From Geomonas limicola (GTDB lineage Bacteria; Desulfobacterota; Desulfuromonadia; Geobacterales; Geobacteraceae), in NCBI RefSeq assembly GCF_014193675.1, contig NZ_BLXZ01000001.1:744001-808000 (forward strand): a DNA stretch of 64,000 bases, in the 5' to 3' direction. This document shows, piece after piece, positions 1 through 64,000 of the stretch. Under the pieces are notes generated by a model. That model was given only the letters and a program-made list of their open reading frames with translations, ran no database searches and was not told the DNA's origin. Position numbers and translations under genes: made by a program. Within the stretch, counting starts at the first letter, position 1. Every line of letters begins with the position of its first letter.

Positions 1-1037
1 TCTTCGAAGAGCCGCCCGAGGATGATGGCCCGGTCCGCCAGCAGCGAGGAGCGCACCCTCACCGAAGCGGTCGCCGTCGAAGAGAGACTCGCGCTGCCGG
101 CGGGTGTCGTGCCGCTGCCGCTGACCCGGTTCACCGCGGTTCCCACTGGGGCATCCGCGGAAACGGTGCAGCGGTAACCTAAGATACGCACCCGCCCCGC
201 CTCGAGGCTCCCCAGGTCCCAGACCAGCTGCTGGCCGCCTCCGGTTGGATCCAGATAGCTGGAGCCGTCCAGGAGGGTCGATCCCTTCAGGTAGCGAAAG
301 CCGCGCGGCAGCAGGTCAATGATGCTCGCATGCTCCAGGGTCGCCTGCCCCTGGTTCTCCACCCGCACGGTGAAGGGGACGATATCCCCCGCCTCGACCA
401 GCTGGGTGCCGGCGACTTTGCTCACCACGAGCTGCGGCTGGGACTGCTGCAATTCCTGGGACAACACTACGAGTTGATCGTTGAGGCTCGCCTCGCGCCC
501 GGGGCTCCCCTGCGAGCTGGCGGTAACCACCAGGGTGGCAACCCGCCCGGAGGAGCCGCTAGGGGGGATTACCTGCAGCACGAAATCGAAGGAGGCGCCC
601 GAGGCGAGTAAAGGGGTAATCTGGCTGCCCGAGGGGTCGGTCGGCAGAGGGGTCACGCCATCTGCGGTGAAGAACTGCAGTTTCGGGGGAGTTGCGCCGG
701 CCGCAACCAGAGGCTGCAGAAGGGCTGTCCTGAGCAGGAAGCGGTCCGCGGCGTTCCCCCGGTTGGTCACGGTGTGCTGGTAGGTCGCCGGCCGCCCCGG
801 TTGCGTGGCGCAGTCGCGTACCGGACCAAGCGTCGGGTCGTTCAGGTCCTTCACGGTGACCGCGCTCTGGTTGGAGCCGACACTGCGCGCTGCCCCCTGG
901 ACCAGGTAGCTCACCGTGAAGGCGTGCCGGATCACGCTGCCGGAAGGGGTGAGCGCCAGCCCCCGCGCCGGAACCAGGAGCACCAGCACCGCAAGGCAGA
1001 GCGCCACGAGGGCTGCCATGTCTTTGCCTGAAGCCAT
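1..1037 (-). CDS. Secreted DUF11 repeat protein, 3' end outside window (partial)
   Basis: About 345 codons are visible, reading leftwards out of the window. The N-terminus (MASGKDMAALVALCLAVLVL...) is a signal peptide ending near residue 28. A beta-rich stretch follows, and residues about 200-325 form a DUF11/conserved-repeat domain with the typical phrases 'VEAGDIVPFTVRVENQGQ', 'LPRGFRYLKGST' and 'LGSLEAGRVRILRYR'. The last visible residues (ADRAIILGRLFE) resemble the entry to an SdrD-B-like 'GRVFEDRNGNG' domain. These are extracellular adhesive or structural modules; the ligand is unknown. It starts 24 nt after the upstream secreted protein ends, so the two are probably co-transcribed. A GGAG about 10 nt upstream supports ATG at 1037; an in-frame ATG at 1019 is the alternative. 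Confidence 0.75.
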   Translation of the reverse strand, partial: MASGKDMAALVALCLAVLVLLVPARGLALTPSGSVIRHAFTVSYLVQGAARSVGSNQSAVTVKDLNDPTLGPVRDCATQPGRPATYQHTVTNRGNAADRFLLRTALLQPLVAAGATPPKLQFFTADGVTPLPTDPSGSQITPLLASGASFDFVLQVIPPSGSSGRVATLVVTASSQGSPGREASLNDQLVVLSQELQQSQPQLVVSKVAGTQLVEAGDIVPFTVRVENQGQATLEHASIIDLLPRGFRYLKGSTLLDGSSYLDPTGGGQQLVWDLGSLEAGRVRILGYRCTVSADAPVGTAVNRVSGSGTTPAGSASLSSTATASVRVRSSLLADRAIILGRLFE

Positions 1038-1061
1038 AGCACGCTTTCTCCGTCCCGCGTG

Positions 1062-2357
1062 TCACTCCACCTGAACTCTGAAAAAGACGTAGAGGGTCTT
1101 GCCGGGTTGCAGGGTGCCGCCACTGGAGTCGGTCGTCCCCTCCCCGAGCCGGGCCACCAGGTTCCCCTCCGCACCCTGTACGGTACCGCACAGCGCCGCT
1201 GCGCAGGGAGGACCGTCGCCGGAGGGGGAAGTGGCGATCCTGAGGGTGCCGGGGACCGCGCTGCTGTTGCCGGGAAGGGGGCTGGTGAGATTCACCGAGG
1301 AGGCAGGGAGGGTTCCTGCGTTGGTGACGGCCATGCGGTACTCGAGGAGTTCGCCCGGGAGCACGTTGGCGTTCGCAGCGAAGGCACCTCCCGTGGTGAG
1401 GTTGCGCACCGCCTCGCTCACCAGGATGCTGGCGTTTACCGCGCTGGTGGTTACCTGATCGGCAGCGGTGGTCCCGAACCCGGTGACGGAGATCTGAGTA
1501 TCGCCGTGGGCGCCGTCGCTACTTTCCGAAGGGATGGTTACCGCGAGGAAAAAGGGAAAGGAGGTACCGGGGGCCAAGGTGCCGGTTGCCGTGACCGGTG
1601 CCGTTTCGCCTGCCTGACGCACCGCGTCCGCGGCAACTCCCCCCCCGGCCCCGTCGTCGGCAAAGAGGGCGCTGTTCCAGCCGGAGGGGGCACTTACCGA
1701 GAGGGTGTAGCTGTTGGTTGTGTTACCGACATTGGTGAGGGTGTAAGGGTAGTTGACCACCGAACCCGGGGGGCCGAAGCCGTCTGGCGGCGTGGAGAGG
1801 ATGACCGCCGCCGTGCTGCTGCAGGCGACTGTTTCGGTCTTCACCTGGTCGAGTTTGGAGCCGTCCCCCAGCGAGGTCCCCTGCACACTGACCCGAAAGC
1901 TCGCGCCGAGCTGGAACAGGGTGGGAGTCACTTGCACCAGGTAGCTGCGCGACTCGCCCGGCGCCAGTTGCGGAGTCGCAAAGCCTGCGCCTAACTGCGC
2001 GGTCCGGTCGACCCCATCGGAGTCGATGAAGCGGATCTCGGTGCCGCTGAGCGTGCCGGTCCCCTGCAGCAAAATGGTGTCCGGCTGGTCCCCGGCATTC
2101 TTCACCAGCACCCGGAACAGGGCCGGGGTTCCGGGAAAGGCTGGTTGCGACTTCGACTGCAGCTGGGCCGTCGACTCGAAGACGCCGGCACCCAGATAAG
2201 CGCCGTCGGGTTCGGTCGCCAGTTTCACCAGGAGGTCGGGCTGGAACCCGGCGTGGGCAAGTGACGGTGCAGTGAGAAACACCGTCAAGCTCAGTACCCA
2301 GAGCCAGCTAAGAGTTCTCCCGAGCAAAACATATACATTAATATCTGTTAATTTCAT
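1062..2357 (-). CDS. Secreted DUF11-like repeat protein
   Basis: A 431-residue exported protein. The start chosen at ATG 2357 gives a clean signal peptide (residues 1-36, ending PSLAHA) with a Leu/Val/Trp-rich core; an in-frame TTG at 2420 would add 21 unlikely residues. Neither start has a convincing Shine-Dalgarno site. The mature part is all beta-type and Ser/Thr/Gly-rich, with phrases found in DUF11/NEW3-like repeats: 'VKNAGDQPDTILLQGTG', 'LTNVGNTTNSYTLSVSAPSGW' and 'VLPGELLEYRMAVTNAG'. It probably forms the first gene of a two-gene operon with the DUF11 protein that runs off the window start. The function is likely cell-surface structural; no catalytic motif is visible. Confidence 0.7.
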   Translation of the reverse strand: MKLTDINVYVLLGRTLSWLWVLSLTVFLTAPSLAHAGFQPDLLVKLATEPDGAYLGAGVFESTAQLQSKSQPAFPGTPALFRVLVKNAGDQPDTILLQGTGTLSGTEIRFIDSDGVDRTAQLGAGFATPQLAPGESRSYLVQVTPTLFQLGASFRVSVQGTSLGDGSKLDQVKTETVACSSTAAVILSTPPDGFGPPGSVVNYPYTLTNVGNTTNSYTLSVSAPSGWNSALFADDGAGGGVAADAVRQAGETAPVTATGTLAPGTSFPFFLAVTIPSESSDGAHGDTQISVTGFGTTAADQVTTSAVNASILVSEAVRNLTTGGAFAANANVLPGELLEYRMAVTNAGTLPASSVNLTSPLPGNSSAVPGTLRIATSPSGDGPPCAAALCGTVQGAEGNLVARLGEGTTDSSGGTLQPGKTLYVFFRVQVE

Positions 2358-2430
2358 AACGGAAAAAATAACAGATGATTGGTGAGAGGCAAGGCCTAAA
2401 GAAAATTTGTCTTTTGACAACGGGAGTGGT

Positions 2431-2763
2431 ATGTACTTGCAGGAAAAGAGTCTACAGTGTCACGTTGTGAGACTTGCACTGACAACCAAGGAGCCCGCCG
2501 TGGCACAACTGATAGATAAAGCACTTGAAACCGAAAACCGGTACTTCCAGCTTGCCAGCAAGGATATGGTCTACTTGAAGTTCGTTCTCGAGGCCTACGA
2601 GGGGCTCTGCACCATGAGCACGGTCGACGGCAAGCGGGGCATCGTCAAGGTGAACTATCCGCTCCCCTTCGCCGAAGATGTCCACGACCTGCTCGAAGCG
2701 CTCTGCGGCGAGATCGCACTCACCGAGGTCTGCGCAGGAGGGGAGCCATGCTGCACGAGTTAG
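2431..2763 (+). CDS. DUF4911 family protein
   Basis: A 110-residue protein resembling DUF4911, a small family common in Desulfuromonadales and of unknown function. Family-like features are the core 'KDMVYLKFVLEAYEGLCTMSTVDGKRG' and the closing segment 'DVHDLLEALCGEIALTEV'. ATG 2431 is preceded by GGGAG at short spacing; an in-frame ATG at 2407 is also open. The last 16 nt overlap the tldD start, which suggests translational coupling. Three Cys lie in the C-terminal tail (CAGGEPCC), part of which is encoded in the overlap. Confidence 0.6.
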   Translation: MYLQEKSLQCHVVRLALTTKEPAVAQLIDKALETENRYFQLASKDMVYLKFVLEAYEGLCTMSTVDGKRGIVKVNYPLPFAEDVHDLLEALCGEIALTEVCAGGEPCCTS

Positions 2764-4139
2764 ACGTTGCCGCCATCTTGCGCCGCGCGCTCTCCCAGGG
2801 GGGCGACTTCGCCGACATCTACTACGAAGACGGCTCCTTCACCGCGGTGGTTTGCGAAGACGGCAAGGTCGAGCGGGTGCTCGCAGCACAGGATCGCGGC
2901 GTCGGGATCCGGGTCATCTCCGGTGTCTCTACCGCTTACGCCTACACCAACGAGGTGAGCGCGGCCTCGCTCCTGCGCCTGGCCGAGACGGTGAGCCGCG
3001 GGGTGCGCGAAGGAAATGCCTTCGACCGGACGATCGACCTGAGCGAGCGGAGGGTGGGAACCGGCTTCCCGATCCGGATCCAGCCCGACCAGATTCCCCT
3101 GGTCGACAAGGTGCAACTGGTGCAGCGTGCCGACCGGGCGGCCCGCGGGTTCGATCCCCGGGTGCGTCAGGTGATGGCAGTCTACCGCGACGCCCGGATG
3201 GTCACCCAGATAGCCAACTCGCTTGGGGAATTCAGCGAAGATCACAGCACCGCGACGGTCTTCCTGGCCCAGGTGGTGGCGCAGGACGGCTCGGTCACCC
3301 AGACCGGATACGAGCCCCTGGGAGCGCAGTACGGCTACGAGGTGTTCGACCAGGCATCACCCGAGGAGGTGGCACTCATCGCGGCGCGGCGTGCCGTCCT
3401 CATGCTGGGTGCGCGCCCCTCGCCGGCCGGCGTCATGCCGGTGGTGCTCTCCTCCGAGGCGGGTGGCACCATGGTGCACGAGGCGATCGGCCACGGGCTC
3501 GAGGCGGACCTGGTGCAGGCGGGAAGTTCCGTGTACCGCGGAAGAATCGGCGAGCGCGTCGCCTCCGAACTGGTCACCGTGCGCGACGATGCCACCATCC
3601 CCAACATGCGCGGTTCGTTCTCCTTCGACGGCGAAGGGACACCGGCCCAGGACACGGTACTGGTGGAAAAAGGCATCTTGAAGGGATACCTCTACGACCG
3701 GCTCAGTGCGCTGAAGGACGGCTGCGTCTCCACCGGCAACGGCCGGCGCGAGTCCTACCGGATGCGCCCCATCGTGCGGATGACCAACACCCTGATAGCT
3801 CCGGGCGAGAGCGACCCGCAGGCAGTCGTTACAGCGGCGGGGAGCGGCCTGTTCGTCAGGAAGATGGGGGGCGGACAGGTAAATACCGTGAACGGGGATT
3901 TCGTGTTCGAAGTGACCGAGGGGTACCTGATCGAAAACGGCAAGGTGGGAGAACCGGTACGGGGAGCGACCTTAACCGGCAACGGTCCGGAAGTCTTGAA
4001 GAACATCACCATGGTCGGCAACGACCTGGGTTTCGGGATCGGGACCTGCGGCAAGGACGGCCAGGGAGTGCCGGTAGCCGACGCCCAGCCGACCCTGCTT
4101 ATTTCGGGGATCACCGTGGGTGGGAAAGCGAAAGGGTAA
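2748..4139 (+). CDS. tldD: TldD/PmbA-family metalloprotease, TldD-like subunit
   Basis: A 463-residue TldD homologue. TldD with TldE/PmbA forms a zinc protease that degrades unfolded peptides and matures RiPP-type peptides such as microcin B17. The metal-binding HExxxH is visible as HEAIGHGLEAD at about residues 245-255, followed by the family C-terminal region 'TAAGSGLFVRKMGGGQVNTVNGDFVFEVTEGYLIENGK'. A perfect AGGAGG lies just before ATG 2748. The gene overlaps the DUF4911 gene by 16 nt. No TldE/PmbA partner lies within the window, so the second subunit must be elsewhere. Confidence 0.92.
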   Translation: MLHELDVAAILRRALSQGGDFADIYYEDGSFTAVVCEDGKVERVLAAQDRGVGIRVISGVSTAYAYTNEVSAASLLRLAETVSRGVREGNAFDRTIDLSERRVGTGFPIRIQPDQIPLVDKVQLVQRADRAARGFDPRVRQVMAVYRDARMVTQIANSLGEFSEDHSTATVFLAQVVAQDGSVTQTGYEPLGAQYGYEVFDQASPEEVALIAARRAVLMLGARPSPAGVMPVVLSSEAGGTMVHEAIGHGLEADLVQAGSSVYRGRIGERVASELVTVRDDATIPNMRGSFSFDGEGTPAQDTVLVEKGILKGYLYDRLSALKDGCVSTGNGRRESYRMRPIVRMTNTLIAPGESDPQAVVTAAGSGLFVRKMGGGQVNTVNGDFVFEVTEGYLIENGKVGEPVRGATLTGNGPEVLKNITMVGNDLGFGIGTCGKDGQGVPVADAQPTLLISGITVGGKAKG

Positions 4140-4182
4140 ACCTGAGAATCTGTACCTGAAAAGGTGAGGTTCGGCAGACCGT

Positions 4183-4262
4183 TAGCCACCAACCCTTCAA
4201 GAGCTGCTTTCCAGTTTTGAATCCTGATGTTCCTCGGTGAACCTTTGATTCCTCGGTGGCCA
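4183..4262. repeat. Degenerate intergenic repeat with CCACC / GGTGG ends
   Basis: Between the ends of tldD and the convergent C13 protease gene lies a stretch beginning TTAGCCACCAACCC and ending CCTCGGTGGCCACC. It resembles the ends of the longer CCACGGAG-type repeats at 8255, 19045, 44936 and 52040, without their central hairpin. It is probably a decayed copy. Confidence 0.35.
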
Positions 4263-4278
4263 CCTTTCCCATTACCGG

Positions 4279-5799
4279 TCAGGGTCGTGCCTTGACCTTC
4301 GTCTTACCCGCCAACTCCGGCTCCATCTGCCTGAGCTTCCTGCCGATTTCGCGTCCCACCCAGATCTGCGGGTTCGACGGCGTTTCCCCCTGTTCCTCCT
4401 CCCACTTGCGGATGATCGCCCGCGCCTTCACGAAGGCATCGCTGAAGGAGAAGCTCGATTTCAGCCCGCGGTCCAAGAAGGCCTCCCCGAACCAGGTGAA
4501 CTTCTCGCCGAAACCGCAGCCGAAGGACTCGCTCCTCGCGTCCGCAGCGGTGATGATCAGGGTATCTTCACCTTTCAACGGGTCGATGAAGCCGCCCGAG
4601 AAGCAGGCGGAAACCACCAGTACCTTCCAGCGGATCCCGGATTTCGCCAGCATCTTGCGCACCATTTCGGGCGTCACCTGGTCCAGGTCGAGCGGGGGGT
4701 TGCTCACCTCCAGTTCGTGGTCCCGCGAGCCGTGCGAGGTGAGAAAGAGCACCAGGACATCGCTGTCGCGGTTCATCACCTGTCCCAGCCGTACCAAGGC
4801 CTTTTCCAGGTTGCTCGCGCTGGCGAAGGGGAGCGTACTCGCGCTCTGCGGGTTGTTGGCCAGGACCAGGCTGCGTCCGAAGGTCCGGAAGCGCCGGTCG
4901 AAGACCTGCTGCGCCGCCAGCACCTCTTTTAAGAAGACGTCCTGCGTGGCGTCGCCGGCAAAACCGACGAAGTAGAAATGCGACCGGCCGCGCTCGCCGG
5001 GGAGCAGGCTGGCAAGCTGGCTGTCCAGAAGCCTCCCTTGGGCAGCCAGGACGCTTTCGTTGAGCTGCAGCTCTCCGCTTTCGCTCCCCCCCTGCCCGGC
5101 GCTCACCCAGAGGTCGGCACGCGAGAAGAACCAGAGCGGTACCAGCGCAACGAGCACCAGCAGCAGGGCGCTCTGTACACGTCGGGCAACCGGAGTCCCC
5201 GGGACGCGCAGCAAAAAGAGCAGCCCGCAGAGCCCCCACCAGCCGTAGAACCGGTAGTAGTGCGGTGCGTCGAGGTAGGGCTGCAGCCATTCGAGCCACC
5301 TGAATAGTGCCAGGCGTTCCAGGAGTGCGTGGCCGAGTTCGATGGGGATACTGAGCGACACCAGGGCCACGGCGAGGCCGCACCCCAGGACCGGTCGGGA
5401 GAGCAGTCGCGCGGCCAGGTAGCCGGCGAAGAGAACCAGCGGCAGGTGGAAGAAGAACCCGGGAACCGCCGATGCGGCGAAGCTGCCGGAGCGCCCGACC
5501 AGGAGGTAGGAGACCCCGAGGTTGCACAGGAAGTCGAGCACGGCCAATAGAGCCAGTGCGCCAGGGGTGACGCAGAGTTGTCCCGGCGTAACCCGGAGCA
5601 GCAGGGAGATTCGCAGGCCGGCTTTCAGGTTGCACAAGAGGTTGCGCAGGGGATTACCCGAGACGGCAGTCTCGGCCGCTTCGGCCGCTTCCACAGGCGA
5701 ACTGCTGCGCTCTTCGGCTGGTGTGCCGGATGGCTGCACTGCGTCAGCCGCGCTGTCATCTTGACGTGAAGTGGTGGGATCGTGGGGGTCGGTACTCAT
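4279..5799 (-). CDS. Membrane-anchored C13 (legumain/caspase-like) cysteine peptidase
   Basis: A 506-residue protein. A Pro/Ala/Ser-rich N-terminus is followed by about five hydrophobic segments (roughly residues 75-230, e.g. 'LALLAVLDFLCNLGVSYLLV' and 'SALLLVLVALVPLWFF') and then a soluble C-terminal peptidase C13 domain. The catalytic pair is visible: His in 'VLFLTSHGSRDHE' and Cys in 'VLVVSACFSGGFIDPL'. C13 enzymes (legumain, GPI8) cleave after Asn/Asp or act as transpeptidases; the substrate here is unknown. ATG 5799 is chosen over GTG 5823, but neither has an obvious ribosome site. The gene stands alone, convergent with tldD. Confidence 0.8.
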   Translation of the reverse strand: MSTDPHDPTTSRQDDSAADAVQPSGTPAEERSSSPVEAAEAAETAVSGNPLRNLLCNLKAGLRISLLLRVTPGQLCVTPGALALLAVLDFLCNLGVSYLLVGRSGSFAASAVPGFFFHLPLVLFAGYLAARLLSRPVLGCGLAVALVSLSIPIELGHALLERLALFRWLEWLQPYLDAPHYYRFYGWWGLCGLLFLLRVPGTPVARRVQSALLLVLVALVPLWFFSRADLWVSAGQGGSESGELQLNESVLAAQGRLLDSQLASLLPGERGRSHFYFVGFAGDATQDVFLKEVLAAQQVFDRRFRTFGRSLVLANNPQSASTLPFASASNLEKALVRLGQVMNRDSDVLVLFLTSHGSRDHELEVSNPPLDLDQVTPEMVRKMLAKSGIRWKVLVVSACFSGGFIDPLKGEDTLIITAADARSESFGCGFGEKFTWFGEAFLDRGLKSSFSFSDAFVKARAIIRKWEEEQGETPSNPQIWVGREIGRKLRQMEPELAGKTKVKARP

Positions 5800-5866
5800 G
5801 ATTGATGGATAATACCACGGCACTTGCTGTTTGGGGAGACGGCTTTATTCTTTTTCTCCGGATTCA

Positions 5867-5895
5867 TTGATGTTTTTGACCGATTCTGCTATTAG
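5867..5895 (+). promoter_or_regulatory. Candidate sigma-70 promoter for DAHP synthase
   Basis: TTGATG (-35), a 17-nt spacer and an extended -10 (TGC TATTAG). It would give a 5' leader of roughly 125 nt before the gene at 6029. Motif inspection only. Confidence 0.4.
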
Positions 5896-6028
5896 CTTTC
5901 TGTCATGTCCACGCCGCGCAATGCCTGTGGGCCCGCAAGCCGTGAGTTCGAGCGCATTTGGCTTCTTCAATCGGGCCTTTCCTGATACCATGGCGGAGTT
6001 CCCGACACCGTCTTAGAGAGGTAGCATT

Positions 6029-7381
6029 ATGACCACCCATGACTGGAAGAAATCCAGCTGGCACTCCTTCCCGGCCCAGCAGCAGCCCAATTGGCCGACA
6101 GGCCCGGTTTTCGACGATACCCTGAAGAGCCTCTCCCAGCTCCCGCCGCTCGTCTTTGCCGGCGAGTGCCAGACCCTCAAGGCAAGCCTCGCCGAGGCGG
6201 TCGAGGGGAATGCCTTCGTGCTGCAGTGCGGGGACTGTGCCGAGGATTTCTCGCGCTGCACCGGCCCGGACATCCGCGAGTTGTTGAAGGTCATCCTGCA
6301 GATGTCGGTGGTGCTCGCCTTTGCCGGCGAGAAGAAGGTGATCAAGATCGGGCGCATCGCCGGACAGTACGCCAAGCCGCGCTCCAGCGACACCGAAATT
6401 GTGAACGGACTGGAACTCCCGAGCTACCGCGGCGACATGGTGAACAGTCCCGAGCCGAACCTCGAGTCCCGCACCCCGGACCCGCGGCGCATGCTCGAGG
6501 GGTACTACCGCTCCGCTGCCACTTTGAACCTGGTGCGCTCCTTCACCCTGGGTGGCTATGCGGCGCTAGAACGGGTCCAGGCCTGGCATCGCGCCTCGCT
6601 GGACGCCCTCCCCGCCGGGCAGAAGTACGAGGAGTTGGTTCGCCAGATCTGGAAGACCATCAACTTCATGTCCGCCATAGGTCTCGACCCGCAGCACGTG
6701 CCGCAGCTGAACCAGGTAACCCTCTACACCTCTCACGAGGCGCTGTTACTCGACTACGAGCAGGCGCTCACCCGGATGGATTCCATTTCCGGTGGCTGGT
6801 ACGACACCAGCGGGCACATGCTCTGGATCGGCGATCGCACCCGGCAGCTGGAGGGGGCCCACGTCGAGTTCCTGCGTGGCATCCAGAACCCGCTCGGCAT
6901 GAAGATCGGACCGAAGTACGACATTGACGACATCAAGCGGATCATCGAGCGTTTGAGCCCCGACAACGAGCCGGGGAGGCTCACCCTGATCACCCGCTTC
7001 GGCGTTCATAAGATTGAGGAGTATCTCCCTCCCCTGTTGCGGGAGTTGAGCCGCGAGGGGTACAAGGTGGTCTGGAGTTGCGATCCCATGCACGGTAACA
7101 CCTACCAGAACCAGTACGGGCAGAAGTCGCGGAACTTCGAGGTGATCCTGCAGGAGATCCGTTCCTTCTACCAGATCCACAAGGCCGAGGGGACCGTACC
7201 GGGTGGCGTGCACCTCGAGTTGACCGGCGACAACGTGACCGAGTGCACCGGAGGCAGCCGTCAACTCATGGACCAGCACCTGCACTTAAACTACCAGACC
7301 AACTGCGACCCGCGCCTCAACGCCGAGCAGGGGGTGGAGCTCGCCTTCGAACTGGCCGACCTGCTGCACCCGCATCTCTGA
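6029..7381 (+). CDS. Class II 3-deoxy-7-phosphoheptulonate (DAHP) synthase
   Basis: A 450-residue enzyme condensing phosphoenolpyruvate and erythrose-4-phosphate to DAHP, the first step of the shikimate pathway. It belongs to the plant/Mycobacterium-type class II family: opening 'W....P..QQPNWP', 'PPLVFAGECQTLKASLAEA', 'FVLQCGDCAEDF', 'KIGRIAGQYAKPRSS', 'YRGDMVN', and near the end 'WSCDPMHGNT' and 'GGVHLELTGDNVTECTGG'. Full length. The start at 6029 has an AGAGGT site. No other aro genes are adjacent. Confidence 0.93.
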   Translation: MTTHDWKKSSWHSFPAQQQPNWPTGPVFDDTLKSLSQLPPLVFAGECQTLKASLAEAVEGNAFVLQCGDCAEDFSRCTGPDIRELLKVILQMSVVLAFAGEKKVIKIGRIAGQYAKPRSSDTEIVNGLELPSYRGDMVNSPEPNLESRTPDPRRMLEGYYRSAATLNLVRSFTLGGYAALERVQAWHRASLDALPAGQKYEELVRQIWKTINFMSAIGLDPQHVPQLNQVTLYTSHEALLLDYEQALTRMDSISGGWYDTSGHMLWIGDRTRQLEGAHVEFLRGIQNPLGMKIGPKYDIDDIKRIIERLSPDNEPGRLTLITRFGVHKIEEYLPPLLRELSREGYKVVWSCDPMHGNTYQNQYGQKSRNFEVILQEIRSFYQIHKAEGTVPGGVHLELTGDNVTECTGGSRQLMDQHLHLNYQTNCDPRLNAEQGVELAFELADLLHPHL

Positions 7382-7382
7382 C

Positions 7383-7524
7383 AGGGATACCTGGGATAAA
7401 ACCGAACTTGAACAGGGGTAAATGGGATTAACAGGATAACGGCAAAACCAACAGGGATGAATGGAATTAAGGGGATAACGGCTAAATAACAGGGATGATG
7501 GGTTTAAGGGGATAAAGGCTGAAG
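7383..7524. repeat. Tandem degenerate 'ACAGGGATnAATGGGATTAA' repeats
   Basis: Several imperfect copies of a roughly 25-30-nt unit (for example CAGGGATGAATGGAATTAAG followed by GGGATAAC) follow the DAHP synthase stop. The same motif is present in inverse orientation at 7583-7624. No gene is visible here. Confidence 0.7.
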
Positions 7525-7582
7525 CTGGCAACGGGGTTTGCCCACGTCTGATGGTATTTGCCTTGTTTCTATTTTTTCTAGG

Positions 7583-7624
7583 TTTTCATCCCATTCATCC
7601 CATTCATCCCATTTATCCCTGTTA
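7583..7624. repeat. Inverted partner of the GGGAT repeats
   Basis: Repeats of a CATCCCATT unit ending TTATCCCTGTTA, the reverse complement of the units at 7383-7524. Together they bracket an approximately 60-nt stretch just upstream of the flavoprotein gene at 7660 and could form a long imperfect stem in RNA. Confidence 0.65.
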
Positions 7625-7659
7625 TGCGTTGTTTTATCCTTGTTAAAAACGGAGGACAG

Positions 7660-8229
7660 ATGAAGATCGTCTGCCTGCTGGGGAGCCCCCGGCCTGCCAG
7701 CAACAGTTCCGCAATCGCCAACCGATTCCTGCAGACGGCCCGGGAACTCGGTGTCGAGACCAGGAGCTTCACCCTCAACCGCCTCACCTATCGGGGCTGC
7801 CAGGGGTGCTACGTCTGCAAGACCACCCTCGACCACTGCGTGCTGCAGGACGACCTGGCCCAGGTGCTCGACGCGGTGGCCGAGGCCGATCTCGTGGTGC
7901 TTGCTTCGCCGGTCTACTACGGGGAGATCACCAGCCAGCTCAAAGGCTTCCTGGACCGGACCTTCTCCTACCTGGTCCCTGACTACCGGTCCAGTGCCAC
8001 CCCTTCCCGCCTCTCGCCGAAGAAGCTCGTCTTCGTGCTCACCCAGGGGCATCCCGACGAGGAGATGTTTGCCGACATCTTCCTGCGTTACGAGCACTTC
8101 CTGAAGTGGACCGGTTTTACCGAGGCCACCCTGATCCGTAGCTGCGGCATCGGGCCGGGCAGCGTCGACGCCGCCCCCGAAGAGGTGCTGCGCGAAGCCG
8201 AGGAAGTGGCACGCCGGCTGGTCTCATAA
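7660..8229 (+). CDS. Iron-sulfur flavoprotein / NADPH-dependent FMN reductase family
   Basis: A 189-residue flavodoxin-fold protein starting MKIVCLLGSPRPASNSSAIA, the FMN-phosphate-binding loop of NADPH-dependent FMN reductases. Residues about 42-56 contain C-x2-C-x2-C-x6-C (GCQGCYVCKTTLDHC). This fits the compact 4Fe-4S motif of the Isf family, so it is more likely an iron-sulfur flavoprotein than a plain reductase. 'VLASPVYYGEITSQLKGFLDR' is the second FMN-contact segment. Start 7660 has a perfect GGAGG; an in-frame upstream ATG at 7624 lies in repeat DNA and is rejected. Role inferred: soluble electron carrier or reductase. Confidence 0.85.
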   Translation: MKIVCLLGSPRPASNSSAIANRFLQTARELGVETRSFTLNRLTYRGCQGCYVCKTTLDHCVLQDDLAQVLDAVAEADLVVLASPVYYGEITSQLKGFLDRTFSYLVPDYRSSATPSRLSPKKLVFVLTQGHPDEEMFADIFLRYEHFLKWTGFTEATLIRSCGIGPGSVDAAPEEVLREAEEVARRLVS

Positions 8230-8254
8230 ATCAAAGCCAAAAGCCCAAAACCAT

Positions 8255-8462
8255 CTCACCAACAAAGACGCGAAGACGCGAAGAAACCTTTTAGCCACCA
8301 AGACACAATAAGCCCTCAAAACTTGCTCGGCCCTCCGCGTTAACGCAGAAGGCCGAACAGATTTACGTATGTATTAAGTTTTTTTGTGTTTTTATGATTT
8401 TCCGCGGCTAACAAGCCTCTGAAGTTTCTTCGCGTCCTTTGCGTCTTTGCGGTGAATAAGGG
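8255..8462. repeat. Dispersed intergenic inverted repeat (copy A)
   Basis: The ends are 'CAAAGACGCGAAGACGCGAAG' on the left and 'CTTCGCGTCCTTTGCGTCTTTG' on the right, an imperfect inverted pair. An internal smaller palindrome centres on GCGTTAACGC (8332-8358, CGGCCCTCCGCGTTAACGCAG...GGCCG). It begins about 25 nt after the flavoprotein stop. The same architecture recurs at 19045, 44936 and 52040. There is no gene in this stretch. Confidence 0.6.
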
Positions 8463-8473
8463 GTTTAGTTTGT

Positions 8474-10342
8474 TCAGAATTCGATACTGAATTCCGCACC
8501 GGCGTCGTTGTTGCGCACCGACAGCAGCCCCCCCATGTGCTTCTCGATCATGGTCTTGGACATGAACAGCCCTACCCCGGTACCGGACTTGGGTTCCTTG
8601 GTGGTGAAGTAGGGATCGAAGATCTTCCCCATGATCTCCTCCGGAATGCCACCGGCATTATCCGAAATGGTCACCACCGTCCTGCCGTTTTCTCTCCCCA
8701 TGGTAATCCACACCCGCGGATCCAGGACCGCCTTCTTGGCAAACTCCTCCTGGGCGTTCATCAGGATGTTGAGCAGTACCTGGGAAAACTCCGCCGGATA
8801 CCCGTAGATGTAGGGATCGTCACCGCCCTGCACCTCTATCCCGATCCCGTGCTTGGCAAAACTCCCCTCCAAAAGCATCAGGGTGCGCTGCACCTCCGCG
8901 TTCACCCGAAACTTCACCTTTTCCTTGTCGGTCCTGAAGAAGTTACGGAACTCGTCCAGTGTGCAGGACATCTGGTTCATCAAGGTCCCCGCCTTGCGCG
9001 CCACCTCGTCCAGGTACTTCTTGGTGAGATCCCCCTTGGTGAAGGTGATCGGTACCTGCTGGATCAGTTGCCCCAGGTCGTTCAAGGGTTTGCGCCACTG
9101 GTTGGCGATGTTGCCGATCATCTCGCCCATCGCCGCCTGGCGCCCCTGCTGCACCAGCAGTTGCTCCTTTTCGCTCAACTTCTCCAGGGCGTCCAGGCGC
9201 TCGCGCGTCTGCTTCTCGAGATCTGCGATGGTATAGAGCAGCTCGCGCTCTGCCTGGTCGCGCTGCGCAGCCCGGGTCTGCAGTAGCTGGTAGGCCTGTT
9301 CCAGCGCCACCGCCACTTCTGCGGTCTCCTTCACGGCAAAACTCCCCAGGGCCGGGACCATCTCCGCCCGCCCCAGGGAGAGCGCCGGCTCCACCAGCGA
9401 CTGGATGGCATCGGCGATCTTTCTGGCATACCCGAAGATGAGCCCCAAGACCAGCCCGGTCAGCACCAGCGCAGCCAGAAGCGTCCAGCCCGCCCAGCGG
9501 TACAACGCCGCCAGCACCGCCGCCTTGGGTACCTCGATCAGCACCGACCAGTTGGAAAGGGCGGAGCGGCACAGGGTGGCCATGACCGGCGCCCCCTCCA
9601 GGTTGGTGCTCTCAACGATCCCCTCCCGGGCCGCGTCACCCAAGGTCGCGGGTATCTTGCTCCCGATGCTCCGCTCCGAGTTTCCGGTCCTGGCCACCAG
9701 GATCTGGTTGCTGTCCAGGATGAGGCCGTACCAGTCGGGGCGCAGACTCGCCTGCCGCAAGACCTCGGCCATCGGCTCGGAGCGCAGGGTGAGGGCGAGG
9801 TCGTACTTCACCACCCCGTTCACGTACACCGGCACGTCGACGCTCACCTGGGGCTGCTGGCTGACCGCCCCGGTGTGCAGCCCCGATACCGACGGTTTGC
9901 CGGTCTGAAAGATACGGCGCACCGAGTCCAGGTTGTTGCGGCGCGGTAGAGTCGAACCAAAGGGACGCGAGGTGTGCAGCAGCTCCTGGCCGTAGCCGTC
10001 GGTCACCAGGATGTCGGCGGAAGGATAAGACCTGAGCACCTGCTGGGCCTGGCGGTGCACGGCGCCCAGGTCGCCGGCCGCAAAACTCGGCGAGGTGGCC
10101 AGGGTGGACAGGGAGGCCTCGATGCTGCCCAATTCGCGGTCCACCACCCGGGTCAGAGACCGCGCGGTTTCCAGCATGCTCCGGTTCAGTTCTTCGCGCT
10201 TGGTCAGGAAGGCGTGGTACACCAGAAGGCTCGCGATGAGCCAGACCGGCGCCACGGCGGCGACCACCAGGCGGATCAGGTGGAAACGGATGCTCGAGGC
10301 ATCCGAAGGGGTGACAGGTCTGGTTGTGGCGCTGTGCGGCAT
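8474..10342 (-). CDS. Cache-domain sensor kinase with H-to-N substitution in the H-box
   Basis: A 622-residue membrane sensor. Transmembrane helix 1 spans about residues 22-45, a periplasmic dCache-like domain about 50-290, and helix 2 about 293-318. A linker coiled coil (roughly 350-405) leads to a kinase core of the 'MGEMIGNIAHQWRQPL' type. The H-box reads IGNIANQWRKPLN: the histidine is Asn at residue 414 (codon 9101-9103). The N-box (NILMNAQEEF), G1 (DNAGGIP) and G2 (GTGVGLFMSK) boxes are intact, so ATP binding should survive while autophosphorylation on this site should not. GAGGGAAC precedes ATG 10342. No response regulator is adjacent. Confidence 0.88.
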   Translation of the reverse strand: MPHSATTRPVTPSDASSIRFHLIRLVVAAVAPVWLIASLLVYHAFLTKREELNRSMLETARSLTRVVDRELGSIEASLSTLATSPSFAAGDLGAVHRQAQQVLRSYPSADILVTDGYGQELLHTSRPFGSTLPRRNNLDSVRRIFQTGKPSVSGLHTGAVSQQPQVSVDVPVYVNGVVKYDLALTLRSEPMAEVLRQASLRPDWYGLILDSNQILVARTGNSERSIGSKIPATLGDAAREGIVESTNLEGAPVMATLCRSALSNWSVLIEVPKAAVLAALYRWAGWTLLAALVLTGLVLGLIFGYARKIADAIQSLVEPALSLGRAEMVPALGSFAVKETAEVAVALEQAYQLLQTRAAQRDQAERELLYTIADLEKQTRERLDALEKLSEKEQLLVQQGRQAAMGEMIGNIANQWRKPLNDLGQLIQQVPITFTKGDLTKKYLDEVARKAGTLMNQMSCTLDEFRNFFRTDKEKVKFRVNAEVQRTLMLLEGSFAKHGIGIEVQGGDDPYIYGYPAEFSQVLLNILMNAQEEFAKKAVLDPRVWITMGRENGRTVVTISDNAGGIPEEIMGKIFDPYFTTKEPKSGTGVGLFMSKTMIEKHMGGLLSVRNNDAGAEFSIEF

Positions 10343-10622
10343 GTTGTTCCCTCACGATAGATTCTGAACCGGGTACCTTCCAGCTGGCCCCCCAGTGCGG
10401 CGGCAGGCTCCCCTGGGTGTGCCGGAATACTCTACCATCCGGCACACCAGACAAGACGGTGCAGCTAAAAAAATTACAACTTCTTAATTGTTACTACAGA
10501 CTCCCTCAGGCGCTTCGGCTCGTGCTGGCGCGCATCCAGGACCGCAAATCGCGATGGACGGAACCGGCACTTGCCGTTATAGTAAGTCTAATGAACCACA
10601 CCACCTCATCAGGGAGGCTCCC

Positions 10623-12101
10623 ATGAACATAGCTGTCACTTCCGACAATCCCCTGCAACTCACCTGCTCGGCCCTGGTAGTCGGGATCTTCGAAGATGCC
10701 CAGACCGATCTCACCCGCGACTGCAACGCCGCACTGGACGGCTTGCTGGACCGGCTCGCTTCCGGTCGGGAGTTTACCGGCAAAGCCGGCAGTTCGCGTC
10801 TGCTGCACAGCTTAGGCCGGCTTCCCGCCGAGCGGATCGTGCTGGTCGGACTCGGCAAGCAGGCCGAGCTTACTGCAGAGAAGCTGCGCCAGGCAGCCGG
10901 GGTCGCGATGCAGGCGCTGAAAACCGCGCGGGTCGCCAGCTTCGCGAGCGCCCTCCCCTGGGCCGCAACCTTTCCGGAAGCGCTGGAAGCGATCGCCAGC
11001 GGCACCTACCTGGGGAGCTACAGCTTCGACGCCTACAAGACCAAGGACAAGGAAGAGCGTTTCGGCTTCGAGGCAGCTACCCTGTTGCTCCCGCCGGATT
11101 TCGACCAGGATGCGGCTGGCGAGGGGCTCCGGCGCAGCGAGATCCTCTGCGGCGGTGTGAAGCTCGCCCGGGACCTGGTTTCCCAACCGGGGAACGTGGT
11201 CAACACCGGCTATCTGGCCGACACCGCACGCGAACTTGCCGGGAGGCACGGCCTCTCCTTCCGGGTCTACGAACTGGACGAACTGACCCAGATGGGGCTC
11301 AACGCGCTCATCGCGGTCGGCAAAGGCTCCGTCGAACCGCCGCGCCTCATCGTGGTGGAATACCAGGGGGCACCGGAACCGGGGAACCCGGTAGTGCTGG
11401 TCGGCAAAGGGATCACCTTCGACTCGGGCGGCATCTCGCTGAAACCGGGTGCGGGGATGGAGGAGATGAAGACCGACATGGCCGGCAGCGCCGCCGTGCT
11501 CGGGACCCTGGAGGCGGTTGCAGGGCTCAAGCTCCCGGTGAACCTGGTCGGCATCATTCCGACCGCGGAGAACATGCCGGACGGCAAGTCGTTCCGCCCC
11601 GGCGACGTGCTCACCTCCTATTCCGGTCTCACCATCGAGATCACCAATACCGACGCCGAAGGACGTCTCATCCTCTGCGATGCCCTGCACTTCGCCCAGC
11701 AGTACCAGCCGGCGGCCCTCATCGACCTGGCTACCCTGACCGGCGCCTGCGTGGTAGCACTCGGCCACGAGGCGACCGGCCTGATCGCCAACGACGACCA
11801 GCTTGCCGAAGCCCTGAAGAGTGCCGCTGGCCGGACTGGCGAGAGGGTCTGGCAGCTCCCGGTCTTCGACGAGTACGGCGAAAACATGAAAAGCGACATC
11901 GCCGACCTGAAAAACGCCGGTAGCCGGGATGCCGGCGCCAGCAAGGCCGGCTGGTTCCTGAAGCAGTTCGTGGGGCAATCCCCCTGGGCCCACCTCGACA
12001 TCGCCGGCACCGCCTGGAGCGACAAGGCCCGCTCTTACTGCCCCAAAGGCGCCACCGGCGTCGGGGTTCGACTCCTGGTCGACTACCTGCAGAACAGATA
12101 A
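10623..12101 (+). CDS. pepA: Leucyl aminopeptidase PepA (M17)
   Basis: A 492-residue cytosolic dizinc/dimanganese aminopeptidase that removes N-terminal residues from peptides. The M17 signature NTDAEGRL is at about residue 340. Metal and catalytic residues sit in 'VGKGITFDSGGISLKPG' and 'MKTDMAGSAAV'. The N-terminal macro-like domain (residues 1-160) is present. Start 10623 has GGGAGGCTCCC immediately upstream, and an in-frame extension to 10488 lacks one. The gene is single and converges on the TVP38-like gene across a shared terminator. Confidence 0.93.
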   Translation: MNIAVTSDNPLQLTCSALVVGIFEDAQTDLTRDCNAALDGLLDRLASGREFTGKAGSSRLLHSLGRLPAERIVLVGLGKQAELTAEKLRQAAGVAMQALKTARVASFASALPWAATFPEALEAIASGTYLGSYSFDAYKTKDKEERFGFEAATLLLPPDFDQDAAGEGLRRSEILCGGVKLARDLVSQPGNVVNTGYLADTARELAGRHGLSFRVYELDELTQMGLNALIAVGKGSVEPPRLIVVEYQGAPEPGNPVVLVGKGITFDSGGISLKPGAGMEEMKTDMAGSAAVLGTLEAVAGLKLPVNLVGIIPTAENMPDGKSFRPGDVLTSYSGLTIEITNTDAEGRLILCDALHFAQQYQPAALIDLATLTGACVVALGHEATGLIANDDQLAEALKSAAGRTGERVWQLPVFDEYGENMKSDIADLKNAGSRDAGASKAGWFLKQFVGQSPWAHLDIAGTAWSDKARSYCPKGATGVGVRLLVDYLQNR

Positions 12102-12277
12102 GCGCCTCTTTCCCGAGCGCCACCTCCCCGCGCCCTGGGAGGTCATCCGGCGTCGCAGCCGATGCTACCCTGGTGGAGATCGTGGGTGAGTGAGTTGCGG
12201 GTTCATGAGCTGTTGCTTGCAGTTAATTACGATGCTTTGAAGCAGTACTTAAAGACTGGGCACATCGTTTCAAGCAG

Positions 12278-12330
12278 AGATCCGGCAGCTCCGGTCAAGG
12301 TCACCCCGGAGCTGCCGGATCTTTCTTTTT
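12278..12330. terminator. Bidirectional rho-independent terminator
   Basis: A perfect 17-bp stem: AGATCCGGCAGCTCCGG (12278-12294) pairs with CCGGAGCTGCCGGATCT (12306-12322), followed by TTCTTTTT. It serves pepA on the plus strand. Its right arm also encodes the last residues of the minus-strand TVP38-like protein, whose stop codon lies in the loop. Confidence 0.85.
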
Positions 12331-12990
12331 CATGAGGTGATGGCGTAGCACCGGCGCCAATGCCAGCAGGGCCATCAGCATCAGTCCCTCCAGTATCCGT
12401 GGCGTAGCCAGATCGCGCAGTTCCTTGACCTGACGCAACTGGGTCCCCAGGTAGGCGTAGATACAGGAACCCGGGAGTAACCCCAGCGACGTTGCCCAGA
12501 TGAAGGTGCGCAGGCGGATGTTGCTGATGCCGGCGCAGTAGTTCACCACGAAAAAAGGGAGGACCGGCAGGATACGCAGGGTGAGCAGGTAGCTCCCGCC
12601 GCGTTCGGCGAGTTCCCGGTTGAGCCGGGCGAGCGGTTCCCGGTAGCGCCGCTGTACCCAGTCCCCCACCAGGTAGCGCCCCGCGAGAAAGGCGAGGACG
12701 GCCCCGGAGGTGGCGCCGAGGTTCACGTACAGGACGGTAGGGAGCGTCCCGAACAGCATCCCGCCGGTCAGGGTGAGTACCAGGGCACCCGGCAGGAAGA
12801 GCGCTGTCGCCAGGTAAAGCGCGACGAAACAGAGCACCGCCTCCAGGTAGTGCTCCTCGATGAAACCCAGGAGGAGTTCCCGGTGTTCCCGGAGCCTGGC
12901 CAGGCTCAAAACATCGTGCAAAAGCAAGGCGGCCAAGGTCGCGAAGACCAGCACCGCCAGTGCCACGAGTAGTCTCACCTTGTGCGTCAT
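12301..12990 (-). CDS. TVP38/TMEM64 (VTT/DedA-superfamily) membrane protein
   Basis: A 229-residue integral membrane protein. The VTT core is visible: 'GALVLTLTGGMLFGTLPTVLYVNLGATSGAVLAFLAGRYLVGDW' (about residues 70-115) and 'YLLTLRILPVLPFFVVNYCAGISNIRLRTFIWATSLGLLPGSCIYAYLG' (about 133-182). The family is related to DedA and eukaryotic VMP1/TMEM41B lipid scramblases, so a role in lipid movement is plausible. It is divergent from the EEP/PLD pair, which also concerns phospholipid headgroups. A GAGGGT site precedes ATG 12990. The C-terminus is encoded within a terminator stem. Confidence 0.85.
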   Translation of the reverse strand: MTHKVRLLVALAVLVFATLAALLLHDVLSLARLREHRELLLGFIEEHYLEAVLCFVALYLATALFLPGALVLTLTGGMLFGTLPTVLYVNLGATSGAVLAFLAGRYLVGDWVQRRYREPLARLNRELAERGGSYLLTLRILPVLPFFVVNYCAGISNIRLRTFIWATSLGLLPGSCIYAYLGTQLRQVKELRDLATPRILEGLMLMALLALAPVLRHHLMKKKDPAAPG

Positions 12991-13088
12991 AATGAAGACC
13001 CTCGCCCGTTGGCCTTATCGATTTCTGTTTCCAACCGTTTGAAAGCTTACCCCCGCGCTGCAGCCGGCCTCGCGGCTGGTCCTTCCGT

Positions 13089-13116
13089 TTGACATCTGCC
13101 CCGGTTTATGTACCAT
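13089..13116 (+). promoter_or_regulatory. Candidate sigma-70 promoter for the EEP/PLD operon
   Basis: TTGACA (13089-13094), a 16-nt spacer and TACCAT (13111-13116). It lies in the intergenic region between the divergent TVP38-like gene and the EEP gene, giving a leader of about 55 nt to ATG 13177. Confidence 0.45.
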
Positions 13117-13176
13117 CTCTAATAAACCTTGCAAGGGTGCCGTTTTAAATTTCTCCAACCACCAACCTCCGGCCGC

Positions 13177-13914
13177 ATGACCACATCGATTTCCATCATG
13201 ACCTACAACGTGCACAGCAGCATCGGCATGGACGGCAAGATATCCCCTTTGCGTATCGCCCGGGTCATTGAGCGCTGCGCACCGGACGTCGTCGCCCTGC
13301 AGGAGCTGGACAGCGGCCTGACCCGCACCGCCTTGGTGGACCAGGCGCACGTGATCGCCCACCAGTTGGAGATGGCCTACCACTTCCACCCTTCGTTCCG
13401 GGTCGAGGAGGGCGGCTACGGCAACGCGGTGCTGAGCCGGCTGCCGATGCGCCTGGTTAAGGCCGGCCCGCTCCCCTCGCACCCAAAGCGCAGCTTCGAG
13501 CGGCGTGGTGCGCTGTGGGTTGAGGTGGAACACCAGGGGAAGGCACTGCAGGTGCTCGCCACCCATTTCGGCCTGGACCGTCGGGAGCGCATTTGTCAGG
13601 CGGAGGCGCTCCTCGGGCCGGAGTGGCTGGGACACCCGGAATGTCGCGGCCCGGTTGCCCTCTGTGGAGATTTCAACGCCCTGCCCCGGTCAGCAGCCTA
13701 CCGCTGCCTGATCCGACAGCTCAAGGACGCCCAGTGTTCCCTTAAGGGGTGCCGCCCCAGGGGAACCTTCCCGGTCCGGCTGCCGCTCATGCGTATCGAC
13801 CACCTGTTCATCTCCCCCGAGCTCAAAGTCCGCGACATTGCGGTGCCGCGCACCGCCCTCACCCGTCTCGCCTCGGACCACCTGCCGCTATTGGTCACCC
13901 TGGAGCTGCCATGA
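13177..13914 (+). CDS. Endonuclease/exonuclease/phosphatase (EEP) family protein, YbhP-like
   Basis: A 245-residue metal-dependent phosphodiesterase-fold protein. EEP motifs in order are 'MTYNVHSS' near the N-terminus, 'VVALQELDS' (metal-binding Glu), 'THFGLDRRERICQAE', 'CGDFNALP' (catalytic Asp-x-Asn) and 'ASDHLPLL' (catalytic Asp-His). ATG 13177 is chosen over an in-frame TTG at 13129; the ribosome site is weak. The stop overlaps the next start as ATGA, so it is translationally coupled to the PLD gene. A similar EEP-PLD pairing occurs in E. coli ybhP-clsB, which suggests a role in phospholipid synthesis or turnover rather than DNA repair. Confidence 0.82.
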   Translation: MTTSISIMTYNVHSSIGMDGKISPLRIARVIERCAPDVVALQELDSGLTRTALVDQAHVIAHQLEMAYHFHPSFRVEEGGYGNAVLSRLPMRLVKAGPLPSHPKRSFERRGALWVEVEHQGKALQVLATHFGLDRRERICQAEALLGPEWLGHPECRGPVALCGDFNALPRSAAYRCLIRQLKDAQCSLKGCRPRGTFPVRLPLMRIDHLFISPELKVRDIAVPRTALTRLASDHLPLLVTLELP

Positions 13915-15437
13915 GCGTACTGAAGCCGGGAGCAAACTGCCTGGGGATCTTCGAGGCGCAGGAGACCGGGCTGCTCATCGATGCCTGCGACTACTACCGG
14001 GCCTTCTATCACCAGGCCCGCAAGGCGCGTCGCTACATCCTGATGGCCGGCTGGCAGTTCGACTCGGAGGTGGAACTCTTGCGGGGGGCCGAGGCGGAAC
14101 AGGCGGGGGGCGAGGTGCTGCTGCTGAACTTCCTCGACGAGCTCTGCACCAGGAACCCGGACCTCGAGATCTACATCCTCGCCTGGGACTTCAGCGCCTT
14201 CTTCGCCCTTGAGCGTGAGTGGTTCCAGGATGTGCTCTTCGACTGGACCACCAATGACCGGATGCACTTTCGCTTCGACAACCAGCACGCCGCAGGGGCC
14301 ACGCACCACCAGAAGTTCGTGATCGTCGACGGGTGCCTTGCCTTCGTGGGGGGGATGGATATCTGCGCCTCGCGCTGGGACGAGCGCCGCCATCTCAACG
14401 AGAACCCGCTGCGGGTGGACGGCAACGGCAAGCCCTACGGCTCCTACCACGACATCCAGTCCTACCACACCGGTCCTGTCGTGCAGGAACTGCTCGCCCT
14501 GTTCCTCGAGCGTTGGAGTGAGTCGGGCGCAGAGCCGTTACGCCTCCCCGTTCTCGAGCCACAGCGGGTCCCCGAAATTGCCGGCGCGATCCCGCTCCCT
14601 ACCCGCCGGGTGGCCGTGAGCCGCACCCAGGCCAGGTCCTCTGAAGTGCGGCCGAAGCAGGTCTTCGAGATCCGCCACCTCTTCGTGGACGCCATTCTCT
14701 CCGCGGAGCGTCTCATCTACCTGGAAAACCAGTACTTCAGCTCGCAGGCAATCTACTGGTCCCTGGTCTCCCGCATGGCGCTTCCGGACCGGGGACGGAT
14801 CCAGATCGTGCTGATGCTTCCGGACCGGCTGCCGCTCACCGAACAGCTTTTCCTGGGACTTCCCCAGATGCAGATGCTCTCCTCACTCGAGCAGGTGGCG
14901 GCGAAGACCGGCCATGAGTTTGCCGTTTACTGCACCGCGTGTCTGGACGGCGGGCAGCGCAAGCTCACCTTCATCCACTCGAAGCTCCTGCTGGTAGACG
15001 ACCGATTCCTGAGCGTAGGATCCGCCAATGCCACCAACCGCAGCATGGGGCTGGATACCGAGCTCAACGTAAGCTGGGAGGCGGCCCAGGACGAGCCGGA
15101 ACTCACCCGGACCCTGCAGGCGGTACGCGCGTCGCTCTTGGCAGAGCACGCCGGCCTTTTCGGCCAGGGAGCCGAGGAGCGATTCGCGCCGGTGGAAAAC
15201 CTGGTGCAGCGTCTGAACGAACTGGCCGACGATCCCCTCTCGCGCATCTGCCGCTACGTCGCCGATCCCACCCATGAAAACGTGGAACTCCTCAAGACCC
15301 TGGAGCCGATCGCCCGCGTGGTCGATCCGGAGCAACCGGTGGATGGCGAGTTCATCTTCGAAAGCCTCACCAGCTACGAGACCAGTTCCTTCGCCAAAGG
15401 TATCCGCCGCCTGAGCCAGATCCTGATCACGCTATAG
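13911..15437 (+). CDS. Phospholipase D / cardiolipin synthase-like protein
   Basis: A 508-residue PLD-superfamily protein with two HKD motifs: 'THHQKFVIVDGCLAFVGGMD' at about residue 125 and 'FIHSKLLLVDDRFLSVGSAN' at about 353. Each is H-x-K-x4-D followed by a Gly/Ser-rich turn. It has no N-terminal membrane anchor. PLD enzymes transfer phosphatidyl groups through a phospho-histidine intermediate; phospholipase D-type enzymes and cardiolipin synthases share this core, and longer two-HKD proteins like this one are nearer the former. The ATGA overlap with the EEP gene implies co-expression and possibly a shared substrate. A second, shorter PLD occurs at 56356. Confidence 0.85.
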   Translation: MSVLKPGANCLGIFEAQETGLLIDACDYYRAFYHQARKARRYILMAGWQFDSEVELLRGAEAEQAGGEVLLLNFLDELCTRNPDLEIYILAWDFSAFFALEREWFQDVLFDWTTNDRMHFRFDNQHAAGATHHQKFVIVDGCLAFVGGMDICASRWDERRHLNENPLRVDGNGKPYGSYHDIQSYHTGPVVQELLALFLERWSESGAEPLRLPVLEPQRVPEIAGAIPLPTRRVAVSRTQARSSEVRPKQVFEIRHLFVDAILSAERLIYLENQYFSSQAIYWSLVSRMALPDRGRIQIVLMLPDRLPLTEQLFLGLPQMQMLSSLEQVAAKTGHEFAVYCTACLDGGQRKLTFIHSKLLLVDDRFLSVGSANATNRSMGLDTELNVSWEAAQDEPELTRTLQAVRASLLAEHAGLFGQGAEERFAPVENLVQRLNELADDPLSRICRYVADPTHENVELLKTLEPIARVVDPEQPVDGEFIFESLTSYETSSFAKGIRRLSQILITL

Positions 15438-15573
15438 CTCCGAAGGAAGCTCTCCCTCGACGGCCAGAAGCCCCGTCGACTCCTCACCATCAACCTTTTC
15501 GCCCCCTCTTCGTCCTGCCTTCCCGCCCGTGATCCTTCCCATAATTACCCACCAGCCGGTCCCAAGGCGCTCG

Positions 15574-15582
15574 TGCTATAAT
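15574..15582 (+). promoter_or_regulatory. Extended -10 promoter for the 69-residue protein
   Basis: TGCTATAAT, a consensus extended -10 without a clear -35. Transcription would begin near 15589, leaving a leader of only about 20 nt that holds the AAAGGAGGT ribosome site. Confidence 0.55.
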
Positions 15583-15608
15583 GGGCTGTCACCAAAGGAG
15601 GTAAGGCC

Positions 15609-15818
15609 ATGGAATTAGACAAGGAGACGAAAGAGAGGTCCGAAGAGCCACGTTGCGACACCAAGATATGGAGTCCGGCCTGCGAGCGCCACGATTACCG
15701 GGCCCAGGGAGACAAGTACCTCTGCGTGAGTTGCGGCAAGATAGGTGAACTGACCCACGAGATCGGCCACGACCATTTCCCGCACCTTAAAGCAGAAGAC
15801 GAGTCGAACCTGCACTGA
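15609..15818 (+). CDS. Small Cys/His-rich hypothetical protein
   Basis: A 69-residue, highly charged soluble protein that I do not recognise. It has 'SPACERHDY' followed by 'YLCVSCGKIGELTHEIGHDHFPH', i.e. a CxxC plus several His and two further Cys, so one metal site is plausible. Reality is supported by a near-perfect AAAGGAGGT 6 nt before ATG, an extended -10 promoter directly upstream, and a strong terminator 22 nt after the stop: a complete single-gene transcription unit. Confidence 0.75.
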   Translation: MELDKETKERSEEPRCDTKIWSPACERHDYRAQGDKYLCVSCGKIGELTHEIGHDHFPHLKAEDESNLH

Positions 15819-15840
15819 TGCCGGCCGCGGCAAGAAAAAA

Positions 15841-15872
15841 GGGAGAGCAGCCTGAGCTGCTCTCCCTTTTGT
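15841..15872. terminator. Rho-independent terminator
   Basis: An 11-bp perfect stem (GGGAGAGCAGC / GCTGCTCTCCC) with a CTGA loop, followed by TTTT on the plus strand and a run of A before it. It ends the 69-residue gene and may also serve the opposing Fpg-like gene. Confidence 0.85.
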
Positions 15873-15929
15873 GTGTCGAGCTGGATTATCCCGCCGGGCT
15901 GTTGGTGGCCTGGACCGTCCCTACCGCCG

Positions 15930-15962
15930 AAAAGGGGACAGGCACCTGCGGAGCCAGTCCCC
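15930..15962. repeat. 33-bp REP-like palindromic repeat, copy 1
   Basis: Begins AAAAGGGGACAGGC and ends GGAGCCAGTCCCC. The ends pair (GGGGAC...GTCCCC and GGC...GCC around one mismatch). It is identical over all 33 nt to the copy at 16861-16893, in the same orientation, and is followed by tandem GGTCCCC/AGTCCCC units. Confidence 0.85.
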
Positions 15963-15988
15963 GGTCCCCGGTCCCCAGTCCCCCTCAT

Positions 15989-16768
15989 CTACTCATACAG
16001 CACCTGTTCCTCGGTATAGTAGGTCTTCTTCTGCCCTACCATCTCGTTTTTGATAGGGGCTCCGGTCGGCGCCTGGCGTGCCTTGGGTTTGTGCACCGCG
16101 AGGTGCTCCCTGAACTCCCCCGCTATCATGCCGGCATGCTGACGGCGCAGGTATTCGGTCGCCTCGTTCAGCACGGTGGGAATCGCCCGGGCCAGTTGAG
16201 CGATGACCTGCTCGGGGAGCCGACCGGCCAGCGACTTGGGGGCCACCCTGGCCTGCCAGAGGATTTCGTCGGAGTAGGCGTTGCCGATTCCCGAGATCAG
16301 GCTCTGGTCGATCAGGCACTCCTTCACCGTCAGTTTCGGCTTGCTCAGCAGGATATCCCGCAAAGACTCCTCGGTCACCTGCAGTGCATCGAGTACCGAC
16401 TTCCCCGATTTGGGATTGAGCGTCACCGTCGCCAGACCACGGGGATCGAAAAGAGCCAGCGCGTGCCCATCGTCGAAGGAGAGCGTGAGCACCGCATAGG
16501 CGACCTCTTCCCCCGGCGGGGTCCGCTGAAATCCTCCCGAGAGCATCAGGTGCACGAAGAGCCGGTCGCCACGGTCCAGGGAGAACAAGAGCCCTTTCGC
16601 CTCGCGGCGCACCCCCACGACCCGTTGCCCGATCAACGTCTCGCGCAACTGTGCTGGATCGACGTTGAGACGCGACCGGCGGTGGTAGCGAGCGTCGGTC
16701 ACCTTCTTACCCCCCACGAGCTGCGTCAGCGATTCGGCAAATACCGTCAGATCAGGCAACTCCGGCAT
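15989..16768 (-). CDS. Fpg/Nei-family DNA glycosylase lacking zinc ligands
   Basis: A 259-residue homologue of formamidopyrimidine/endonuclease VIII glycosylases, which excise oxidised bases and nick at the abasic site. It begins MPELPDL, with the catalytic Pro2-Glu3. It has the conserved Lys region 'REAKGLLFSL', 'LFVHLMLSGGF', and the helix-two-turn-helix segment 'LISGIGNAYSDEILWQARV'. The C-terminal beta-hairpin reads 'GAPIKNEMVGQKKTYYTEEQ' with no Cys where zinc-type enzymes have four; the whole protein has one Cys. It is therefore a zincless-finger type, as in NEIL1 and some viral enzymes, with Lys at the usual finger-Arg position. GGAGAGGAGT precedes ATG 16768. It sits between two identical 33-bp repeats. 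Confidence 0.88.
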   Translation of the reverse strand: MPELPDLTVFAESLTQLVGGKKVTDARYHRRSRLNVDPAQLRETLIGQRVVGVRREAKGLLFSLDRGDRLFVHLMLSGGFQRTPPGEEVAYAVLTLSFDDGHALALFDPRGLATVTLNPKSGKSVLDALQVTEESLRDILLSKPKLTVKECLIDQSLISGIGNAYSDEILWQARVAPKSLAGRLPEQVIAQLARAIPTVLNEATEYLRRQHAGMIAGEFREHLAVHKPKARQAPTGAPIKNEMVGQKKTYYTEEQVLYE

Positions 16769-16860
16769 ACTCCTCTCCTCCCACGCCTGCGTCCGTCTTA
16801 TCCAATACCGTAAAGGCAACATCCGGTATCGAACTCTGGCTATTCGCATTTCCTGCTACC

Positions 16861-16893
16861 AAAAGGGGACAGGCACCTGCGGAGCCAGTCCCC
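16861..16893. repeat. 33-bp REP-like palindromic repeat, copy 2
   Basis: Identical to 15930-15962 in the same orientation, 931 bp apart, bracketing the Fpg-like gene. It is followed by AGTCCC-rich sequence, as is copy 1. Confidence 0.85.
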
Positions 16894-16905
16894 AGTCCCT
16901 GCCTC

Positions 16906-17079
16906 TCATCCCCGGTCTCCCCTCATCCTCTGCTGCACCCGCCAGGTGTGGCCGGTCTGCTTTTCATGGTTGTGGCAGACCGCGTGGGCCGCCTCATTGC
17001 TGGACATCCAGTCGTGGAGTGCTCCGCAGCCGTCTTTGCATTCTGGCAGATACTCATAATCGGTGTAGTCCGCGTCCAT
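16906..17079 (-). CDS. Small Cys/His hypothetical protein
   Basis: A 57-residue acidic protein (MDADYTDYEYLPECKDGCGALHDW...). Cys and His are spaced C-x3-C...H...C-x-H-x2-H, which would suit a single zinc site. AAAGGGGGCC precedes ATG 17079. Not recognised. It reads away from the TPP enzyme gene and shares its promoter region with it. Confidence 0.6.
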   Translation of the reverse strand: MDADYTDYEYLPECKDGCGALHDWMSSNEAAHAVCHNHEKQTGHTWRVQQRMRGDRG

Positions 17080-17167
17080 GTTGGCCCCCTTTAGCTGAAA
17101 ATTCCCTAACATCATTACCGGGGGCTCCCGCAATGTCAAGAAACGCCCCGGTTGCTCCCGAACCAGG

Positions 17168-17195
17168 TTGACATCGTGAGCACGGCTCTTACACT
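17168..17195 (+). promoter_or_regulatory. Sigma-70 promoter for the TPP enzyme
   Basis: Consensus TTGACA (17168-17173), a 16-nt spacer and TACACT (17190-17195). The distance to ATG 17234 is normal. Confidence 0.6.
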
Positions 17196-17233
17196 TCTGC
17201 GGATTAGCATTTTCACATCAAAAGGAGAGAGCC

Positions 17234-19036
17234 ATGGCTACCAACACGAGTGACTTTCTGGTCCAGCGTCTCTATGACTGGGGCGTGCGCAGGGTATATG
17301 GCTATCCCGGTGACGGCATCAACGGTGTGATGGGGGCGCTCAACCGCAGCAAGGAACGCATCACCTTCATCCAGACCCGGCACGAGGAAGAAGCAGCGTT
17401 CATGGCCTGCGCCCACGCCAAGTTCACCGGTGAGGTCGGCATCTGCATCGCCACCTCCGGCCCGGGTGCCATCCACCTCTTGAACGGGCTCTACGATGCC
17501 AAGTTGGACCACCAGCCCGTGGTCGCCATTGTCGGGCAACAGGCATCCACCGCCCTGGGCACCGATTACCAGCAGGAGGTCGACCTGATCTCGCTGTTCA
17601 AGGATGTGGCCGCCCCGTACGTACACATGGCAACCTCGGCAAGCCAGATCCGTCACCTGGTGGATCGGGCCATCCGGATTGCGCTGGCGGAGCGGACCGT
17701 GACCTGCATCATCCTCCCCAACGACGTGCAGGAGATGGATGCGGTCGCTTCCCCCGAGCGCAAGCATGGCACCACCTACACCGGCCTGGGCTTCAGCCGC
17801 CCCGACGTGGTACCGGCCCGGGACGACCTGCGCCGGGCAGCCGAGGTGTTGAACGCCGGCAAAAAGGTGGCGATCCTGGTCGGAGCCGGAGCACTCGGCG
17901 CCGGCGAAGAGGTCGCCGAGGCAGCCGAGCGGTTGGGTGCCGGGGTTGCCAAGGCCTTACTCGGCAAGGCGGTGCTCCCCGACCACCTCCCGTTCGTCAC
18001 CGGCAGCATAGGGCTTTTGGGAACCAAGCCGAGTTGGGAACTGATGATGAACTGCGACACCTTCCTGATGATCGGCAGTGGCTTTCCCTACGCCGAGTTC
18101 CTCCCCAAGGAGGGGGCGGCACGAGGTGTCCAGATCGACCTCAATCCGCGCATGCTCGGTCTGCGCTATCCCATGGAGGTCAACCTCCAAGGGGACGCGG
18201 CGCTCACCTTAAGGGCGCTCATTCCGCTTCTGGAGAAGAAGCCGGACCGGGAGTGGCGCGAGACCGTTGAAAAGGAGGTGCGCGAGTGGTGGCAGGTCAT
18301 GGAGGCACGCGCCATGATTTCCGCGAAACCGATCAATCCGCAGCGTCTTTTCTGGGAGCTTTCGCCGCGCCTTCCCGAGAACTGCATCATCACCTGTGAC
18401 TCCGGTTCCGCGGCAAACTGGTATGCCCGCGACCTCAAGATCCGCCCCGGCATGATGGCCTCCCTTTCCGGAACGCTCGCCACCATGTGCCCCGGTGTCC
18501 CCTACGCCGTGGCCGCCAAGTTCTGCCACCCGAACCGGGCGGTGCTGGCCCTGGTCGGTGACGGGGCCATGCAGATGCTCGGCAACGCGGGACTCATCAC
18601 CATCTCCAAGTACTGGAAAACCTGGAGCAACCCGAACCTCGTCATCCTGGTGCTGAACAACCGCGACCTGAACCAGGTGACCTGGGAGCAGCGGGTGATG
18701 AACGGCGACCCGAAGTTCGACGCCTCACAGGACCTTCCCGCCTTCTCCTTTGCGGCCTACGCCGAGCAGCTGGGGCTGATGGGGATCGAGGTGAGCGATC
18801 CCAAGCAGATCGCAGGAGCCTGGGAGCGCGCCCTCAACGCAGACCGTCCCGCGGTCATCGATGCCCACTGCGACCCGGACGTGCCGCCCCTGCCGCCGCA
18901 CATCACCTTCGAGCAGGCGAAAGGGTATCTCTCCTCGATCTTCAAGGGGGACCCGAACCTGGGTGGCATGGTGCGTCAGTCCGCACGCCAGATGATGTCT
19001 TCCTTCCTGACCCGCAACGAGAAAAACGAGAAATAG
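17234..19036 (+). CDS. Thiamine-pyrophosphate enzyme, pyruvate oxidase (PoxB)/acetolactate synthase-like
   Basis: A 600-residue TPP-dependent enzyme with the three-domain POX architecture. The N-terminal PYR domain has 'YGYPGDGINGVMGAL' and the catalytic Glu in 'TRHEEEAAFMACAHAKFTG'. The middle FAD/nucleotide-fold domain spans about 195-330. The C-terminal PP domain carries the TPP motif 'GDGAMQMLGNAGL...NNRDLN' (about 437-475). It resembles PoxB-like proteins that decarboxylate pyruvate to acetate, donating electrons to quinone; the substrate is inferred. The PoxB-type C-terminal membrane helix is not evident. AAAGGAGAG precedes the start. Confidence 0.85.
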   Translation: MATNTSDFLVQRLYDWGVRRVYGYPGDGINGVMGALNRSKERITFIQTRHEEEAAFMACAHAKFTGEVGICIATSGPGAIHLLNGLYDAKLDHQPVVAIVGQQASTALGTDYQQEVDLISLFKDVAAPYVHMATSASQIRHLVDRAIRIALAERTVTCIILPNDVQEMDAVASPERKHGTTYTGLGFSRPDVVPARDDLRRAAEVLNAGKKVAILVGAGALGAGEEVAEAAERLGAGVAKALLGKAVLPDHLPFVTGSIGLLGTKPSWELMMNCDTFLMIGSGFPYAEFLPKEGAARGVQIDLNPRMLGLRYPMEVNLQGDAALTLRALIPLLEKKPDREWRETVEKEVREWWQVMEARAMISAKPINPQRLFWELSPRLPENCIITCDSGSAANWYARDLKIRPGMMASLSGTLATMCPGVPYAVAAKFCHPNRAVLALVGDGAMQMLGNAGLITISKYWKTWSNPNLVILVLNNRDLNQVTWEQRVMNGDPKFDASQDLPAFSFAAYAEQLGLMGIEVSDPKQIAGAWERALNADRPAVIDAHCDPDVPPLPPHITFEQAKGYLSSIFKGDPNLGGMVRQSARQMMSSFLTRNEKNEK

Positions 19037-19044
19037 CAGACGGG

Positions 19045-19232
19045 TTAGCCACGAAGACACGGAGAAAGTCAACCCTGTTAAACTGGTACGGCCTCCTGCA
19101 CTAACGCGGGAGGCCGTACCAGTTTTCAGTATCTTTCACTCGATTTTCTCTCGGAAATTTAGCCGTGGCCCCTGCTTCCAGGCTTCCTTTAGTTTGCCCT
19201 TCTCCGTGACTCCGTGACTCCGTGGCAGATAC
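19045..19232. repeat. Dispersed intergenic inverted repeat (copy B)
   Basis: Begins TTAGCCACGAAGACACGGAG directly after the TPP-enzyme stop and ends CTCCGTGACTCCGTGGCA, an imperfect inverted pair. Inside is a perfect 16-bp hairpin (19083-19126) with arms AACTGGTACGGCCTCC and GGAGGCCGTACCAGTT around a TAACGCG-containing loop; it is followed by TTTCAG and could act as a terminator. No gene is present. Confidence 0.65.
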
Positions 19233-19291
19233 CAAAAAAAGGGGCGGATTCCGATTCCGCCCCAGCACCGACCGCCCAGCAGAGGTGATAG

Positions 19292-19741
19292 TTACCGTTT
19301 CTTCGCTGCCACCGTTTGTACCGCCTCGCGGATGTACGAGAGATGGCGCTGCTCGTCGGCCAGGTTGGCCTGGATGATCGAGGAAATGTCCGTCGGCCAG
19401 ACCATCTTCACGGAATCCTGGTACTTGGTGGTGGTCAGCTTCTCGTTGGTCTCCATGGCCTCGAGGGCGCCTTTGGTGCCGGTCAGGCTGCGCAGGGCGG
19501 TGAAACCGGAGATGAAGAAGCCTTTGAAGTCCGAGGTCAGTTCAGGGGGGGTGCCGCCCATTTCCAGGACCTTCGCGGAGAGCAGGTCGATATGTCTGCG
19601 GTGGTCGCCCTGGAACTGGATCAGCTTGTCCTTGATCAGTTGATCGTCCACATTCTTGATCGCCTGATCATAGGCATGGGTGGCATCGACATCGAGTTGG
19701 ATCAATTTCTCCAGTTGGCTCAGGATCTCATCACGGGTCAT
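19292..19741 (-). CDS. DUF2383 ferritin-like protein
   Basis: A 149-residue all-helical protein of the DUF2383/PA2169 ferritin-like four-helix-bundle family. Candidate metal ligands of the E-x6-Y / D-x-x-H type include 'QLDVDATHAYDQAI', 'FQGDHRRHIDLL', 'ALEAMETNEKL' and 'LADEQRHLSYI'. No iron-storage role is proven for the family, and stress-related expression is commonly assumed. AAGGAGGTAGCAC precedes ATG 19741. Confidence 0.8.
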   Translation of the reverse strand: MTRDEILSQLEKLIQLDVDATHAYDQAIKNVDDQLIKDKLIQFQGDHRRHIDLLSAKVLEMGGTPPELTSDFKGFFISGFTALRSLTGTKGALEAMETNEKLTTTKYQDSVKMVWPTDISSIIQANLADEQRHLSYIREAVQTVAAKKR

Positions 19742-19878
19742 GTGCTACCTCCTTGGTTAGGTTTTGTTAATACTAGCATGGCGGTTGCTGATGGCAATCA
19801 GGCCAATAGATTTTAGGAAATCGGCACTTAGCTGTCATGACACTGAGCACTCGGCTCGTTCATCTACCTTTGGTCCTC

Positions 19879-20316
19879 TCATTCACCCAGTTCCAGATCG
19901 GCATCCTCTACTGAGATCATATCCACCTCGAAGGTGAGATCGGACCCCGCCGGCGGGCGTTCGCGTACCGAGCGCATCGGCGCTTCCGGTATCGTGAGGT
20001 AGACGTCGTCATCGCCGCCTTCGCCGGGTCCGAACTCGTAGCCGTAACCGCCTCCCGCGGCACCGGCAGGAAAACCTTCGTCGGTCGGCGCCTCGTCCAC
20101 ATCGAAGGTAAAGTCTTCGACCTCGGCCGCGGGGACACGGATGGTACGGGCATCCCCTGGCTTCATTCCCAGGACCCCCATTTCGAGGCTGGGGAGCGTG
20201 TTCCCCTGTCCGATGACGAACTCTAGCCGATCGCGGGAGGAGAAATCGTAGATGGTCCCGTCTTCAAGCTTGCAGATGAAACTAATGGTCACCCTCTTCC
20301 CCTCTTCCGCTTCCAT
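19879..20316 (-). CDS. FKBP-type peptidyl-prolyl isomerase, SlyD-like
   Basis: A 145-residue FKBP-fold isomerase/chaperone. Residues 1-65 hold 'GKRVTISFICKLEDGTIYDFSS' and 'LEFVIGQGNTLPSLEMGVLGMKPGDARTI', the FKBP core with an inserted region afterwards, as in SlyD. The insert is unusually acidic and Gly-rich (GAAGGGYGYEFGPGEGGDDD). It lacks SlyD's metal-binding His/Cys tail. A perfect AAGGAGGT lies before ATG 20316; a longer frame to 20430 is rejected. Confidence 0.85.
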   Translation of the reverse strand: MEAEEGKRVTISFICKLEDGTIYDFSSRDRLEFVIGQGNTLPSLEMGVLGMKPGDARTIRVPAAEVEDFTFDVDEAPTDEGFPAGAAGGGYGYEFGPGEGGDDDVYLTIPEAPMRSVRERPPAGSDLTFEVDMISVEDADLELGE

Positions 20317-20545
20317 AAGGACCTCCTTGGCAGCTCCCGATGATGGCAACGACAGAAAGGATAGTTGCTTTGATTTATGAGTCAAGGCTAATGCTAACTT
20401 CAACGGGTTCTTACCCGCCGTCCCACACATGAATGGTTCCGAAGCCCCTTCCGACCCGCAAACAATCCTTGCAAAGCCCCCGGATATTCCATAGCATTAA
20501 TATGTACCAACAGTTAGGAACCCAACTAAGGGCAGGGAGGCCGAC

Positions 20546-20989
20546 ATGCCAGAGAGAGAACAAAAAACCATCGGAGCACTTTTCTCCGAGTTGACTCGGG
20601 AAGTGCGTACACTATTCCGGCAGGAACTCGAACTGTTCCTCACCGAGATGAAGGGAAAGGCGATAGATATTGCAAAGGACACGCTCGCTATCGGACTTGG
20701 TGCTGCGCTTCTTTATTATGGCAGCTTTGTCTTGATCGCAGCCATCGTGCTCGGCCTGGCAACCGTCATGCCCGCATGGGGCGCCGCGCTTCTGGTTGCG
20801 GCGGTATTCTTGGGAGCAGGAATCGTGCTCGTGCAGAGGGGGCGCAAGAACTTCGCGCAATTGGATAAAAAGCCTGAAGAGACGGTTGCCACACTGAAGG
20901 AGACGGTACAATGGGCGAAAACACTAAAGAACTCCAGTCGGCGGCGGACACGCTTCGCGAACAGATCCGACACACGGAAAGCGATATAG
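20546..20989 (+). CDS. YqjE/DUF1469 (phage-holin superfamily III-like) membrane protein
   Basis: A 147-residue protein with an amphipathic N-terminus ('LFSELTREVRTLFRQELELFLTEMK') and two transmembrane helices (about 48-72 and 77-98), as in YqjE. It is the first gene of a three-gene run with DUF3618 and YtxH-like proteins, an arrangement of the E. coli yqjD-yqjE-yqjK type linked to stationary-phase ribosome or membrane association. GGGAGG precedes ATG 20546. The last 26 codons overlap the next gene by 79 bp, so the Arg-rich tail may be incidental. Confidence 0.75.
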   Translation: MPEREQKTIGALFSELTREVRTLFRQELELFLTEMKGKAIDIAKDTLAIGLGAALLYYGSFVLIAAIVLGLATVMPAWGAALLVAAVFLGAGIVLVQRGRKNFAQLDKKPEETVATLKETVQWAKTLKNSSRRRTRFANRSDTRKAI

Positions 20990-21492
20990 CAGAGACGGTG
21001 CAGGACTTGGAAGCAAGGCTCTCCCCGCGCGGGTTCGGCCGGCGTGGCCTGCACAAGGCAGGAGAGTTGTTCTGGCAGGGAACCGCACGATTGTTGACAG
21101 TCGCACAGCGTACCCCGGTCCAGGCGTCGCTGGTGGGAGGAAGCGCACTTTGGCTGGTGCTGCGCAGCCGCAAGCGGCACTCGACCTACGCAACGCCCCT
21201 CCAGAACCAGCATCCCGAACAGCATGCAAACCACAAGGCAGCAAAGATGGCAGGGGCCACCGGTGGCCTCTTGATGTTGCTGCGTAAGGCCAGGGAACGT
21301 GAGGTCAGGCCGCCAGTTTCCGGCCTGTTGCTGGCACTGACCGCGTCCAAGGCATTTCTCAGTGGCGCCCGTTCCTCAAAGAAAAGTGGTACCACGCAGC
21401 CAGGGCGCAAGATTGCGTGGCGAGCGCTCGCGACGGCGCTTGGCGCGGCTTTGGGGAGTTATTGGTACAGCCACAGGGGACAGCGGGCCTGA
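20911..21492 (+). CDS. DUF3618-domain protein
   Basis: A 193-residue basic protein. Residues 1-40 match the DUF3618 opening ('ELQSAADTLREQIRHTESDIAETVQDLEARLSP'), a coiled-coil motif found in envelope-stress operons. Two short hydrophobic stretches follow (about 70-85 and 128-148) and a Lys/Arg-rich C-terminus. GGAGACGG precedes ATG 20911, inside the preceding gene. Its job is inferred from neighbours only. Confidence 0.75.
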   Translation: MGENTKELQSAADTLREQIRHTESDIAETVQDLEARLSPRGFGRRGLHKAGELFWQGTARLLTVAQRTPVQASLVGGSALWLVLRSRKRHSTYATPLQNQHPEQHANHKAAKMAGATGGLLMLLRKAREREVRPPVSGLLLALTASKAFLSGARSSKKSGTTQPGRKIAWRALATALGAALGSYWYSHRGQRA

Positions 21493-21550
21493 CATTCGGG
21501 ATAGCAAAGAGGAAGGTGCAGCTAACCAAGAGATTCAAAGGAGGTTTTCT

Positions 21551-21829
21551 ATGAGACGACACGCAAGTACCACTGCCGAGCTGGTAAGTTTTTCCGCCGG
21601 GGCCATAGTGGGTGCAGGGTTGGCCCTTCTGTACGCGCCTAAGCCGGGGCACGAAGTAAGAAAGCGGGTCTCCAATGCCACCGACGAGGCTATCACTAAA
21701 ATGAAAGATCTCACCACCGACGTGCAGCAGAAGGTTAACAGCAAGCTGCAGCGGGGGCGCCAGTATGCCGAGACAAAGGCCGCTGAGTTTACCGCGACGG
21801 CCGAGGAAACCACTGACCAGCTCCACTGA
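21551..21829 (+). CDS. YtxH-domain protein
   Basis: A 92-residue protein: a short N-terminus, one Gly-rich transmembrane helix ('SFSAGAIVGAGLALLYAPKPGHEVRKRV', the YtxH signature) and a helical, Lys/Glu-rich tail likely forming a coiled coil. General stress or membrane-associated family. A perfect AAAGGAGG precedes ATG 21551. Third gene of the YqjE/DUF3618/YtxH operon, which ends at the hairpin at 21866. Confidence 0.82.
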   Translation: MRRHASTTAELVSFSAGAIVGAGLALLYAPKPGHEVRKRVSNATDEAITKMKDLTTDVQQKVNSKLQRGRQYAETKAAEFTATAEETTDQLH

Positions 21830-21865
21830 GCCGGCGCCGAAGTTAAAACCGTGATTTTCACCTTG

Positions 21866-21895
21866 AACAAGGGCTATCGACCGGTAGCCCTTGTT
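21866..21895 (+). terminator. Rho-independent terminator of the YqjE-YtxH operon
   Basis: An 11-bp stem (AACAAGGGCTA / TAGCCCTTGTT) with an 8-nt loop, 36 nt after the YtxH stop. The T-run is short. Confidence 0.6.
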
Positions 21896-22041
21896 GCAGT
21901 CACCGTAACAACTCCCCTCGGGCACCTCGGGCCCAAAGTGGCTCACCGTAGCGTTTTCCTTCCTGGTAGTGCATATCTCAATCAAGTTGTGTATACTCCC
22001 GCCACCGCAGGCCGAAATCCCCCCAAAGTACAGGAGACGAC

Positions 22042-22911
22042 ATGAATGTGCGTCCACGCCGCTCCGTTTTATACCTCCCCGGCTCCAATCCCCGTGCCTT
22101 GGAGAAGGCCCGTACCCTCCCTGCCGATACACTCATCCTCGACCTTGAGGATGCTGTTTCACCCGTTTCCAAGGATGCAGCCCGCGCCCAGGTGGTGGAA
22201 GCACTTGCGCTGGGTGGTTTCGGGCAGCGCGAGGTGCTGGTCAGGGTGAACAGCCCGAGCACCTCCTGGGGTGCCGCCGATATTGCTGCCGTGGCACAGG
22301 CGCGGCCGGACGGCATCGTCATCCCCAAGGTGGAGTCCGCCGAGGAGGTGCACAGCGTTACCGCGGCACTGGACCAGGCGGGAGCACCTGCCGAACTACC
22401 CATCTGGGTCACCGCCGAGACACCGCGCGGCATCCTGCGCATCGAAGACATCGCCGGTGCCAGCCACCGCCTCGCCGGCATCATCATGGGGACCTCGGAC
22501 CTTGCCAAAGACCTCAGGGTGCGCCACACCCCGGATCGCTCCGGATTCCTGACGGCCTTAAGCCTTTGCGTCATTGCCGCCCGCGCCCATGGTCTGGAGG
22601 TCCTGGACGGCGTACACCTTGACCTGGCAGACGATGCCGGGTTCGAGGCGGCCTGCAACCAGGGGCGTGACCTCGGCTTCGACGGCAAGACCCTGATCCA
22701 TCCCAAGCAGATCGAGGTGGCGAACCGGGTCTTTGGGCCGAGCGAGGCGGAAATACAGGAAGCCCGCACCATCATCGAGGCCTGGGAAGCGGCACGGCAG
22801 GAAGGTAAAGGGATCACCGTGGTGAACGGCAGGCTCGTCGAGAACCTGCACGTCGAGATAGCCCATCGCACTCTCACGCTCGCTGCGGCCATCGAGGCAC
22901 TGACACCCTAG
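22042..22911 (+). CDS. CitE-like CoA-ester lyase (HpcH/HpaI aldolase fold)
   Basis: A 289-residue protein of the citrate lyase beta-subunit/malyl-CoA lyase family. It opens with 'RRSVLYLPGSNPRALEKA', has metal and substrate motifs 'LILDLEDAVSP', 'VRVNSP', 'GIVIPKVESAEEV' and 'ETPRGIL', and closes with 'GFDGKTLIHPKQIEVANRVF'. Free-standing CitE-like proteins cleave or hydrolyse small acyl-CoA esters such as malyl- or citramalyl-CoA. No citrate-lyase alpha or gamma genes are adjacent, so it is not part of a citrate lyase complex. CAGGAGACG precedes ATG 22042. Confidence 0.85.
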   Translation: MNVRPRRSVLYLPGSNPRALEKARTLPADTLILDLEDAVSPVSKDAARAQVVEALALGGFGQREVLVRVNSPSTSWGAADIAAVAQARPDGIVIPKVESAEEVHSVTAALDQAGAPAELPIWVTAETPRGILRIEDIAGASHRLAGIIMGTSDLAKDLRVRHTPDRSGFLTALSLCVIAARAHGLEVLDGVHLDLADDAGFEAACNQGRDLGFDGKTLIHPKQIEVANRVFGPSEAEIQEARTIIEAWEAARQEGKGITVVNGRLVENLHVEIAHRTLTLAAAIEALTP

Positions 22912-22930
22912 CCGCTCGGGTACCGTAACA

Positions 22931-22973
22931 AAAAAGAGCACCTACCCCGCTGAGGAGTAGGTGCTCTTTTTGT
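22931..22973. terminator. Bidirectional rho-independent terminator
   Basis: A 15-bp stem (AAAAAGAGCACCTAC / GTAGGTGCTCTTTTT) between the convergent CitE-like gene and the hybrid kinase gene, with A- and T-runs at either side. Confidence 0.88.
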
Positions 22974-23001
22974 TGCTGCAGGGACCACGGGAACCCCTGT
23001 G

Positions 23002-24561
23002 TCAGGTGCCCCGGGTACCGGTCATGATGCTCTCGATCTTTGCCGCCAGATCCCTTCTGGAGAACGGCTTCTGCAAAAACTCGACGTCGGGCTCCAGCAC
23101 CCCATGCTGGGCGATGACATTGGCGGTATATCCGGAGATGAACAGCTGCTTCAGATTGGGATAGAGCCCGGCGAGAGTCCGCGCCAGTTCCCGGCCGTTC
23201 ACCTCGGGAAGGACCACGTCGGTGATCAGGAGATCGATCGCGTCGGCATGCTCCTTGGCCATCTCGAGCGCCTTACTGGGCGCATCCGCCGTCAGCACGC
23301 GGTACCCGAGCCCCTCAAGGATCTGGCTGGTGACCATCAGTACCGCTAACTCGTCCTCAACCAGCAAAATGGTCCCTCTGCCCGAAGGTACGCTGGTGAC
23401 CTTCGGATCCTGAGCGGTTTCGATCAACTCCGGAGCGTGGGCCGGCAAGAAGATCGTGAAGATCGTCCCTTTGCCGAGCTCGCTCTGCACGCTGATGAAG
23501 CCGTTATTTTGCTTTACCATCCCGTACACGGTCGACAAGCCGAGCCCGGTCCCCTTGTTGGCATCCTTGGTGGTGAAGAAGGGCTCGAAAATATGGGATA
23601 GCGTCTCGGCGTCCATGCCGCAGCCGTCGTCCCCGACCGCCACCGCGGTATAGCGCCCCGGCAGGAATCCGACGTGGTTGGCGCAAAAGGTCTCATCGAA
23701 CTCTGCCATTTCACTCCGGATGGTGATCGCCCCGTTGCCGTCGATGGCGTCGCGGGCGTTCACGCAGAGGTTCATCAGGACCTGGTCCACCTGCGAGGGG
23801 TCCATGAGCACCAGCGAGAGATCCGACCCGGATTGCCAGGTCAGGTTGACGTCCTCGCCCACCAGTCGGTTCAACATCGGCAGCATGGTGGCTATGCAGT
23901 GGTTCAGGTCCAAAAGTTTCGGGGCGACGACCTGTTTTCTGGCGAAGGCGAGCAACTGCCGGGTCAGGTCGGCGGAGCGCTGGGCGGCCATCATGATCGG
24001 GATCAATTCGTTGTGGATCAGGCTGTCGGGGGGGAGTTTCGCGGCGAGGATCTCGACATGCCCGATGATCACCACCAGCATGTTGTTGAAGTCGTGGGCG
24101 ACACTCCCGGCCAGGCGACCGATCGCTTCCAGTTTCTGGGCCTGGATCAACTGGGCCTGAAGCCGCTCGCGCTCGGCCTCGGCCTCCTTGCGCGAGGTGA
24201 TGTCCTTCAAGCTCAAAACGATCATCGGCTGGCTGTTCTGGTTGTCGATGTTCTTTGCCGAGACGTCCAGGTAGCGCACCCCTTCGTCGCGATGCCTGAA
24301 GCTCACCTCGAATCGGGTTACCGAACCGCTTACCGCCAGGACCTCCTTCAGGTTCTTGCCGGCAGTCGCCTGGTCCGCCTCGTCGAGCAAGTTGAGGAAA
24401 CTGTTAAAGACCACGTCGACGTAGTCATAACGAAACTGGTCGAAAAAGGACTGGTTGGCGTACCGAATCACGAGCGTGGAATCCAGGAAGACCAGGGGAT
24501 CGGCAAAACTCTCGATGATCTCGTAGAAACGGTGGTGGTCGTTGAGAAAGGGCGCTGCCAT
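23002..24561 (-). CDS. Soluble PAS hybrid histidine kinase (PAS-HisKA-HATPase-REC)
   Basis: A 519-residue cytosolic kinase with no membrane segment. An N-terminal PAS domain spans about 10-125. The phospho-acceptor histidine is in 'LAGSVAHDFNNML' at about residue 160. The ATPase domain has 'NLCVNARDAI', 'DDGCGMD' and 'GTGLGLSTVYGMV' (about 265-355). A C-terminal receiver has 'LVEDE' and the phospho-Asp in 'DLLITDVVLPEVNG' (about 395-510). ATG 24561 lies 2 nt from the stop of the RsbQ-like hydrolase, so the two are co-transcribed and likely coupled. The pairing suggests that the PAS domain reads a product or ligand state of the hydrolase. Confidence 0.9.
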   Translation of the reverse strand: MAAPFLNDHHRFYEIIESFADPLVFLDSTLVIRYANQSFFDQFRYDYVDVVFNSFLNLLDEADQATAGKNLKEVLAVSGSVTRFEVSFRHRDEGVRYLDVSAKNIDNQNSQPMIVLSLKDITSRKEAEAERERLQAQLIQAQKLEAIGRLAGSVAHDFNNMLVVIIGHVEILAAKLPPDSLIHNELIPIMMAAQRSADLTRQLLAFARKQVVAPKLLDLNHCIATMLPMLNRLVGEDVNLTWQSGSDLSLVLMDPSQVDQVLMNLCVNARDAIDGNGAITIRSEMAEFDETFCANHVGFLPGRYTAVAVGDDGCGMDAETLSHIFEPFFTTKDANKGTGLGLSTVYGMVKQNNGFISVQSELGKGTIFTIFLPAHAPELIETAQDPKVTSVPSGRGTILLVEDELAVLMVTSQILEGLGYRVLTADAPSKALEMAKEHADAIDLLITDVVLPEVNGRELARTLAGLYPNLKQLFISGYTANVIAQHGVLEPDVEFLQKPFSRRDLAAKIESIMTGTRGT

Positions 24562-24563
24562 GG

Positions 24564-25370
24564 TCAGGACCCGGTTTCCAGGAAAGCGCGGATCGCCTGG
24601 TTCACCTGTTCCGGCGCGCTCAACTGGGGAAGATGGCCCTCGGCGTCCAGCAGAACCAGCCGAGAATCGGGGAGCTTGTCGTGCAGGTAGCGCCCGACTT
24701 GCTCCGGAACGGCAAGATCGTTGTGAGCCTGGAGGATCAAAACAGGGAGCCCGACGTTTTCCAGGTGGGCACGATAGTCGAGTTCAAAGATGGCACGGGC
24801 CACCAATTGGGCAACATCCGGCCGCATCGAGGAGAGCTTCCCGGCAAAGAATTCACCCAGCGAAGGGCAGCCGGGGTTGGCACTGACGGCCTTCCCGAAG
24901 CCGTTGGCCCACTTGAAGTAGTCTGCGGCCATGGAGGAGTAGAGACGGTTCAGTTCGTCACGGCTAAAGCCCCCCAGGTAGTTGTCGGTATTGAGGTAGC
25001 AGGGGGACCCGGCAACGAAGATCATCCGCTCGAACAGTTCGGGCCGGGCCAGGTAGACGGCAACCCCCAGCATGGAGCTGACCGAGTGGCCAACGAATAC
25101 CGTCCGCTGCAGGTTGAGGGCATCGTAGATGGCGAGGATGTTGTCACGATGGAAATCTAAGGAAGAGAAGTTGGCAAGATCGTTGTCTGCGGCATCGTTC
25201 GCGGCACAACCGATGTGGTCGAACAGCACGATCCGGCAGGTCTGCCTGAAGGCAGAGACCTGGTGCTCCCAGACGTGCTGGCTGGCGCCAAAGCCGTGCG
25301 CCAGCACCAGGGTCGTGTCGCCGGAACCGATAACCCGTACATTGAATCTGCCGATAGTAGCTTGGCTCAT
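24564..25370 (-). CDS. RsbQ-like alpha/beta hydrolase
   Basis: A 268-residue alpha/beta hydrolase resembling RsbQ/KAI2/DAD2 proteins. 'LVLAHGFGASQHVWEHQVSAF' near residue 22, 'RIVLFDHIGCA', the nucleophile elbow 'VFVGHSVSSMLGV' (Ser about 95), 'LILQAHNDLAVP' (Asp) and 'LDAEGHLPQLS' (His) complete the triad. In Bacillus, RsbQ acts with the PAS phosphatase RsbP in energy-stress signalling. Here the partner encoded 2 nt downstream is a PAS-containing hybrid kinase. GGGAGGTCC precedes ATG 25370. Confidence 0.88.
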   Translation of the reverse strand: MSQATIGRFNVRVIGSGDTTLVLAHGFGASQHVWEHQVSAFRQTCRIVLFDHIGCAANDAADNDLANFSSLDFHRDNILAIYDALNLQRTVFVGHSVSSMLGVAVYLARPELFERMIFVAGSPCYLNTDNYLGGFSRDELNRLYSSMAADYFKWANGFGKAVSANPGCPSLGEFFAGKLSSMRPDVAQLVARAIFELDYRAHLENVGLPVLILQAHNDLAVPEQVGRYLHDKLPDSRLVLLDAEGHLPQLSAPEQVNQAIRAFLETGS

Positions 25371-25715
25371 GGAATGGACCTCCCACCCGGAAAGGTCATC
25401 TTGCTGAGGTTGGCCACAGTTTAAGACGACGCGGGTCCTCCTATTTTAGAATCAACGCAAGGTTATGCAAGGAGATACCTCTCAAAAACAGTCCAAAAAG
25501 TGCTGATGAGTGGTTAAAAATCGATTTATGCCAGTGGGAAGCAACTTCCACCCAGTGCAGTTAGAGTAACTACATGATCAAAAGCGAATTTTCGGTTACC
25601 GTTGTAGGAATATTACATTGCAGTGATGACACTATGACTGACAACAAAGTACATCACAGTCCCAAAGCCTCTTCCTTCCACGCGGTTTAGGTGAGGAGGG
25701 GAGACCCGGGAGGCG
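25371..25715. other. Intergenic region upstream of the RsbQ-like gene
   Basis: A 345-nt gap, less GC-rich than the neighbouring genes, between the hemerythrin stop and the RsbQ-like start. It holds the candidate minus-strand promoter at 25443-25470 and a short imperfect hairpin near 25530-25558. No credible gene is seen. Confidence 0.5.
25443..25470 (-). promoter_or_regulatory. Candidate sigma-70 promoter for the RsbQ-like/kinase operon
   Basis: On the minus strand: TTGCAT (-35), a 16-nt spacer and TAAAAT (-10), giving a leader of roughly 65 nt before ATG 25370. Confidence 0.4.
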
Positions 25716-26180
25716 TCAGGCCACCACCCGTTCCTTTTCCTGATTGCACCGTGCCTGCTGCACCATCGTCTGGTCCTCATGGTAGATGTGCTCGACCATC
25801 CACCGGTAGGTGAGTTTGAGCGTTTGGCTGACCACCGCCAGCGACGCCCCCTCGTGCAGAAACTGCCGATCCAAGGTCTCGAGGCTGGCAAGCAACTGGT
25901 CGTGCTGCCGTTTGTGCGCCTGGTACCCCGGGCAGTTATTCAGACGCTGGAACGTCTCTTCGTCCTCGAAGTGGCTCCGCACGTAGCCGCGCAGAAAACC
26001 GAGCAGCGGTGCCAGTTGCTCTTTCTCGGTCCCCTCAGTGCAGCACAGCAAGAGCTGGTTGATCTTCTCCAGCAACTCCCGATGCTGGCGGTCGATGGCC
26101 ACGTCACCCGTTTCCAGGGACGTTCTCCATTTCGGATTGTGCGACTGCAAACTCACCATAGCGGAACATTTCGTGAACAT
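25716..26180 (-). CDS. Bacteriohemerythrin
   Basis: A 154-residue non-haem di-iron oxygen-binding protein. The ligand pattern is complete: 'DRQHRELLEKI' (first His), 'HFEDEETFQ' (His...Glu), 'HKRQHDQLL' (two His) and 'HIYHEDQ' (final His and Asp). Such single-domain hemerythrins carry or sense oxygen in microaerobic bacteria. The N-terminus starts MFTKCSAMVSLQ; AAGGAGGATGA precedes ATG 26180. It lies between the RsbQ-like pair and the sigma-54 activator, all on the same strand. Confidence 0.9.
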   Translation of the reverse strand: MFTKCSAMVSLQSHNPKWRTSLETGDVAIDRQHRELLEKINQLLLCCTEGTEKEQLAPLLGFLRGYVRSHFEDEETFQRLNNCPGYQAHKRQHDQLLASLETLDRQFLHEGASLAVVSQTLKLTYRWMVEHIYHEDQTMVQQARCNQEKERVVA

Positions 26181-26431
26181 GGGTCATCCTCCTTCGCCTG
26201 GGTGCCTGGTGTCGAGGGGGAGCTCCCGTTGTGCGGTCATCCCCCTGGTTGGATCCTGGGCAAGCAGTATCAAGTTCCGTACCGGCGGGCCTGAGGGGGG
26301 TGCAGATGGCGGGAATGCGGTGCGCGGGCGAGACGAAAAAAGGCGTATAAATGAGGAGTTGAGGAGGGAAAGGACGTTACGGGGCAGGCGGTGCCGGGGC
26401 CAGTGTTCCCCCTGTCCCAGCGGTTAGCGGG

Positions 26432-26478
26432 TGTGGCGTGCCACGGTTTTGTGTGCCGCAGCTGGGGCGCGTGCCACA
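26432..26478. promoter_or_regulatory. Palindrome TGTGGCGTGCCACG and a second half-site
   Basis: TGTGGC-GT-GCCACG at 26432-26445 matches the dyad TGTGGC-N2-GCCACA in 11 of 12 paired positions. A further GTGCCACA half-site is at 26471-26478. Matching dyads lie upstream of the sigma-54 activator at 28315 and 28347. It sits just past the activator's stop codon. Confidence 0.45.
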
Positions 26479-26480
26479 GG

Positions 26481-28148
26481 TCAGTTGAGCCCAAGCTCGT
26501 GCAATTTTCGGTACAGTGTCTTGCGGTCCATCTTCAGCATCCGGGCCGCCTTGGCCTTGTTGCCAGCGGTCGCCTCGAGTGCAGTGCGGATCCGATCTTC
26601 CGGGGAAGTTTCCGGCTCCTGGCGGTACTTGGCAAGATCTCCAGGAAGGTGTTCCGGGAGAACGGTATTTCCGGCGCACATCACCAGGGCATGCTCCAGG
26701 GCGTGCTCGAGTTCGCGCACGTTGCCGGGCCAGCTGTAGTCCCGGAAGATCCGCAGCACCTCGTCCGAAACGCCGGTCACGCTGGTGGAGAGCCGCCCGT
26801 TCAGGGAGTGGATGAAATAGTCGACCAGTTGCAGCACGTCTTCGCTCCGCTCCCGAAGCGGCGGCACCACCAATTCCACCACCTTGAGGCGATAGTAGAG
26901 ATCCTGGCGGAAGCGCCGCTCCTGAACCTCACGGGCCAGGTCCTTGTTGGTGGCGGTGATCACCCGCACCTTCACCCGGATCGGAGTGTCCCCGCCCACC
27001 CGCTCGAATTCCTGCTCCTGCAGGACACGCAAAAGCTTCACCTGCATGGCAGCCGAAATTTCCCCGATCTCGTCCAGAAAGAGGGTCCCGCCGTCGGCCT
27101 TCTCGAAAAGTCCCGCCTTGTCACGGACCGCTCCGGTGAAGGAACCCCGCACGTGTCCGAAGAGCTCGCTTTCCAAAAGGTTCTCCGAAAGTGCCGCACA
27201 GTTCACCTTGACGAGGGGACGTCGCTCCCCCTTGCCGCAGTCGTGCAAGGCCTGGGCAACCAGTTCTTTCCCGGTGCCGTTCTCGCCCATGATGAGCACC
27301 GTCGAAGGGAGTTCGGCCAGGCGCTCGATCATCCGGTAGATGTGCTGCATCGCCGCACTCTTTCCGATGAGGCCCGCAAACGAGGGAAGCGGCGGCTGGC
27401 GTTTCTCCAGTCGAAACAGCGAGGTTTCGTCCCGCACCACCAGGACAGCCCCGCGCACCTGCTGGTTGGCAAGCTTCAGGGGAGCGGCCGATACGCTGAT
27501 ATAGCGTTCATCCTCGTTTCGGCCCCCGTCGCACTTCAGGTAGCGGCCTTCAGCGGCCTTTTTGGTGAAGATCGCGGTTTCCAGGGCGCCCCGGCAGACC
27601 TTGCCGCAAGGAAGCTCGCCAAAGACGCTCCCCTGCGCCGCGCCGGACAACCCGCAGAGCGAGGCAGCGGCCGCATTGTAGTTGACGATGGCGAGGTTCT
27701 CGTCGAAGGAGATGATGGCATCCTGCACGCTGCTGAAGATCGCCTCCAGGTCGCTTTGGTAGCGCTCCACCTCCCGGGTGACCCTGTGGTACTCGAGGGC
27801 CTTGCGCACCACGTGGATGATCCCTTCGCGCAGTACCGGCTTCGAGATATAGTCGAACGCCCCCAGCCGCAGCGCCTCCGAGGCACTCTCGATCATCGGA
27901 GAACCGGTGATCATGACGACCGGGCAGGCATTGGGACGGCATCGGACCTGGCGCAGGATATCGATGCCGGTACCGTCACGGAGGAAGATGTCGGAAATGA
28001 CCAGGTCGTACTCGAAGGCTTCGAGCAGCTTGAGCGCGGTGGGGACATCCCCAGCCGGTGTCACGAAACACCCTTCATCCTGGAGGAATCTGGCCAGACA
28101 GGAACGGATTTCGGGTTCATCGTCTACCAGGAGTATCTCGGGTGTCAT
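26481..28148 (-). CDS. Sigma-54-dependent response regulator (REC-PAS-AAA+-Fis)
   Basis: A 555-residue NtrC-type activator. The receiver (1-120) has phospho-acceptor Asp53 in 'LVISDIFLRDG'. A PAS domain (about 130-245) is rich in Cys ('LCGLSG', 'LPCGKVCRGA', 'YLKCDGG'). The sigma-54 AAA+ domain (about 262-490) has Walker A 'GENGTGKE' and Walker B 'GGTLFLDEIG'. A Fis-type HTH ends the protein ('NKAKAARMLKMDRKTLYRKLHELGL'). The sigma-54 contact loop reads GSFTGA instead of GAFTGA. No dedicated kinase is adjacent; the two hybrid kinases nearby are candidates. Palindromes that could be its own sites flank the gene. Confidence 0.92.
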   Translation of the reverse strand: MTPEILLVDDEPEIRSCLARFLQDEGCFVTPAGDVPTALKLLEAFEYDLVISDIFLRDGTGIDILRQVRCRPNACPVVMITGSPMIESASEALRLGAFDYISKPVLREGIIHVVRKALEYHRVTREVERYQSDLEAIFSSVQDAIISFDENLAIVNYNAAAASLCGLSGAAQGSVFGELPCGKVCRGALETAIFTKKAAEGRYLKCDGGRNEDERYISVSAAPLKLANQQVRGAVLVVRDETSLFRLEKRQPPLPSFAGLIGKSAAMQHIYRMIERLAELPSTVLIMGENGTGKELVAQALHDCGKGERRPLVKVNCAALSENLLESELFGHVRGSFTGAVRDKAGLFEKADGGTLFLDEIGEISAAMQVKLLRVLQEQEFERVGGDTPIRVKVRVITATNKDLAREVQERRFRQDLYYRLKVVELVVPPLRERSEDVLQLVDYFIHSLNGRLSTSVTGVSDEVLRIFRDYSWPGNVRELEHALEHALVMCAGNTVLPEHLPGDLAKYRQEPETSPEDRIRTALEATAGNKAKAARMLKMDRKTLYRKLHELGLN

Positions 28149-28577
28149 GGCACCTCCCCCACCGCAGGGTCCGAAGACTCGGCAGGTTCCCTTCGAGTTG
28201 CAGCGGCAGGTACGTCAAAGTGGGATCTCATCCAGAAATAATGGGCCTGGGACTCATATCGGCAGTATCTGGTTGAGACTTGACTTCCTTTGGCGACTCG
28301 GGCCCAGGTTCCGGTGTGGCGTGCCCCACAGCTGTCCTTCAAATACTGCGGCGTGCCACACCCAACTGTCCCGACAGGCGGCTTTGACAGCTCCAGGGTC
28401 AACCTCCCGGCGCTTACAAACCTTTCAATTTCTTTCAAGAAAACGACCACGGCTGTTTTTAAAGGTGGCGCCGCACCATATTGGACTGCATTTTGTACTG
28501 CTATCGGCAACACGCGGCGCTTGTCGCGGTACCGGCAGAAACATCCCCCGCAGCAAAAAGCACCAGGGAGGTACACC
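28149..28577. other. Divergent control region of the sigma-54 activator
   Basis: A 429-nt region between the divergent activator and a small ORF. It contains the two palindromes at 28315-28360. A weak -24/-12-like match (TGGACT-N5-TTGTA, 28482-28497) faces the small ORF. There are no other genes. Confidence 0.45.
28315..28360. promoter_or_regulatory. Paired palindromes TGTGGCGTGCCCCA and TGCGGCGTGCCACA
   Basis: Two near-copies of the dyad TGTGGC-GT-GCCACA, at 28315-28328 and 28347-28360. Their centres are 32 bp apart, i.e. three helical turns, so dimers would sit on the same face. They are about 170-210 bp upstream of the activator start. Likely an enhancer or operator, inferred. Confidence 0.45.
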
Positions 28578-28829
28578 ATGGTACGCCACTTCGAATCGTT
28601 GGAAGACATGCCGGGCCCCTTCTCCAGGGCCGCCTTTCGAGCCGTGCAGGAAGCACGGGAGCTGCACAGTCTGGCCAAGAGGATGCACGAAGCAGCAACC
28701 TCGCTTACCTCGGGGCTGGCGCCCCTGTCGAACGCGGCTGCACAGCTCGCCTCCCGCCGCAGACCGGTCAGCACCCGGATGCCGACCGCGGTTTTAACAC
28801 CCCTGCCCCGTCCCCTGTCCCGCGGGTGA
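28578..28829 (+). CDS. Small hypothetical protein
   Basis: An 83-residue basic, helical protein (MVRHFESLEDMPGPFSRAAF...) with Ala/Arg-rich helices and a Pro/Arg tail. A GGGAGG site lies 7 nt before ATG 28578. It has no recognisable domain. It may be the target of the palindromes and the weak -24/-12 element upstream, but coding status rests mainly on the ribosome site. Confidence 0.4.
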   Translation: MVRHFESLEDMPGPFSRAAFRAVQEARELHSLAKRMHEAATSLTSGLAPLSNAAAQLASRRRPVSTRMPTAVLTPLPRPLSRG

Positions 28830-29022
28830 CCCACCACGGCGGGCAGCACCACAGGGTGAGCTCAAACGAAAAAGGGCCAGCCTCTCGGCCAACCCTTAAA
28901 CGTGCGAATACCAGGATGTAGGTGCTGCGTAAGATTCCTCACCAGGAAGTACCGCAGGAGCCTCCCACGGTGCTCCTTTGGGCTGTTTCGCGCGGCGCCA
29001 CCGATCGGCCCACCGCCGGGCA

Positions 29023-31893
29023 TCACTCCAGGAGTTCGCGCAGTTTCCTCAACAGGAGCGCCGGCGAGACCGGCTTCTCGAGGAGATGCAGCCCCTGCAT
29101 GGCCAGTCCCGACTTGTTGATGATGTCGTAGGTGTACCCGCTGATGAAGAGCGCCTTGACGTCGCTGCGCAACTTGCGGATCTCGTTGAAGGCCTCCCAG
29201 CCGTTCTTGCGCGGCATGATCACGTCGAGCACCAGCATGTCGATGGCAACCCCCCGTTCGCGGAAGGTCTTGATACCGTCGGCACCGTCCACCGCCTCGA
29301 TGACCTGGTACCCGTGGTGCACCAGGACTTCACGGAACAGGGACCTCACCTCGGCATCGTCCTCGACCAAAAGGATCGTCTCACCCCTCCCCTGGTGCAG
29401 GTTTTCAGTGGGGGCCACGGCCGCCTGCACGGTGCCGCGCGCCAACGGGAGGTAGATCCAGAAGGTCGTCCCGACGCCCGGCTCGCTGACCACGTTGATG
29501 AAACCGTTGTGCTGCTTCACGATGCCGAACACGATGGAGAGGCCAAGCCCCGTCCCCTTGCCGACCTCTTTGGTGGTGAAAAACGGTTCGAAGATCTTTT
29601 CCAGCGTTCCGGCCCCCATCCCGCAACCGCTGTCCGTAATCGACAGGATGGCGTAATCGCCGCTTTTGCCGTACCCCTGCGTTTGAATGAACTCCTCGCT
29701 CACCGATGCCCTGCCGGTCGCAACGGTGAGGCGCCCCATGCCCGCCATGGCATCACGTGCGTTGCCGATCAGGTTGAAGAGCACCTGCTCGAGCTGCCCC
29801 TGGTCCGCCTGAACCAGGGTCATCTCCCGACAAAGCTCGAGGCGCAACTCGATGTTCTCTCCCAGGATGGGAGGGAAAAACTTCTCGGCATCTTTTATCA
29901 ACTGGTTCAGATCGAGGAGTACCGGGTTGAGGTCCTGCTTCCTGCTGTAGGCCAAAAGGCCTCGGGTCAGATCAGCTGCCCGCTCTGCAGAGGTGACCAG
30001 CAGGTCGAGGTACCCGGTCAACTGTGCGGACAGACCGGCCTCCGACTTGATCAGGGAGCCGTACCCGATGATGGCGGTGAGCCGGTTGTTGAAATCGTGG
30101 GCGATCCCTCCGGTCAGGGTGGCAAGCGCCTCCACCCTCTGCGAGTTGCGCAGATGGTTCTCTACCCGGCGCTGCATGGTGATATCCCGGAAGTTCAGCA
30201 CGATGCCGGCCACCCGGTCCCCGATGAGGTGGGGACAGGCCACCCGCTCCACGATCCTGCCGTCGATGAACTCCATGAGTATGGTCGACAACTGTTCCGG
30301 ATGCGCCATCTGCTCGGTCAGCTGTTGCTGAAAGCCGATCGGATCCTTTATTTCCTGGAGCACCTGGTCCAGCATGGCCTGGTACCCCTGCGCCAAAACC
30401 GAGTCGGGAATCCCCATGAGATCAGGATACTTCCGGTTGTACATCACCACCTGTTTCTCAAGGTCGAGCACCAGGATCCCGTCGACGATCGATTCGAGCG
30501 TCGCGGAGAGGATGGAGAGCGCCTGCTGGTTCTTCTCCTCGAACTGCTTGCGCTCCGAGATGTCCCTGATAAAGGAACAGACCAGCCCCCTGCCGTGGTA
30601 CATGAGCAGGCTCGAACTGACCTCGATGGGGATGCGCCTCCCCTTGCGGTCCAGCGCCAGCAGCTCGGTAGACTGGGGCCCCTCGTCCTCGAGGAGGTTC
30701 CAGCGCTTTTGCCAGAATTCCGGCGTGTATTCGGGGACCAGGTCGAAAATGGTGAGTGTCGCGACTTCCTCCGGCGTCGCGGAAAAGATGCGGCAGAGGC
30801 TTTCGTTGGCAAAGACCAGGTTGCCGTCTTGCGCCACCCAGCCGATGCCGTCGGGAGACCACTCGACGCTGTAGCGGGTGAAGCGCAGTTCCTCCTCGGC
30901 CAGGCGACGCTGCGAGATGTCACGGGCGATGCCGGTCGTTCCGACGATCTCGCCACGGGCACCGAAGATCGGCGTCTTGATGGTTTCCAGCCATACCAGC
31001 CCCCCGGTGCCGGCCAGCTGTTCTTCGACCTGCCTGCTGCGGCCGCTTTTCATCACCTCGAGGTCATCGGTTCGGTAGGCTTCGGCGAGTTCCCGGGGCC
31101 AGATATCGAGATCGGAAAGCCCAACCAGCTCTTCGGGAGTGCGGGAGCAGGCGTCGGCAAAGGCCCGGTTCACCGCCAGGAACCGACCCTCACGATCCTT
31201 GATCCAGGCCATGTCCGGGATGTTGTTGAGGATCGCCTTCATCTTCCAGTCGCGCATCTCCAGGGCCCGGGCGCTTTCGTTTCTCAGGCGCATGAAGAAC
31301 AGCGAAAAGCAGATGAAGAGGACGTTGAGCAGCACGCAGCTTATGACGACCTGCGTCTTGAGGTTGTTGTAGAGCTCGAATATCTCGCTCTTCTTCATGC
31401 CGACGTAGATGGCGCCGATCACCTGGCCGGTACGGTCCTTCAGGGGATCATAGGCGGTGTAGTACGGCTCGCCGAATAGGAGCGCTTCTCCCAGGTAGCG
31501 CTCTCCCCTTTTGAAGAGGGCATCGTGGGGCGGACCGATGAGCTTGGTGCCCAGGGCGCGCCGGCCGTCGGCGGTGGGCACGTTGGTGGCGACCCGGACG
31601 TCGCCGTGGAAGATGGTCGCCGTCCCCCCGAAAACCTCCCGTACCCGGTCGGGTAAAGTATTGTCGCCGCTGAGCTGATAGCTGCCGACCCAGAGCTTGC
31701 CGTCGTGGACACTGAAGGAATTGCCTTTCTCCAGGAGCAGGACCCTGAAGGCCTTCAGCCGCTCCTCCTGCTCATGCTGAGCGTCGGTGACCGCGTGACG
31801 GTACAACTGCGAGAGAAAAAGCACCGTCGATGACGTTATGGCAACGACCACGACAAGGGCATTGATCAGCGGATAGCGCAATCGGAATTTCAT
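29023..31893 (-). CDS. Membrane hybrid histidine kinase (sCache-PAS3-HisKA-HATPase-REC)
   Basis: A 956-residue sensor. Helix 1 spans about 8-28. The periplasmic single-Cache domain (about 35-180) ends with 'GQVIGAIYVGMKKSEIF'. Helix 2 is about 188-208. Three PAS domains follow (about 220-340, 345-465 and 475-600). The H-box is 'TGGIAHDFNNRLTAIIGYG', with ATPase motifs 'NLIGNARDAM', 'DSGCGMG' and 'GTGLGLSIVFGIV'. A C-terminal receiver has 'LVEDD' and phospho-Asp in 'DMLVLDVIMPRKNGW'. The extracytoplasmic domain probably binds a small organic ligand. GGAGATGAA precedes ATG 31893. Monocistronic. Confidence 0.92.
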   Translation of the reverse strand: MKFRLRYPLINALVVVVAITSSTVLFLSQLYRHAVTDAQHEQEERLKAFRVLLLEKGNSFSVHDGKLWVGSYQLSGDNTLPDRVREVFGGTATIFHGDVRVATNVPTADGRRALGTKLIGPPHDALFKRGERYLGEALLFGEPYYTAYDPLKDRTGQVIGAIYVGMKKSEIFELYNNLKTQVVISCVLLNVLFICFSLFFMRLRNESARALEMRDWKMKAILNNIPDMAWIKDREGRFLAVNRAFADACSRTPEELVGLSDLDIWPRELAEAYRTDDLEVMKSGRSRQVEEQLAGTGGLVWLETIKTPIFGARGEIVGTTGIARDISQRRLAEEELRFTRYSVEWSPDGIGWVAQDGNLVFANESLCRIFSATPEEVATLTIFDLVPEYTPEFWQKRWNLLEDEGPQSTELLALDRKGRRIPIEVSSSLLMYHGRGLVCSFIRDISERKQFEEKNQQALSILSATLESIVDGILVLDLEKQVVMYNRKYPDLMGIPDSVLAQGYQAMLDQVLQEIKDPIGFQQQLTEQMAHPEQLSTILMEFIDGRIVERVACPHLIGDRVAGIVLNFRDITMQRRVENHLRNSQRVEALATLTGGIAHDFNNRLTAIIGYGSLIKSEAGLSAQLTGYLDLLVTSAERAADLTRGLLAYSRKQDLNPVLLDLNQLIKDAEKFFPPILGENIELRLELCREMTLVQADQGQLEQVLFNLIGNARDAMAGMGRLTVATGRASVSEEFIQTQGYGKSGDYAILSITDSGCGMGAGTLEKIFEPFFTTKEVGKGTGLGLSIVFGIVKQHNGFINVVSEPGVGTTFWIYLPLARGTVQAAVAPTENLHQGRGETILLVEDDAEVRSLFREVLVHHGYQVIEAVDGADGIKTFRERGVAIDMLVLDVIMPRKNGWEAFNEIRKLRSDVKALFISGYTYDIINKSGLAMQGLHLLEKPVSPALLLRKLRELLE

Positions 31894-31935
31894 TTCATCT
31901 CCGCATTGAATTAGGATGGATCAATCCGCGTCATT

Positions 31936-32106
31936 TCAAGATAAGAGCACAGCAGAAAGCTCTATAGCTGTCTTTTGTACTGGATTCAAGAAAAATGTAT
32001 ACAGCGGAAGTACCGGTAACATCGGGTTTTCTTCAGAAATGTTTAGCGAAGAATAAGAGTGCAAAGCTTCATGAACAGCATCAATTTCAGCAACAGGGGG
32101 AGACAT
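31936..32106 (-). CDS. Small hypothetical protein
   Basis: A 56-residue protein (MSPPVAEIDAVHEALHSYSS...) with an acidic N-terminal half and a hydrophobic second half ('MLPVLPLYTFFLNPVQKTAIELSAVLLS') that could insert in a membrane. AGGAGG stands 5 nt before ATG 32106. It lies upstream of and co-oriented with the triple-PAS kinase. I do not recognise it, and coding status is uncertain. Confidence 0.45.
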   Translation of the reverse strand: MSPPVAEIDAVHEALHSYSSLNISEENPMLPVLPLYTFFLNPVQKTAIELSAVLLS

Positions 32107-32450
32107 GTTTCCTCCTAGGAAAAAGCGAAGGACGCTCAACAAGCCTCACACATAATGAGTGATTCTCCCTACAATGCCAGCGGCACCCTACGAGTCGTGC
32201 ATAGGAAAGCATTAAGATTGAGAACGAACTCAAGCATGGGCGAAATTCAGCACCTGCGTCAAAAAGATGTACTCGGGCTACCTGCGAAAGAGAGGGGACG
32301 GTGGGGAAACTACCAGGTGAGCTGAGGAGGTTTGCAGGGATGCCCATAAGCCCCCCGCCATCTTGGGCAAGGGTGACGAAGGGATTTCCCGGAGGAGCTC
32401 GGTGGGGACACGGAGGGGACGGCAGCTCCCCCCCGTGGGCCTGCACCTTC
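32107..32450. other. Intergenic region between chemoreceptor and small ORF
   Basis: 344 nt without a credible gene: upstream sequence of the 56-residue ORF plus a GC-rich stretch after the chemoreceptor stop. No clear terminator or repeat is seen. Confidence 0.4.
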
Positions 32451-34061
32451 TTACAACCTGAACCGGCTCACCAGCTGCTTGAGATCCTGGGCCTGGGCGG
32501 CGAGCGTCCCGGCCGATGCCGCGGTCTCCTCGGCACCGCGGGCGGTCTCTTGGACCACCTCAGAGATCTGCAGGATGTTGCTGGTGACCTCGCCGGTGGT
32601 CGCCGTCTGCTCTTCGGCCGCCGTGGCAATCTGGCTTACCTGCAGGGAGACCTCGTTGATGCTGTTGAGGATCATCTCCAGCGCCTCTTCCGAGCGAGAG
32701 GAGGCCGCCGCCCCTTTCTCGACTTCCAGCACCCCCTCTTCCATGGTGCAGACCGCCGTCCTGGTCTCTCCCTGGATCGCCCGGATCATCTCCCCGATCT
32801 CGCGCGTCGCCTTCGTGGTGCGCTCCGCAAGGGCACGGACCTCGTCGGCCACCACGGCAAAACCGCGCCCCTGGTCGCCCGCCCTGGCAGCCTCGATGGC
32901 AGCGTTAAGCGCCAAAAGGTTGGTCTGATCGGCGATGTCTTCGATGGTCCCGACGATGGCACCGATCTGGTCGGAACGGGTGCCGAGAGCCTCGATGCTG
33001 ACCGAGGTCGCCCGTACCCGCTCGGCGATGACCCCCATGCCGACGATGGTCTCCTCCACGATGGCGGCCCCGGCCTGGGCCGCCTGGGCCGAACGCGCAG
33101 ATGCCTCGGCCGCCACCGTGCAGTTGCGCGCGATGTCGCCGCTGGTCGCCGCCATCTCCTCGCTGGCGGTCGCCACGGTATTGGACTGGGCAACGGTCTC
33201 CTCAGCGCCGGTGGCGATCTGGTCCGAGGTCGAGCGCAGCTGCCCCGAGGCGGTGGCAACCGAGCCCGAGATGTCGATGATCTGCGACACCATCTGGCGC
33301 AGGTTTCCAACCATCTCGGCGAGGGCACCAAGGATCATGCCGACCTCGTCCTTACTGTCGCTACGCACCTCGCGGGAGAGATCGCCCGCGGCCACCGCCT
33401 TGGTGATCTCCACGGCATAGTTGATCTGCCTGAGCACGGCGCGGCTCACCGTGAGACAGATCCCGCCGACAACGAGGGCGATGAGCAACGTGCCGGCCAA
33501 GGAAAGGAACATGGCGCTGCGCTTGATCCCCAACGCCTCTTTGGCCATGGAGCGTCCCTGTTCGATGTTGAAATCGATGTGGCCGTCGAAGGCCTTGCCG
33601 ACCTCGGTAAGAATCTTCTGGTTGGCCATGAGCAGGTCGCGCGCCTCGGTCTTTTTCCCCTGCCGGGAGAGGGCCAGGACCTGGTCCCGGATCGCGACGT
33701 ACTTGGCGAGCGAATCCCGGTCCACCGCCAAAAGGAGCTTGTCCTTGTCGTTGGAAAGGTCTTCTTTCTCGTACTTCTTCAGTGATTCCTCGACGGTCAC
33801 GGTGTTTTCGACGATCTTTTTCTCCAGCCTGGCCATCTCGGCCGGGTCGGTCTGCGCTACGTGCTGCCAGACGCTGACCCGGATGGTGGTGAGCGCATTG
33901 ACCGCGTTGGTAAGTTCGTCAAGACTGGGAACCGTATTGATGTTGGCGTAGTTTGCCGCCTCGAAAACTTTCCCCGTCTGGACTTGGCTCATACCCGCGA
34001 GCATGATGAGGCCGAGCAGTACGGCGACAAAGATGATCTGCATCTTTCTTGCTATGGTCAT
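32451..34061 (-). CDS. Methyl-accepting chemotaxis protein (4HB-HAMP-MCP)
   Basis: A 536-residue chemoreceptor. Helix 1 is at 8-28 and the periplasmic four-helix-bundle ligand domain about 30-185. Helix 2 is about 187-210, followed by HAMP. The cytoplasmic signalling hairpin tip is '[42 protein letters not shown]' (about 375-417), which binds CheA/CheW. It has no C-terminal CheR-tether pentapeptide. CAGGAGTAT precedes ATG 34061. Its start overlaps the stop of a 40-codon upstream ORF whose own ribosome site and first codons are near-copies of this gene's. Confidence 0.93.
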
Positions 34062-34180
34062 TGCGATACTCCTGGAAGGTGTCCCCGCTGCACCGAGGTC
34101 CCGAGGTTAAGGCCAGAAAAGGTTCTAGCGTGTACCAGATCGTATCGGCAGGGGCAGGAAAACCTTGAGCGAATGGTCAT
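34058..34180 (-). CDS. 40-codon upstream ORF, duplicated chemoreceptor start region
   Basis: The ORF begins [13 protein letters not shown] and ends ...LPGVSQ, with its TGA overlapping the chemoreceptor ATG as ATGA. Its initiation region (CAGGAGTATGCAATGACCAT) differs by one base in 20 from that of the chemoreceptor (CAGGAGTATCGCAATGACCAT, allowing one inserted base). It is either a remnant of an earlier receptor start or a translationally coupled leader peptide. It is too short to judge by codon use. Confidence 0.5.
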
Positions 34181-34405
34181 TGCATACTCCTGTAATCACT
34201 AGTTGAATTCGAGAGTAGGATCACACCGGATGGGGGAAGTAAGACGGAACAGATCGTGCGCCGGCGTAATCGGTCCGCCGGATTCCTGTCCAGCCCGCAG
34301 CCTGGTATTCGGGAATTTTGACTCCAGAGCTTCCCCTCCCCCCAACGACGCAAACGCGGTATGATCGTGGTTAGTTGCCACCCTGTCCTAACGGGAGATC
34401 CGCCG

Positions 34406-35164
34406 ATGCCGATCCGCTACCTTTTCGACCAACAGGGCCTTGACGACCTGGCCCGGTTCAGCACCCCACGCACCTTGTTCGCCTTCGACCTCGACGGGAC
34501 GCTGGCGCCCATCAAGGTCCACGCCAGCGAGGTGAAGCTCGCCCCCGAACTCTCGGCAGCCCTTGAACGCCTGGACCAGATCGCCAGCGTCTGTGTCCTC
34601 ACTGGCCGTTCGCGCAAGGATGCCTTGGCCATACTAAACCTGGACCTGCGCCTGGTCCTCGGCAACCACGGCTGCGAGTGGCCTCCCGAGGTGCGTCCCC
34701 GAAACCAGCGCTACCTGGAGATTACCGGGGCCTGGAGAGAGCTTCTGGAGAGAGGTTTTGCACAAGAGAGCGGAGTTGAGATCGAATACAAAGGCGAGAC
34801 GCTGACGATCCACTACCGTGGGGCACCTGATCCGGAGGGGGCACGGGTGCGTATCGAAAAGGTGGTGGGAGAGCTCATTCCGGCGCCGCGCGTCATCGGC
34901 GGGAAGTTCGTCATGAACCTCTTGCCCAGGGAGGCGGAGACCAAGGGAATTGCACTGGTCGAGGCCATGGAATTTCTGGGAGCAGGTCAGGCAATTTACC
35001 TGGGCGACGACGTGACCGACGAGGACGTCTTCACGATGTCCCTTCCGAACCTTTTGGGGGTGCACATCGGCCAGGAACCCTGGACCGCCGCCTCACACTA
35101 CCTCGAGAGCCAGTCCGAGATGACCTCCCTCGTCCAGACCATGGTGCGACTTCTCGGGGGATGA
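34406..35164 (+). CDS. otsB: Trehalose-6-phosphate phosphatase
   Basis: A 252-residue HAD-superfamily phosphatase that dephosphorylates trehalose-6-phosphate to the osmoprotectant trehalose. HAD motif I is 'FAFDLDGTLAPI', motif II 'VCVLTGRSRKD', the OtsB segment 'LVLGNHGCEW', and motif III/IV 'AIYLGDDVTDEDVF'. GGGAGATC precedes ATG 34406. No trehalose-phosphate synthase (otsA) is in the window. A strong terminator follows. Confidence 0.92.
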   Translation: MPIRYLFDQQGLDDLARFSTPRTLFAFDLDGTLAPIKVHASEVKLAPELSAALERLDQIASVCVLTGRSRKDALAILNLDLRLVLGNHGCEWPPEVRPRNQRYLEITGAWRELLERGFAQESGVEIEYKGETLTIHYRGAPDPEGARVRIEKVVGELIPAPRVIGGKFVMNLLPREAETKGIALVEAMEFLGAGQAIYLGDDVTDEDVFTMSLPNLLGVHIGQEPWTAASHYLESQSEMTSLVQTMVRLLGG

Positions 35165-35199
35165 CCGGACCTCGTGTAACGGGAGCATCGGGCAATTTG

Positions 35200-35230
35200 A
35201 AAAGGGCCAACTTTTAGTTGGCCCTTTTTG
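35200..35230 (+). terminator. Rho-independent terminator of otsB
   Basis: A 12-bp stem (AAAAGGGCCAAC / GTTGGCCCTTTT) with a 5-nt loop and a T-run, 36 nt after the stop. Confidence 0.9.
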
Positions 35231-35358
35231 TATCTGTGGCAGGCGACAGGCGCAACCTGAGCCAGGGTTCTGTGCACACCGCGAGCACCTCCTGCCCAAA
35301 CTTGGCACTTCCGGGAACCCACAAACATTAACACCCGTTAAATCTCGCCCAGTTCCAC

Positions 35359-35374
35359 TGGCACGACCGATGCG
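35359..35374 (+). promoter_or_regulatory. Candidate sigma-54 (-24/-12) promoter
   Basis: TGGCACGACCGATGCG matches TGGCACG-N4-TTGC at all seven -24 positions and three of four -12 positions, with the required GG-N10-GC spacing. It points to the DUF1566/MBG protein at 35566, leaving a leader of about 180 nt. Confidence 0.6.
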
Positions 35375-35412
35375 AACAGGATTAAAGGTTCCACACCTTT
35401 AACGCGTCGGTC
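35365..35412. promoter_or_regulatory. Nested inverted repeat across the sigma-54 promoter start region
   Basis: The outer arms GACCGATGCG (35365-35374) and CGCGTCGGTC (35403-35412) match in 9 of 10 pairs. The inner arms TTAAAGGT / ACCTTTAA (35382-35402) pair perfectly around TCCAC. The outer left arm is the -12 element itself, so this is more likely a DNA operator than a transcribed hairpin; the inner stem lies at the expected transcription start. Confidence 0.55.
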
Positions 35413-35565
35413 ATGTTCCCCGTATTGATCCGCGCTTCAAATATCCTGCAACCGAGACTACCCAGTCGTTGTCCCGAGGTAAGCCAGCCACCTCTACCGT
35501 CGTGGGCTGTTGAGAAGGTACGGGGAGCCCTGCGACGCGAGACGCAATCTGCAAGGAGGTACACC

Positions 35566-38094
35566 ATGATACGAAGCCTGCTCCTAACATCCTGGTTACT
35601 GTTACTGATGCCACTTTGCGCAACCGCCGCCACGATCACCCTGCCCAAAACGGGGCAGACACTCTGTTACGACGCGAGCGGCCCTATCGACTGCGCCAAC
35701 ACCGGGCTCGATGGAGAAACGCAGATCGGGGCGGACTGGCCTTCCCCCCGTTTCACGGACAATCAAAACGGCACGGTCACCGACAACCTCACCGGTCTCA
35801 TCTGGCTCAAGGATGCGGTCTGCGCAGCGATCAACCCCCCTCCCCCCAACCCGAGCCAGGGCCTGCAAGGAGGGTGGAACTGGACTGCCGCGCTCGTCGC
35901 CGCGAAGGGGCTGCAAAGCGGCAAGTGCGGACTCAGCGACGGATCGGTCGCCGGCACCTGGCGGGTTCCCAACGTGAACGAATTCGAGAGCCTGATGGAT
36001 CTTTCCCAGGCGAACCCGCCCTTGCCTGCGAACCACCCGTTCACCAACCTCCCGTACCCCTGGCCCATTTACTGGACCTCCACCATCACGGCGGACTACT
36101 TTCCCGGCATCAACGCCATCGGCGCCGACATGTACACCGGAACCATCCAGGGGGACGACAAGGCCAACCTGAAATACATCTGGCCCGTGAAAGGCGAATC
36201 CACCACCCTGGCCAAGACCGGGCAACACGGGTGTTGGGATGCCAACGGCGAGGTGACCCCGTGCAACGGCAGCGGGTCGGACGGCGATCTGCAAAAAGGG
36301 GTAGCCATCCCCTATCCCCGTTTTTACGACAATGGCAACGGCACCACGACCGACTCCCTCACCGGACTGATCTGGCCCAGAAACGCGGGGTGCTTCAGCA
36401 ACATATCCTCGCAGCAGCAGGCACTCAGCTTCGCGAACAACCTGGCGAACGGCGAGTGCGATTTAAGCGACGGCTCGCAGCCAGGTGACTGGCGCCTGCC
36501 GAACCGTAAGGAAATGCGCAGCCTGACCAACTACGTGGGCGGCTGGCTGCAGGAATTTGTCAACGCTCCCAACCACGGCTGGTACTGGACGTCCGATTCC
36601 TTTCCCGTCCCCAGCTCCACCGCCGACACCTGGATGGTGAAGTCCCAGGGGCTGGACTGGCTCAAGAGCACGCTGCTGACCTATCAGCAACTCCCCCCGT
36701 ACTTCGCGCTTCCGGTACGCGGCGCCCTCAAGGTGCAGCGCATAACCTTCCACGACCCCACCATTATCAGCTACGGGGATCCACCCTTGAACCTGAGCTC
36801 CATCACCACGGGAGGCGGATCGGGCAACCCGGTGATCTTCACCCTGGTAAGCGGCCCCGCCACCTTGAACGGCACGACCTTGACCTTCACCGGTGGGGGA
36901 AACGTCGTCGTGAAGGCATCCCAGGCGGGGAACGCCGTGTACTACCCTGCGGCTGCCACGCCCCACACCTTTGCCGTGGCGAGTCCTTCCGGAGCCGTGG
37001 TCATCACCCCCGCCGACTTGACCCGAACCTACGACGGGACCCCCAAGGCGGTCACCGCCACAACGTATCCCCCTGGCTTGCGCGTGGTCTTCAGCTATGC
37101 CGGAAGCCCCACCCCCCCGACCAACGCGGGGAGTTACCTGGTCGAGGCAACCATCGACGATACTTCCCACCAGGGGAGCGCACGCGCGACCCTGGTCATC
37201 GGCAAGGCAGTCGGCACCCTGACCTTGAGCGGACTGAGCCAGGTCTATGACGGCGCCGAGAAACGACCTACCGCAACGACGGTTCCCGCAGGGGGGAGCG
37301 TCGTCTTCAGCTACGCCGGCAGTACCACGGCTCCCATCAACGCGGGGAGCTATCCCGTCGTCGCGACGATTAACGATCCCAACTTCCAGTCCGGCAGCGC
37401 GAGCGGCACCTTGATCATCGCCAAGGCACCCTGCAGCATCACGCTCAGCGGGCTGAGCCAGGTCTCCGACGGGACCCGGAAAACGGTTACCGCGACAACC
37501 GATCCTGCCGGAAAAACCGTCAGCATCAGCTACACGCCGGAGAACCCGGTCGAAGTAGGGACCTATACCGTCCTGGCAACCGTCTCGGACGACAACTACG
37601 TCGGGAGTGCCAGCGGCACCCTCACGCTGAGCGCCCCAAGCCCCCCGAGCAGTTTCCTGGTAACCGGCAGCGTCCCCGGCGGTAACGGCAGCATCTCCTG
37701 CACCTCGCCGGTGCCGTACGGGACCAACGCGCTCTGCACGGTGACCCCGGCATCCGGGTACCACCTCTTCGCCCTGACAGACAACGGTATCGACCAGCTT
37801 GCCGCCGCTTCCGGTGGAACCTATGTCATTTCCGGTGTCATTGCCAACCACACCGTCAGTGTTGTCTTCGCTCGGCCGGACGGCATCCTGAACCAGGCAG
37901 ACGGCAAGACGACAGCCGATATCGGCGACGCGGTGACCCTTTGGAGCCTGGTGCGGGCAGAAACAGCGAACAGCAATGCCAGTCTTGCGCACGGCGACAT
38001 CGCTCCGCTTGGTGCTGACGGGAAACCCATGGGAGATGGCAAGCTGGACATCTACGACGTCATCGGGCTTTTGAGACTGGTGGTGGGGTTATGA
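35566..38094 (+). CDS. Secreted DUF1566/MBG protein with dockerin-like C-terminus
   Basis: An 842-residue exported protein with a signal peptide at 1-22 (ending PLCATAA). Two DUF1566/Lcl domains follow, at about 25-205 and 212-390: each opens 'LxKTGQ..C(Y/W)D', contains 'DNxxGTxTDxLTGLIW' and 'GTWRVPNVNEFESLMD'/'GDWRLPNRKEMRSLTN', and ends in a Trp-rich 'WTS' strand. Then come MBG-type beta repeats ('LTRTYDGTPKAVTATT...', 'LSQVYDGAEKRPTATT...', 'LSQVSDGTRKTVTATT...'; about 480-690). A final pair of dockerin-like segments is 'ADIGDAVTLWSLV' and 'GDGKLDIYDVIGLLRLVVGL'. ATG 35566 has AAGGAGGT. A lipoprotein gene follows after 28 nt. It probably acts in cell-surface display or adhesion. Confidence 0.82.
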   Translation: MIRSLLLTSWLLLLMPLCATAATITLPKTGQTLCYDASGPIDCANTGLDGETQIGADWPSPRFTDNQNGTVTDNLTGLIWLKDAVCAAINPPPPNPSQGLQGGWNWTAALVAAKGLQSGKCGLSDGSVAGTWRVPNVNEFESLMDLSQANPPLPANHPFTNLPYPWPIYWTSTITADYFPGINAIGADMYTGTIQGDDKANLKYIWPVKGESTTLAKTGQHGCWDANGEVTPCNGSGSDGDLQKGVAIPYPRFYDNGNGTTTDSLTGLIWPRNAGCFSNISSQQQALSFANNLANGECDLSDGSQPGDWRLPNRKEMRSLTNYVGGWLQEFVNAPNHGWYWTSDSFPVPSSTADTWMVKSQGLDWLKSTLLTYQQLPPYFALPVRGALKVQRITFHDPTIISYGDPPLNLSSITTGGGSGNPVIFTLVSGPATLNGTTLTFTGGGNVVVKASQAGNAVYYPAAATPHTFAVASPSGAVVITPADLTRTYDGTPKAVTATTYPPGLRVVFSYAGSPTPPTNAGSYLVEATIDDTSHQGSARATLVIGKAVGTLTLSGLSQVYDGAEKRPTATTVPAGGSVVFSYAGSTTAPINAGSYPVVATINDPNFQSGSASGTLIIAKAPCSITLSGLSQVSDGTRKTVTATTDPAGKTVSISYTPENPVEVGTYTVLATVSDDNYVGSASGTLTLSAPSPPSSFLVTGSVPGGNGSISCTSPVPYGTNALCTVTPASGYHLFALTDNGIDQLAAASGGTYVISGVIANHTVSVVFARPDGILNQADGKTTADIGDAVTLWSLVRAETANSNASLAHGDIAPLGADGKPMGDGKLDIYDVIGLLRLVVGL

Positions 38095-38122
38095 CAAGGG
38101 AAAACAAGCTCTGGAGGACACC

Positions 38123-38710
38123 ATGAAACGCATTGAACGGTTCAGCGCACTTCTGTTCATTCTGGTGCTTGGCCTGCTTGCCGGGTGTGGCGGCGGGTCA
38201 TCCGCGCCAGCGTCACCCCCGGCAACGACCACGACCACCACAACACCCCCGACGACGCCGACGACACCCGCAACGCCGCAAACCTCGCAGGTCTCGACCA
38301 AGGCAACCGTCAAGCTGAGCACCCAGGGGGTCTTGCCTCAGGGAGCCCTGCTCTCCGGGCTCGCGGTCACCATCCAGCTGCCGTCGGGGACGACCATCGC
38401 CACCGATGCCAGCACCTCCGTCGCCACCGGTGAGGTGAGCGTTTCCGGGGTCGCTGCCCAGGCGGGAGGTAGCGTGATGTTGCCGCCGGTGTACGCCCCG
38501 GCAACTGCCACAACACCGGCCACGCTCCAGATCATCATCGCCGGCAACTTCGGCGTCGGTGAATTCGCAACGTTCAGCTGCAGCACCGCCCCGGGAAGCA
38601 CCCTCCCCAGCAGCTCCAACCTGAGCGCCATATCCTTCACGCCGACCGATCAGCAACTCCGGCCGGTAACCGGTCTCAGCGCAGGGGTAAGCGTGACGCT
38701 GCTCCAGTGA
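38123..38710 (+). CDS. Cohesin-like lipoprotein
   Basis: A 195-residue lipoprotein. The signal peptide ends with lipobox LLAGC (Cys about 22). A Thr/Pro linker (about 30-55) leads to a beta-sandwich domain: 'VSTKATVKLSTQGVLPQGALLSGLAVTIQLPSGTTI...', 'FGVGEFATFSCSTAPGS', '...VTGLSAGVSVTLL'. This resembles cohesin-like domains of surface lipoproteins in Geobacter-type genomes. The gene follows the dockerin-like protein by 28 nt, with CTGGAGGAC before ATG 38123. The dockerin-cohesin pairing is inferred from sequence flavour and adjacency. A strong terminator follows 180 nt on. Confidence 0.7.
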   Translation: MKRIERFSALLFILVLGLLAGCGGGSSAPASPPATTTTTTTPPTTPTTPATPQTSQVSTKATVKLSTQGVLPQGALLSGLAVTIQLPSGTTIATDASTSVATGEVSVSGVAAQAGGSVMLPPVYAPATATTPATLQIIIAGNFGVGEFATFSCSTAPGSTLPSSSNLSAISFTPTDQQLRPVTGLSAGVSVTLLQ

Positions 38711-39330
38711 CCTCAAAGAAAGCCCTGCAGAGGGCTTCGAACATCTTCTGGTCAGGGAACGCGTCTGGTTGAAGCGGGAAAGGACAGCCGAAGGATTGCC
38801 TCAGACGACGAAAGGTCGGGGGAAAAGATCACCATTTCGAGGTCAGTAGCAGAACACTTCGAACCGGAGGGAAACCGCCTCCGAAGAGACGAAGGCCCTT
38901 GGCGCACTGCCAAGGGCCTTTTTTGTGCACTGTTGCAACGAAAGCATGCGACCCATGGCGTAGCCTTCCCTGTAAAAAACTCCGACATCACCTGTCGGCA
39001 TTGTTTACACCCCCAAAGTTACTGTCATAGAAATTCAGGAACTTACAATCGCGTCTCTAACGGCATACGGCTTGCAATTTTTTAACTTTTTGGTGAGTCC
39101 AGAACTCTCAACAGAGAAATGGTGAAAAGTATGTGATGTTAGCTTGAACAGTAAAATTAGCAACAACTCCCGGGGCAGGTTGTCACAAGCACTCGGAAAT
39201 AAAATCTGAAAAAGGAGAGCCATACAATGCACACTATCCGGAAAGTTTGATTAGCGTAAGGCTCATGAGCCAATGATACAGGCCGCTCTTTTCCTTCAGC
39301 TAAACGCTACACCACATCAAGGAGGCTGTC
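38711..39330. other. Intergenic region with terminator and a relic start
   Basis: A 620-nt stretch. It holds the terminator at 38892-38924 and then an AT-rich segment (about 39035-39220). An 8-codon frame, ATG CAC ... TGA (39227-39250), has a strong AAAGGAGAG site and may be the relic of a lost gene or a leader. No full gene is supported. Confidence 0.5.
38892..38924 (+). terminator. Rho-independent terminator
   Basis: A perfect 12-bp stem (AAGGCCCTTGGC / GCCAAGGGCCTT) with loop GCACT, followed by TTTT, downstream of the cohesin-like lipoprotein gene. Confidence 0.88.
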
Positions 39331-41019
39331 ATGCGGATCACCACCAAGTTAATCCTGCTATGCTGCATTCTTGCTTCTTGCTTTTCGCCATTGTTAGGCT
39401 GCAGTAGCTCAGATCCTACACCCGTCACGGTCACCTCCACCGCTCCACAGTTTACTACCCATCCGACGAACGCATCAGTGACCGCACCGAACACGGCAAC
39501 CTTCACCGTTGCAGTTACCGGAACCCCGACGCCGACCCTGAAGTGGCAACTCAGCACTGACGGCGGGTCGACGTGGGGCGACATAAACGGTGCGACCTCA
39601 ACCTCGTATACCACTGCTGCCACGACGAGTGGGAACAATGGCCACAAGTACCGGGCAGTGGCAACAAATAGCGCCTCCAGCGTCACGAGCAATGTGGCGA
39701 CCCTTACCGTAGCCAATCCCGCCGCCTGGGGCGCCGCACCCAACCTCAGGTTTGCCGACGGCACCAGCAACCTGAACGCTGTGTATGTGGATTTCGCGCT
39801 GAATTCGACGGGAGACGCCATGGCCGTCTTCGTCCAGAATGACGGTACCAATGACAACCTGTTGGCCAACCGCTACACCGTTTCCGATGGATGGGGCACT
39901 CCACAGTTGATCGAGACGAGTTCGGCAAACGTGCAGGCAAGTATCAATCCAGTTGAGGGACCACGGGTCGCAATCAATGCCAGCGGTTCCGCAGTCGCGG
40001 TATGGGCGCAAAATGATGGCTCAGGCAACATCGGAATCTGGGCCAACAGTTATACCGTTGCCGGCGGTTGGAAAACTGCCCAGTTGATCGATACGACCGA
40101 TGTGAACCCCGGCCGCCACTCCGACGTCCCCCAGGTAGGCATCGACGGCAACGGCAATGCCATTGCGGTCTGGCATAAGTATGACGGGACCTTGAGAAGT
40201 GTCTGGGCAAACCAGATGTCCAGTAACGGCACCTGGGGAAGTCCCTTCAAGCTGGAAAACAATGATACTGATCCCGCCGTCTACCCCAGTATTGCAATGA
40301 ACGCAGCCGGACAGGCCGTAGTGACCTGGACCTGGACCGACGCAACACAGGTGAACTACGGGCTCGTTGCGGCGCGGTACTATAACGGAAGCAGCTGGGG
40401 CACGGTTCAGACTATAGCCACCGGTACGGATACTACGGGAAGCATTCAGAAATGTTCGGTCGGGATCGACCCGAATGGGATTGCTCTTGCCGTATGGCCG
40501 CAGATGGAGGGAGGCGTACTGAAGATCAAGGCAAACCGCTACTCCGGTGGATGGGGAAGTCCCCAGAATGTAAGCGCAGGCACCGAGCACGCCTTAGATG
40601 TCGATATCGCCATGAACGCCTCCGGCAGTGCCGTTGCTGTTTTCCTGCAATATTCTTCCTCTACGCCCAACGTCTATGCAAGCCGCTATCTGCCCGGCAG
40701 TGGGTGGGATACGGCGGTTTCCGTGGAAAGTTTTGCCGACCAGGCAGCGATCTCTCCCAGAGCAGCGATAGATAGCAACGGCAATTCCTTTGCCTTGATG
40801 GGAAGGATCATGAATGCGAGTGCAGGACGCCTGAGGGCGAACCGTGCACCGGTCGGCAGTTCCTGGGGGAGCGATGTGAGTGTTGACGGAGTCTCGTACA
40901 CAGGGGCCCCCATGAGTTGGCGCATTGCGGCTGACGGCAGCGGAAGGGCAATGGCGCTTTGGGTCCAGGAGGGGCCTAACGGTGCGTTCAACCGCGTCTA
41001 CTTCAACCGGTACGAATAG
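39331..41019 (+). CDS. Repeat-built surface lipoprotein (Ig-like plus propeller-like repeats)
   Basis: A 562-residue lipoprotein with lipobox LLGC (Cys about 24). An Ig-like domain spans about 35-130 ('PQFTTHPTNASVTAPNTATFTVAVTGTPTPTLKWQLS...YRAVATNSASSVTSNVATLTV'). Then six or seven repeats of about 55-60 residues follow the pattern 'VAINASGSAVAVWAQNDG...I.AN.Y....GW....LI': for example at 'DFALNSTGDAMAVFVQ', 'GIDGNGNAIAVWHKYDG', 'AMNAAGQAVVTWTW' and 'DIAMNASGSAVAVFLQYS'. The repeat number and length suggest a beta-propeller. No enzymatic motif is seen. A perfect AAGGAGGC precedes ATG 39331. Confidence 0.75.
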   Translation: MRITTKLILLCCILASCFSPLLGCSSSDPTPVTVTSTAPQFTTHPTNASVTAPNTATFTVAVTGTPTPTLKWQLSTDGGSTWGDINGATSTSYTTAATTSGNNGHKYRAVATNSASSVTSNVATLTVANPAAWGAAPNLRFADGTSNLNAVYVDFALNSTGDAMAVFVQNDGTNDNLLANRYTVSDGWGTPQLIETSSANVQASINPVEGPRVAINASGSAVAVWAQNDGSGNIGIWANSYTVAGGWKTAQLIDTTDVNPGRHSDVPQVGIDGNGNAIAVWHKYDGTLRSVWANQMSSNGTWGSPFKLENNDTDPAVYPSIAMNAAGQAVVTWTWTDATQVNYGLVAARYYNGSSWGTVQTIATGTDTTGSIQKCSVGIDPNGIALAVWPQMEGGVLKIKANRYSGGWGSPQNVSAGTEHALDVDIAMNASGSAVAVFLQYSSSTPNVYASRYLPGSGWDTAVSVESFADQAAISPRAAIDSNGNSFALMGRIMNASAGRLRANRAPVGSSWGSDVSVDGVSYTGAPMSWRIAADGSGRAMALWVQEGPNGAFNRVYFNRYE

Positions 41020-41058
41020 TTTCCTCACGTTTGGCACAAGGTGAGATGAACCTCGACC

Positions 41059-41090
41059 GAAGGGGCTACAGCAAACGTAGCCCCTTCTTC
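41059..41090 (+). terminator. Rho-independent terminator
   Basis: An 11-bp stem (GAAGGGGCTAC / GTAGCCCCTTC) with a 7-nt loop and TTC, 39 nt after the propeller-like lipoprotein. Confidence 0.8.
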
Positions 41091-41210
41091 TATTCGGGAA
41101 GCTCCCTATCTGTTGGGTCCCCATCTGTGACAGGTTCTCGTGATGTCGCTCTGTACGTGTCTCCCCTCGTTAGGCCTAATACTGCGCACCAGCACGTCCA
41201 GAAAACACAA

Positions 41211-41241
41211 AAGGCACCTACCCTGGAAAGGTAGGTGCCTT
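41211..41241 (-). terminator. Rho-independent terminator after tRNA-Gln
   Basis: A 12-bp perfect stem (AAGGCACCTACC / GGTAGGTGCCTT). The T-rich tail (TTGTGTTTTC) is on the minus strand, so it terminates the ispE-tRNA-Gln transcript. Confidence 0.85.
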
Positions 41242-41248
41242 CTGAATG

Positions 41249-41323
41249 TGGCAGGGGCGACAGGGATCGAACCTGTGAATGCCGGAATCAAAATCCGGTG
41301 CCTTACCGCTTGGCGACGCCCCT
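41249..41323 (-). tRNA. tRNA-Gln (anticodon TTG)
   Basis: A complete cloverleaf on the minus strand. The acceptor stem AGGGGCG pairs with CGCCCCT, followed by G and an encoded CCA. The anticodon stem-loop is CCGGA-TTTTGAT-TCCGG with TTG at 34-36, and the T-arm is ACAGG-TTCGATC-CCTGT. It begins 9 nt after the ispE stop, so it is probably processed from the ispE transcript. Confidence 0.96.
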
Positions 41324-41332
41324 ATTCAAATG

Positions 41333-42175
41333 TTAAATGTTGCGAACGGCGGCGGTGAACCAGCCGTACTCCTCGGCAAGCTCGGCTGCCGCCTGCTTGG
41401 CCGTCCTCTCGTCAGCAAAGAGCCCGAAAACGGTGGAACCGCTGCCGGACATCAAAACGCCCCGCGCACCGGCGGCACTCAAAAGCTCTTTCAACTCGCC
41501 GACTTTCGGGTACCTGCCGATGGTAACCGGCTCGAGATCATTGGAGAGTACGCCACAGATCTCGTCGAGGCTCCCGTAGGAGCTGGAAACTTTAACGGGT
41601 TCACTTTTGTTTGTCAATCTCAAATTTTGGTACACCCAGCCGGTGGAGACGTGGATGCCGGGGTTCACCAATACCACCCAGACCTCGGGCACCCGCTCCA
41701 ACGCAGTGAGCAGGTTGCCGATCCCCTCGGCAAGCGCGGGTCTCTTGAAGATGAAGAAGGGAACGTCGGCTCCCAGCCTCACCCCGATCTCCATGAGTTT
41801 CTCGTCGCTCAACCCCAGTCCAAGCAGGTCATTCACTCCCATGAGCACGGTGGCGGCGTCGGAGCTGCCGCCTCCCAGTCCGGCGCCCACCGGGATATGC
41901 TTGGTGATGGCGATGTCGATGCCGACGTCCCTGCCGGAGAGCTTAACGAGTGCGTCGGCCGCGCGCCAGGCTATGTTCGCCGGTCCGTCCGGAACGCCGC
42001 CACCGTCGCAGGTGACCCGCACGCCCGGGGTGTCGCTCAGGACGATCTGGACGTCGTCGTTCAAATCGACCCGTTGCATCAGCATGCGCAGATCGTGGTA
42101 GCCGTCCGGTCTCTTGCCAAGAACGTCCAGCCGGTAGTTCACCTTGGCGGGCGCCTTCAACTGCAGTTTCTTCAC
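41333..42175 (-). CDS. ispE: 4-diphosphocytidyl-2-C-methyl-D-erythritol kinase IspE
   Basis: A 280-residue GHMP kinase of the MEP isoprenoid pathway, phosphorylating CDP-methylerythritol at the 2-OH. The opening '[27 protein letters not shown]' and the ATP loop '[17 protein letters not shown]' (about 95-112) are diagnostic, with a closing '[13 protein letters not shown]'. GTG 42175 is chosen because GGGGAGAAG lies just upstream and it matches the usual N-terminus; an in-frame extension to 42259 is rejected. Transcribed with tRNA-Gln. Confidence 0.93.
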
Positions 42176-42295
42176 TATCTTCTCCCCTTTTTCATCACCT
42201 TGCCGCGGTGCTGCATCCCGCCAGACCACCTTTGGCAAAGGGTGACTCTCCAACTGCACCGGATAAGGCTGCGCCGGTGGTTAGCGATTCTCTGG

Positions 42296-43510
42296 TCACT
42301 TGCCTCGGCGCGGCCCGGAACTCTCCTTACCCAAAAACCGGCAGCGCAGCAGGCGCTGCAGTTGCCGCACCGATTCGAACGCTTCCTTTAGCCGCTCGCG
42401 ATCCGTCTCGGCGAGCGCGGCGGGGCTCAGGTAGGGATGTTCGAGTGCAATCTCGCGACGCACCTTGAACCCCGCCAGCACATGGTAGGCGGCGCTGAAG
42501 CGCTCGGCCTGTGCCACGGTAAGTCCCCCCAAGGTGGCCAACGCGGCGATCCGGTCCAGGGTCGGGCCGGACTCGAGGCCGTGCCGGGCCGCCAGGAGGC
42601 GCACCGCTTCCACCAGCGGCTGCAAGCCACCTTTTTCGGGATTGAGGTGGCCGGCATGCTCGCCCGTCTTCTCGACCCGCAGCCCCCCCATGATACCGAG
42701 CGCCACCGGCTGCTCGACCACGCCACGCGCCAGTTCGAGCATCTCCTCGCTGTCCCGGCTGCGCGTCAGGAAGACGCGGGCAAGCCGCACGGCATCGGCG
42801 CCGATGGACTCGTCGCCGCAGACGACACGCAGGTCGGCGATGGTCTCCAACCGGTTCGGCTGATCGGGGGGCTGGACCTCGCAGCTGAGGTAGTGGGCCC
42901 ACTTTTCCAGCGAACCACGCCAGAGCGCCTTGCCCAGAAAGGCCCCCTCTTTGCCGATCAGGCCATACTGGTCGAGAATGGCGATGATCCGGTAGGCGAA
43001 GGGCTCGAAGTAGCCGGTGTCGTCCTCGTCCTTCCAGACCAGCACACAGCGGTCGCTCTCCTCAAGCGTCTGCTCGCGGCGTCCCAGGCTCCCGGACGCC
43101 AGGAGCGCAAAAGGTGCCGGCGCATGCCCCAGGTCGTTGAGTTCGGGCCCTTCTTCGGCAAACTGCAACACGCGGCGCAACACGCCGTCACGCCAGGCGT
43201 TACAGAACCCCTGGAAGGCGATCACCGAGCCGCGCCGCACGTAGTAGGCGGCAACCAGACGCTCGAAGCGGTTCAACAAGGGGGGGAGTTGGTCGAGATA
43301 CTCCGCGTGCCACAGTTCGGAGAGCACCCTGCCGAAGGACGCGGATGCTCCCTCCTCGAAGGCCAGCTCCTCGGCAACCCAGGCCTTGAGATCCTCAATC
43401 GCCTCGAGGGTCTGCTCCGGGGTAAGCTGGCGGGTCCGCTCGAAGAGACTTTTTCTTGCCCCGGTCACGAGTTCCGCGTCGCTGTTTATTTCCTCTGGAA
43501 AAGCCGGCAC
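42296..43510 (-). CDS. DUF294-family putative nucleotidyltransferase
   Basis: A 404-residue protein with helical N-terminal region (1-125). A nucleotidyltransferase-like segment is 'APFALLASGSLGRREQTLEESDRCVLVWKD' (about 132-162), followed by the DUF294 C-terminal substrate-binding helical domain. DUF294 proteins often carry cNMP and CBS sensor domains, which are absent here. In the active-site strip the usual 'T-D-Q-D-N-A' is 'E-E-S-D-R-C', so the first metal-binding Asp is missing or replaced by Glu. The start is GTG 43510 with a weak AGGTG site. Confidence 0.75.
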   Translation of the reverse strand: MPAFPEEINSDAELVTGARKSLFERTRQLTPEQTLEAIEDLKAWVAEELAFEEGASASFGRVLSELWHAEYLDQLPPLLNRFERLVAAYYVRRGSVIAFQGFCNAWRDGVLRRVLQFAEEGPELNDLGHAPAPFALLASGSLGRREQTLEESDRCVLVWKDEDDTGYFEPFAYRIIAILDQYGLIGKEGAFLGKALWRGSLEKWAHYLSCEVQPPDQPNRLETIADLRVVCGDESIGADAVRLARVFLTRSRDSEEMLELARGVVEQPVALGIMGGLRVEKTGEHAGHLNPEKGGLQPLVEAVRLLAARHGLESGPTLDRIAALATLGGLTVAQAERFSAAYHVLAGFKVRREIALEHPYLSPAALAETDRERLKEAFESVRQLQRLLRCRFLGKESSGPRRGK

Positions 43511-43537
43511 ATGGACACCTGGTAAAGGGGTGGCTGG

Positions 43538-44755
43538 TTAGGAGCTGTGATCGAGTCGCTGCTCGGATTTCATGATCTCGCTCATGACGCAGGTAGCGTA
43601 GGAACCGCGCGGGAGCGCAAAGGAGATGAGCAGGTCGCCCCCCTCCTCGACAGCCTCGACGCCGCTCAGCGGCACCCGCAGGGGACGCCGTTCGCCTTCC
43701 ATACGCAAGCCGCCGCTAAGATCGAAACTGGTGAGGCTCAGCCCTTCGGCCGCAAGGAGTTCCTGCTCCAGTTCGCCCTGGGCCCCGGTCGCCTGCAGCA
43801 TGGTGCAGCCGAACATGGGACCGGTGGGAGAGATCTCGAAGCTGCCGGCCCGCGGCGCCTCGGCTGCGGCGTCCTCGGCCTTGAAGCAGGCGCCGTTGGC
43901 GTGTTTGAAGGCGACGTCCCCTGGTTCCACCACGTCCAGCCGGTCCAGGCGCGCCTCTACCACGCGGTCGAAGAGCGAGGACTGGAAGGCGGAGAGGTAG
44001 AGGCGCTTCAGCCTGGGCTGCACCGCGTGAAAGGCCCGGGTGAAATCGTCGGGGCGCTGCAGCAACCGGCTGATGATGTCGCGCTCGGTCCGGCAGTAGC
44101 CGGGAAAGAGTTCCAGGCTCTGCGCCAGGTCGCCGCGCCGGTAGGCTTCGATCCCCTCGCGCCAGCGTTCGTCGCTCACCTGCCGAGGGTCGCCAATGAG
44201 GATGGCGGTCGCCTCCCGGTAATCACCGCGCAGCATGGCGGCACCGATAACGTGCGAGTTCCCCTGGACGCCGTAGCGCTGGGAGCCGAAGCGGTTGGGA
44301 ACGCCGCGTTTCTCGAGGATGGCGAGGGTCTGCTGCGCGCGCTCCAGGGCGTCCGGTTCGACGGCGCGCACCCGGATCCGGAAGCGGTTTCCCTTAAGGT
44401 GGCCAAGCCTCAGCTTGTTGCCGTGCTTGGCGGCGTTCACCACACGAAGTCCCGGGATGTCGAGGGCAAGCACCTTGTCGGGGCTCACTCGCGGGATGGA
44501 GACGTACTGCCGGGTGATGCCGACCGAGTCCTTCATCCCCGCATAGCCCAGGTCGCGCTCCGGGACCCCGAGTGCCTTGGCGAGGCGGCGCAGCATCTCG
44601 AGCGTGGTGATGCCGCGTTTCTCGATCCAGGCGAAGCAGTGCTCCCCCTCCCCACTGGGAAGGTACGCAGGGACCTCCTCGACCTCGAAATCCTCGGGAC
44701 TTCCCTTGATGCTTCCGCCGGTTCCCGGTACCTCCGCGGTCAGATATCGCTGCAC
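43538..44755 (-). CDS. truD: tRNA pseudouridine(13) synthase TruD
   Basis: A 405-residue pseudouridine synthase modifying U13 of tRNA. The catalytic motif is 'DLGYAGMKDSVGITRQYVS' (Asp in KD, about residue 79). Also present are the TruD signature 'GLRVVNAAKHGNKLRLGHLKGNRFRIRVR', 'VPNRFGSQRYGVQGNSHVIGAAML' and an inserted domain. GTG 44755 (VQRYLTAEVPGTGG) has the best ribosome site (GGAGGACGG); an in-frame TTG at 44818 and an ATG at 44794 are alternatives. Runs in the same direction as the DUF294 gene, 27 nt away. Confidence 0.92.
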   Translation of the reverse strand: MQRYLTAEVPGTGGSIKGSPEDFEVEEVPAYLPSGEGEHCFAWIEKRGITTLEMLRRLAKALGVPERDLGYAGMKDSVGITRQYVSIPRVSPDKVLALDIPGLRVVNAAKHGNKLRLGHLKGNRFRIRVRAVEPDALERAQQTLAILEKRGVPNRFGSQRYGVQGNSHVIGAAMLRGDYREATAILIGDPRQVSDERWREGIEAYRRGDLAQSLELFPGYCRTERDIISRLLQRPDDFTRAFHAVQPRLKRLYLSAFQSSLFDRVVEARLDRLDVVEPGDVAFKHANGACFKAEDAAAEAPRAGSFEISPTGPMFGCTMLQATGAQGELEQELLAAEGLSLTSFDLSGGLRMEGERRPLRVPLSGVEAVEEGGDLLISFALPRGSYATCVMSEIMKSEQRLDHSS

Positions 44756-44935
44756 CCGTCCTCCCCTTGCTGCCGATTTGAACCGCCGCATCATACCTGC
44801 TACGGTGTTCTCTTTCAAGGATTTCCTTAGAGTTACTCAACTGGCTTTTGAGCAAAGAAGACTGAACGAACGTCGGTACCTGACTGTCAAGGTTTGCAGC
44901 GGCACACCGAAAAGAGGGTAAACAGCTGTCAAAGC

Positions 44936-45238
44936 ATTTTTTCCACGGAGCCACAAGCACGCGGAGAGACCACCTGAGACATCGTAGCTGCAAAATATGC
45001 TGTTACGATGTGTAGTGACACTAAAATCTGAACTGCTTGAGAACGGTTCACCCCGATGGCCCACGCGGGACGGGCCGCAAAAGGTGGAACGGAACTCTCT
45101 TCGGATAGCCTGTTGCGCCACCAAGACAGGGCAGGCACGCAGAGCGACAGAAACAACGGCGATAAAAGGACTTAGATCTCCTCACTGAGCCTAGTGCAGT
45201 GGGTGTTCTCCGCGAACTCCGTATCTCCGTGGCGTAAT
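44936..45238. repeat. Dispersed intergenic inverted repeat (copy C, possibly compound)
   Basis: The left part 'TCCACGGAGCCACAAGCACG' and a second start at 45117 ('CGCCACCAAGACAGGGCAGG') face a right end 'CTCCGTATCTCCGTGGCG' (about 45219-45236). Two insertions may be nested. The core near 45055-45075 holds GGCCCACGCGGGACGGGCC. It occupies most of the truD-GDH gap; no gene is present. Confidence 0.5.
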
Positions 45239-45369
45239 CCCTGGTCTTATAGTCAGCACACCTCACAACGTCAGTTTACTTGAGCCGATTGGAAGGGAGA
45301 GGGAGTTTGCTGTGAGTAAACTTTTTTGCCATCTAAATAAAATTAGTGTAAACAAGATCTGAAAACCAC

Positions 45370-45378
45370 TGCTATACT
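45370..45378 (+). promoter_or_regulatory. Extended -10 promoter of glutamate dehydrogenase
   Basis: TGCTATACT, an extended -10, about 40 nt before ATG 45419 and just beyond the AT-rich stretch at 45295-45365. No strong -35. Confidence 0.45.
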
Positions 45379-45418
45379 GTCGCGCAGCATAGCTAACACG
45401 TCCGGAAAGGGGTACATC

Positions 45419-48385
45419 ATGGGTAGCACGGCAGCAACGAGCAAGGACAGGCACGCCGAAATCGTCGCCAATCGGAAATGGCTCAAAGAGCAGCTCAATC
45501 CCTACTTCTTCACCGCCATGCAGGACGAACCGGAAGCACTCAAGCTCCTGGAGCGTGAGCTCGGTTCGCTCCAGCACAACCGCCGGCTGATCCTGACGGA
45601 CCGCCAAAAGACCCTGGTCCTCGCCCGTGTCAACGCTCCGGGTTCGCTCTACGATACGCTGCGCAACTTCCCGGACATGGAAATCTCCTACGCCATGATC
45701 TCTCATTCGGAGGGGGAACTGCCGGGGATGGGGCGCTCGCTGGAGATCCAGCGCTTCGAGTTCGACCGCAAGACCAACGGCGACGTGTTGGGATGGAAGG
45801 ACGTCGAGATCCCGCCGAAGATCTCCCGCGAGGTGGCACGGGACCTCAGGAAGCACTACCCCGAGTTCGACATGAAGGAACTGGACCGGCTGCTGCGCAT
45901 CCTGTGGCTCAACAACGAAAACTACGTAAGAGTATCCTCGCCGCTCAGGGTGGCGCAGGTGCTCCAGCTCTTCCAGAAGGCCGGACGCAGCGGCGGCATC
46001 TACCTCTACGTGGAGCCGACCATCAATCCCCTGGAGTCTCGGGTGCACTTCGCGGTGGGCAACCCGCCCCAGAAGGAGTTCCTGCTCCAGCTCATGGAGG
46101 TGTTCAACCGCCTGGACCTGGGGGTGAACCGCGCCTACTGCCTCACCATCTCAAACGGCGTGCACCCCTACTTCCTGGGGACCTTCTACGTCAGACGCCG
46201 CTCCGGCGAGATCCTGGAACCGGGCTCCGAGCTGTACACCCGCCTGCAGCAGGAACTCTACAACTCGCAGATCGTCGCCACCAAGGGGTACACCTACCGC
46301 GAGTTCGTGACCACCGGCGTCATGACCGGCGAGGAGGCGACCCTCACCAACGCCTTCATCGCCTTTTGCCACAGTAACCTCGCGCACAACCGCCCGGACC
46401 GCTTCGGTCTGGACGACGTGCAGAACGCCTTCCACCTGCACCCGGAGATGGCCCTGCAACTGGTGAAGCTGTTCCGGGCACGCTTCGACCCCGCTATCGA
46501 GAACCGCGACCAGGTCTACCCGGCCGTCCTGGAGGAGACCACCCGCGCGGTCACCGGCTACAATACCGGCCACCGCTACCTGGACGAGGTGCGCCGCGCC
46601 ATCTACCGCTGCTGCCTGATCTTCATCAGCCACACCCTGAAGACCAACTTCTTCGTGCTGGAGAAGCAGGCACTCGCCTTCAGGCTGGATCCCGCGTACC
46701 TGAAGGAGCTGGGGCCCGAGTTCACCTCGGACCTGCCGGCCGCCACCCCCTTCCGGGTCACCTTCTTCTTCAGCCGCTTCGGCTTTGGCTACCACATCGG
46801 CTTCTCCGATATCGCCCGCGGCGGCTGGCGTACCGTCATCGCCCGCAACTCGGACGATTTCATCACCAACGCGAACACCATCTTCCGCGAGAACTTCGTA
46901 CTGGCGCACACCCAGCACCTGAAAAACAAGGACATCTACGAGGGGGGCTCCAAGCTGGTGGTGATCCTCGACTCGGCCGACCTGCAGCGAAGCGGCGAAC
47001 GGAACATGGAGAACTGGCGCCTCTACAAGCTGCAGCATGGTGTGACCAACGCCTTCCTGGACATCTTCGTGACCGAGGACGGGGTCGCCAAGAACCCTAA
47101 GGTGGTGGACTACTACCGCGAGGACGAGCCGATCGAATTGGGGCCGGACGAGAACATGCACGACCTGATGATCGAGAACATCGCCCGCATCTCCAAGCGG
47201 CGCGGCTACATCCTCGGTATCGGCATCATGTCCAGCAAGGGGGTGGGGATCAACCACAAGGAGTACGGGGTCACCTCGGCCGGGGTGGTCAAGTTCGCCG
47301 AGATCACCATGAAGGAACTGGGGATCGACATCTATAAGGATGCCTTCTCGCTGAAGCTGACCGGCGGCCCCAACGGCGACGTGGCCGGCAACGCGCTGCG
47401 CATCCTTTTGGAGCGTTCCCCCAAGGTGGCGGTGCGCCTGATCCTGGATGGAACCGCGGCCCTCTACGATCCGCAGGGGGCTGACCGTGGCGAACTGGCC
47501 AACGTAGTCCTCAAGGCCGACCTGGATGCCTTCAGCCCCGAGGCGCTCCACCCGGGCGGCTTCATGATCTTTAGAAGCGGCAGCCGGCGCGAAGGGTTCC
47601 GCGAACTGTACCGCAAGGTGAGCCGCGGCGAGAAGGGGCTCATCGAGGAGTGGCTTTCCACGGACGAGTTCTCCCGGGCCTACGCGAGCCTGCCGTTCAG
47701 CGTCGAGGCGGACCTGTTCATCCCGGCGGGGGGACGTCCGGAGACCATCGACAAGGACAACTGGAGCAACTACCTGAAGGCCGACGGCACCCCCTCTGCA
47801 CCGGCGATCATCGAGGGGGCCAACTCGTTCATCACCCCCGAGGCGCGCATCCAGCTCCAGAAGAAGGGGGTCATCATCATGCGCGACGCCTCGGCCAACA
47901 AGTGCGGGGTGATCTCCTCCTCTTACGAGATCATCGCGAACCTGCTGTTGTCCGAGGACGAGTTCCTGTCCGAGAAAGAGCGTTACGTGAAGGACGTGCT
48001 GCAGATCCTGGAGCAGCGGGCGGCGGACGAGGCACGACTCATCCTGAAGCGGCGCCGCGAGAACCTGGGCGCCTTGTGCACCGAGATCTCCGATTCGCTC
48101 AGTAGCGAGATCAACGAGCACTACGCGATGATTTACCGGTTCTTCCAGAACCGCCCGCAGCTCTGCCTGCAGCCCATCTACCGTCGGGCGATCCTGGCGC
48201 ACCTTCCCAAGATGCTGCGCGAGGAGCCGAGGTTCGCGCGGCGCATCAAGAACCTGCCGACCAAGTACCTCTTCGCCATCCTGGCCGCGGAGATCGGTTC
48301 GTCGCTGGTCTACCGCGGCGACAAAGAGGCGGACTTCGAGGCGACCATCAAGGGTCACCTGTTGCGAACCTTCCCGGAAGCGTAA
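45419..48385 (+). CDS. Large NAD-type glutamate dehydrogenase
   Basis: A 988-residue Glu/Leu/Phe/Val dehydrogenase-family protein of the large NAD-dependent class, much longer than the 450-residue hexameric enzymes. It interconverts glutamate and 2-oxoglutarate plus ammonia. An N-terminal regulatory or ACT-like region spans about 1-430. The catalytic segment includes 'SDIARGGWRTVIARN' and 'YEGGSKLVVILDSAD' (catalytic Lys). A nucleotide-binding region has 'KEYGVTSAGVVKFAE' and 'GGPNGDVAGNAL'. The C-terminal helical portion runs to the end. A GGAAAGGGG site precedes ATG 45419. Single gene with its own promoter and terminator. Confidence 0.88.
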   Translation: MGSTAATSKDRHAEIVANRKWLKEQLNPYFFTAMQDEPEALKLLERELGSLQHNRRLILTDRQKTLVLARVNAPGSLYDTLRNFPDMEISYAMISHSEGELPGMGRSLEIQRFEFDRKTNGDVLGWKDVEIPPKISREVARDLRKHYPEFDMKELDRLLRILWLNNENYVRVSSPLRVAQVLQLFQKAGRSGGIYLYVEPTINPLESRVHFAVGNPPQKEFLLQLMEVFNRLDLGVNRAYCLTISNGVHPYFLGTFYVRRRSGEILEPGSELYTRLQQELYNSQIVATKGYTYREFVTTGVMTGEEATLTNAFIAFCHSNLAHNRPDRFGLDDVQNAFHLHPEMALQLVKLFRARFDPAIENRDQVYPAVLEETTRAVTGYNTGHRYLDEVRRAIYRCCLIFISHTLKTNFFVLEKQALAFRLDPAYLKELGPEFTSDLPAATPFRVTFFFSRFGFGYHIGFSDIARGGWRTVIARNSDDFITNANTIFRENFVLAHTQHLKNKDIYEGGSKLVVILDSADLQRSGERNMENWRLYKLQHGVTNAFLDIFVTEDGVAKNPKVVDYYREDEPIELGPDENMHDLMIENIARISKRRGYILGIGIMSSKGVGINHKEYGVTSAGVVKFAEITMKELGIDIYKDAFSLKLTGGPNGDVAGNALRILLERSPKVAVRLILDGTAALYDPQGADRGELANVVLKADLDAFSPEALHPGGFMIFRSGSRREGFRELYRKVSRGEKGLIEEWLSTDEFSRAYASLPFSVEADLFIPAGGRPETIDKDNWSNYLKADGTPSAPAIIEGANSFITPEARIQLQKKGVIIMRDASANKCGVISSSYEIIANLLLSEDEFLSEKERYVKDVLQILEQRAADEARLILKRRRENLGALCTEISDSLSSEINEHYAMIYRFFQNRPQLCLQPIYRRAILAHLPKMLREEPRFARRIKNLPTKYLFAILAAEIGSSLVYRGDKEADFEATIKGHLLRTFPEA

Positions 48386-48403
48386 GGGGATTGCACAAAA
48401 CTC

Positions 48404-48437
48404 AAAGAGGGGATCGCTTTCGGCGACCCCCTCTTTT
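48404..48437. terminator. Rho-independent terminator of glutamate dehydrogenase
   Basis: AAAGAGGGG-A-TCGC pairs with GCGA-C-CCCCTCTTT around a short loop, followed by a T-run. It lies between convergent GDH and trmB and may serve both. Confidence 0.85.
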
Positions 48438-48472
48438 TTGTAGCTACCCATCCTGACGGCGACTTTGCGTCC

Positions 48473-49147
48473 CTAGGCTGCCTGCTCGGCGTTCCCCTCC
48501 TTCGGGTTGGCTGCGGCGGCCGCTTTGCACACCTTGTAGTGCACGAAGTAGATCTCCTTCCCCTCGGCCATGAACTTGCGCATGTACTTGGAACGGTGAT
48601 ACCCGGGGAAGTCGTGCCGGTACAGGTCCGGGGCGAACTGGTTGGTGAGCCCTGCGACATCGGGGAGGAAGTTGGCCACGTCCTCGCCGTAATCGACAAA
48701 ATCGGTCGCGAAATAGAAGTCGGCACCGTCATGGAGGTACTGGAGCAGGAACTCGACGAACTCCTGCTGCACCAGGCGCCGTTTGCGGTGACGCTTCTTG
48801 GGCCAGGGATCGGGGCAGTTGATGTAGATCGCCGAGAGGCTCTCCTTGGCGATCCGCTCGGTGATGAACCCACGCGCCTCGTCGCGCAACACGCGCACGT
48901 TGGTCACGCCGTGGCGGTCCAGGCGCCGGCAGGTCTTGTAGCACCCCTTGTTGTAGAAATCGATGGCGATGAAGTTGGTCTCGGGCTTCTCCAGTGCGGT
49001 CTGCAGCATGAAGTCGCCAACCCCGCAGCCGATTTCCAGGGCCAAGGGCCGGTCGTTGCCGAAGACGGCGGCCCAGTCCGGCTGGCTGGGGAGATCTTCG
49101 AGTTTAAGGTAGTTCGGTGATTCGATCTGAATGAAAGATTGCGTCAT
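48473..49147 (-). CDS. trmB: tRNA (guanine-N7)-methyltransferase TrmB
   Basis: A 224-residue SAM-dependent methyltransferase forming m7G46 in tRNA. The SAM motif is '[17 protein letters not shown]' (about 36-52), with '[11 protein letters not shown]' next and the TrmB signature '[26 protein letters not shown]' at about 105-130. The C-terminal Ala-rich tail is longer than needed. AGGGACAG precedes ATG 49147. Confidence 0.92.
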
Positions 49148-49254
49148 CTGTCCCTCGTACTGAAATTTTCGGGCGTCACCATAGCACAGCTTGTGCCCGT
49201 CGGTGAAGGGAAGAATGCAAACGTGGACGAGATTGCCGTGTTGAGGTGATTCAA

Positions 49255-49397
49255 CGGTCTCCTCCGGCGCCGGGGCACGACGTCTCCCCCACCCTTGGCG
49301 GGAGGGGGCCGCGGGGTGGGGAAAGCTGCCATCGGCTATGATGTGGCACCTTCCCCCTCACCCTGTCCCTCTCCCGCAGGGGGAGAGGGGACCTAAG
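49255..49397. repeat. CCCTC/GAGGG intergenic repeats
   Basis: Two consecutive imperfect palindromes: 49283-49322 (CTCCCCCACCCTTGGCGGGA...GGGGTGGGGAA) and 49350-49392 (CCCCCTCACCCTGTCCCTC...GGGGGAGAGGGG). The second matches 57659-57693 in type. These GC-rich units lie in the trmB-helicase gap; the remainder of that gap (49398-49599) shows no gene. Confidence 0.65.
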
Positions 49398-49599
49398 GCA
49401 ACGGCTTCGGTAGAAAGGTGAAAAAGCCCTGAGCACCGGCATTTGGACCGGGTCAAGAGCTGTGCGCTGCCCGACAGGCCCCCTCACCGCGTTCCTGGCA
49501 GCAGAGTTAATTAATATTTCACGCTTTTCTTGCCATACCCCGCATTGTATGCTAAGTATATCCTCTTGAAATAACGACAAGATGAGGCAACCAGCTACT

Positions 49600-51036
49600 A
49601 TGAAATTCACCGAACTGCCGATTCCGGCCCAGGTCCTCAAGGGGATCGAGGAGACCGGATTCACCGATTGCACCCCCATTCAGGAAAAGGCGCTCCCCAT
49701 CTCGCTCTCCGGCAAGGACGTCGCAGGCCAGGCCCAGACCGGCACCGGCAAGACCGCGGCCTTCCTGATTTCCGTGTTCACCCGCCTCTTGGGTCAGCAG
49801 AAATCCGGGGGTGCCCACCACCCGCGTGCGCTCATCCTGGCGCCGACCCGCGAACTGGTGGTGCAGATCGAAAAGGACGCCCAGGCACTGGGGTGCCACA
49901 CCGGGTTCACCATCCAGGCCATCTACGGCGGCGTCGACTACATGAAGCAGCGCGACGCCCTGAAGGCCGGAGCCGACGTGGTCATCGGTACCCCCGGGCG
50001 CCTGATCGACTACCTGAAACAGAAGGTCTACTCCCTGAAGGACATCGAGGCCCTGGTCATCGACGAGGCGGACCGGATGTTCGACATGGGGTTCATCGCG
50101 GACCTGCGCTACATCCTGCGCAAACTCCCCAACTACGACAAGCGCCAAAACCTCCTGTTCTCCGCGACGCTCAACACCCGGGTCATGGAGCTCGCCTACG
50201 AGTTCATGAACATGCCCGAGAAGGTCTCGGTGACCCCCGAGCAGATGACTGCCGAAAGGGTCGAGCAGGTGCTCTACCACGTGGCGCGCAAGGAGAAGTT
50301 CCCGCTGCTCTTGGGCCTTTTGCGCAAGGTGGGGATGGAGCGCACCATGATCTTCGTGAACACCAAGCGCGAAGCGGAGTACCTGCAGGACCGGCTGAAC
50401 GCGAACGAGTTCCCGGCCAAGGTGATCTCCGGTGACGTGGAGCAGAGAAAACGCCTGAAGATCCTCTCGGATTTTAAGGCCGGCATCCTCCCCATCATGA
50501 TCGCCACCGACGTCGCCTCGCGCGGCATCCACATCGACGGCGTGACCCACGTGATCAACTACGACCTCCCCCAGGACAGCGAGGACTACGTGCACCGCAT
50601 CGGCCGCACCGCCCGCGCCGGCGCCGAAGGGATGGCGATCTCCTTTGCCGATGAGGACGGGGCCTTCTACCTGGAGGGGATCCAGGAGTTCATCAAGCAG
50701 AAGATCCCGACCGAATGGGCCGAGGACGACATGTTCGTTCACGACTACAAGAGAACCAAGCGCCCGCCCCCCGCCGAGAAGCCGAACCGCGACAAGGGCG
50801 GCAGATCGGGGAGCAAGCCCGGCGGCAAAGACAGTGCGAGGGGCCGCGGTCGGAGCGACAAGCCCGCAACCAAGCCCGCAGCCAAGGCCGCCCCCGCCGA
50901 GAGGGCGGCAGTATCTGCCGAACCCGCGAACGGCGCGTCCGGCGAAGCGGGGTCCGATGCGGCGAAGAAGCGCAAGCGGCGCCGGCGCTCCTCCAAGCCG
51001 AAATCCGACCAGCCCGTGGAGCAGAAGCCCGAATAA
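49600..51036 (+). CDS. DEAD-box ATP-dependent RNA helicase, RhlE-like
   Basis: A 478-residue RNA helicase that unwinds structured RNA in ribosome assembly or mRNA decay. Motifs in order: the Q motif 'FTDCTPIQEKALP', 'AGQAQTGTGKTAAF' (I), 'LAPTRELVVQI' (Ia), 'VIDEADRMFDMGF' (II, DEAD), 'LLFSATLN' (III), 'IATDVASRGIHIDGVTHVIN' (V) and 'YVHRIGRTARAG' (VI). Residues from about 375 form a Lys/Arg/Pro/Ala-rich disordered tail typical of RNA-binding extensions. ATG 49600 (MKFTELPI) is preferred over 49582. The stop overlaps the WYL regulator start (TAATG). Confidence 0.92.
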   Translation: MKFTELPIPAQVLKGIEETGFTDCTPIQEKALPISLSGKDVAGQAQTGTGKTAAFLISVFTRLLGQQKSGGAHHPRALILAPTRELVVQIEKDAQALGCHTGFTIQAIYGGVDYMKQRDALKAGADVVIGTPGRLIDYLKQKVYSLKDIEALVIDEADRMFDMGFIADLRYILRKLPNYDKRQNLLFSATLNTRVMELAYEFMNMPEKVSVTPEQMTAERVEQVLYHVARKEKFPLLLGLLRKVGMERTMIFVNTKREAEYLQDRLNANEFPAKVISGDVEQRKRLKILSDFKAGILPIMIATDVASRGIHIDGVTHVINYDLPQDSEDYVHRIGRTARAGAEGMAISFADEDGAFYLEGIQEFIKQKIPTEWAEDDMFVHDYKRTKRPPPAEKPNRDKGGRSGSKPGGKDSARGRGRSDKPATKPAAKAAPAERAAVSAEPANGASGEAGSDAAKKRKRRRRSSKPKSDQPVEQKPE

Positions 51037-52040
51037 TGGGAGTCGGTCGTCCGGCCAAGAAGTACTCGCAGGCGGGTCGCATCCACGATGTGATCCGCCT
51101 GATCGAGGCACGCCACGGCATCACCCTCGACGAACTCGCCGAGGAGACCGGCGTCAACCGACGCACCATCCAGCGCGACCTCGACGCCATCGAGGAAGCC
51201 GGCTACCCACTCATCTCCGACTGGCAGGACCGCGTCAAGGTCTTCCGGTTCCTCACCCGCTTCAAAGACGTTCCCCCTATCAGCTTCACCCTCCAGGAGC
51301 TGATGACCCTTTCCCTGTTGCGCTCCCAGCTCGACCAGTTAAACGGCACCCCCTTTCTCGAGGACCTGCAGAGCGTCTTTCGCAAGGTGAACTCCGTCTT
51401 GCCGCCGCGCCTTGCCGCGCACATGGAGCGCATCGCCGACGTCGCCCACCCGCTTTTGCAGGGCAAGCGCGACTACAGCAAATCCGCCCAGCCCCTCGCC
51501 GTGATCCGCCACGCACTTTTGCACCAGCAGGGGATCACCCTGAGTTACCGTTCCTCGGGTCGCGGCGAACCGCAAAGCTACCGCGTCGATCCCTACACCC
51601 TGGTCTTTCAGAAAGGGGGGATCTACCTGTTGGGCTGGGCCCACAACCGCAAGGCGCTACGCACTTTTGCCGTTGAGCGCATCGTCTCGGTCGAGCCGGA
51701 AAAGGAGCGTTTCGAGATACCAGAGGGGTTCAACGCCGCACAGGCACTGGAAGGCGCCTTCGGTATCGTCGCTGAAGCGCCCCGGGAGGTACGGATCCGT
51801 TTCGGCAAGGCTGTCGCCTACACCATCAGGGACCGCGTCTGGCACGCCTCGCAAAGGATCGAGGAGCTGGAAGATGGCGGCGTTATGCTTTCCTTTCGGG
51901 CCGGTGGCAAGCTTGAGATCCTCTCCTGGCTGCGTTCCTACGGCTCACAGGCGGAGCTCCTCGCCCCGCAGGAGTGGCGCGAGGAACTGGCACGAGAAAC
52001 GCGCGAGATGGCGAAGCTGTATCAAGACGAGGCAATTTAG
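51036..52040 (+). CDS. WYL-domain HTH transcriptional regulator
   Basis: A 334-residue regulator. An N-terminal winged helix spans about 10-60 ('RIHDVIRLIEARHGITLDELAEETGVNRRTIQRDLDAIEEAGYPL'). A WYL domain at about 150-230 has 'ITLSYRSSGRGEPQSYRVDPYTLVFQKGGIYLLGWAHNRKALRTFAVERIVSVE'. A C-terminal WCX extension follows ('VRIRFGKAVAYTIRDRVWHASQRIEELEDGGVMLSF'). WYL proteins such as PafBC bind nucleic acid or nucleotide ligands and often control DNA-damage genes. The start overlaps the helicase stop by 1 nt, which implies translational coupling. Confidence 0.88.
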   Translation: MGVGRPAKKYSQAGRIHDVIRLIEARHGITLDELAEETGVNRRTIQRDLDAIEEAGYPLISDWQDRVKVFRFLTRFKDVPPISFTLQELMTLSLLRSQLDQLNGTPFLEDLQSVFRKVNSVLPPRLAAHMERIADVAHPLLQGKRDYSKSAQPLAVIRHALLHQQGITLSYRSSGRGEPQSYRVDPYTLVFQKGGIYLLGWAHNRKALRTFAVERIVSVEPEKERFEIPEGFNAAQALEGAFGIVAEAPREVRIRFGKAVAYTIRDRVWHASQRIEELEDGGVMLSFRAGGKLEILSWLRSYGSQAELLAPQEWREELARETREMAKLYQDEAI

Positions 52041-52256
52041 CCACGGAGCCACCAAGCACACGGAGAACTGCAGGATACCTGAGACTGCCTCTCCTTCCCC
52101 AACAGCAACCCCGGTATAAGCACTTTTCAGACTGTTCGGCCTTGTTCGCCAACGGGATAGGCCGGTCAAGATCAGAGAGTACTTGCCCACCACCTGCCTG
52201 TGGGCCCCAGCAACCCGCATTTCTCCGTGCCCTTGGTGGCTCCGTGGCAAAAATCG
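52040..52256. repeat. Dispersed intergenic inverted repeat (copy D)
   Basis: Begins TTAGCCACGGAGCCACCAAG at the WYL stop codon itself and ends CTTGGTGGCTCCGTGGCA, an almost perfect inverted pair of about 18 bp. The core at 52137-52165 (TTCGGCCTTGTTCGCCAACG...AGGCCGG) matches the core of copies A and B in layout. No gene is present. Confidence 0.7.
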
Positions 52257-52345
52257 ATTTTCCCTCGTCCCTCTCCTTTCCCCGGCCGCCGCTTCGTTGA
52301 CAAAAAATGCCCCATACCTTATATGTAGACACTTTGGAGGGGCTC

Positions 52346-53506
52346 ATGGGAGAACAGGTGGAAAAGACTGAACTGGCTAACATCCTGGCACAACGCATCG
52401 CCGCCGAGGGGGATCTCACCTTCGCCTCGTTCATGGAGGCGGCGCTCTACGAGCCGGGACTGGGCTACTACACCTCGGCTGGGCGCAAGGTCGGGGCCCA
52501 GGGTGATTTCTATACCAGCATGAACGTGCACAGCGCCTTCGGCCGAATGATCGCCAAGGAGATCTCCCGGTTCTGGGAACTTCTGGACAGCCCGGCGAAT
52601 TTCACCATTGCCGAGGCCGGCGCCGGCGGCGGCCAACTCGCCTTGGACATCCTGGACGCCCTCGCCGAACTGAACCAGCCGCTCTACCAGGGGATCTGCT
52701 ACCGGCTCATCGAAAAGGAGCCGAGCCTCAAGGAGGCCCAGGAAACGTTCCTGGCGCGCCACGGCGCTCACCTTGCCTGGAGTACGCCGGAGGAACTCGC
52801 CTCCGGAAACCTTTCCTTCACCGGTTGCATCATCTCCAATGAGCTCTTCGACGCCATGCCGGTGCACATCGTCGAGATGACCGGCGAGGGGCTCAAGGAG
52901 CTCTACGTCGGGGTACGAAACGGTGAACTCGTGGAGAAGCACGGGCCGCTCTCCGACCCGCAACTTGCCGAGTACTTCACCAAATTCCAGGTGGCCCTGA
53001 TGCCCGGCCAGCGCGCCGAGGTGAATCTCTGCGCCGCAGGGTGGATCGCCGCGGCCGCCGCAACCCTTGAGCGCGGTTTCGTGCTCACCGTCGACTACGG
53101 CTACCTTGCCGAAGAGCTCTACGCCCCGCAGCGCAAGGACGGCACCCTGATGTGCTACTACCAGCACCAGACCGGGGAAGACCCCTTTGAGCTGGTGGGA
53201 CAGCAGGACATCACCACCCACGTCAACTTCAGCGACCTCATGGCCGCCGGGGTTGAGGCCGGCCTGCAAAACGTCTGGTACGGCGAGCAGTACCGTTTCC
53301 TGTTGGGGACGGGCATGGTGGAGGAGCTGATGCGCCTCGAGGCGGCGGCCACCAGCGAGCAGGAGCGGATCGCCCACCGGCTCAACCTGAAGAAGCTGAT
53401 GCTGCCCGAGGGGGGGATGGGGGACACCTTCAAGGTGCTGATCCAGGCCAAGGGGGTGGAGAATCCGCAGCTGCTCTGCATGAGAAAATGGGGCATGGGA
53501 CTGTGA
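52346..53506 (+). CDS. MidA/NDUFAF7-family SAM-dependent methyltransferase
   Basis: A 386-residue class I methyltransferase of the MidA family, homologous to mitochondrial NDUFAF7, which dimethylates an arginine of complex I subunit NDUFS2. Family motifs: 'FASFMEAALYEPGLGYYTSAGRKVGAQGDFYTSMNVHSAFG', the SAM motif 'FTIAEAGAGGGQLALDIL' (about 91-108), 'GCIISNELFDAMPVHIVEM', 'VLTVDYGYLAEELYAPQRKDGTLMCYYQH' and 'ITTHVNFSDL'. The bacterial substrate is unproven. TTGGAGGGG precedes ATG 52346. It overlaps the HAD phosphatase gene by 4 nt. Confidence 0.9.
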   Translation: MGEQVEKTELANILAQRIAAEGDLTFASFMEAALYEPGLGYYTSAGRKVGAQGDFYTSMNVHSAFGRMIAKEISRFWELLDSPANFTIAEAGAGGGQLALDILDALAELNQPLYQGICYRLIEKEPSLKEAQETFLARHGAHLAWSTPEELASGNLSFTGCIISNELFDAMPVHIVEMTGEGLKELYVGVRNGELVEKHGPLSDPQLAEYFTKFQVALMPGQRAEVNLCAAGWIAAAAATLERGFVLTVDYGYLAEELYAPQRKDGTLMCYYQHQTGEDPFELVGQQDITTHVNFSDLMAAGVEAGLQNVWYGEQYRFLLGTGMVEELMRLEAAATSEQERIAHRLNLKKLMLPEGGMGDTFKVLIQAKGVENPQLLCMRKWGMGL

Positions 53507-54138
53507 CGACGCCCGGTTTGGACAGGAAGACGGTGTGGGCCATCGTCTTCGACCTGGACGGCACCCTCTACGTCGACGACCGGCTGGGCGAGGAGGTGCA
53601 CCAAAGCGCTTGCCGCTACGTCGCCGACCTCAGGGGGATCTCGCCTGACCAAGCCCAGGACGAGCTTCAAAGGGCCCGTTCCTGCCCAAGCGACAGCGGC
53701 GGCACCCTGAGCCGCGCGGTGGTCGCCCTGGGCGGGACGCTTCAGGAGCTGCACCGCAGGTTCAGCGAGGACATCCATCCCGAACAGCTGCTCGCCCCCG
53801 ACCCTCGGGTGCAGCGGCTTTTAGAGCACCTCGGCGAGCGCTACGAGTTATACGTCTATACCAACAACAACCGCTCCCTTTCCGGCCGCATCATGGCCCA
53901 GCTCGCCATCCGAGGCTATTTCAAAGAAGTCTTCACCATCGAGGATTCCTGGCGCCCCAAGCCGGACCGCGCGGTCCTGACCGGCATCCTCGAGAGCATC
54001 GGCCGCACCCCCGGTGAGACCCTCTTCGTGGGGGACCGCTACCAGGTCGACCTCGAGCTTCCGCAATCCTTAGGGTGCGCCATCCTGGAGACCCGCACCA
54101 TCGAGGAGTTGCTCACCCTGGGACAGTTGCTCGACTGA
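53503..54138 (+). CDS. HAD-family hydrolase
   Basis: A 211-residue haloacid-dehalogenase-like phosphatase. Motif I is 'AIVFDLDGTLYVDD', motif II 'LYVYTNNNRS', motif III 'WRPKPDRAVLTGIL' and motif IV 'LFVGDRYQVDLELPQSLG'. GTG 53503 overlaps the MidA stop (GTGA); an ATG at 53488 in the same frame is an alternative. Substrate unknown. Co-transcribed with the methyltransferase. Confidence 0.85.
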   Translation: MTTPGLDRKTVWAIVFDLDGTLYVDDRLGEEVHQSACRYVADLRGISPDQAQDELQRARSCPSDSGGTLSRAVVALGGTLQELHRRFSEDIHPEQLLAPDPRVQRLLEHLGERYELYVYTNNNRSLSGRIMAQLAIRGYFKEVFTIEDSWRPKPDRAVLTGILESIGRTPGETLFVGDRYQVDLELPQSLGCAILETRTIEELLTLGQLLD

Positions 54139-54467
54139 CCCTGCCCGCCCTTTCATGGAGTCATCCCCTTCGCCCCCACGAGGGCTGTTCAGTGACCCAA
54201 TCACCTCCCTTGTCCCGCAGCAAGCCGGCTCACGGCGTGCACCAGTAGTTGTCTCCCCCTTGGTTCCCGAATCTCCCTTCCAGCGTTGTCTCAGTCATTA
54301 TGAGATCTTCCGGCTCTCCTCACACATTAATGTGGTGCATTTTGTGGTATTCTTAGTAACGGCCGGCGACCCAGTTGCCTCGGCAGAGCAGCACGCCGAC
54401 CAAAACCGTGGCCATACCAGACCAGCACCGGGGAAGCAGCAACCGCCCCCGCAAAGGAGCCGACATC
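54139..54467. other. Control region of the aspartase/fumarase gene
   Basis: A 329-nt stretch with no gene. It holds the palindrome at 54323-54334 and a nearby TATTCT (54349-54354) that could be a -10. No obvious terminator for the HAD gene. Confidence 0.45.
54323..54334. promoter_or_regulatory. Perfect palindrome CACATTAATGTG
   Basis: A 12-bp perfect dyad 15 nt upstream of a -10-like TATTCT and about 135 nt before the gene at 54468. A possible operator. Confidence 0.35.
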
Positions 54468-55865
54468 ATGGCAGTGCGTATCGAGAAGGACACCATGGGG
54501 ACCGTCGAAGTCCCGGAGGGAGCCTACTACGGCGCCCAGACCCAGCGGGCAGTGGACAACTTCCCCATTTCGGGCTTAAAGCCCCACCCGGCGCTGGTGC
54601 GGGCCACGGTGCAGATCAAGAAGTGCGCGGCCATGGCCAACATGGCGACCGGGCGGCTCAACAGCGAACTCGGCAACGCCATCGTGAGTGCGGCCGACGA
54701 GGCGCTCAAGGGGGACTTCCCGGACCAGTTCGTGGTCGATCCCTTCCAGGCCGGCGCCGGGACCTCGCACAACATGAACGTGAACGAGGTGCTGGCCAAC
54801 CGGGCCAACGAACTCTTGGGGGGCGAGTTGGGGAACTACGCCAAGGTGAACCCCAACGACCACGTCAACATGGCCCAGTCGACCAACGATGTCTTCCCGA
54901 CGGCGATGCGCCTGGCGGCGCTGGACCTCGGTGACCAGCTGGCCCAGGAGCTCCAGGAGCTGGTGGTGGCCTTGCGGCGCAAGGCGATCGAGTTCGACGG
55001 GATCCTCAAGTCCGGGCGCACCCACCTGCAGGACGCGGTCCCCATCCGGCTCGGGCAGGAGTTTGCCGCCTACGCCCAGGGGATCGAGAACAACCTCACC
55101 GGGCTCACCCGCACCTTCCCGGGACTGCGCGAGTTGGGGATCGGCGGTACCGCGGTCGGCACCGGCCTGAACGCCGAAGAACAGTACATCGACCTCATCG
55201 TCGAAAAGCTCTCCCGGGAAACCGGGCAGGAGCTCTCGCGCGGCAAGGACCTCGTGGAACGCATGCAGAACATGGAACCGCTCTTGGCGCTCTGCAGCAG
55301 TCTCAAGGGAATCGCAGTCAACCTGATCCGCATCGCCAACGACCTGAGGCTCCTCTCCTCGGGGCCGCGCACCGGTCTGGGCGAAATCACCCTCCCCGCC
55401 ATGCAGCCCGGTTCCTCCATCATGCCGGGGAAGGTGAACCCGGTCATGGCCGAGGTGACCAACATGGTCTGTTTCCACGTGGTGGGGGCCGAAACCGCGG
55501 TCACCATGGCGGTGCAGGCCGGCCAGTTGGAACTCAACGTCATGATGCCGGTGATCGCGTTCAACACCCTCTTCAGCCTGGAGATCCTGAAGAACTGCCT
55601 GCACCAGTTCACCAGGCTCTGCGTGGCGGGGATCGGGGTCAACGAGGAGCGCTGCCGCAGCTACCTGGACCAGTCGGTCGGGCTTGCCACGGTGCTGGCT
55701 CCCAGCATCGGCTATGCCGCGGCAGCCGAGGTGGCCAAGGAGTCGGCCAAGAGCGGCAAGAGCATCCGCCAGGTGATCCTGGAGCGCGGCATCCTCACCG
55801 AAAAGGCGCTCGACGAGGTGCTCGCCCCCTTCCCGCTCACCACCCCCGGGGTGCACGGCGAGTAG
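54468..55865 (+). CDS. aspA: Aspartate ammonia-lyase (aspartase/fumarase superfamily)
   Basis: A 465-residue lyase. The superfamily signature 'GSSIMPGKVNPV' is at about residue 318. Other conserved regions are 'EVPEGAYYGAQTQRA', 'AGAGTSHNMNVNEVLANRANE', 'NPNDHVNMAQSTNDVFPT', 'SGRTHLQDAVPIRLGQE' and 'GIGGTAVGTGLN'. The region after the signature ('NMVCFHVVGAETAVTMAVQAGQLELNVMMPVI') is closer to aspartase than to FumC. The 'MPGKVNP' loop (not MPAKVNP) and the alternative of a class II fumarase keep the call below certainty. The first gives fumarate plus ammonia from aspartate, the other malate from fumarate. AAAGGAGCC precedes ATG 54468. Confidence 0.85.
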   Translation: MAVRIEKDTMGTVEVPEGAYYGAQTQRAVDNFPISGLKPHPALVRATVQIKKCAAMANMATGRLNSELGNAIVSAADEALKGDFPDQFVVDPFQAGAGTSHNMNVNEVLANRANELLGGELGNYAKVNPNDHVNMAQSTNDVFPTAMRLAALDLGDQLAQELQELVVALRRKAIEFDGILKSGRTHLQDAVPIRLGQEFAAYAQGIENNLTGLTRTFPGLRELGIGGTAVGTGLNAEEQYIDLIVEKLSRETGQELSRGKDLVERMQNMEPLLALCSSLKGIAVNLIRIANDLRLLSSGPRTGLGEITLPAMQPGSSIMPGKVNPVMAEVTNMVCFHVVGAETAVTMAVQAGQLELNVMMPVIAFNTLFSLEILKNCLHQFTRLCVAGIGVNEERCRSYLDQSVGLATVLAPSIGYAAAAEVAKESAKSGKSIRQVILERGILTEKALDEVLAPFPLTTPGVHGE

Positions 55866-56001
55866 CAGCAGCGCCCTCCAAGGGCAAGTTATGCTTTGCA
55901 AACGAGCTGAAAGTTGCTAAGGTTATTTCCGTTCACTTTCCATCTGTCGCGATGCTAAGATGGGGACTGGCACAGACACCGAATACATCCTGGAGGATCC
56001 C

Positions 56002-56223
56002 ATGGTAGAAGAGGTAAAAACGGTATTGGATCAGATTCGGCCAGCGCTGCAGGCTGACGGCGGCGATGTCGAACTGGTAGAAGTTGGTGATGACGGTGTG
56101 GTGAAGGTACGCCTGGTTGGTGCCTGCGGTCACTGCCCGATGTCCACCATGACCTTGAAGATGGGTATCGAAAGAACCCTCAAAGACAAAATCCCGGGTG
56201 TCAAGGAAGTCGTCTCCGTCTAA
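56002..56223 (+). CDS. NifU C-terminal domain (Nfu) iron-sulfur carrier
   Basis: A 73-residue Nfu-type protein that carries a 4Fe-4S cluster between two subunits. The cluster motif is C-x2-C in '[19 protein letters not shown]' (about 38-56), preceded by '[17 protein letters not shown]'. The family delivers clusters to apo-proteins. CTGGAGGATCCC precedes ATG 56002; a longer in-frame start at 55960 is unlikely. Confidence 0.92.
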
Positions 56224-56355
56224 GACCCATCCCACCCGAAGTGTAACGCTCTCTGTGAAGCGCGGAAGTAATGCCTATTGACGACGTTATTTTCCGCGCT
56301 TCTTTGCTTTGCCAAGGTCCCCTGATCCAGCCCCCGCGCAAGTAAAGAGCAGACC

Positions 56356-57543
56356 ATGACCAGCACACGCCACAAAAGAAGAAAGCTGCTGTTCCGGACG
56401 CCGAAGTTCTTCGACTTCTTCCGCCGCAACACCGCCGCAGTCTCTTTCCAGGGTAACCAGACCACGCTGTACCGCTACGGCTCGCAGTTCTTCCCGGCGC
56501 TTCTGGAGAGCATCCGCGAGGCGCGCTCCAGCATCTGCATGGAGTTCTACACGGTCTGCGACGACGAAACCGGACGGATGGTGGCCGATGCCCTCATCGA
56601 TGCGGTTCAGCGTGGCGTCAGGGTCTACTTCCTCTACGACTACATCGGCTGTTTCGAGACCCCCGCCGCCTTCTTCAAGCGGATGGCCAAGGAAGGGGTG
56701 CACTGTTGCGCCTTCAACCCGCCTCCCTTTGCCCGGGGCATCGGATGGTTCGACAAGCGCGACCACCGCAAGGTAGCCATCATCGACGGCTGCTGCGCCT
56801 TCACCGGCGGGATCAACATCGCCAACGTCTATTCGGGGTACGGCAGCACACCGACCAGCTGGCGCGACGTGGGGATCCGTATCGATGGCCCGGCGGTGCA
56901 GGAGCTGGTGCACCTGTTCTGCCAGTTCTGGCACGAGGAGAGCGGCGCAGCCCCCTCGGTCTGCCACGAGGAGAGGTTCTACAGCGCCGAGGGGGACGCC
57001 AAGGTGATGATCATCAACGGCGGCCCGCACCACGAGCGCTCCTTTATCCGCAGCTCCTTCCGGGTCGCCATCGCCGGCGCCTCGGAGTCGGTCACCATCG
57101 CAAGCCCCTATTTCATCCCGGGGCCGCGGGTGATCCGCTCGCTGTTGCGCGCGGCCGGGCGCGGGGCCCGGGTCAGGCTCTTACTGCCGCACAAAAACGA
57201 CGTCCCGCTGGTACGCCTGGTGAGCCGCACCTGCTACGCGCAGCTCATGCGCAACGGGATCGAGATCTACGAGCTGGACAGCGCCGTTTTGCACGCCAAG
57301 GTGCTGCTCATCGACGGAAACTGGGTCATGGTCGGCTCGGCGAACCTGGACCAGCGCAGCTTCCACCGCAACTACGAGCTGAACGTGGTGGTGGACAGCC
57401 CGGAGTTCGGCATCCAGGTGGCCGAGATGCTCGAGGCGGACCTGCTGGGCGCGCGTCGCATCGTGCTGGACGAGCACGAGCGCCGCGGCTGGTCGATCCG
57501 CTTCCTGGAACGGCTCTTCAGCCCGGTGAGCTGGTTTCTTTGA
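56356..57543 (+). CDS. Cardiolipin synthase-like PLD protein, ClsB-type
   Basis: A 395-residue PLD-superfamily enzyme. The two HKD motifs are 'RDHRKVAIIDGCCAFTGGIN' (about 135) and 'VLHAKVLLIDGNWVMVGSANLD' (about 314). The N-terminus is basic (MTSTRHKRRKLLFRTPKFFD) and lacks the two transmembrane helices of ClsA, as in ClsB. It would join two phosphatidyl groups to give cardiolipin or related lipids. It is the second PLD in the window. Weak ribosome site (AAAGAGC) before ATG 56356. Confidence 0.86.
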   Translation: MTSTRHKRRKLLFRTPKFFDFFRRNTAAVSFQGNQTTLYRYGSQFFPALLESIREARSSICMEFYTVCDDETGRMVADALIDAVQRGVRVYFLYDYIGCFETPAAFFKRMAKEGVHCCAFNPPPFARGIGWFDKRDHRKVAIIDGCCAFTGGINIANVYSGYGSTPTSWRDVGIRIDGPAVQELVHLFCQFWHEESGAAPSVCHEERFYSAEGDAKVMIINGGPHHERSFIRSSFRVAIAGASESVTIASPYFIPGPRVIRSLLRAAGRGARVRLLLPHKNDVPLVRLVSRTCYAQLMRNGIEIYELDSAVLHAKVLLIDGNWVMVGSANLDQRSFHRNYELNVVVDSPEFGIQVAEMLEADLLGARRIVLDEHERRGWSIRFLERLFSPVSWFL

Positions 57544-57653
57544 ACGGCAGTTCCAGGTTCCAGGCCATTAACCCGCAACACCCTGGTTCCTGAACTCCGG
57601 CATGGGAACGGGAGATGCTCTGCCAAGGGGTTTTCCCCCGGGGGCAGCGCACT

Positions 57654-57693
57654 CCCCCCTCACCCCTGCCCCCTCCCGGAGGGCGAGGGTGAG
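57654..57693. repeat. CCCTC/GAGGG intergenic palindrome
   Basis: CTCACCC (57659-57665) and GGGTGAG (57687-57693) flank a CCCCCTCCCGGAGGG core. Same type as the repeat at 49350-49392. It lies in the 265-nt gap before mutS2, which otherwise shows no gene. Confidence 0.6.
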
Positions 57694-57808
57694 TTGGCAG
57701 GAGCTTGTTTGGATAGTGATGTTGTCCCTGTGATGATGCACTGTGATGTACCTATTCACCCGCGATAGCGTTGGCAGCACCAGCGCGTCTTGCAGCTTTG
57801 GAGAAGGA

Positions 57809-60142
57809 ATGATCAGCAAGGAAACCCTGAAGCGCCTCGAGTTTGACCGGATCCTGGAAACCGCCGCCGAATTCGCCCACTGCGAGGCATCCCATACCGG
57901 CGTCCTCACCATTGCACCGCTTGCCGAGAAGTCCCACATAGAACTGCGCCTGGGGCTGGTGGAGGAGATCCGCACCCTCACCCGCCTGGGCATCTCGCTG
58001 AAGATCGCCAGCTTCGAAGACATAAGCCGCCTGATCCGCGCGGTCCGCCCGCGTGGGGCGGTACTCGCCCCCATCGAACTGCAGCGCTTCATACCCACGC
58101 TGCGCGTCATGGCCGCCGTCTCGGCACAGCTTAAGTTCCGCACCGACATCCCGCTGCTCCTCGCCGAGGCCGGGCACATCACGGGCTTCGCCGACCTGCT
58201 CGACCCACTGGAACACACGGTCAACGCGGAAGGCGAGATCCTCGATACCGCCTCGCGCCTGCTGGCCGACCTGCGCGGCCGCAAGAAGGGACTCACCTCG
58301 CGCATTAAAAAGCGGCTCGAGGAGATCGTGCGCGAGCGCCACACCGCCATCTTCCTGCAGGACGACTTCATCACCCAGAGGTCGGGACGCTGGGTGATCC
58401 CGGTGCGCATGGACTCGAAGGGGATGGTCCCGGGCGTGGTGCACGACGTCTCCAACACCGGCGAGACCGCCTTCATGGAGCCGCTGGAGATCATCGGTCT
58501 TGCCAACGAACTGGAGAACCTGGTCGCCGACGAGCGGGCCGAGGAAATCCGGGTGATCCGCCAGATCTGCGACTGGATCCGCGAGGACGCCGACCTGATC
58601 TCGGAGCAGTTCGAGGCCCTGGTGCGCCTGGACATCGTGAACTGCATCGCCCTTTTCAGCGACAAGCTCAAATGCGAGACCCCGGCACTCTCCGAGAGCC
58701 AGCAGCTCTCCCTCAAGGGGGCGCGCCACCCGATCCTCACCCTGATGGGCAAGGAGGTGGTGCCGCTCGACCTGGAACTCTCCGAGGAGAGCCGGGTCAT
58801 GGTGGTGACCGGCCCCAACACCGGCGGCAAGACCATCGCCATCAAGAACGCCGGCCTTTTGAGCGTGATGGCGCTCTGCGGCATGCCGGTGCCGGCCCTG
58901 CCGGGTACGGTGCTGCCGCTGGTCGACAACATCCTGGTGGACATCGGTGACGAGCAGTCCATCGCCGAGAGCCTCTCCACCTTCTCGGCCCACATCTCGC
59001 AGATTTCCTCGATCATGGCCCAGGCGGGCCGGGGCACCCTGGTGCTCCTGGACGAACTGGGAACCGGGACCGAGCCGGGACAGGGGGCGGCGATCGCCTG
59101 CGCCGTGCTGCACCAGCTGAAGATCCAGGGGGCGCTGGTGGTGGCGACCACCCACCTGACCGAGATCATCGGATTCGTGCAGCGCGAGGCGGGCATGCTG
59201 AACGCCGCCATGGCCTTCGACCGCGAGCGCCTGGTGCCGCTCTACCGCCTGGTGGTCGGCGAACCCGGCGAGTCGCACGCCCTGGAGATCGCCCGGCGCT
59301 ACGGGCTCCCCGAGCACGTGGTCACCTTCGCCCGCGGCATGATCGGGACCATGGAAGCGGATTTCCACGCCCTGTTGCGCGAGCTGAAGGAAAAACGCGA
59401 ACTGCTGGAGCGCAAGCTCGACGACCTCGCCGAGCGCGAGTCGCGCATCGAACGCGGCGAACGGGACCTGGCAGCACGCAAGTCAGAAGCGGACCAGCTC
59501 GTAAAAGGTGCCCGGGAAAAAGGGTACCAGGAAGCCCAGGAGGTGCTCCGCAAGGCGCGCCGCGAGGTGAACGCCATTCTCGAACAGGCACGCCAGGACA
59601 AGGCCCGCGAGGCCCGCGCCCAGCTGGACCAGGCCGAGGAGCAGGTGCAAAAGGTGCTCGAGGAATTGAACCCGGTGGAGGAGTTGCCGCCGGGGCAGGT
59701 GGAGGTAGGGAAGAGCTACTTCGTGAAGCCGCTCAATACCGACGCCGTGGTCCTCTCGCTGGACGCCAAGGCGGGCCGCGCCCGGGTGCGCGCCGGAAGC
59801 ATGGAACTCGAGGTCGCGCTCTCCTCCCTGGCCAAGAAGACCGGCAAGGAGGCGAAGGTACAGCAGAAGCGGCGCCAGCAGCAGGAGGAGCGTCCCGACC
59901 CCGCCAGCTCCATCAATCTTTTGGGGATGCGGGTCGAGGAGGCGCTCGACGCGGTGGAGCGCTACCTGAACCACGCCTCGCTCTCCCACACCCCCGAGCT
60001 GCACATCGTGCACGGCAAGGGGACCGGCGCCTTGATGCGGGGGGTGCGCAACTACTTGAACGGCCACCCGCTGGTGGTCTCCTTCCGCTCCGGCGAGAGG
60101 TTCGAAGGGGGCGAAGGGGTGACGGTGGTGACGCTGAGGTGA
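57809..60142 (+). CDS. mutS2: MutS2 endonuclease/ATPase
   Basis: A 777-residue MutS2. It lacks the MutS mismatch-binding domain. The core (about 1-300) leads to an ATPase with Walker A 'VTGPNTGGKTIAIKNAG' (about 332-348), 'LDELGTGTEPGQGAA' (Walker B) and 'ATTHLTEI'. A long coiled coil (about 510-640) is rich in Glu/Arg/Ala. The C-terminal Smr domain (about 700-777) holds 'HIVHGKGTGALMRGV', but its first motif reads INLLG rather than the usual LDLRG. MutS2 acts on branched DNA to suppress recombination or on collided ribosomes. GGAGAAGGA precedes ATG 57809. Confidence 0.93.
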   Translation: MISKETLKRLEFDRILETAAEFAHCEASHTGVLTIAPLAEKSHIELRLGLVEEIRTLTRLGISLKIASFEDISRLIRAVRPRGAVLAPIELQRFIPTLRVMAAVSAQLKFRTDIPLLLAEAGHITGFADLLDPLEHTVNAEGEILDTASRLLADLRGRKKGLTSRIKKRLEEIVRERHTAIFLQDDFITQRSGRWVIPVRMDSKGMVPGVVHDVSNTGETAFMEPLEIIGLANELENLVADERAEEIRVIRQICDWIREDADLISEQFEALVRLDIVNCIALFSDKLKCETPALSESQQLSLKGARHPILTLMGKEVVPLDLELSEESRVMVVTGPNTGGKTIAIKNAGLLSVMALCGMPVPALPGTVLPLVDNILVDIGDEQSIAESLSTFSAHISQISSIMAQAGRGTLVLLDELGTGTEPGQGAAIACAVLHQLKIQGALVVATTHLTEIIGFVQREAGMLNAAMAFDRERLVPLYRLVVGEPGESHALEIARRYGLPEHVVTFARGMIGTMEADFHALLRELKEKRELLERKLDDLAERESRIERGERDLAARKSEADQLVKGAREKGYQEAQEVLRKARREVNAILEQARQDKAREARAQLDQAEEQVQKVLEELNPVEELPPGQVEVGKSYFVKPLNTDAVVLSLDAKAGRARVRAGSMELEVALSSLAKKTGKEAKVQQKRRQQQEERPDPASSINLLGMRVEEALDAVERYLNHASLSHTPELHIVHGKGTGALMRGVRNYLNGHPLVVSFRSGERFEGGEGVTVVTLR

Positions 60143-60144
60143 GG

Positions 60145-60342
60145 CAATTGACGATTGACGATGTGGAGCCGGGCACTGTGAGGCTGTATCTGACAGCCGC
60201 TCTTCCCGCGTCTGACAGTGCTGATACTGTGGCTTTTAGTCATGGTTTTCCTCAATGAATGGCTCAGACTGCCGATAAAGTGAATTGAGCATTGACAAAT
60301 TTTTAAATTCGTTGTCAATTGTCCATCGCCAATTGTCAATTG
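60145..60342. repeat. Intergenic element with 19-bp AATTG-rich inverted ends
   Basis: The left end CAATTGACGATTGACGATG (60145-60163) and right end CATCGCCAATTGTCAATTG (60324-60342) are inverted copies with 16 of 19 matches. The ~160-nt interior has no gene. It lies 3 nt after the mutS2 stop and 18 nt before the DHFR start. Confidence 0.6.
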
Positions 60343-60360
60343 ATTCTCATCGAGGTCCCC

Positions 60361-61281
60361 ATGATCATCTCGCTTATCGCCGCGATGTCTGACAACAGGG
60401 TTATCGGCTACCAAGGCAAGCTCCCCTGGCACATCCCCGCCGACCTGACCCGGTTCAAGGAGATCACCATGGGGCACACCGTTGCCATGGGGACCCGCAC
60501 CTTCCACAGCATCGGCCACCCCTTGCCCGGGCGGCGCAACATCGTCGTTTCCCGCAGCGGCGCCAGGTTCAACGGCTGCGAAGTAGCCCGCTCCTTAAAG
60601 GAAGCGGTGGACCTGGTAACCGGCGACGAAGAGCTCTTCATCTGCGGCGGCGCCGGGTTGTACCGCGAAGCGCTGCTCATCAGCCAGCGCATCTACCTCA
60701 CCGTCATCCACGCCAGCTACCCCGGCGACGTCTACTTCCCCGAAATCCCGGCAACCTTTGCCGAGGTGCACCGCGAAGAGCGCCCCAACGCCAATCCTCC
60801 GCTCACCTACCTGGTTTTCGAGCGGGTGGACCAGGAAGGGGGCGGCCACGACCCGGCGGACCTGCGCCGCAAGGGTTTCGATGCCCTGGGACGCAAGCTC
60901 TACTTCCTGGCCCGCAGCTGTTTCGAGGAGGCCTACAGCCAGCAGGAGTCCCCGGAGATCGCCTCGCACCTGGCCTACTGCCTCGCCAAAAGCGGCGGCG
61001 ACATCAAGCGGGCACTGAACCTGGCGGAAATGGCACTGGGGAGCGAGCCGCACAACCTCGGTTTCCTGCTCAACCTGGGCCGGGTGCAGGTCATCGCCGG
61101 CAATAAGGAGCGCGGCCTCACCACCCTGCGCCGCGGCATCCAGCTGGGCGGCGGCGAGGAATTCCATACCGAGATCGCCAAGTGGGGTACCCGCTCGGCC
61201 CCCCCCATCCCCTCGCTCCCCAGGAGCCACCCCCTCAACAAGTACCTCGGCATGCTGAGGTACAAGCTGCGCCGTCACTGA
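60361..61281 (+). CDS. Dihydrofolate reductase fused to a C-terminal TPR-like domain
   Basis: A 306-residue protein. Residues 1-160 are a complete DHFR: 'MIISLIAAMSDNRVIGYQGKLPWHIPADLTRFKEITMG' (with the substrate Asp in PADL), 'VAMGTRTFHSIGHPLPGRRNIVVSR', 'ELFICGGAGLYREAL', 'IYLTVIHASYPGDVYFP' and 'LTYLVFERV'. DHFR reduces dihydrofolate with NADPH. Residues about 172-290 are helical and TPR-like ('DALGRKLYFLARSCFEEAYSQQESPEIASHLAYCLAKS', 'RALNLAEMALGSEPHNLGFLLNLGRVQVIAGNKERGLTTLRRGIQLGG'). The frame is uninterrupted between the two parts. Lies between mutS2 and recO. Confidence 0.88.
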   Translation: MIISLIAAMSDNRVIGYQGKLPWHIPADLTRFKEITMGHTVAMGTRTFHSIGHPLPGRRNIVVSRSGARFNGCEVARSLKEAVDLVTGDEELFICGGAGLYREALLISQRIYLTVIHASYPGDVYFPEIPATFAEVHREERPNANPPLTYLVFERVDQEGGGHDPADLRRKGFDALGRKLYFLARSCFEEAYSQQESPEIASHLAYCLAKSGGDIKRALNLAEMALGSEPHNLGFLLNLGRVQVIAGNKERGLTTLRRGIQLGGGEEFHTEIAKWGTRSAPPIPSLPRSHPLNKYLGMLRYKLRRH

Positions 61282-61329
61282 CGCCAGGGGAGTTGACCTG
61301 GCCCCCCAAGCGGTGCTACTTTCGGCGCG

Positions 61330-61968
61330 ATGAAAAAACTTCAGACCGAAGCCATAGTCCTGAGGCTCACCGATTACGCCGAGGCCGACCGCATCGTCTC
61401 GCTGTTCACCCTTGAGCAGGGGCGCATCTCGGGAATAGCCCGCGGCGCCAAGAAAAGCCGCAAACGCTTCGGCGGCGCACTGGAGTCGTTCGCCCACCTG
61501 AACCTGCAGATCCAGCAGGGGAGCGGCATGGCGACCCTGGCGTCGGCCGACATCCTCAGCATCTTCCCTTCGATCAGGACCGAGCTGGAACGGATCGGCT
61601 CCGCTGCCTACGCCTGCGAGCTGGTGGAGCGGCTGACCCCGGAGGCGGAACCGGCCCCCCGGCTGTTTCGCCTGCTCTTTTGCTACCTGGAACACCTGGA
61701 CCGCGCCTCCCCCTCCCCCTCGGACCGCCGCTTCTTCGCGGTAAACCTCCTGAAGATCCTCGGCTACCAGCCGGAACTCGACGGAACCGGCATCTCCGGG
61801 CAGACCGCCGAACTGCTCGCCCGCGCCATGCAATCGGGGAGGTTCGGATCCATCGTCTTCCCCGAGGCCTGCCTGAGAGAAGCGGACCTGCTCCTCAACC
61901 CCGCCATCGACCTGCACCTGGACCGCCCCCTGAAATCGCTCGCATTTTTGCAGGCCTGCGGCGGGTGA
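61330..61968 (+). CDS. recO: DNA repair protein RecO
   Basis: A 212-residue RecO, which with RecR loads RecA on SSB-coated DNA. The N-terminal OB-fold has '[49 protein letters not shown]' (residues 6-55). A helical C-terminal region follows. It is on the short side (about 240 is usual) and lacks the C-terminal Cys cluster found in many RecO proteins. No clear ribosome site before ATG 61330. It starts 48 nt after the DHFR fusion and 86 nt before dnaB. Confidence 0.88.
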
Positions 61969-62054
61969 TCCGTTGCCAAAAGAGTTGACCCGAAGGCTGG
62001 TTACGGATACAATACCGACCTTTTGCACCACCGTTTTTTCCCGAGGCACTCCCC

Positions 62055-63401
62055 ATGAATCAAGCAGACCTGAGAAAATTGCCACCGCAGAGCGTGGAGG
62101 CCGAGATGTCCATCCTCGGCGGCATCCTGGTTGACAACGAAGCTATCAACCGGGCGCTCGAGATCCTCAGGCCGGACGATTTCTACCGCGAGAGCCATCG
62201 CAAGATCATGCAGTCGATGATCGAGTTGAACGAGCGCGGCGAGCCCTGCGACCTCATCACCATGTCCACCATCCTGAAGAAGAAGGGGGAACTGGAGGAG
62301 GTGGGCGGCGGCGCCTACCTGGCCACCCTGGTCGACTTCGTCCCGATGGCGGCGAACATCGCCTACTACTGCAAGATCGTCAAAGAAAAGAGCATCACCC
62401 GCAAGCTGATCAGCGCGGCGACCGATATCGCCACCCAGGGGTACGAAGACAAGGTGAACGTCGAGGAGCTCCTGGACGGCGCCCAGAAGGTGATCTTCGA
62501 GATCGCCGAGAACAAGATCCAGCGCGCCTACTTCCCGGTCAGCGAGATCCTCAAGGACACCATCAAGAACATCGAGCTCCTCTACGAGAAAAAGGAGCTG
62601 GTGACCGGGGTCCCCACCGGCTATCTCGACCTTGACAAGATGACCGCCGGTTTCCACGCCGGCGACCTGGTGATCATCGCGGGACGCCCCGCCATGGGGA
62701 AGACCACCTTCGCCATCAACGCCGCCGAGTACGCGGCCATCGACTCGGAAAAGACCTACCCCGCCGCGATCTTCTCGCTCGAGATGCCCAAGGAACAGCT
62801 GGTGGAGCGTCTCTTGTGCTCCCTGGCCCGTGTCGACCTGAGCCGTCTGCGTACCGGCCACTTGAACGAGAACGACTGGCCCAAGCTGACCAAGGCGGCG
62901 GGAAGGCTGCACGACTCGAAGATCTTCATCGACGACACCCCGTCGCTCAGCATCATGGAGCTGCGCGCCAAGGCGCGGCGCCTCAAGTCGGAGCACAACA
63001 TCGGCATCATCGTCATCGACTACCTGCAGCTGATGCGCGGGGGGCCCAACCCGGAGTCGCGCCAGCAGGAGATCTCGGACATCTCCCGGTCGCTCAAGGG
63101 TCTCGCCAAGGAGTTGAGCATCCCGGTCGTCGCGCTCTCCCAGCTGAACCGCGGCCTGGAGCAGCGAACCGACAAGCGCCCGATGATGAGCGATTTGAGG
63201 GAGTCCGGCGCAATCGAGCAGGACGCCGACATCATCATGTTCGTTTTCCGCGAGGAGGTCTACGACAAGGAGAACGAGGATCTGAAAGGGAAGGCCGAGG
63301 TCATCATCGGCAAGCACCGCGCCGGCCCGACCGGCACCGTGCACCTCGCCTTCCGCGGCGAGTACACCCGGTTCGAGAACCTGGCGCGCGATGATTTCTA
63401 G
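62055..63401 (+). CDS. dnaB: Replicative DNA helicase DnaB
   Basis: A 448-residue hexameric helicase that unwinds DNA at the replication fork. The N-terminal domain (about 1-110) starts 'LPPQSVEAEMSILGGILVDNEAI'. The RecA-type core has Walker A 'AGRPAMGKTTFAI' (about 213), Walker B 'IGIIVIDYLQLMRG' (about 320), 'VVALSQLNRGLEQR' and 'SDLRESGAIEQDADIIMFV'. GAGGCACTCCCC precedes ATG 62055. Confidence 0.96.
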   Translation: MNQADLRKLPPQSVEAEMSILGGILVDNEAINRALEILRPDDFYRESHRKIMQSMIELNERGEPCDLITMSTILKKKGELEEVGGGAYLATLVDFVPMAANIAYYCKIVKEKSITRKLISAATDIATQGYEDKVNVEELLDGAQKVIFEIAENKIQRAYFPVSEILKDTIKNIELLYEKKELVTGVPTGYLDLDKMTAGFHAGDLVIIAGRPAMGKTTFAINAAEYAAIDSEKTYPAAIFSLEMPKEQLVERLLCSLARVDLSRLRTGHLNENDWPKLTKAAGRLHDSKIFIDDTPSLSIMELRAKARRLKSEHNIGIIVIDYLQLMRGGPNPESRQQEISDISRSLKGLAKELSIPVVALSQLNRGLEQRTDKRPMMSDLRESGAIEQDADIIMFVFREEVYDKENEDLKGKAEVIIGKHRAGPTGTVHLAFRGEYTRFENLARDDF

Positions 63402-63433
63402 GGAGTCCAAGCGCTACCCGGTACGGGAAGCCG

Positions 63434-63480
63434 CACCAGGGGCGCCGTCCCCGAATTCCCTGGTGAACCATTTTATCTTT
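63434..63480 (+). terminator. Probable terminator after dnaB
   Basis: An 8-bp stem (CACCAGGG 63434-63441 / CCCTGGTG 63458-63465) with a 16-nt loop, followed by AACCATTTTATCTTT. Confidence 0.5.
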
Positions 63481-63536
63481 TGAGCCTGTGCACCCGGCTC
63501 CTACCATGCACCTATAAAAAGAGAGGATAGTTTCCT

Positions 63537-64000
63537 ATGACACGTTACCATGCGATGCGCGAAGTACCTGCCGCGGCGGGATTCAAGGAGGGGGACGTGC
63601 TGTTTCTCTGCGGCGAGCTGTTTGGCCGCGGTTACGCCAACGGCATCGTCGACGAGGCCCGCGCCAAGGGGATGACCATCATCGGCTCCACCGTGGGCCG
63701 GCGCGACTCGGACGGCACCCTGCGCCCGCTGAACGCCGAAGAATTGGCCAGCGCCGAAGCGCTTTTGGGCGGCAAGATCATCAACATCCCGCTGGAAGCC
63801 GGCTTCGACATGGAGCCGGGCAAGGACGGTCTCACCCCGGTGGACCGCTTCAAGGGGGTGAAACCCGACGACTGGAGCAAGGTCACCCTGGACCAGGACG
63901 AGCTCAACTACTCCAAGGAGCGCGGCACCGAGCGTTTCCGTAGCAACCTCTCCTCCGTGATCGCCCAGCTCGAGACCATGCTCCCCCCCCAGGGGAACCT
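63537..64000 (+). CDS. Possible FabMG-type enoyl-ACP reductase, 5' part (runs off window)
   Basis: 154 codons are visible, starting MTRYHAMREVPAAAGFKEGD; the rest is outside. The region 'GDVLFLCGELFGRGYANGIVDEARAKGMTIIGSTVGRRDSDGTLRPL' resembles a nucleotide-binding strand-loop-helix and recalls the FabMG enoyl-ACP reductase family, but I hold this only loosely. GAGAGGATA precedes ATG 63537. Confidence 0.45.
   Translation, partial: MTRYHAMREVPAAAGFKEGDVLFLCGELFGRGYANGIVDEARAKGMTIIGSTVGRRDSDGTLRPLNAEELASAEALLGGKIINIPLEAGFDMEPGKDGLTPVDRFKGVKPDDWSKVTLDQDELNYSKERGTERFRSNLSSVIAQLETMLPPQGN

Follow-up and report, generated by a model that had tools for sequence, protein, structure and literature searches.

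In the stretch of Geomonas limicola DNA analysed here (64,000 nts, the window), a gene for an alpha/beta hydrolase of the RsbQ/KAI2/D14 family is directly followed, on the same strand, by one for a hybrid histidine kinase. The features of the pair and of its surroundings are:

24564..25370, reverse strand: alpha/beta hydrolase, RsbQ/KAI2/D14 family, 268 aa, first gene of the pair (open reading frame and profiles)
25083..25085, reverse strand: codon of the predicted nucleophile Ser96, within GHSVS (invariant in alignments)
23002..24561, reverse strand: hybrid histidine kinase, 519 aa, second gene of the pair (open reading frame and Pfam)
24199..24531, reverse strand: PAS domain, kinase residues 11-121 (Pfam; by profile score not of the RsbP-PAS class)
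23932..24120, reverse strand: HisKA phosphoacceptor region, residues 148-210, with His156 (Pfam, below cut-off)
23440..23802, reverse strand: HATPase_c catalytic domain, residues 254-374 (Pfam)
23035..23370, reverse strand: C-terminal receiver (Response_reg), residues 398-509 (Pfam)
22920..22985, no strand assigned: hairpin flanked by A and T runs, likely a two-strand terminator (folding against shuffles)
26481..28148, reverse strand: NtrC-type response regulator, candidate output (receiver, PAS, sigma-54 AAA+ and Fis HTH)
25716-26180, reverse strand: hemerythrin-domain gene, 345 nts upstream of the pair (open reading frame and domain match)
22042-22911, forward strand: HpcH/HpaI aldolase/citrate lyase family gene, convergent with the pair (family match)

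The two genes had been described, from the sequence, as 2 nts apart, and nts 24562-24563 do separate the hydrolase TGA from the kinase ATG. GGGAGG lies immediately 5′ of the hydrolase start. At the kinase start no clear ribosome-binding sequence was found by eye, which fits translational coupling of the kinase; the two genes probably form an operon. A simple hydrophobicity plot gave no membrane-helix-like stretch in either protein (highest 19-residue mean 1.5), and both are therefore taken as cytosolic. The hairpin between the kinase and the convergent lyase gene (−34.1 kcal/mol, z −7.78, with 0 of 200 shuffles as low) is likely a terminator for both strands. It is absent from the output of the sigma-70/terminator scan, which also gave nothing useful upstream of the hydrolase, and matches to a sigma-54 pattern in the window (36, against 29.6 expected) are uninformative.

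The kinase has its domains in the order PAS, HisKA, HATPase_c, receiver. Though the HisKA match is below cut-off (23.4 bits against 26.9), H156 and the N, G1 and G2 boxes are kept, as are D448 and K498 of the receiver. Relatives of the NtrC-type regulator adjoin a kinase in four of five fetched loci (match to the window kinase over 472-475 columns at 32.6-34.9%), and from its position a link between the kinase and this regulator is plausible.

The hydrolase is rare among relatives of its host. At E≤1e-30 it was found in 1 of 48 genomes of the family and 2 of 395 of the phylum, the second of these being G065, where a canonical RsbQ is paired with a kinase whose PAS is of the RsbP class. It is absent from the other genomes of the genus, and no close copy of the exact window pair was seen among the 395. 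The lyase gene, similarly, was present in 1 of 19 genomes of the genus at E≤1e-60. In a sister genome (G024, L121 5111-5282) the counterpart of window ~21831-29021, with the lyase, kinase, hydrolase, hemerythrin and NtrC genes, is missing. The gap there retains a relic of 23 aa of the lyase (15 of 23 residues identical; 28.1 bits when 400 nts are searched, and 27.3 bits with the gap alone, where 100 mononucleotide shuffles reach 21.9 at most). Recent insertion of the block, with G024 as the empty site, was considered and dropped on account of this relic, which makes deletion in G024 likelier.

The hydrolase and its place in the family

The hydrolase matches Abhydrolase_1 of Pfam (E 3.7e-22), while all 25 NCBIfam models listed, of 27, are far below their cut-offs (the best, RutD, 101.1 against 238.5). 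The catalytic triad of Ser96 (in GHSVS, residues 94-98), Asp218 and His246 is present and invariant in the alignments, and counterparts of RsbQ cavity residues are present as F27, V97, F135 and F195 (the RsbQ residues compared are those named in PMC3183031). By sequence the best solved relative is 7ukb (211.6 bits), whose PDB title describes an ancestral reconstruction of a plant alpha/beta-hydrolase. Plant KAI2/D14 structures reach 202.7 bits, at 31-41% identity, and B. subtilis RsbQ (1wom) 198.4 bits, so that the window hydrolase is slightly nearer to the plant-type members than to RsbQ. In contrast, a canonical RsbQ from a plasmid (L026) scores 290.5 bits against RsbQ and no more than 209.6 against plant-type members. 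The AlphaFold model of the window hydrolase (pLDDT 93.4) aligns with RsbQ at Z 40.6 over 267 residues and with chains of plant KAI2, D14 and DAD2 at Z 36.6-39.6 over nearly the whole length. It shares with the RsbQ/KAI2/D14 family the triad, the named cavity residues and, as modelled, the overall fold. No relative was found in a viral collection scanned with it.

The main tree has 69 hydrolases, 62 from the 101 loci, hand-chosen to thin near-copies, and 7 reference or outgroup rows. (An earlier tree lacked 16 near-duplicate loci; the trees for the AU test and a reduced tree additionally lacked L025, L023 and the outgroup.) In the 69-row tree a clade of 44 rows that includes B. subtilis RsbQ has support 100/100 and does not contain the window hydrolase, which groups with hydrolases from two Chloroflexota genomes (96/83 with L029, 97/99 with L030 added; the bootstrap of this tree was not yet settled). 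In the reduced tree, without the longest rows, the RsbQ clade without the window hydrolase and the group of three each have 100/99. Holding the window hydrolase with the RsbQ clade is not rejected (p-AU 0.268, 13.9 log-likelihood units below the careful tree); against a quick tree, the tree in which it is so held is better by 30.5 units (p 0.905). Its branch is long (1.29-1.45). The branches of the outgroup, made up of distant hydrolases, are very long, and so no direction of descent is claimed.

Four plant-type rows, one of them an ancestral reconstruction, form with 10 bacterial rows a group supported at 99/94, outside which the window hydrolase stands; on this tree it is not in the plant KAI2/D14 clade, though it and KAI2/D14 are both on the non-RsbQ side of the reduced tree. 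The plant rows group with the proteobacterial L094, L097, L099, L100, L101, L103 and L104 together with L105 and L106 (99/94 with L023, 95/85 without it). In each of the first seven a GGDEF protein follows, at −35 to +9 nts, and five of these were checked with Pfam as PAS-GGDEF. KAI2 has been suggested to come possibly from horizontal transfer of a bacterial RsbQ (PMC10504578, citing Wang et al. 2022).

Neighbouring sensors and their PAS classes

Adjacency was surveyed in the best 80 of 100 loci found via two conserved peptide patterns in genome contigs, an uneven sample. By RsbP-PAS profile or motif, a sensor is encoded directly downstream of the hydrolase in 74 of these 80 (56 with an RsbP-PAS and 18 others), or in 75 if L078 is counted, where the start of a gene for a GAF-GGDEF-EAL protein overlaps the hydrolase stop. 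When GGDEF or kinase motifs alone are scored on both sides, as a matched control, they turn up downstream in 40 of the 80 and upstream in 0 of 79 (L072 is too close to the contig end), and upstream of the hydrolase there is no RsbP-PAS match above 50 bits in these 79. Hydrolase-sensor adjacency exceeds chance, and the pairing that had been noticed in the window is thus kept among relatives. Those of the best 80 without a sensor neighbour are L091, L092, L105, L106 and L107. Elsewhere, two plasmid loci (L021 and L023) have no such sensor neighbour, a Deinococcus plasmid has the hydrolase after a PAS/GAF/HD protein on the same strand, with 16 nts between the annotated genes (L025 1585-4792), and a Sphingobium plasmid has a hydrolase copy with an in-frame stop (L027 4001-4789), which was excluded from all alignments and trees.

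An RsbP-class PAS is present in 73 of the 101 loci scored; by the tree it is in 37 of 42 loci of the RsbQ clade and 0 of 20 outside it, the window included. On the RsbP-PAS profile the window kinase scores 13.5 bits against 90.4-174.4 for linked members, which match partly by construction, the profile having been iterated on open reading frames that it later scored. A DIT motif is at kinase residues 120-122, the end of the PAS. By these measures the window PAS is not of the RsbP-PAS class. A sequence search of the PDB with it gave nothing at E≤0.01.

Its relatives were sought among the partners of the closest hydrolases, L029 (52% identity) and L030 (46%), from Anaerolinea and Anaerolineae MAGs of the Chloroflexota and among the best 80 of 100 loci. 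As in the window, both have a kinase directly downstream; unlike that of the window, these kinases (1381 and 1060 aa) have an extra N-terminal region and several PAS plus GAF domains, with no receiver match. Approximately residues 1-135 of the two form a shared region without a Pfam match that is receiver-like by eye. With hhalign the window PAS matches the first PAS of these kinases at 98.1 as a two-row profile (98.1 for L030 alone, 89.0 for L029 alone). A different sensor region, ending in PAS, is common to proteobacterial GGDEF proteins, Polyangium kinases and cyanobacterial GGDEF-EAL proteins (97.2-99.7), and to this the window PAS has no match (hhalign probability 0.4-0.6).

With kinase residues 1-140 as query, the PAS that comes first in the kinase beside the L030 hydrolase (genome G441) scores 58.8 bits, the next best there being 26.9; the best other PAS in the window's own genome has 35.6 bits, and the PAS linked to L029 comes third in its genome, at 27.3 bits after 33.1 and 28.6. 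With residues 1-123, only the window's own copy was found at E≤1e-10 in 195 genomes of the same class. In 400 Chloroflexota genomes this shorter query puts G441 first at 48.6 bits, a modest lead over unlinked PAS domains in G464 (40.9) and G771 (39.3), both outside the set of nine Chloroflexota genomes with the hydrolase. The other eight Chloroflexota hydrolases (L155-L162) are paired with an RsbP-class PAS. A window-type PAS thus co-occurs with the window hydrolase lineage in one distant genome. The kinase core (approximately residues 117-516) has up to 56% identity within the host's own genus, and this resemblance suggests that a hydrolase-PAS unit was joined to a local kinase core.

A probable hydrolase-PAS sensor and its alternatives

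Pairing of an RsbQ-like hydrolase with a PAS protein is itself an established design. Nadezhdin, Brody and Price 2011 (PMC3183031) describe 45 RsbQ-PAS pairs, whose outputs are phosphatases, histidine kinases (three of them with a receiver) or diguanylate cyclases; direct RsbQ-PAS contact was shown in B. subtilis, where earlier work cited there found the triad to be required. The PAS of that module is a distinct sequence without a DIT motif, and in 36 of the 45 pairs a coiled-coil linker of at least 21 residues separates it from the output. Two models were offered, delivery of a product to the PAS or the hydrolase as receptor, and the cue was called mysterious. The main idea of the sequence-only reading, a hydrolase-PAS pair with a hybrid kinase, was already in print in 2011. 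A literature search, mostly outside subscription journals, found no other PAS class reported next to such hydrolases.

The window pair resembles RsbQ-RsbP and the wider module in that the PAS gene comes directly after the hydrolase gene on the same strand, the PAS is N-terminal and the triad is kept; histidine and hybrid kinase outputs are among those reported for the module in PMC3183031. It differs in a PAS that carries DIT and, by profile, is not of the RsbP class. In the tree its hydrolase also falls outside the RsbQ clade, although the AU test does not reject a place within that clade (p-AU 0.268). The proposal that an RsbQ-PAS pairing was kept with its output replaced holds in that hydrolase-sensor pairing is retained across phyla while outputs change; the narrower supposition of an RsbP PAS with only its output swapped is not supported, given the same PAS score and DIT motif and a tree position to which the AU test allows an alternative. 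Very probably, the window pair is a hydrolase-PAS sensor of known design whose PAS class has not been described for it, and the two gene products very probably act jointly in sensing a small molecule. The best reading is of a second variant of the hydrolase-PAS sensor.

More specifically, comparison of the genes points to a bicistronic cytosolic sensor in which the hydrolase signals to the kinase PAS, a variant of the published module, and this we consider likely. A small hydrophobic molecule would be bound, and probably slowly turned over, by the hydrolase, whose occupied state (or product) would be passed by direct contact to the N-terminal PAS of the kinase, which would set autophosphorylation at His156, followed by transfer to the C-terminal receiver. 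By way of a separate Hpt protein, phosphate may then reach a response regulator, for which the NtrC-type activator nearby is a candidate. We favour the hydrolase as the primary receptor, since relatives at 34-52% identity to it have sensor regions of different kinds as partners: RsbP-PAS, the region with a terminal PAS that several phyla share, or one like that of the window. With such unlike partners, a constant receptor with exchangeable acceptors fits better than delivery of a product into one kind of PAS pocket.

PAS domains often hold ligands, and there is a real if lesser chance that the PAS is the sensor, its pocket filled by a ligand that the hydrolase produces or hands over. This is the first of the two models in PMC3183031, and conservation of the triad, with its requirement in B. 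subtilis (earlier work cited there), is in its favour; the wide variation of partner sensor classes beside a conserved hydrolase is an indirect argument against it. It is unlikely that the pair is an ordinary member of the RsbQ/RsbP-PAS module, with nothing beyond the 2011 description and a PAS that has drifted past recognition. Three of the 45 pairs in PMC3183031 have the same gene order, the PAS in first place and a hybrid kinase as output, which agrees with such drift, as do the long branch and the failure to reject placement within the RsbQ clade (p-AU 0.268, or p 0.905 against the quick tree), yet the PAS has 13.5 bits against 90.4-174.4, on a profile iterated on the same open reading frames, and a DIT motif, and the trees separate the RsbQ clade from the window hydrolase (100/100) and group the latter with L029 and L030 (97/99; each 100/99 in the reduced set). 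That the hydrolase is a metabolic esterase or lactonase, with the kinase merely sharing its operon or sensing its product, is improbable: generic alpha/beta hydrolase profiles do match and several relatives lack a sensor neighbour, but the next same-strand genes upstream encode hemerythrin-domain and NtrC-type proteins and no pathway enzymes, the 25 listed NCBIfam models (of 27) are far from their cut-offs, and a downstream sensor is found in 74 of the best 80 of 100 loci with changing outputs.

The pair had been proposed as a bacterial counterpart of KAI2 and DAD2. Like these, the hydrolase has the family fold (Z 36.6-39.6) and triad, and for fold and family the plant-receptor analogy is a fair one; it does not extend to the plant clade, outside which the window hydrolase stands (99/94). 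The partners of plant KAI2/D14 are MAX2 and SMXL proteins, not PAS kinases. A tentative suggestion, for which we would claim only limited confidence, is that further bacterial KAI2/D14-like receptor-hydrolase pairs outside the RsbQ clade drive kinases or diguanylate cyclases via sensors other than RsbP-PAS, and that plant KAI2/D14 descend from such a hydrolase that already signalled its ligand state to another protein. No endogenous KAI2 ligand has been discovered, according to PMC10504578, and a bacterial hydrolase of the KAI2 family coupled to a phosphorylating kinase would offer a simple read-out for ligand searches. Across the partners surveyed, the hydrolase stays constant while the sensor region varies. 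This pattern speaks for the hydrolase as receptor, and it extends the published module, described with one PAS class, to several classes of sensor.
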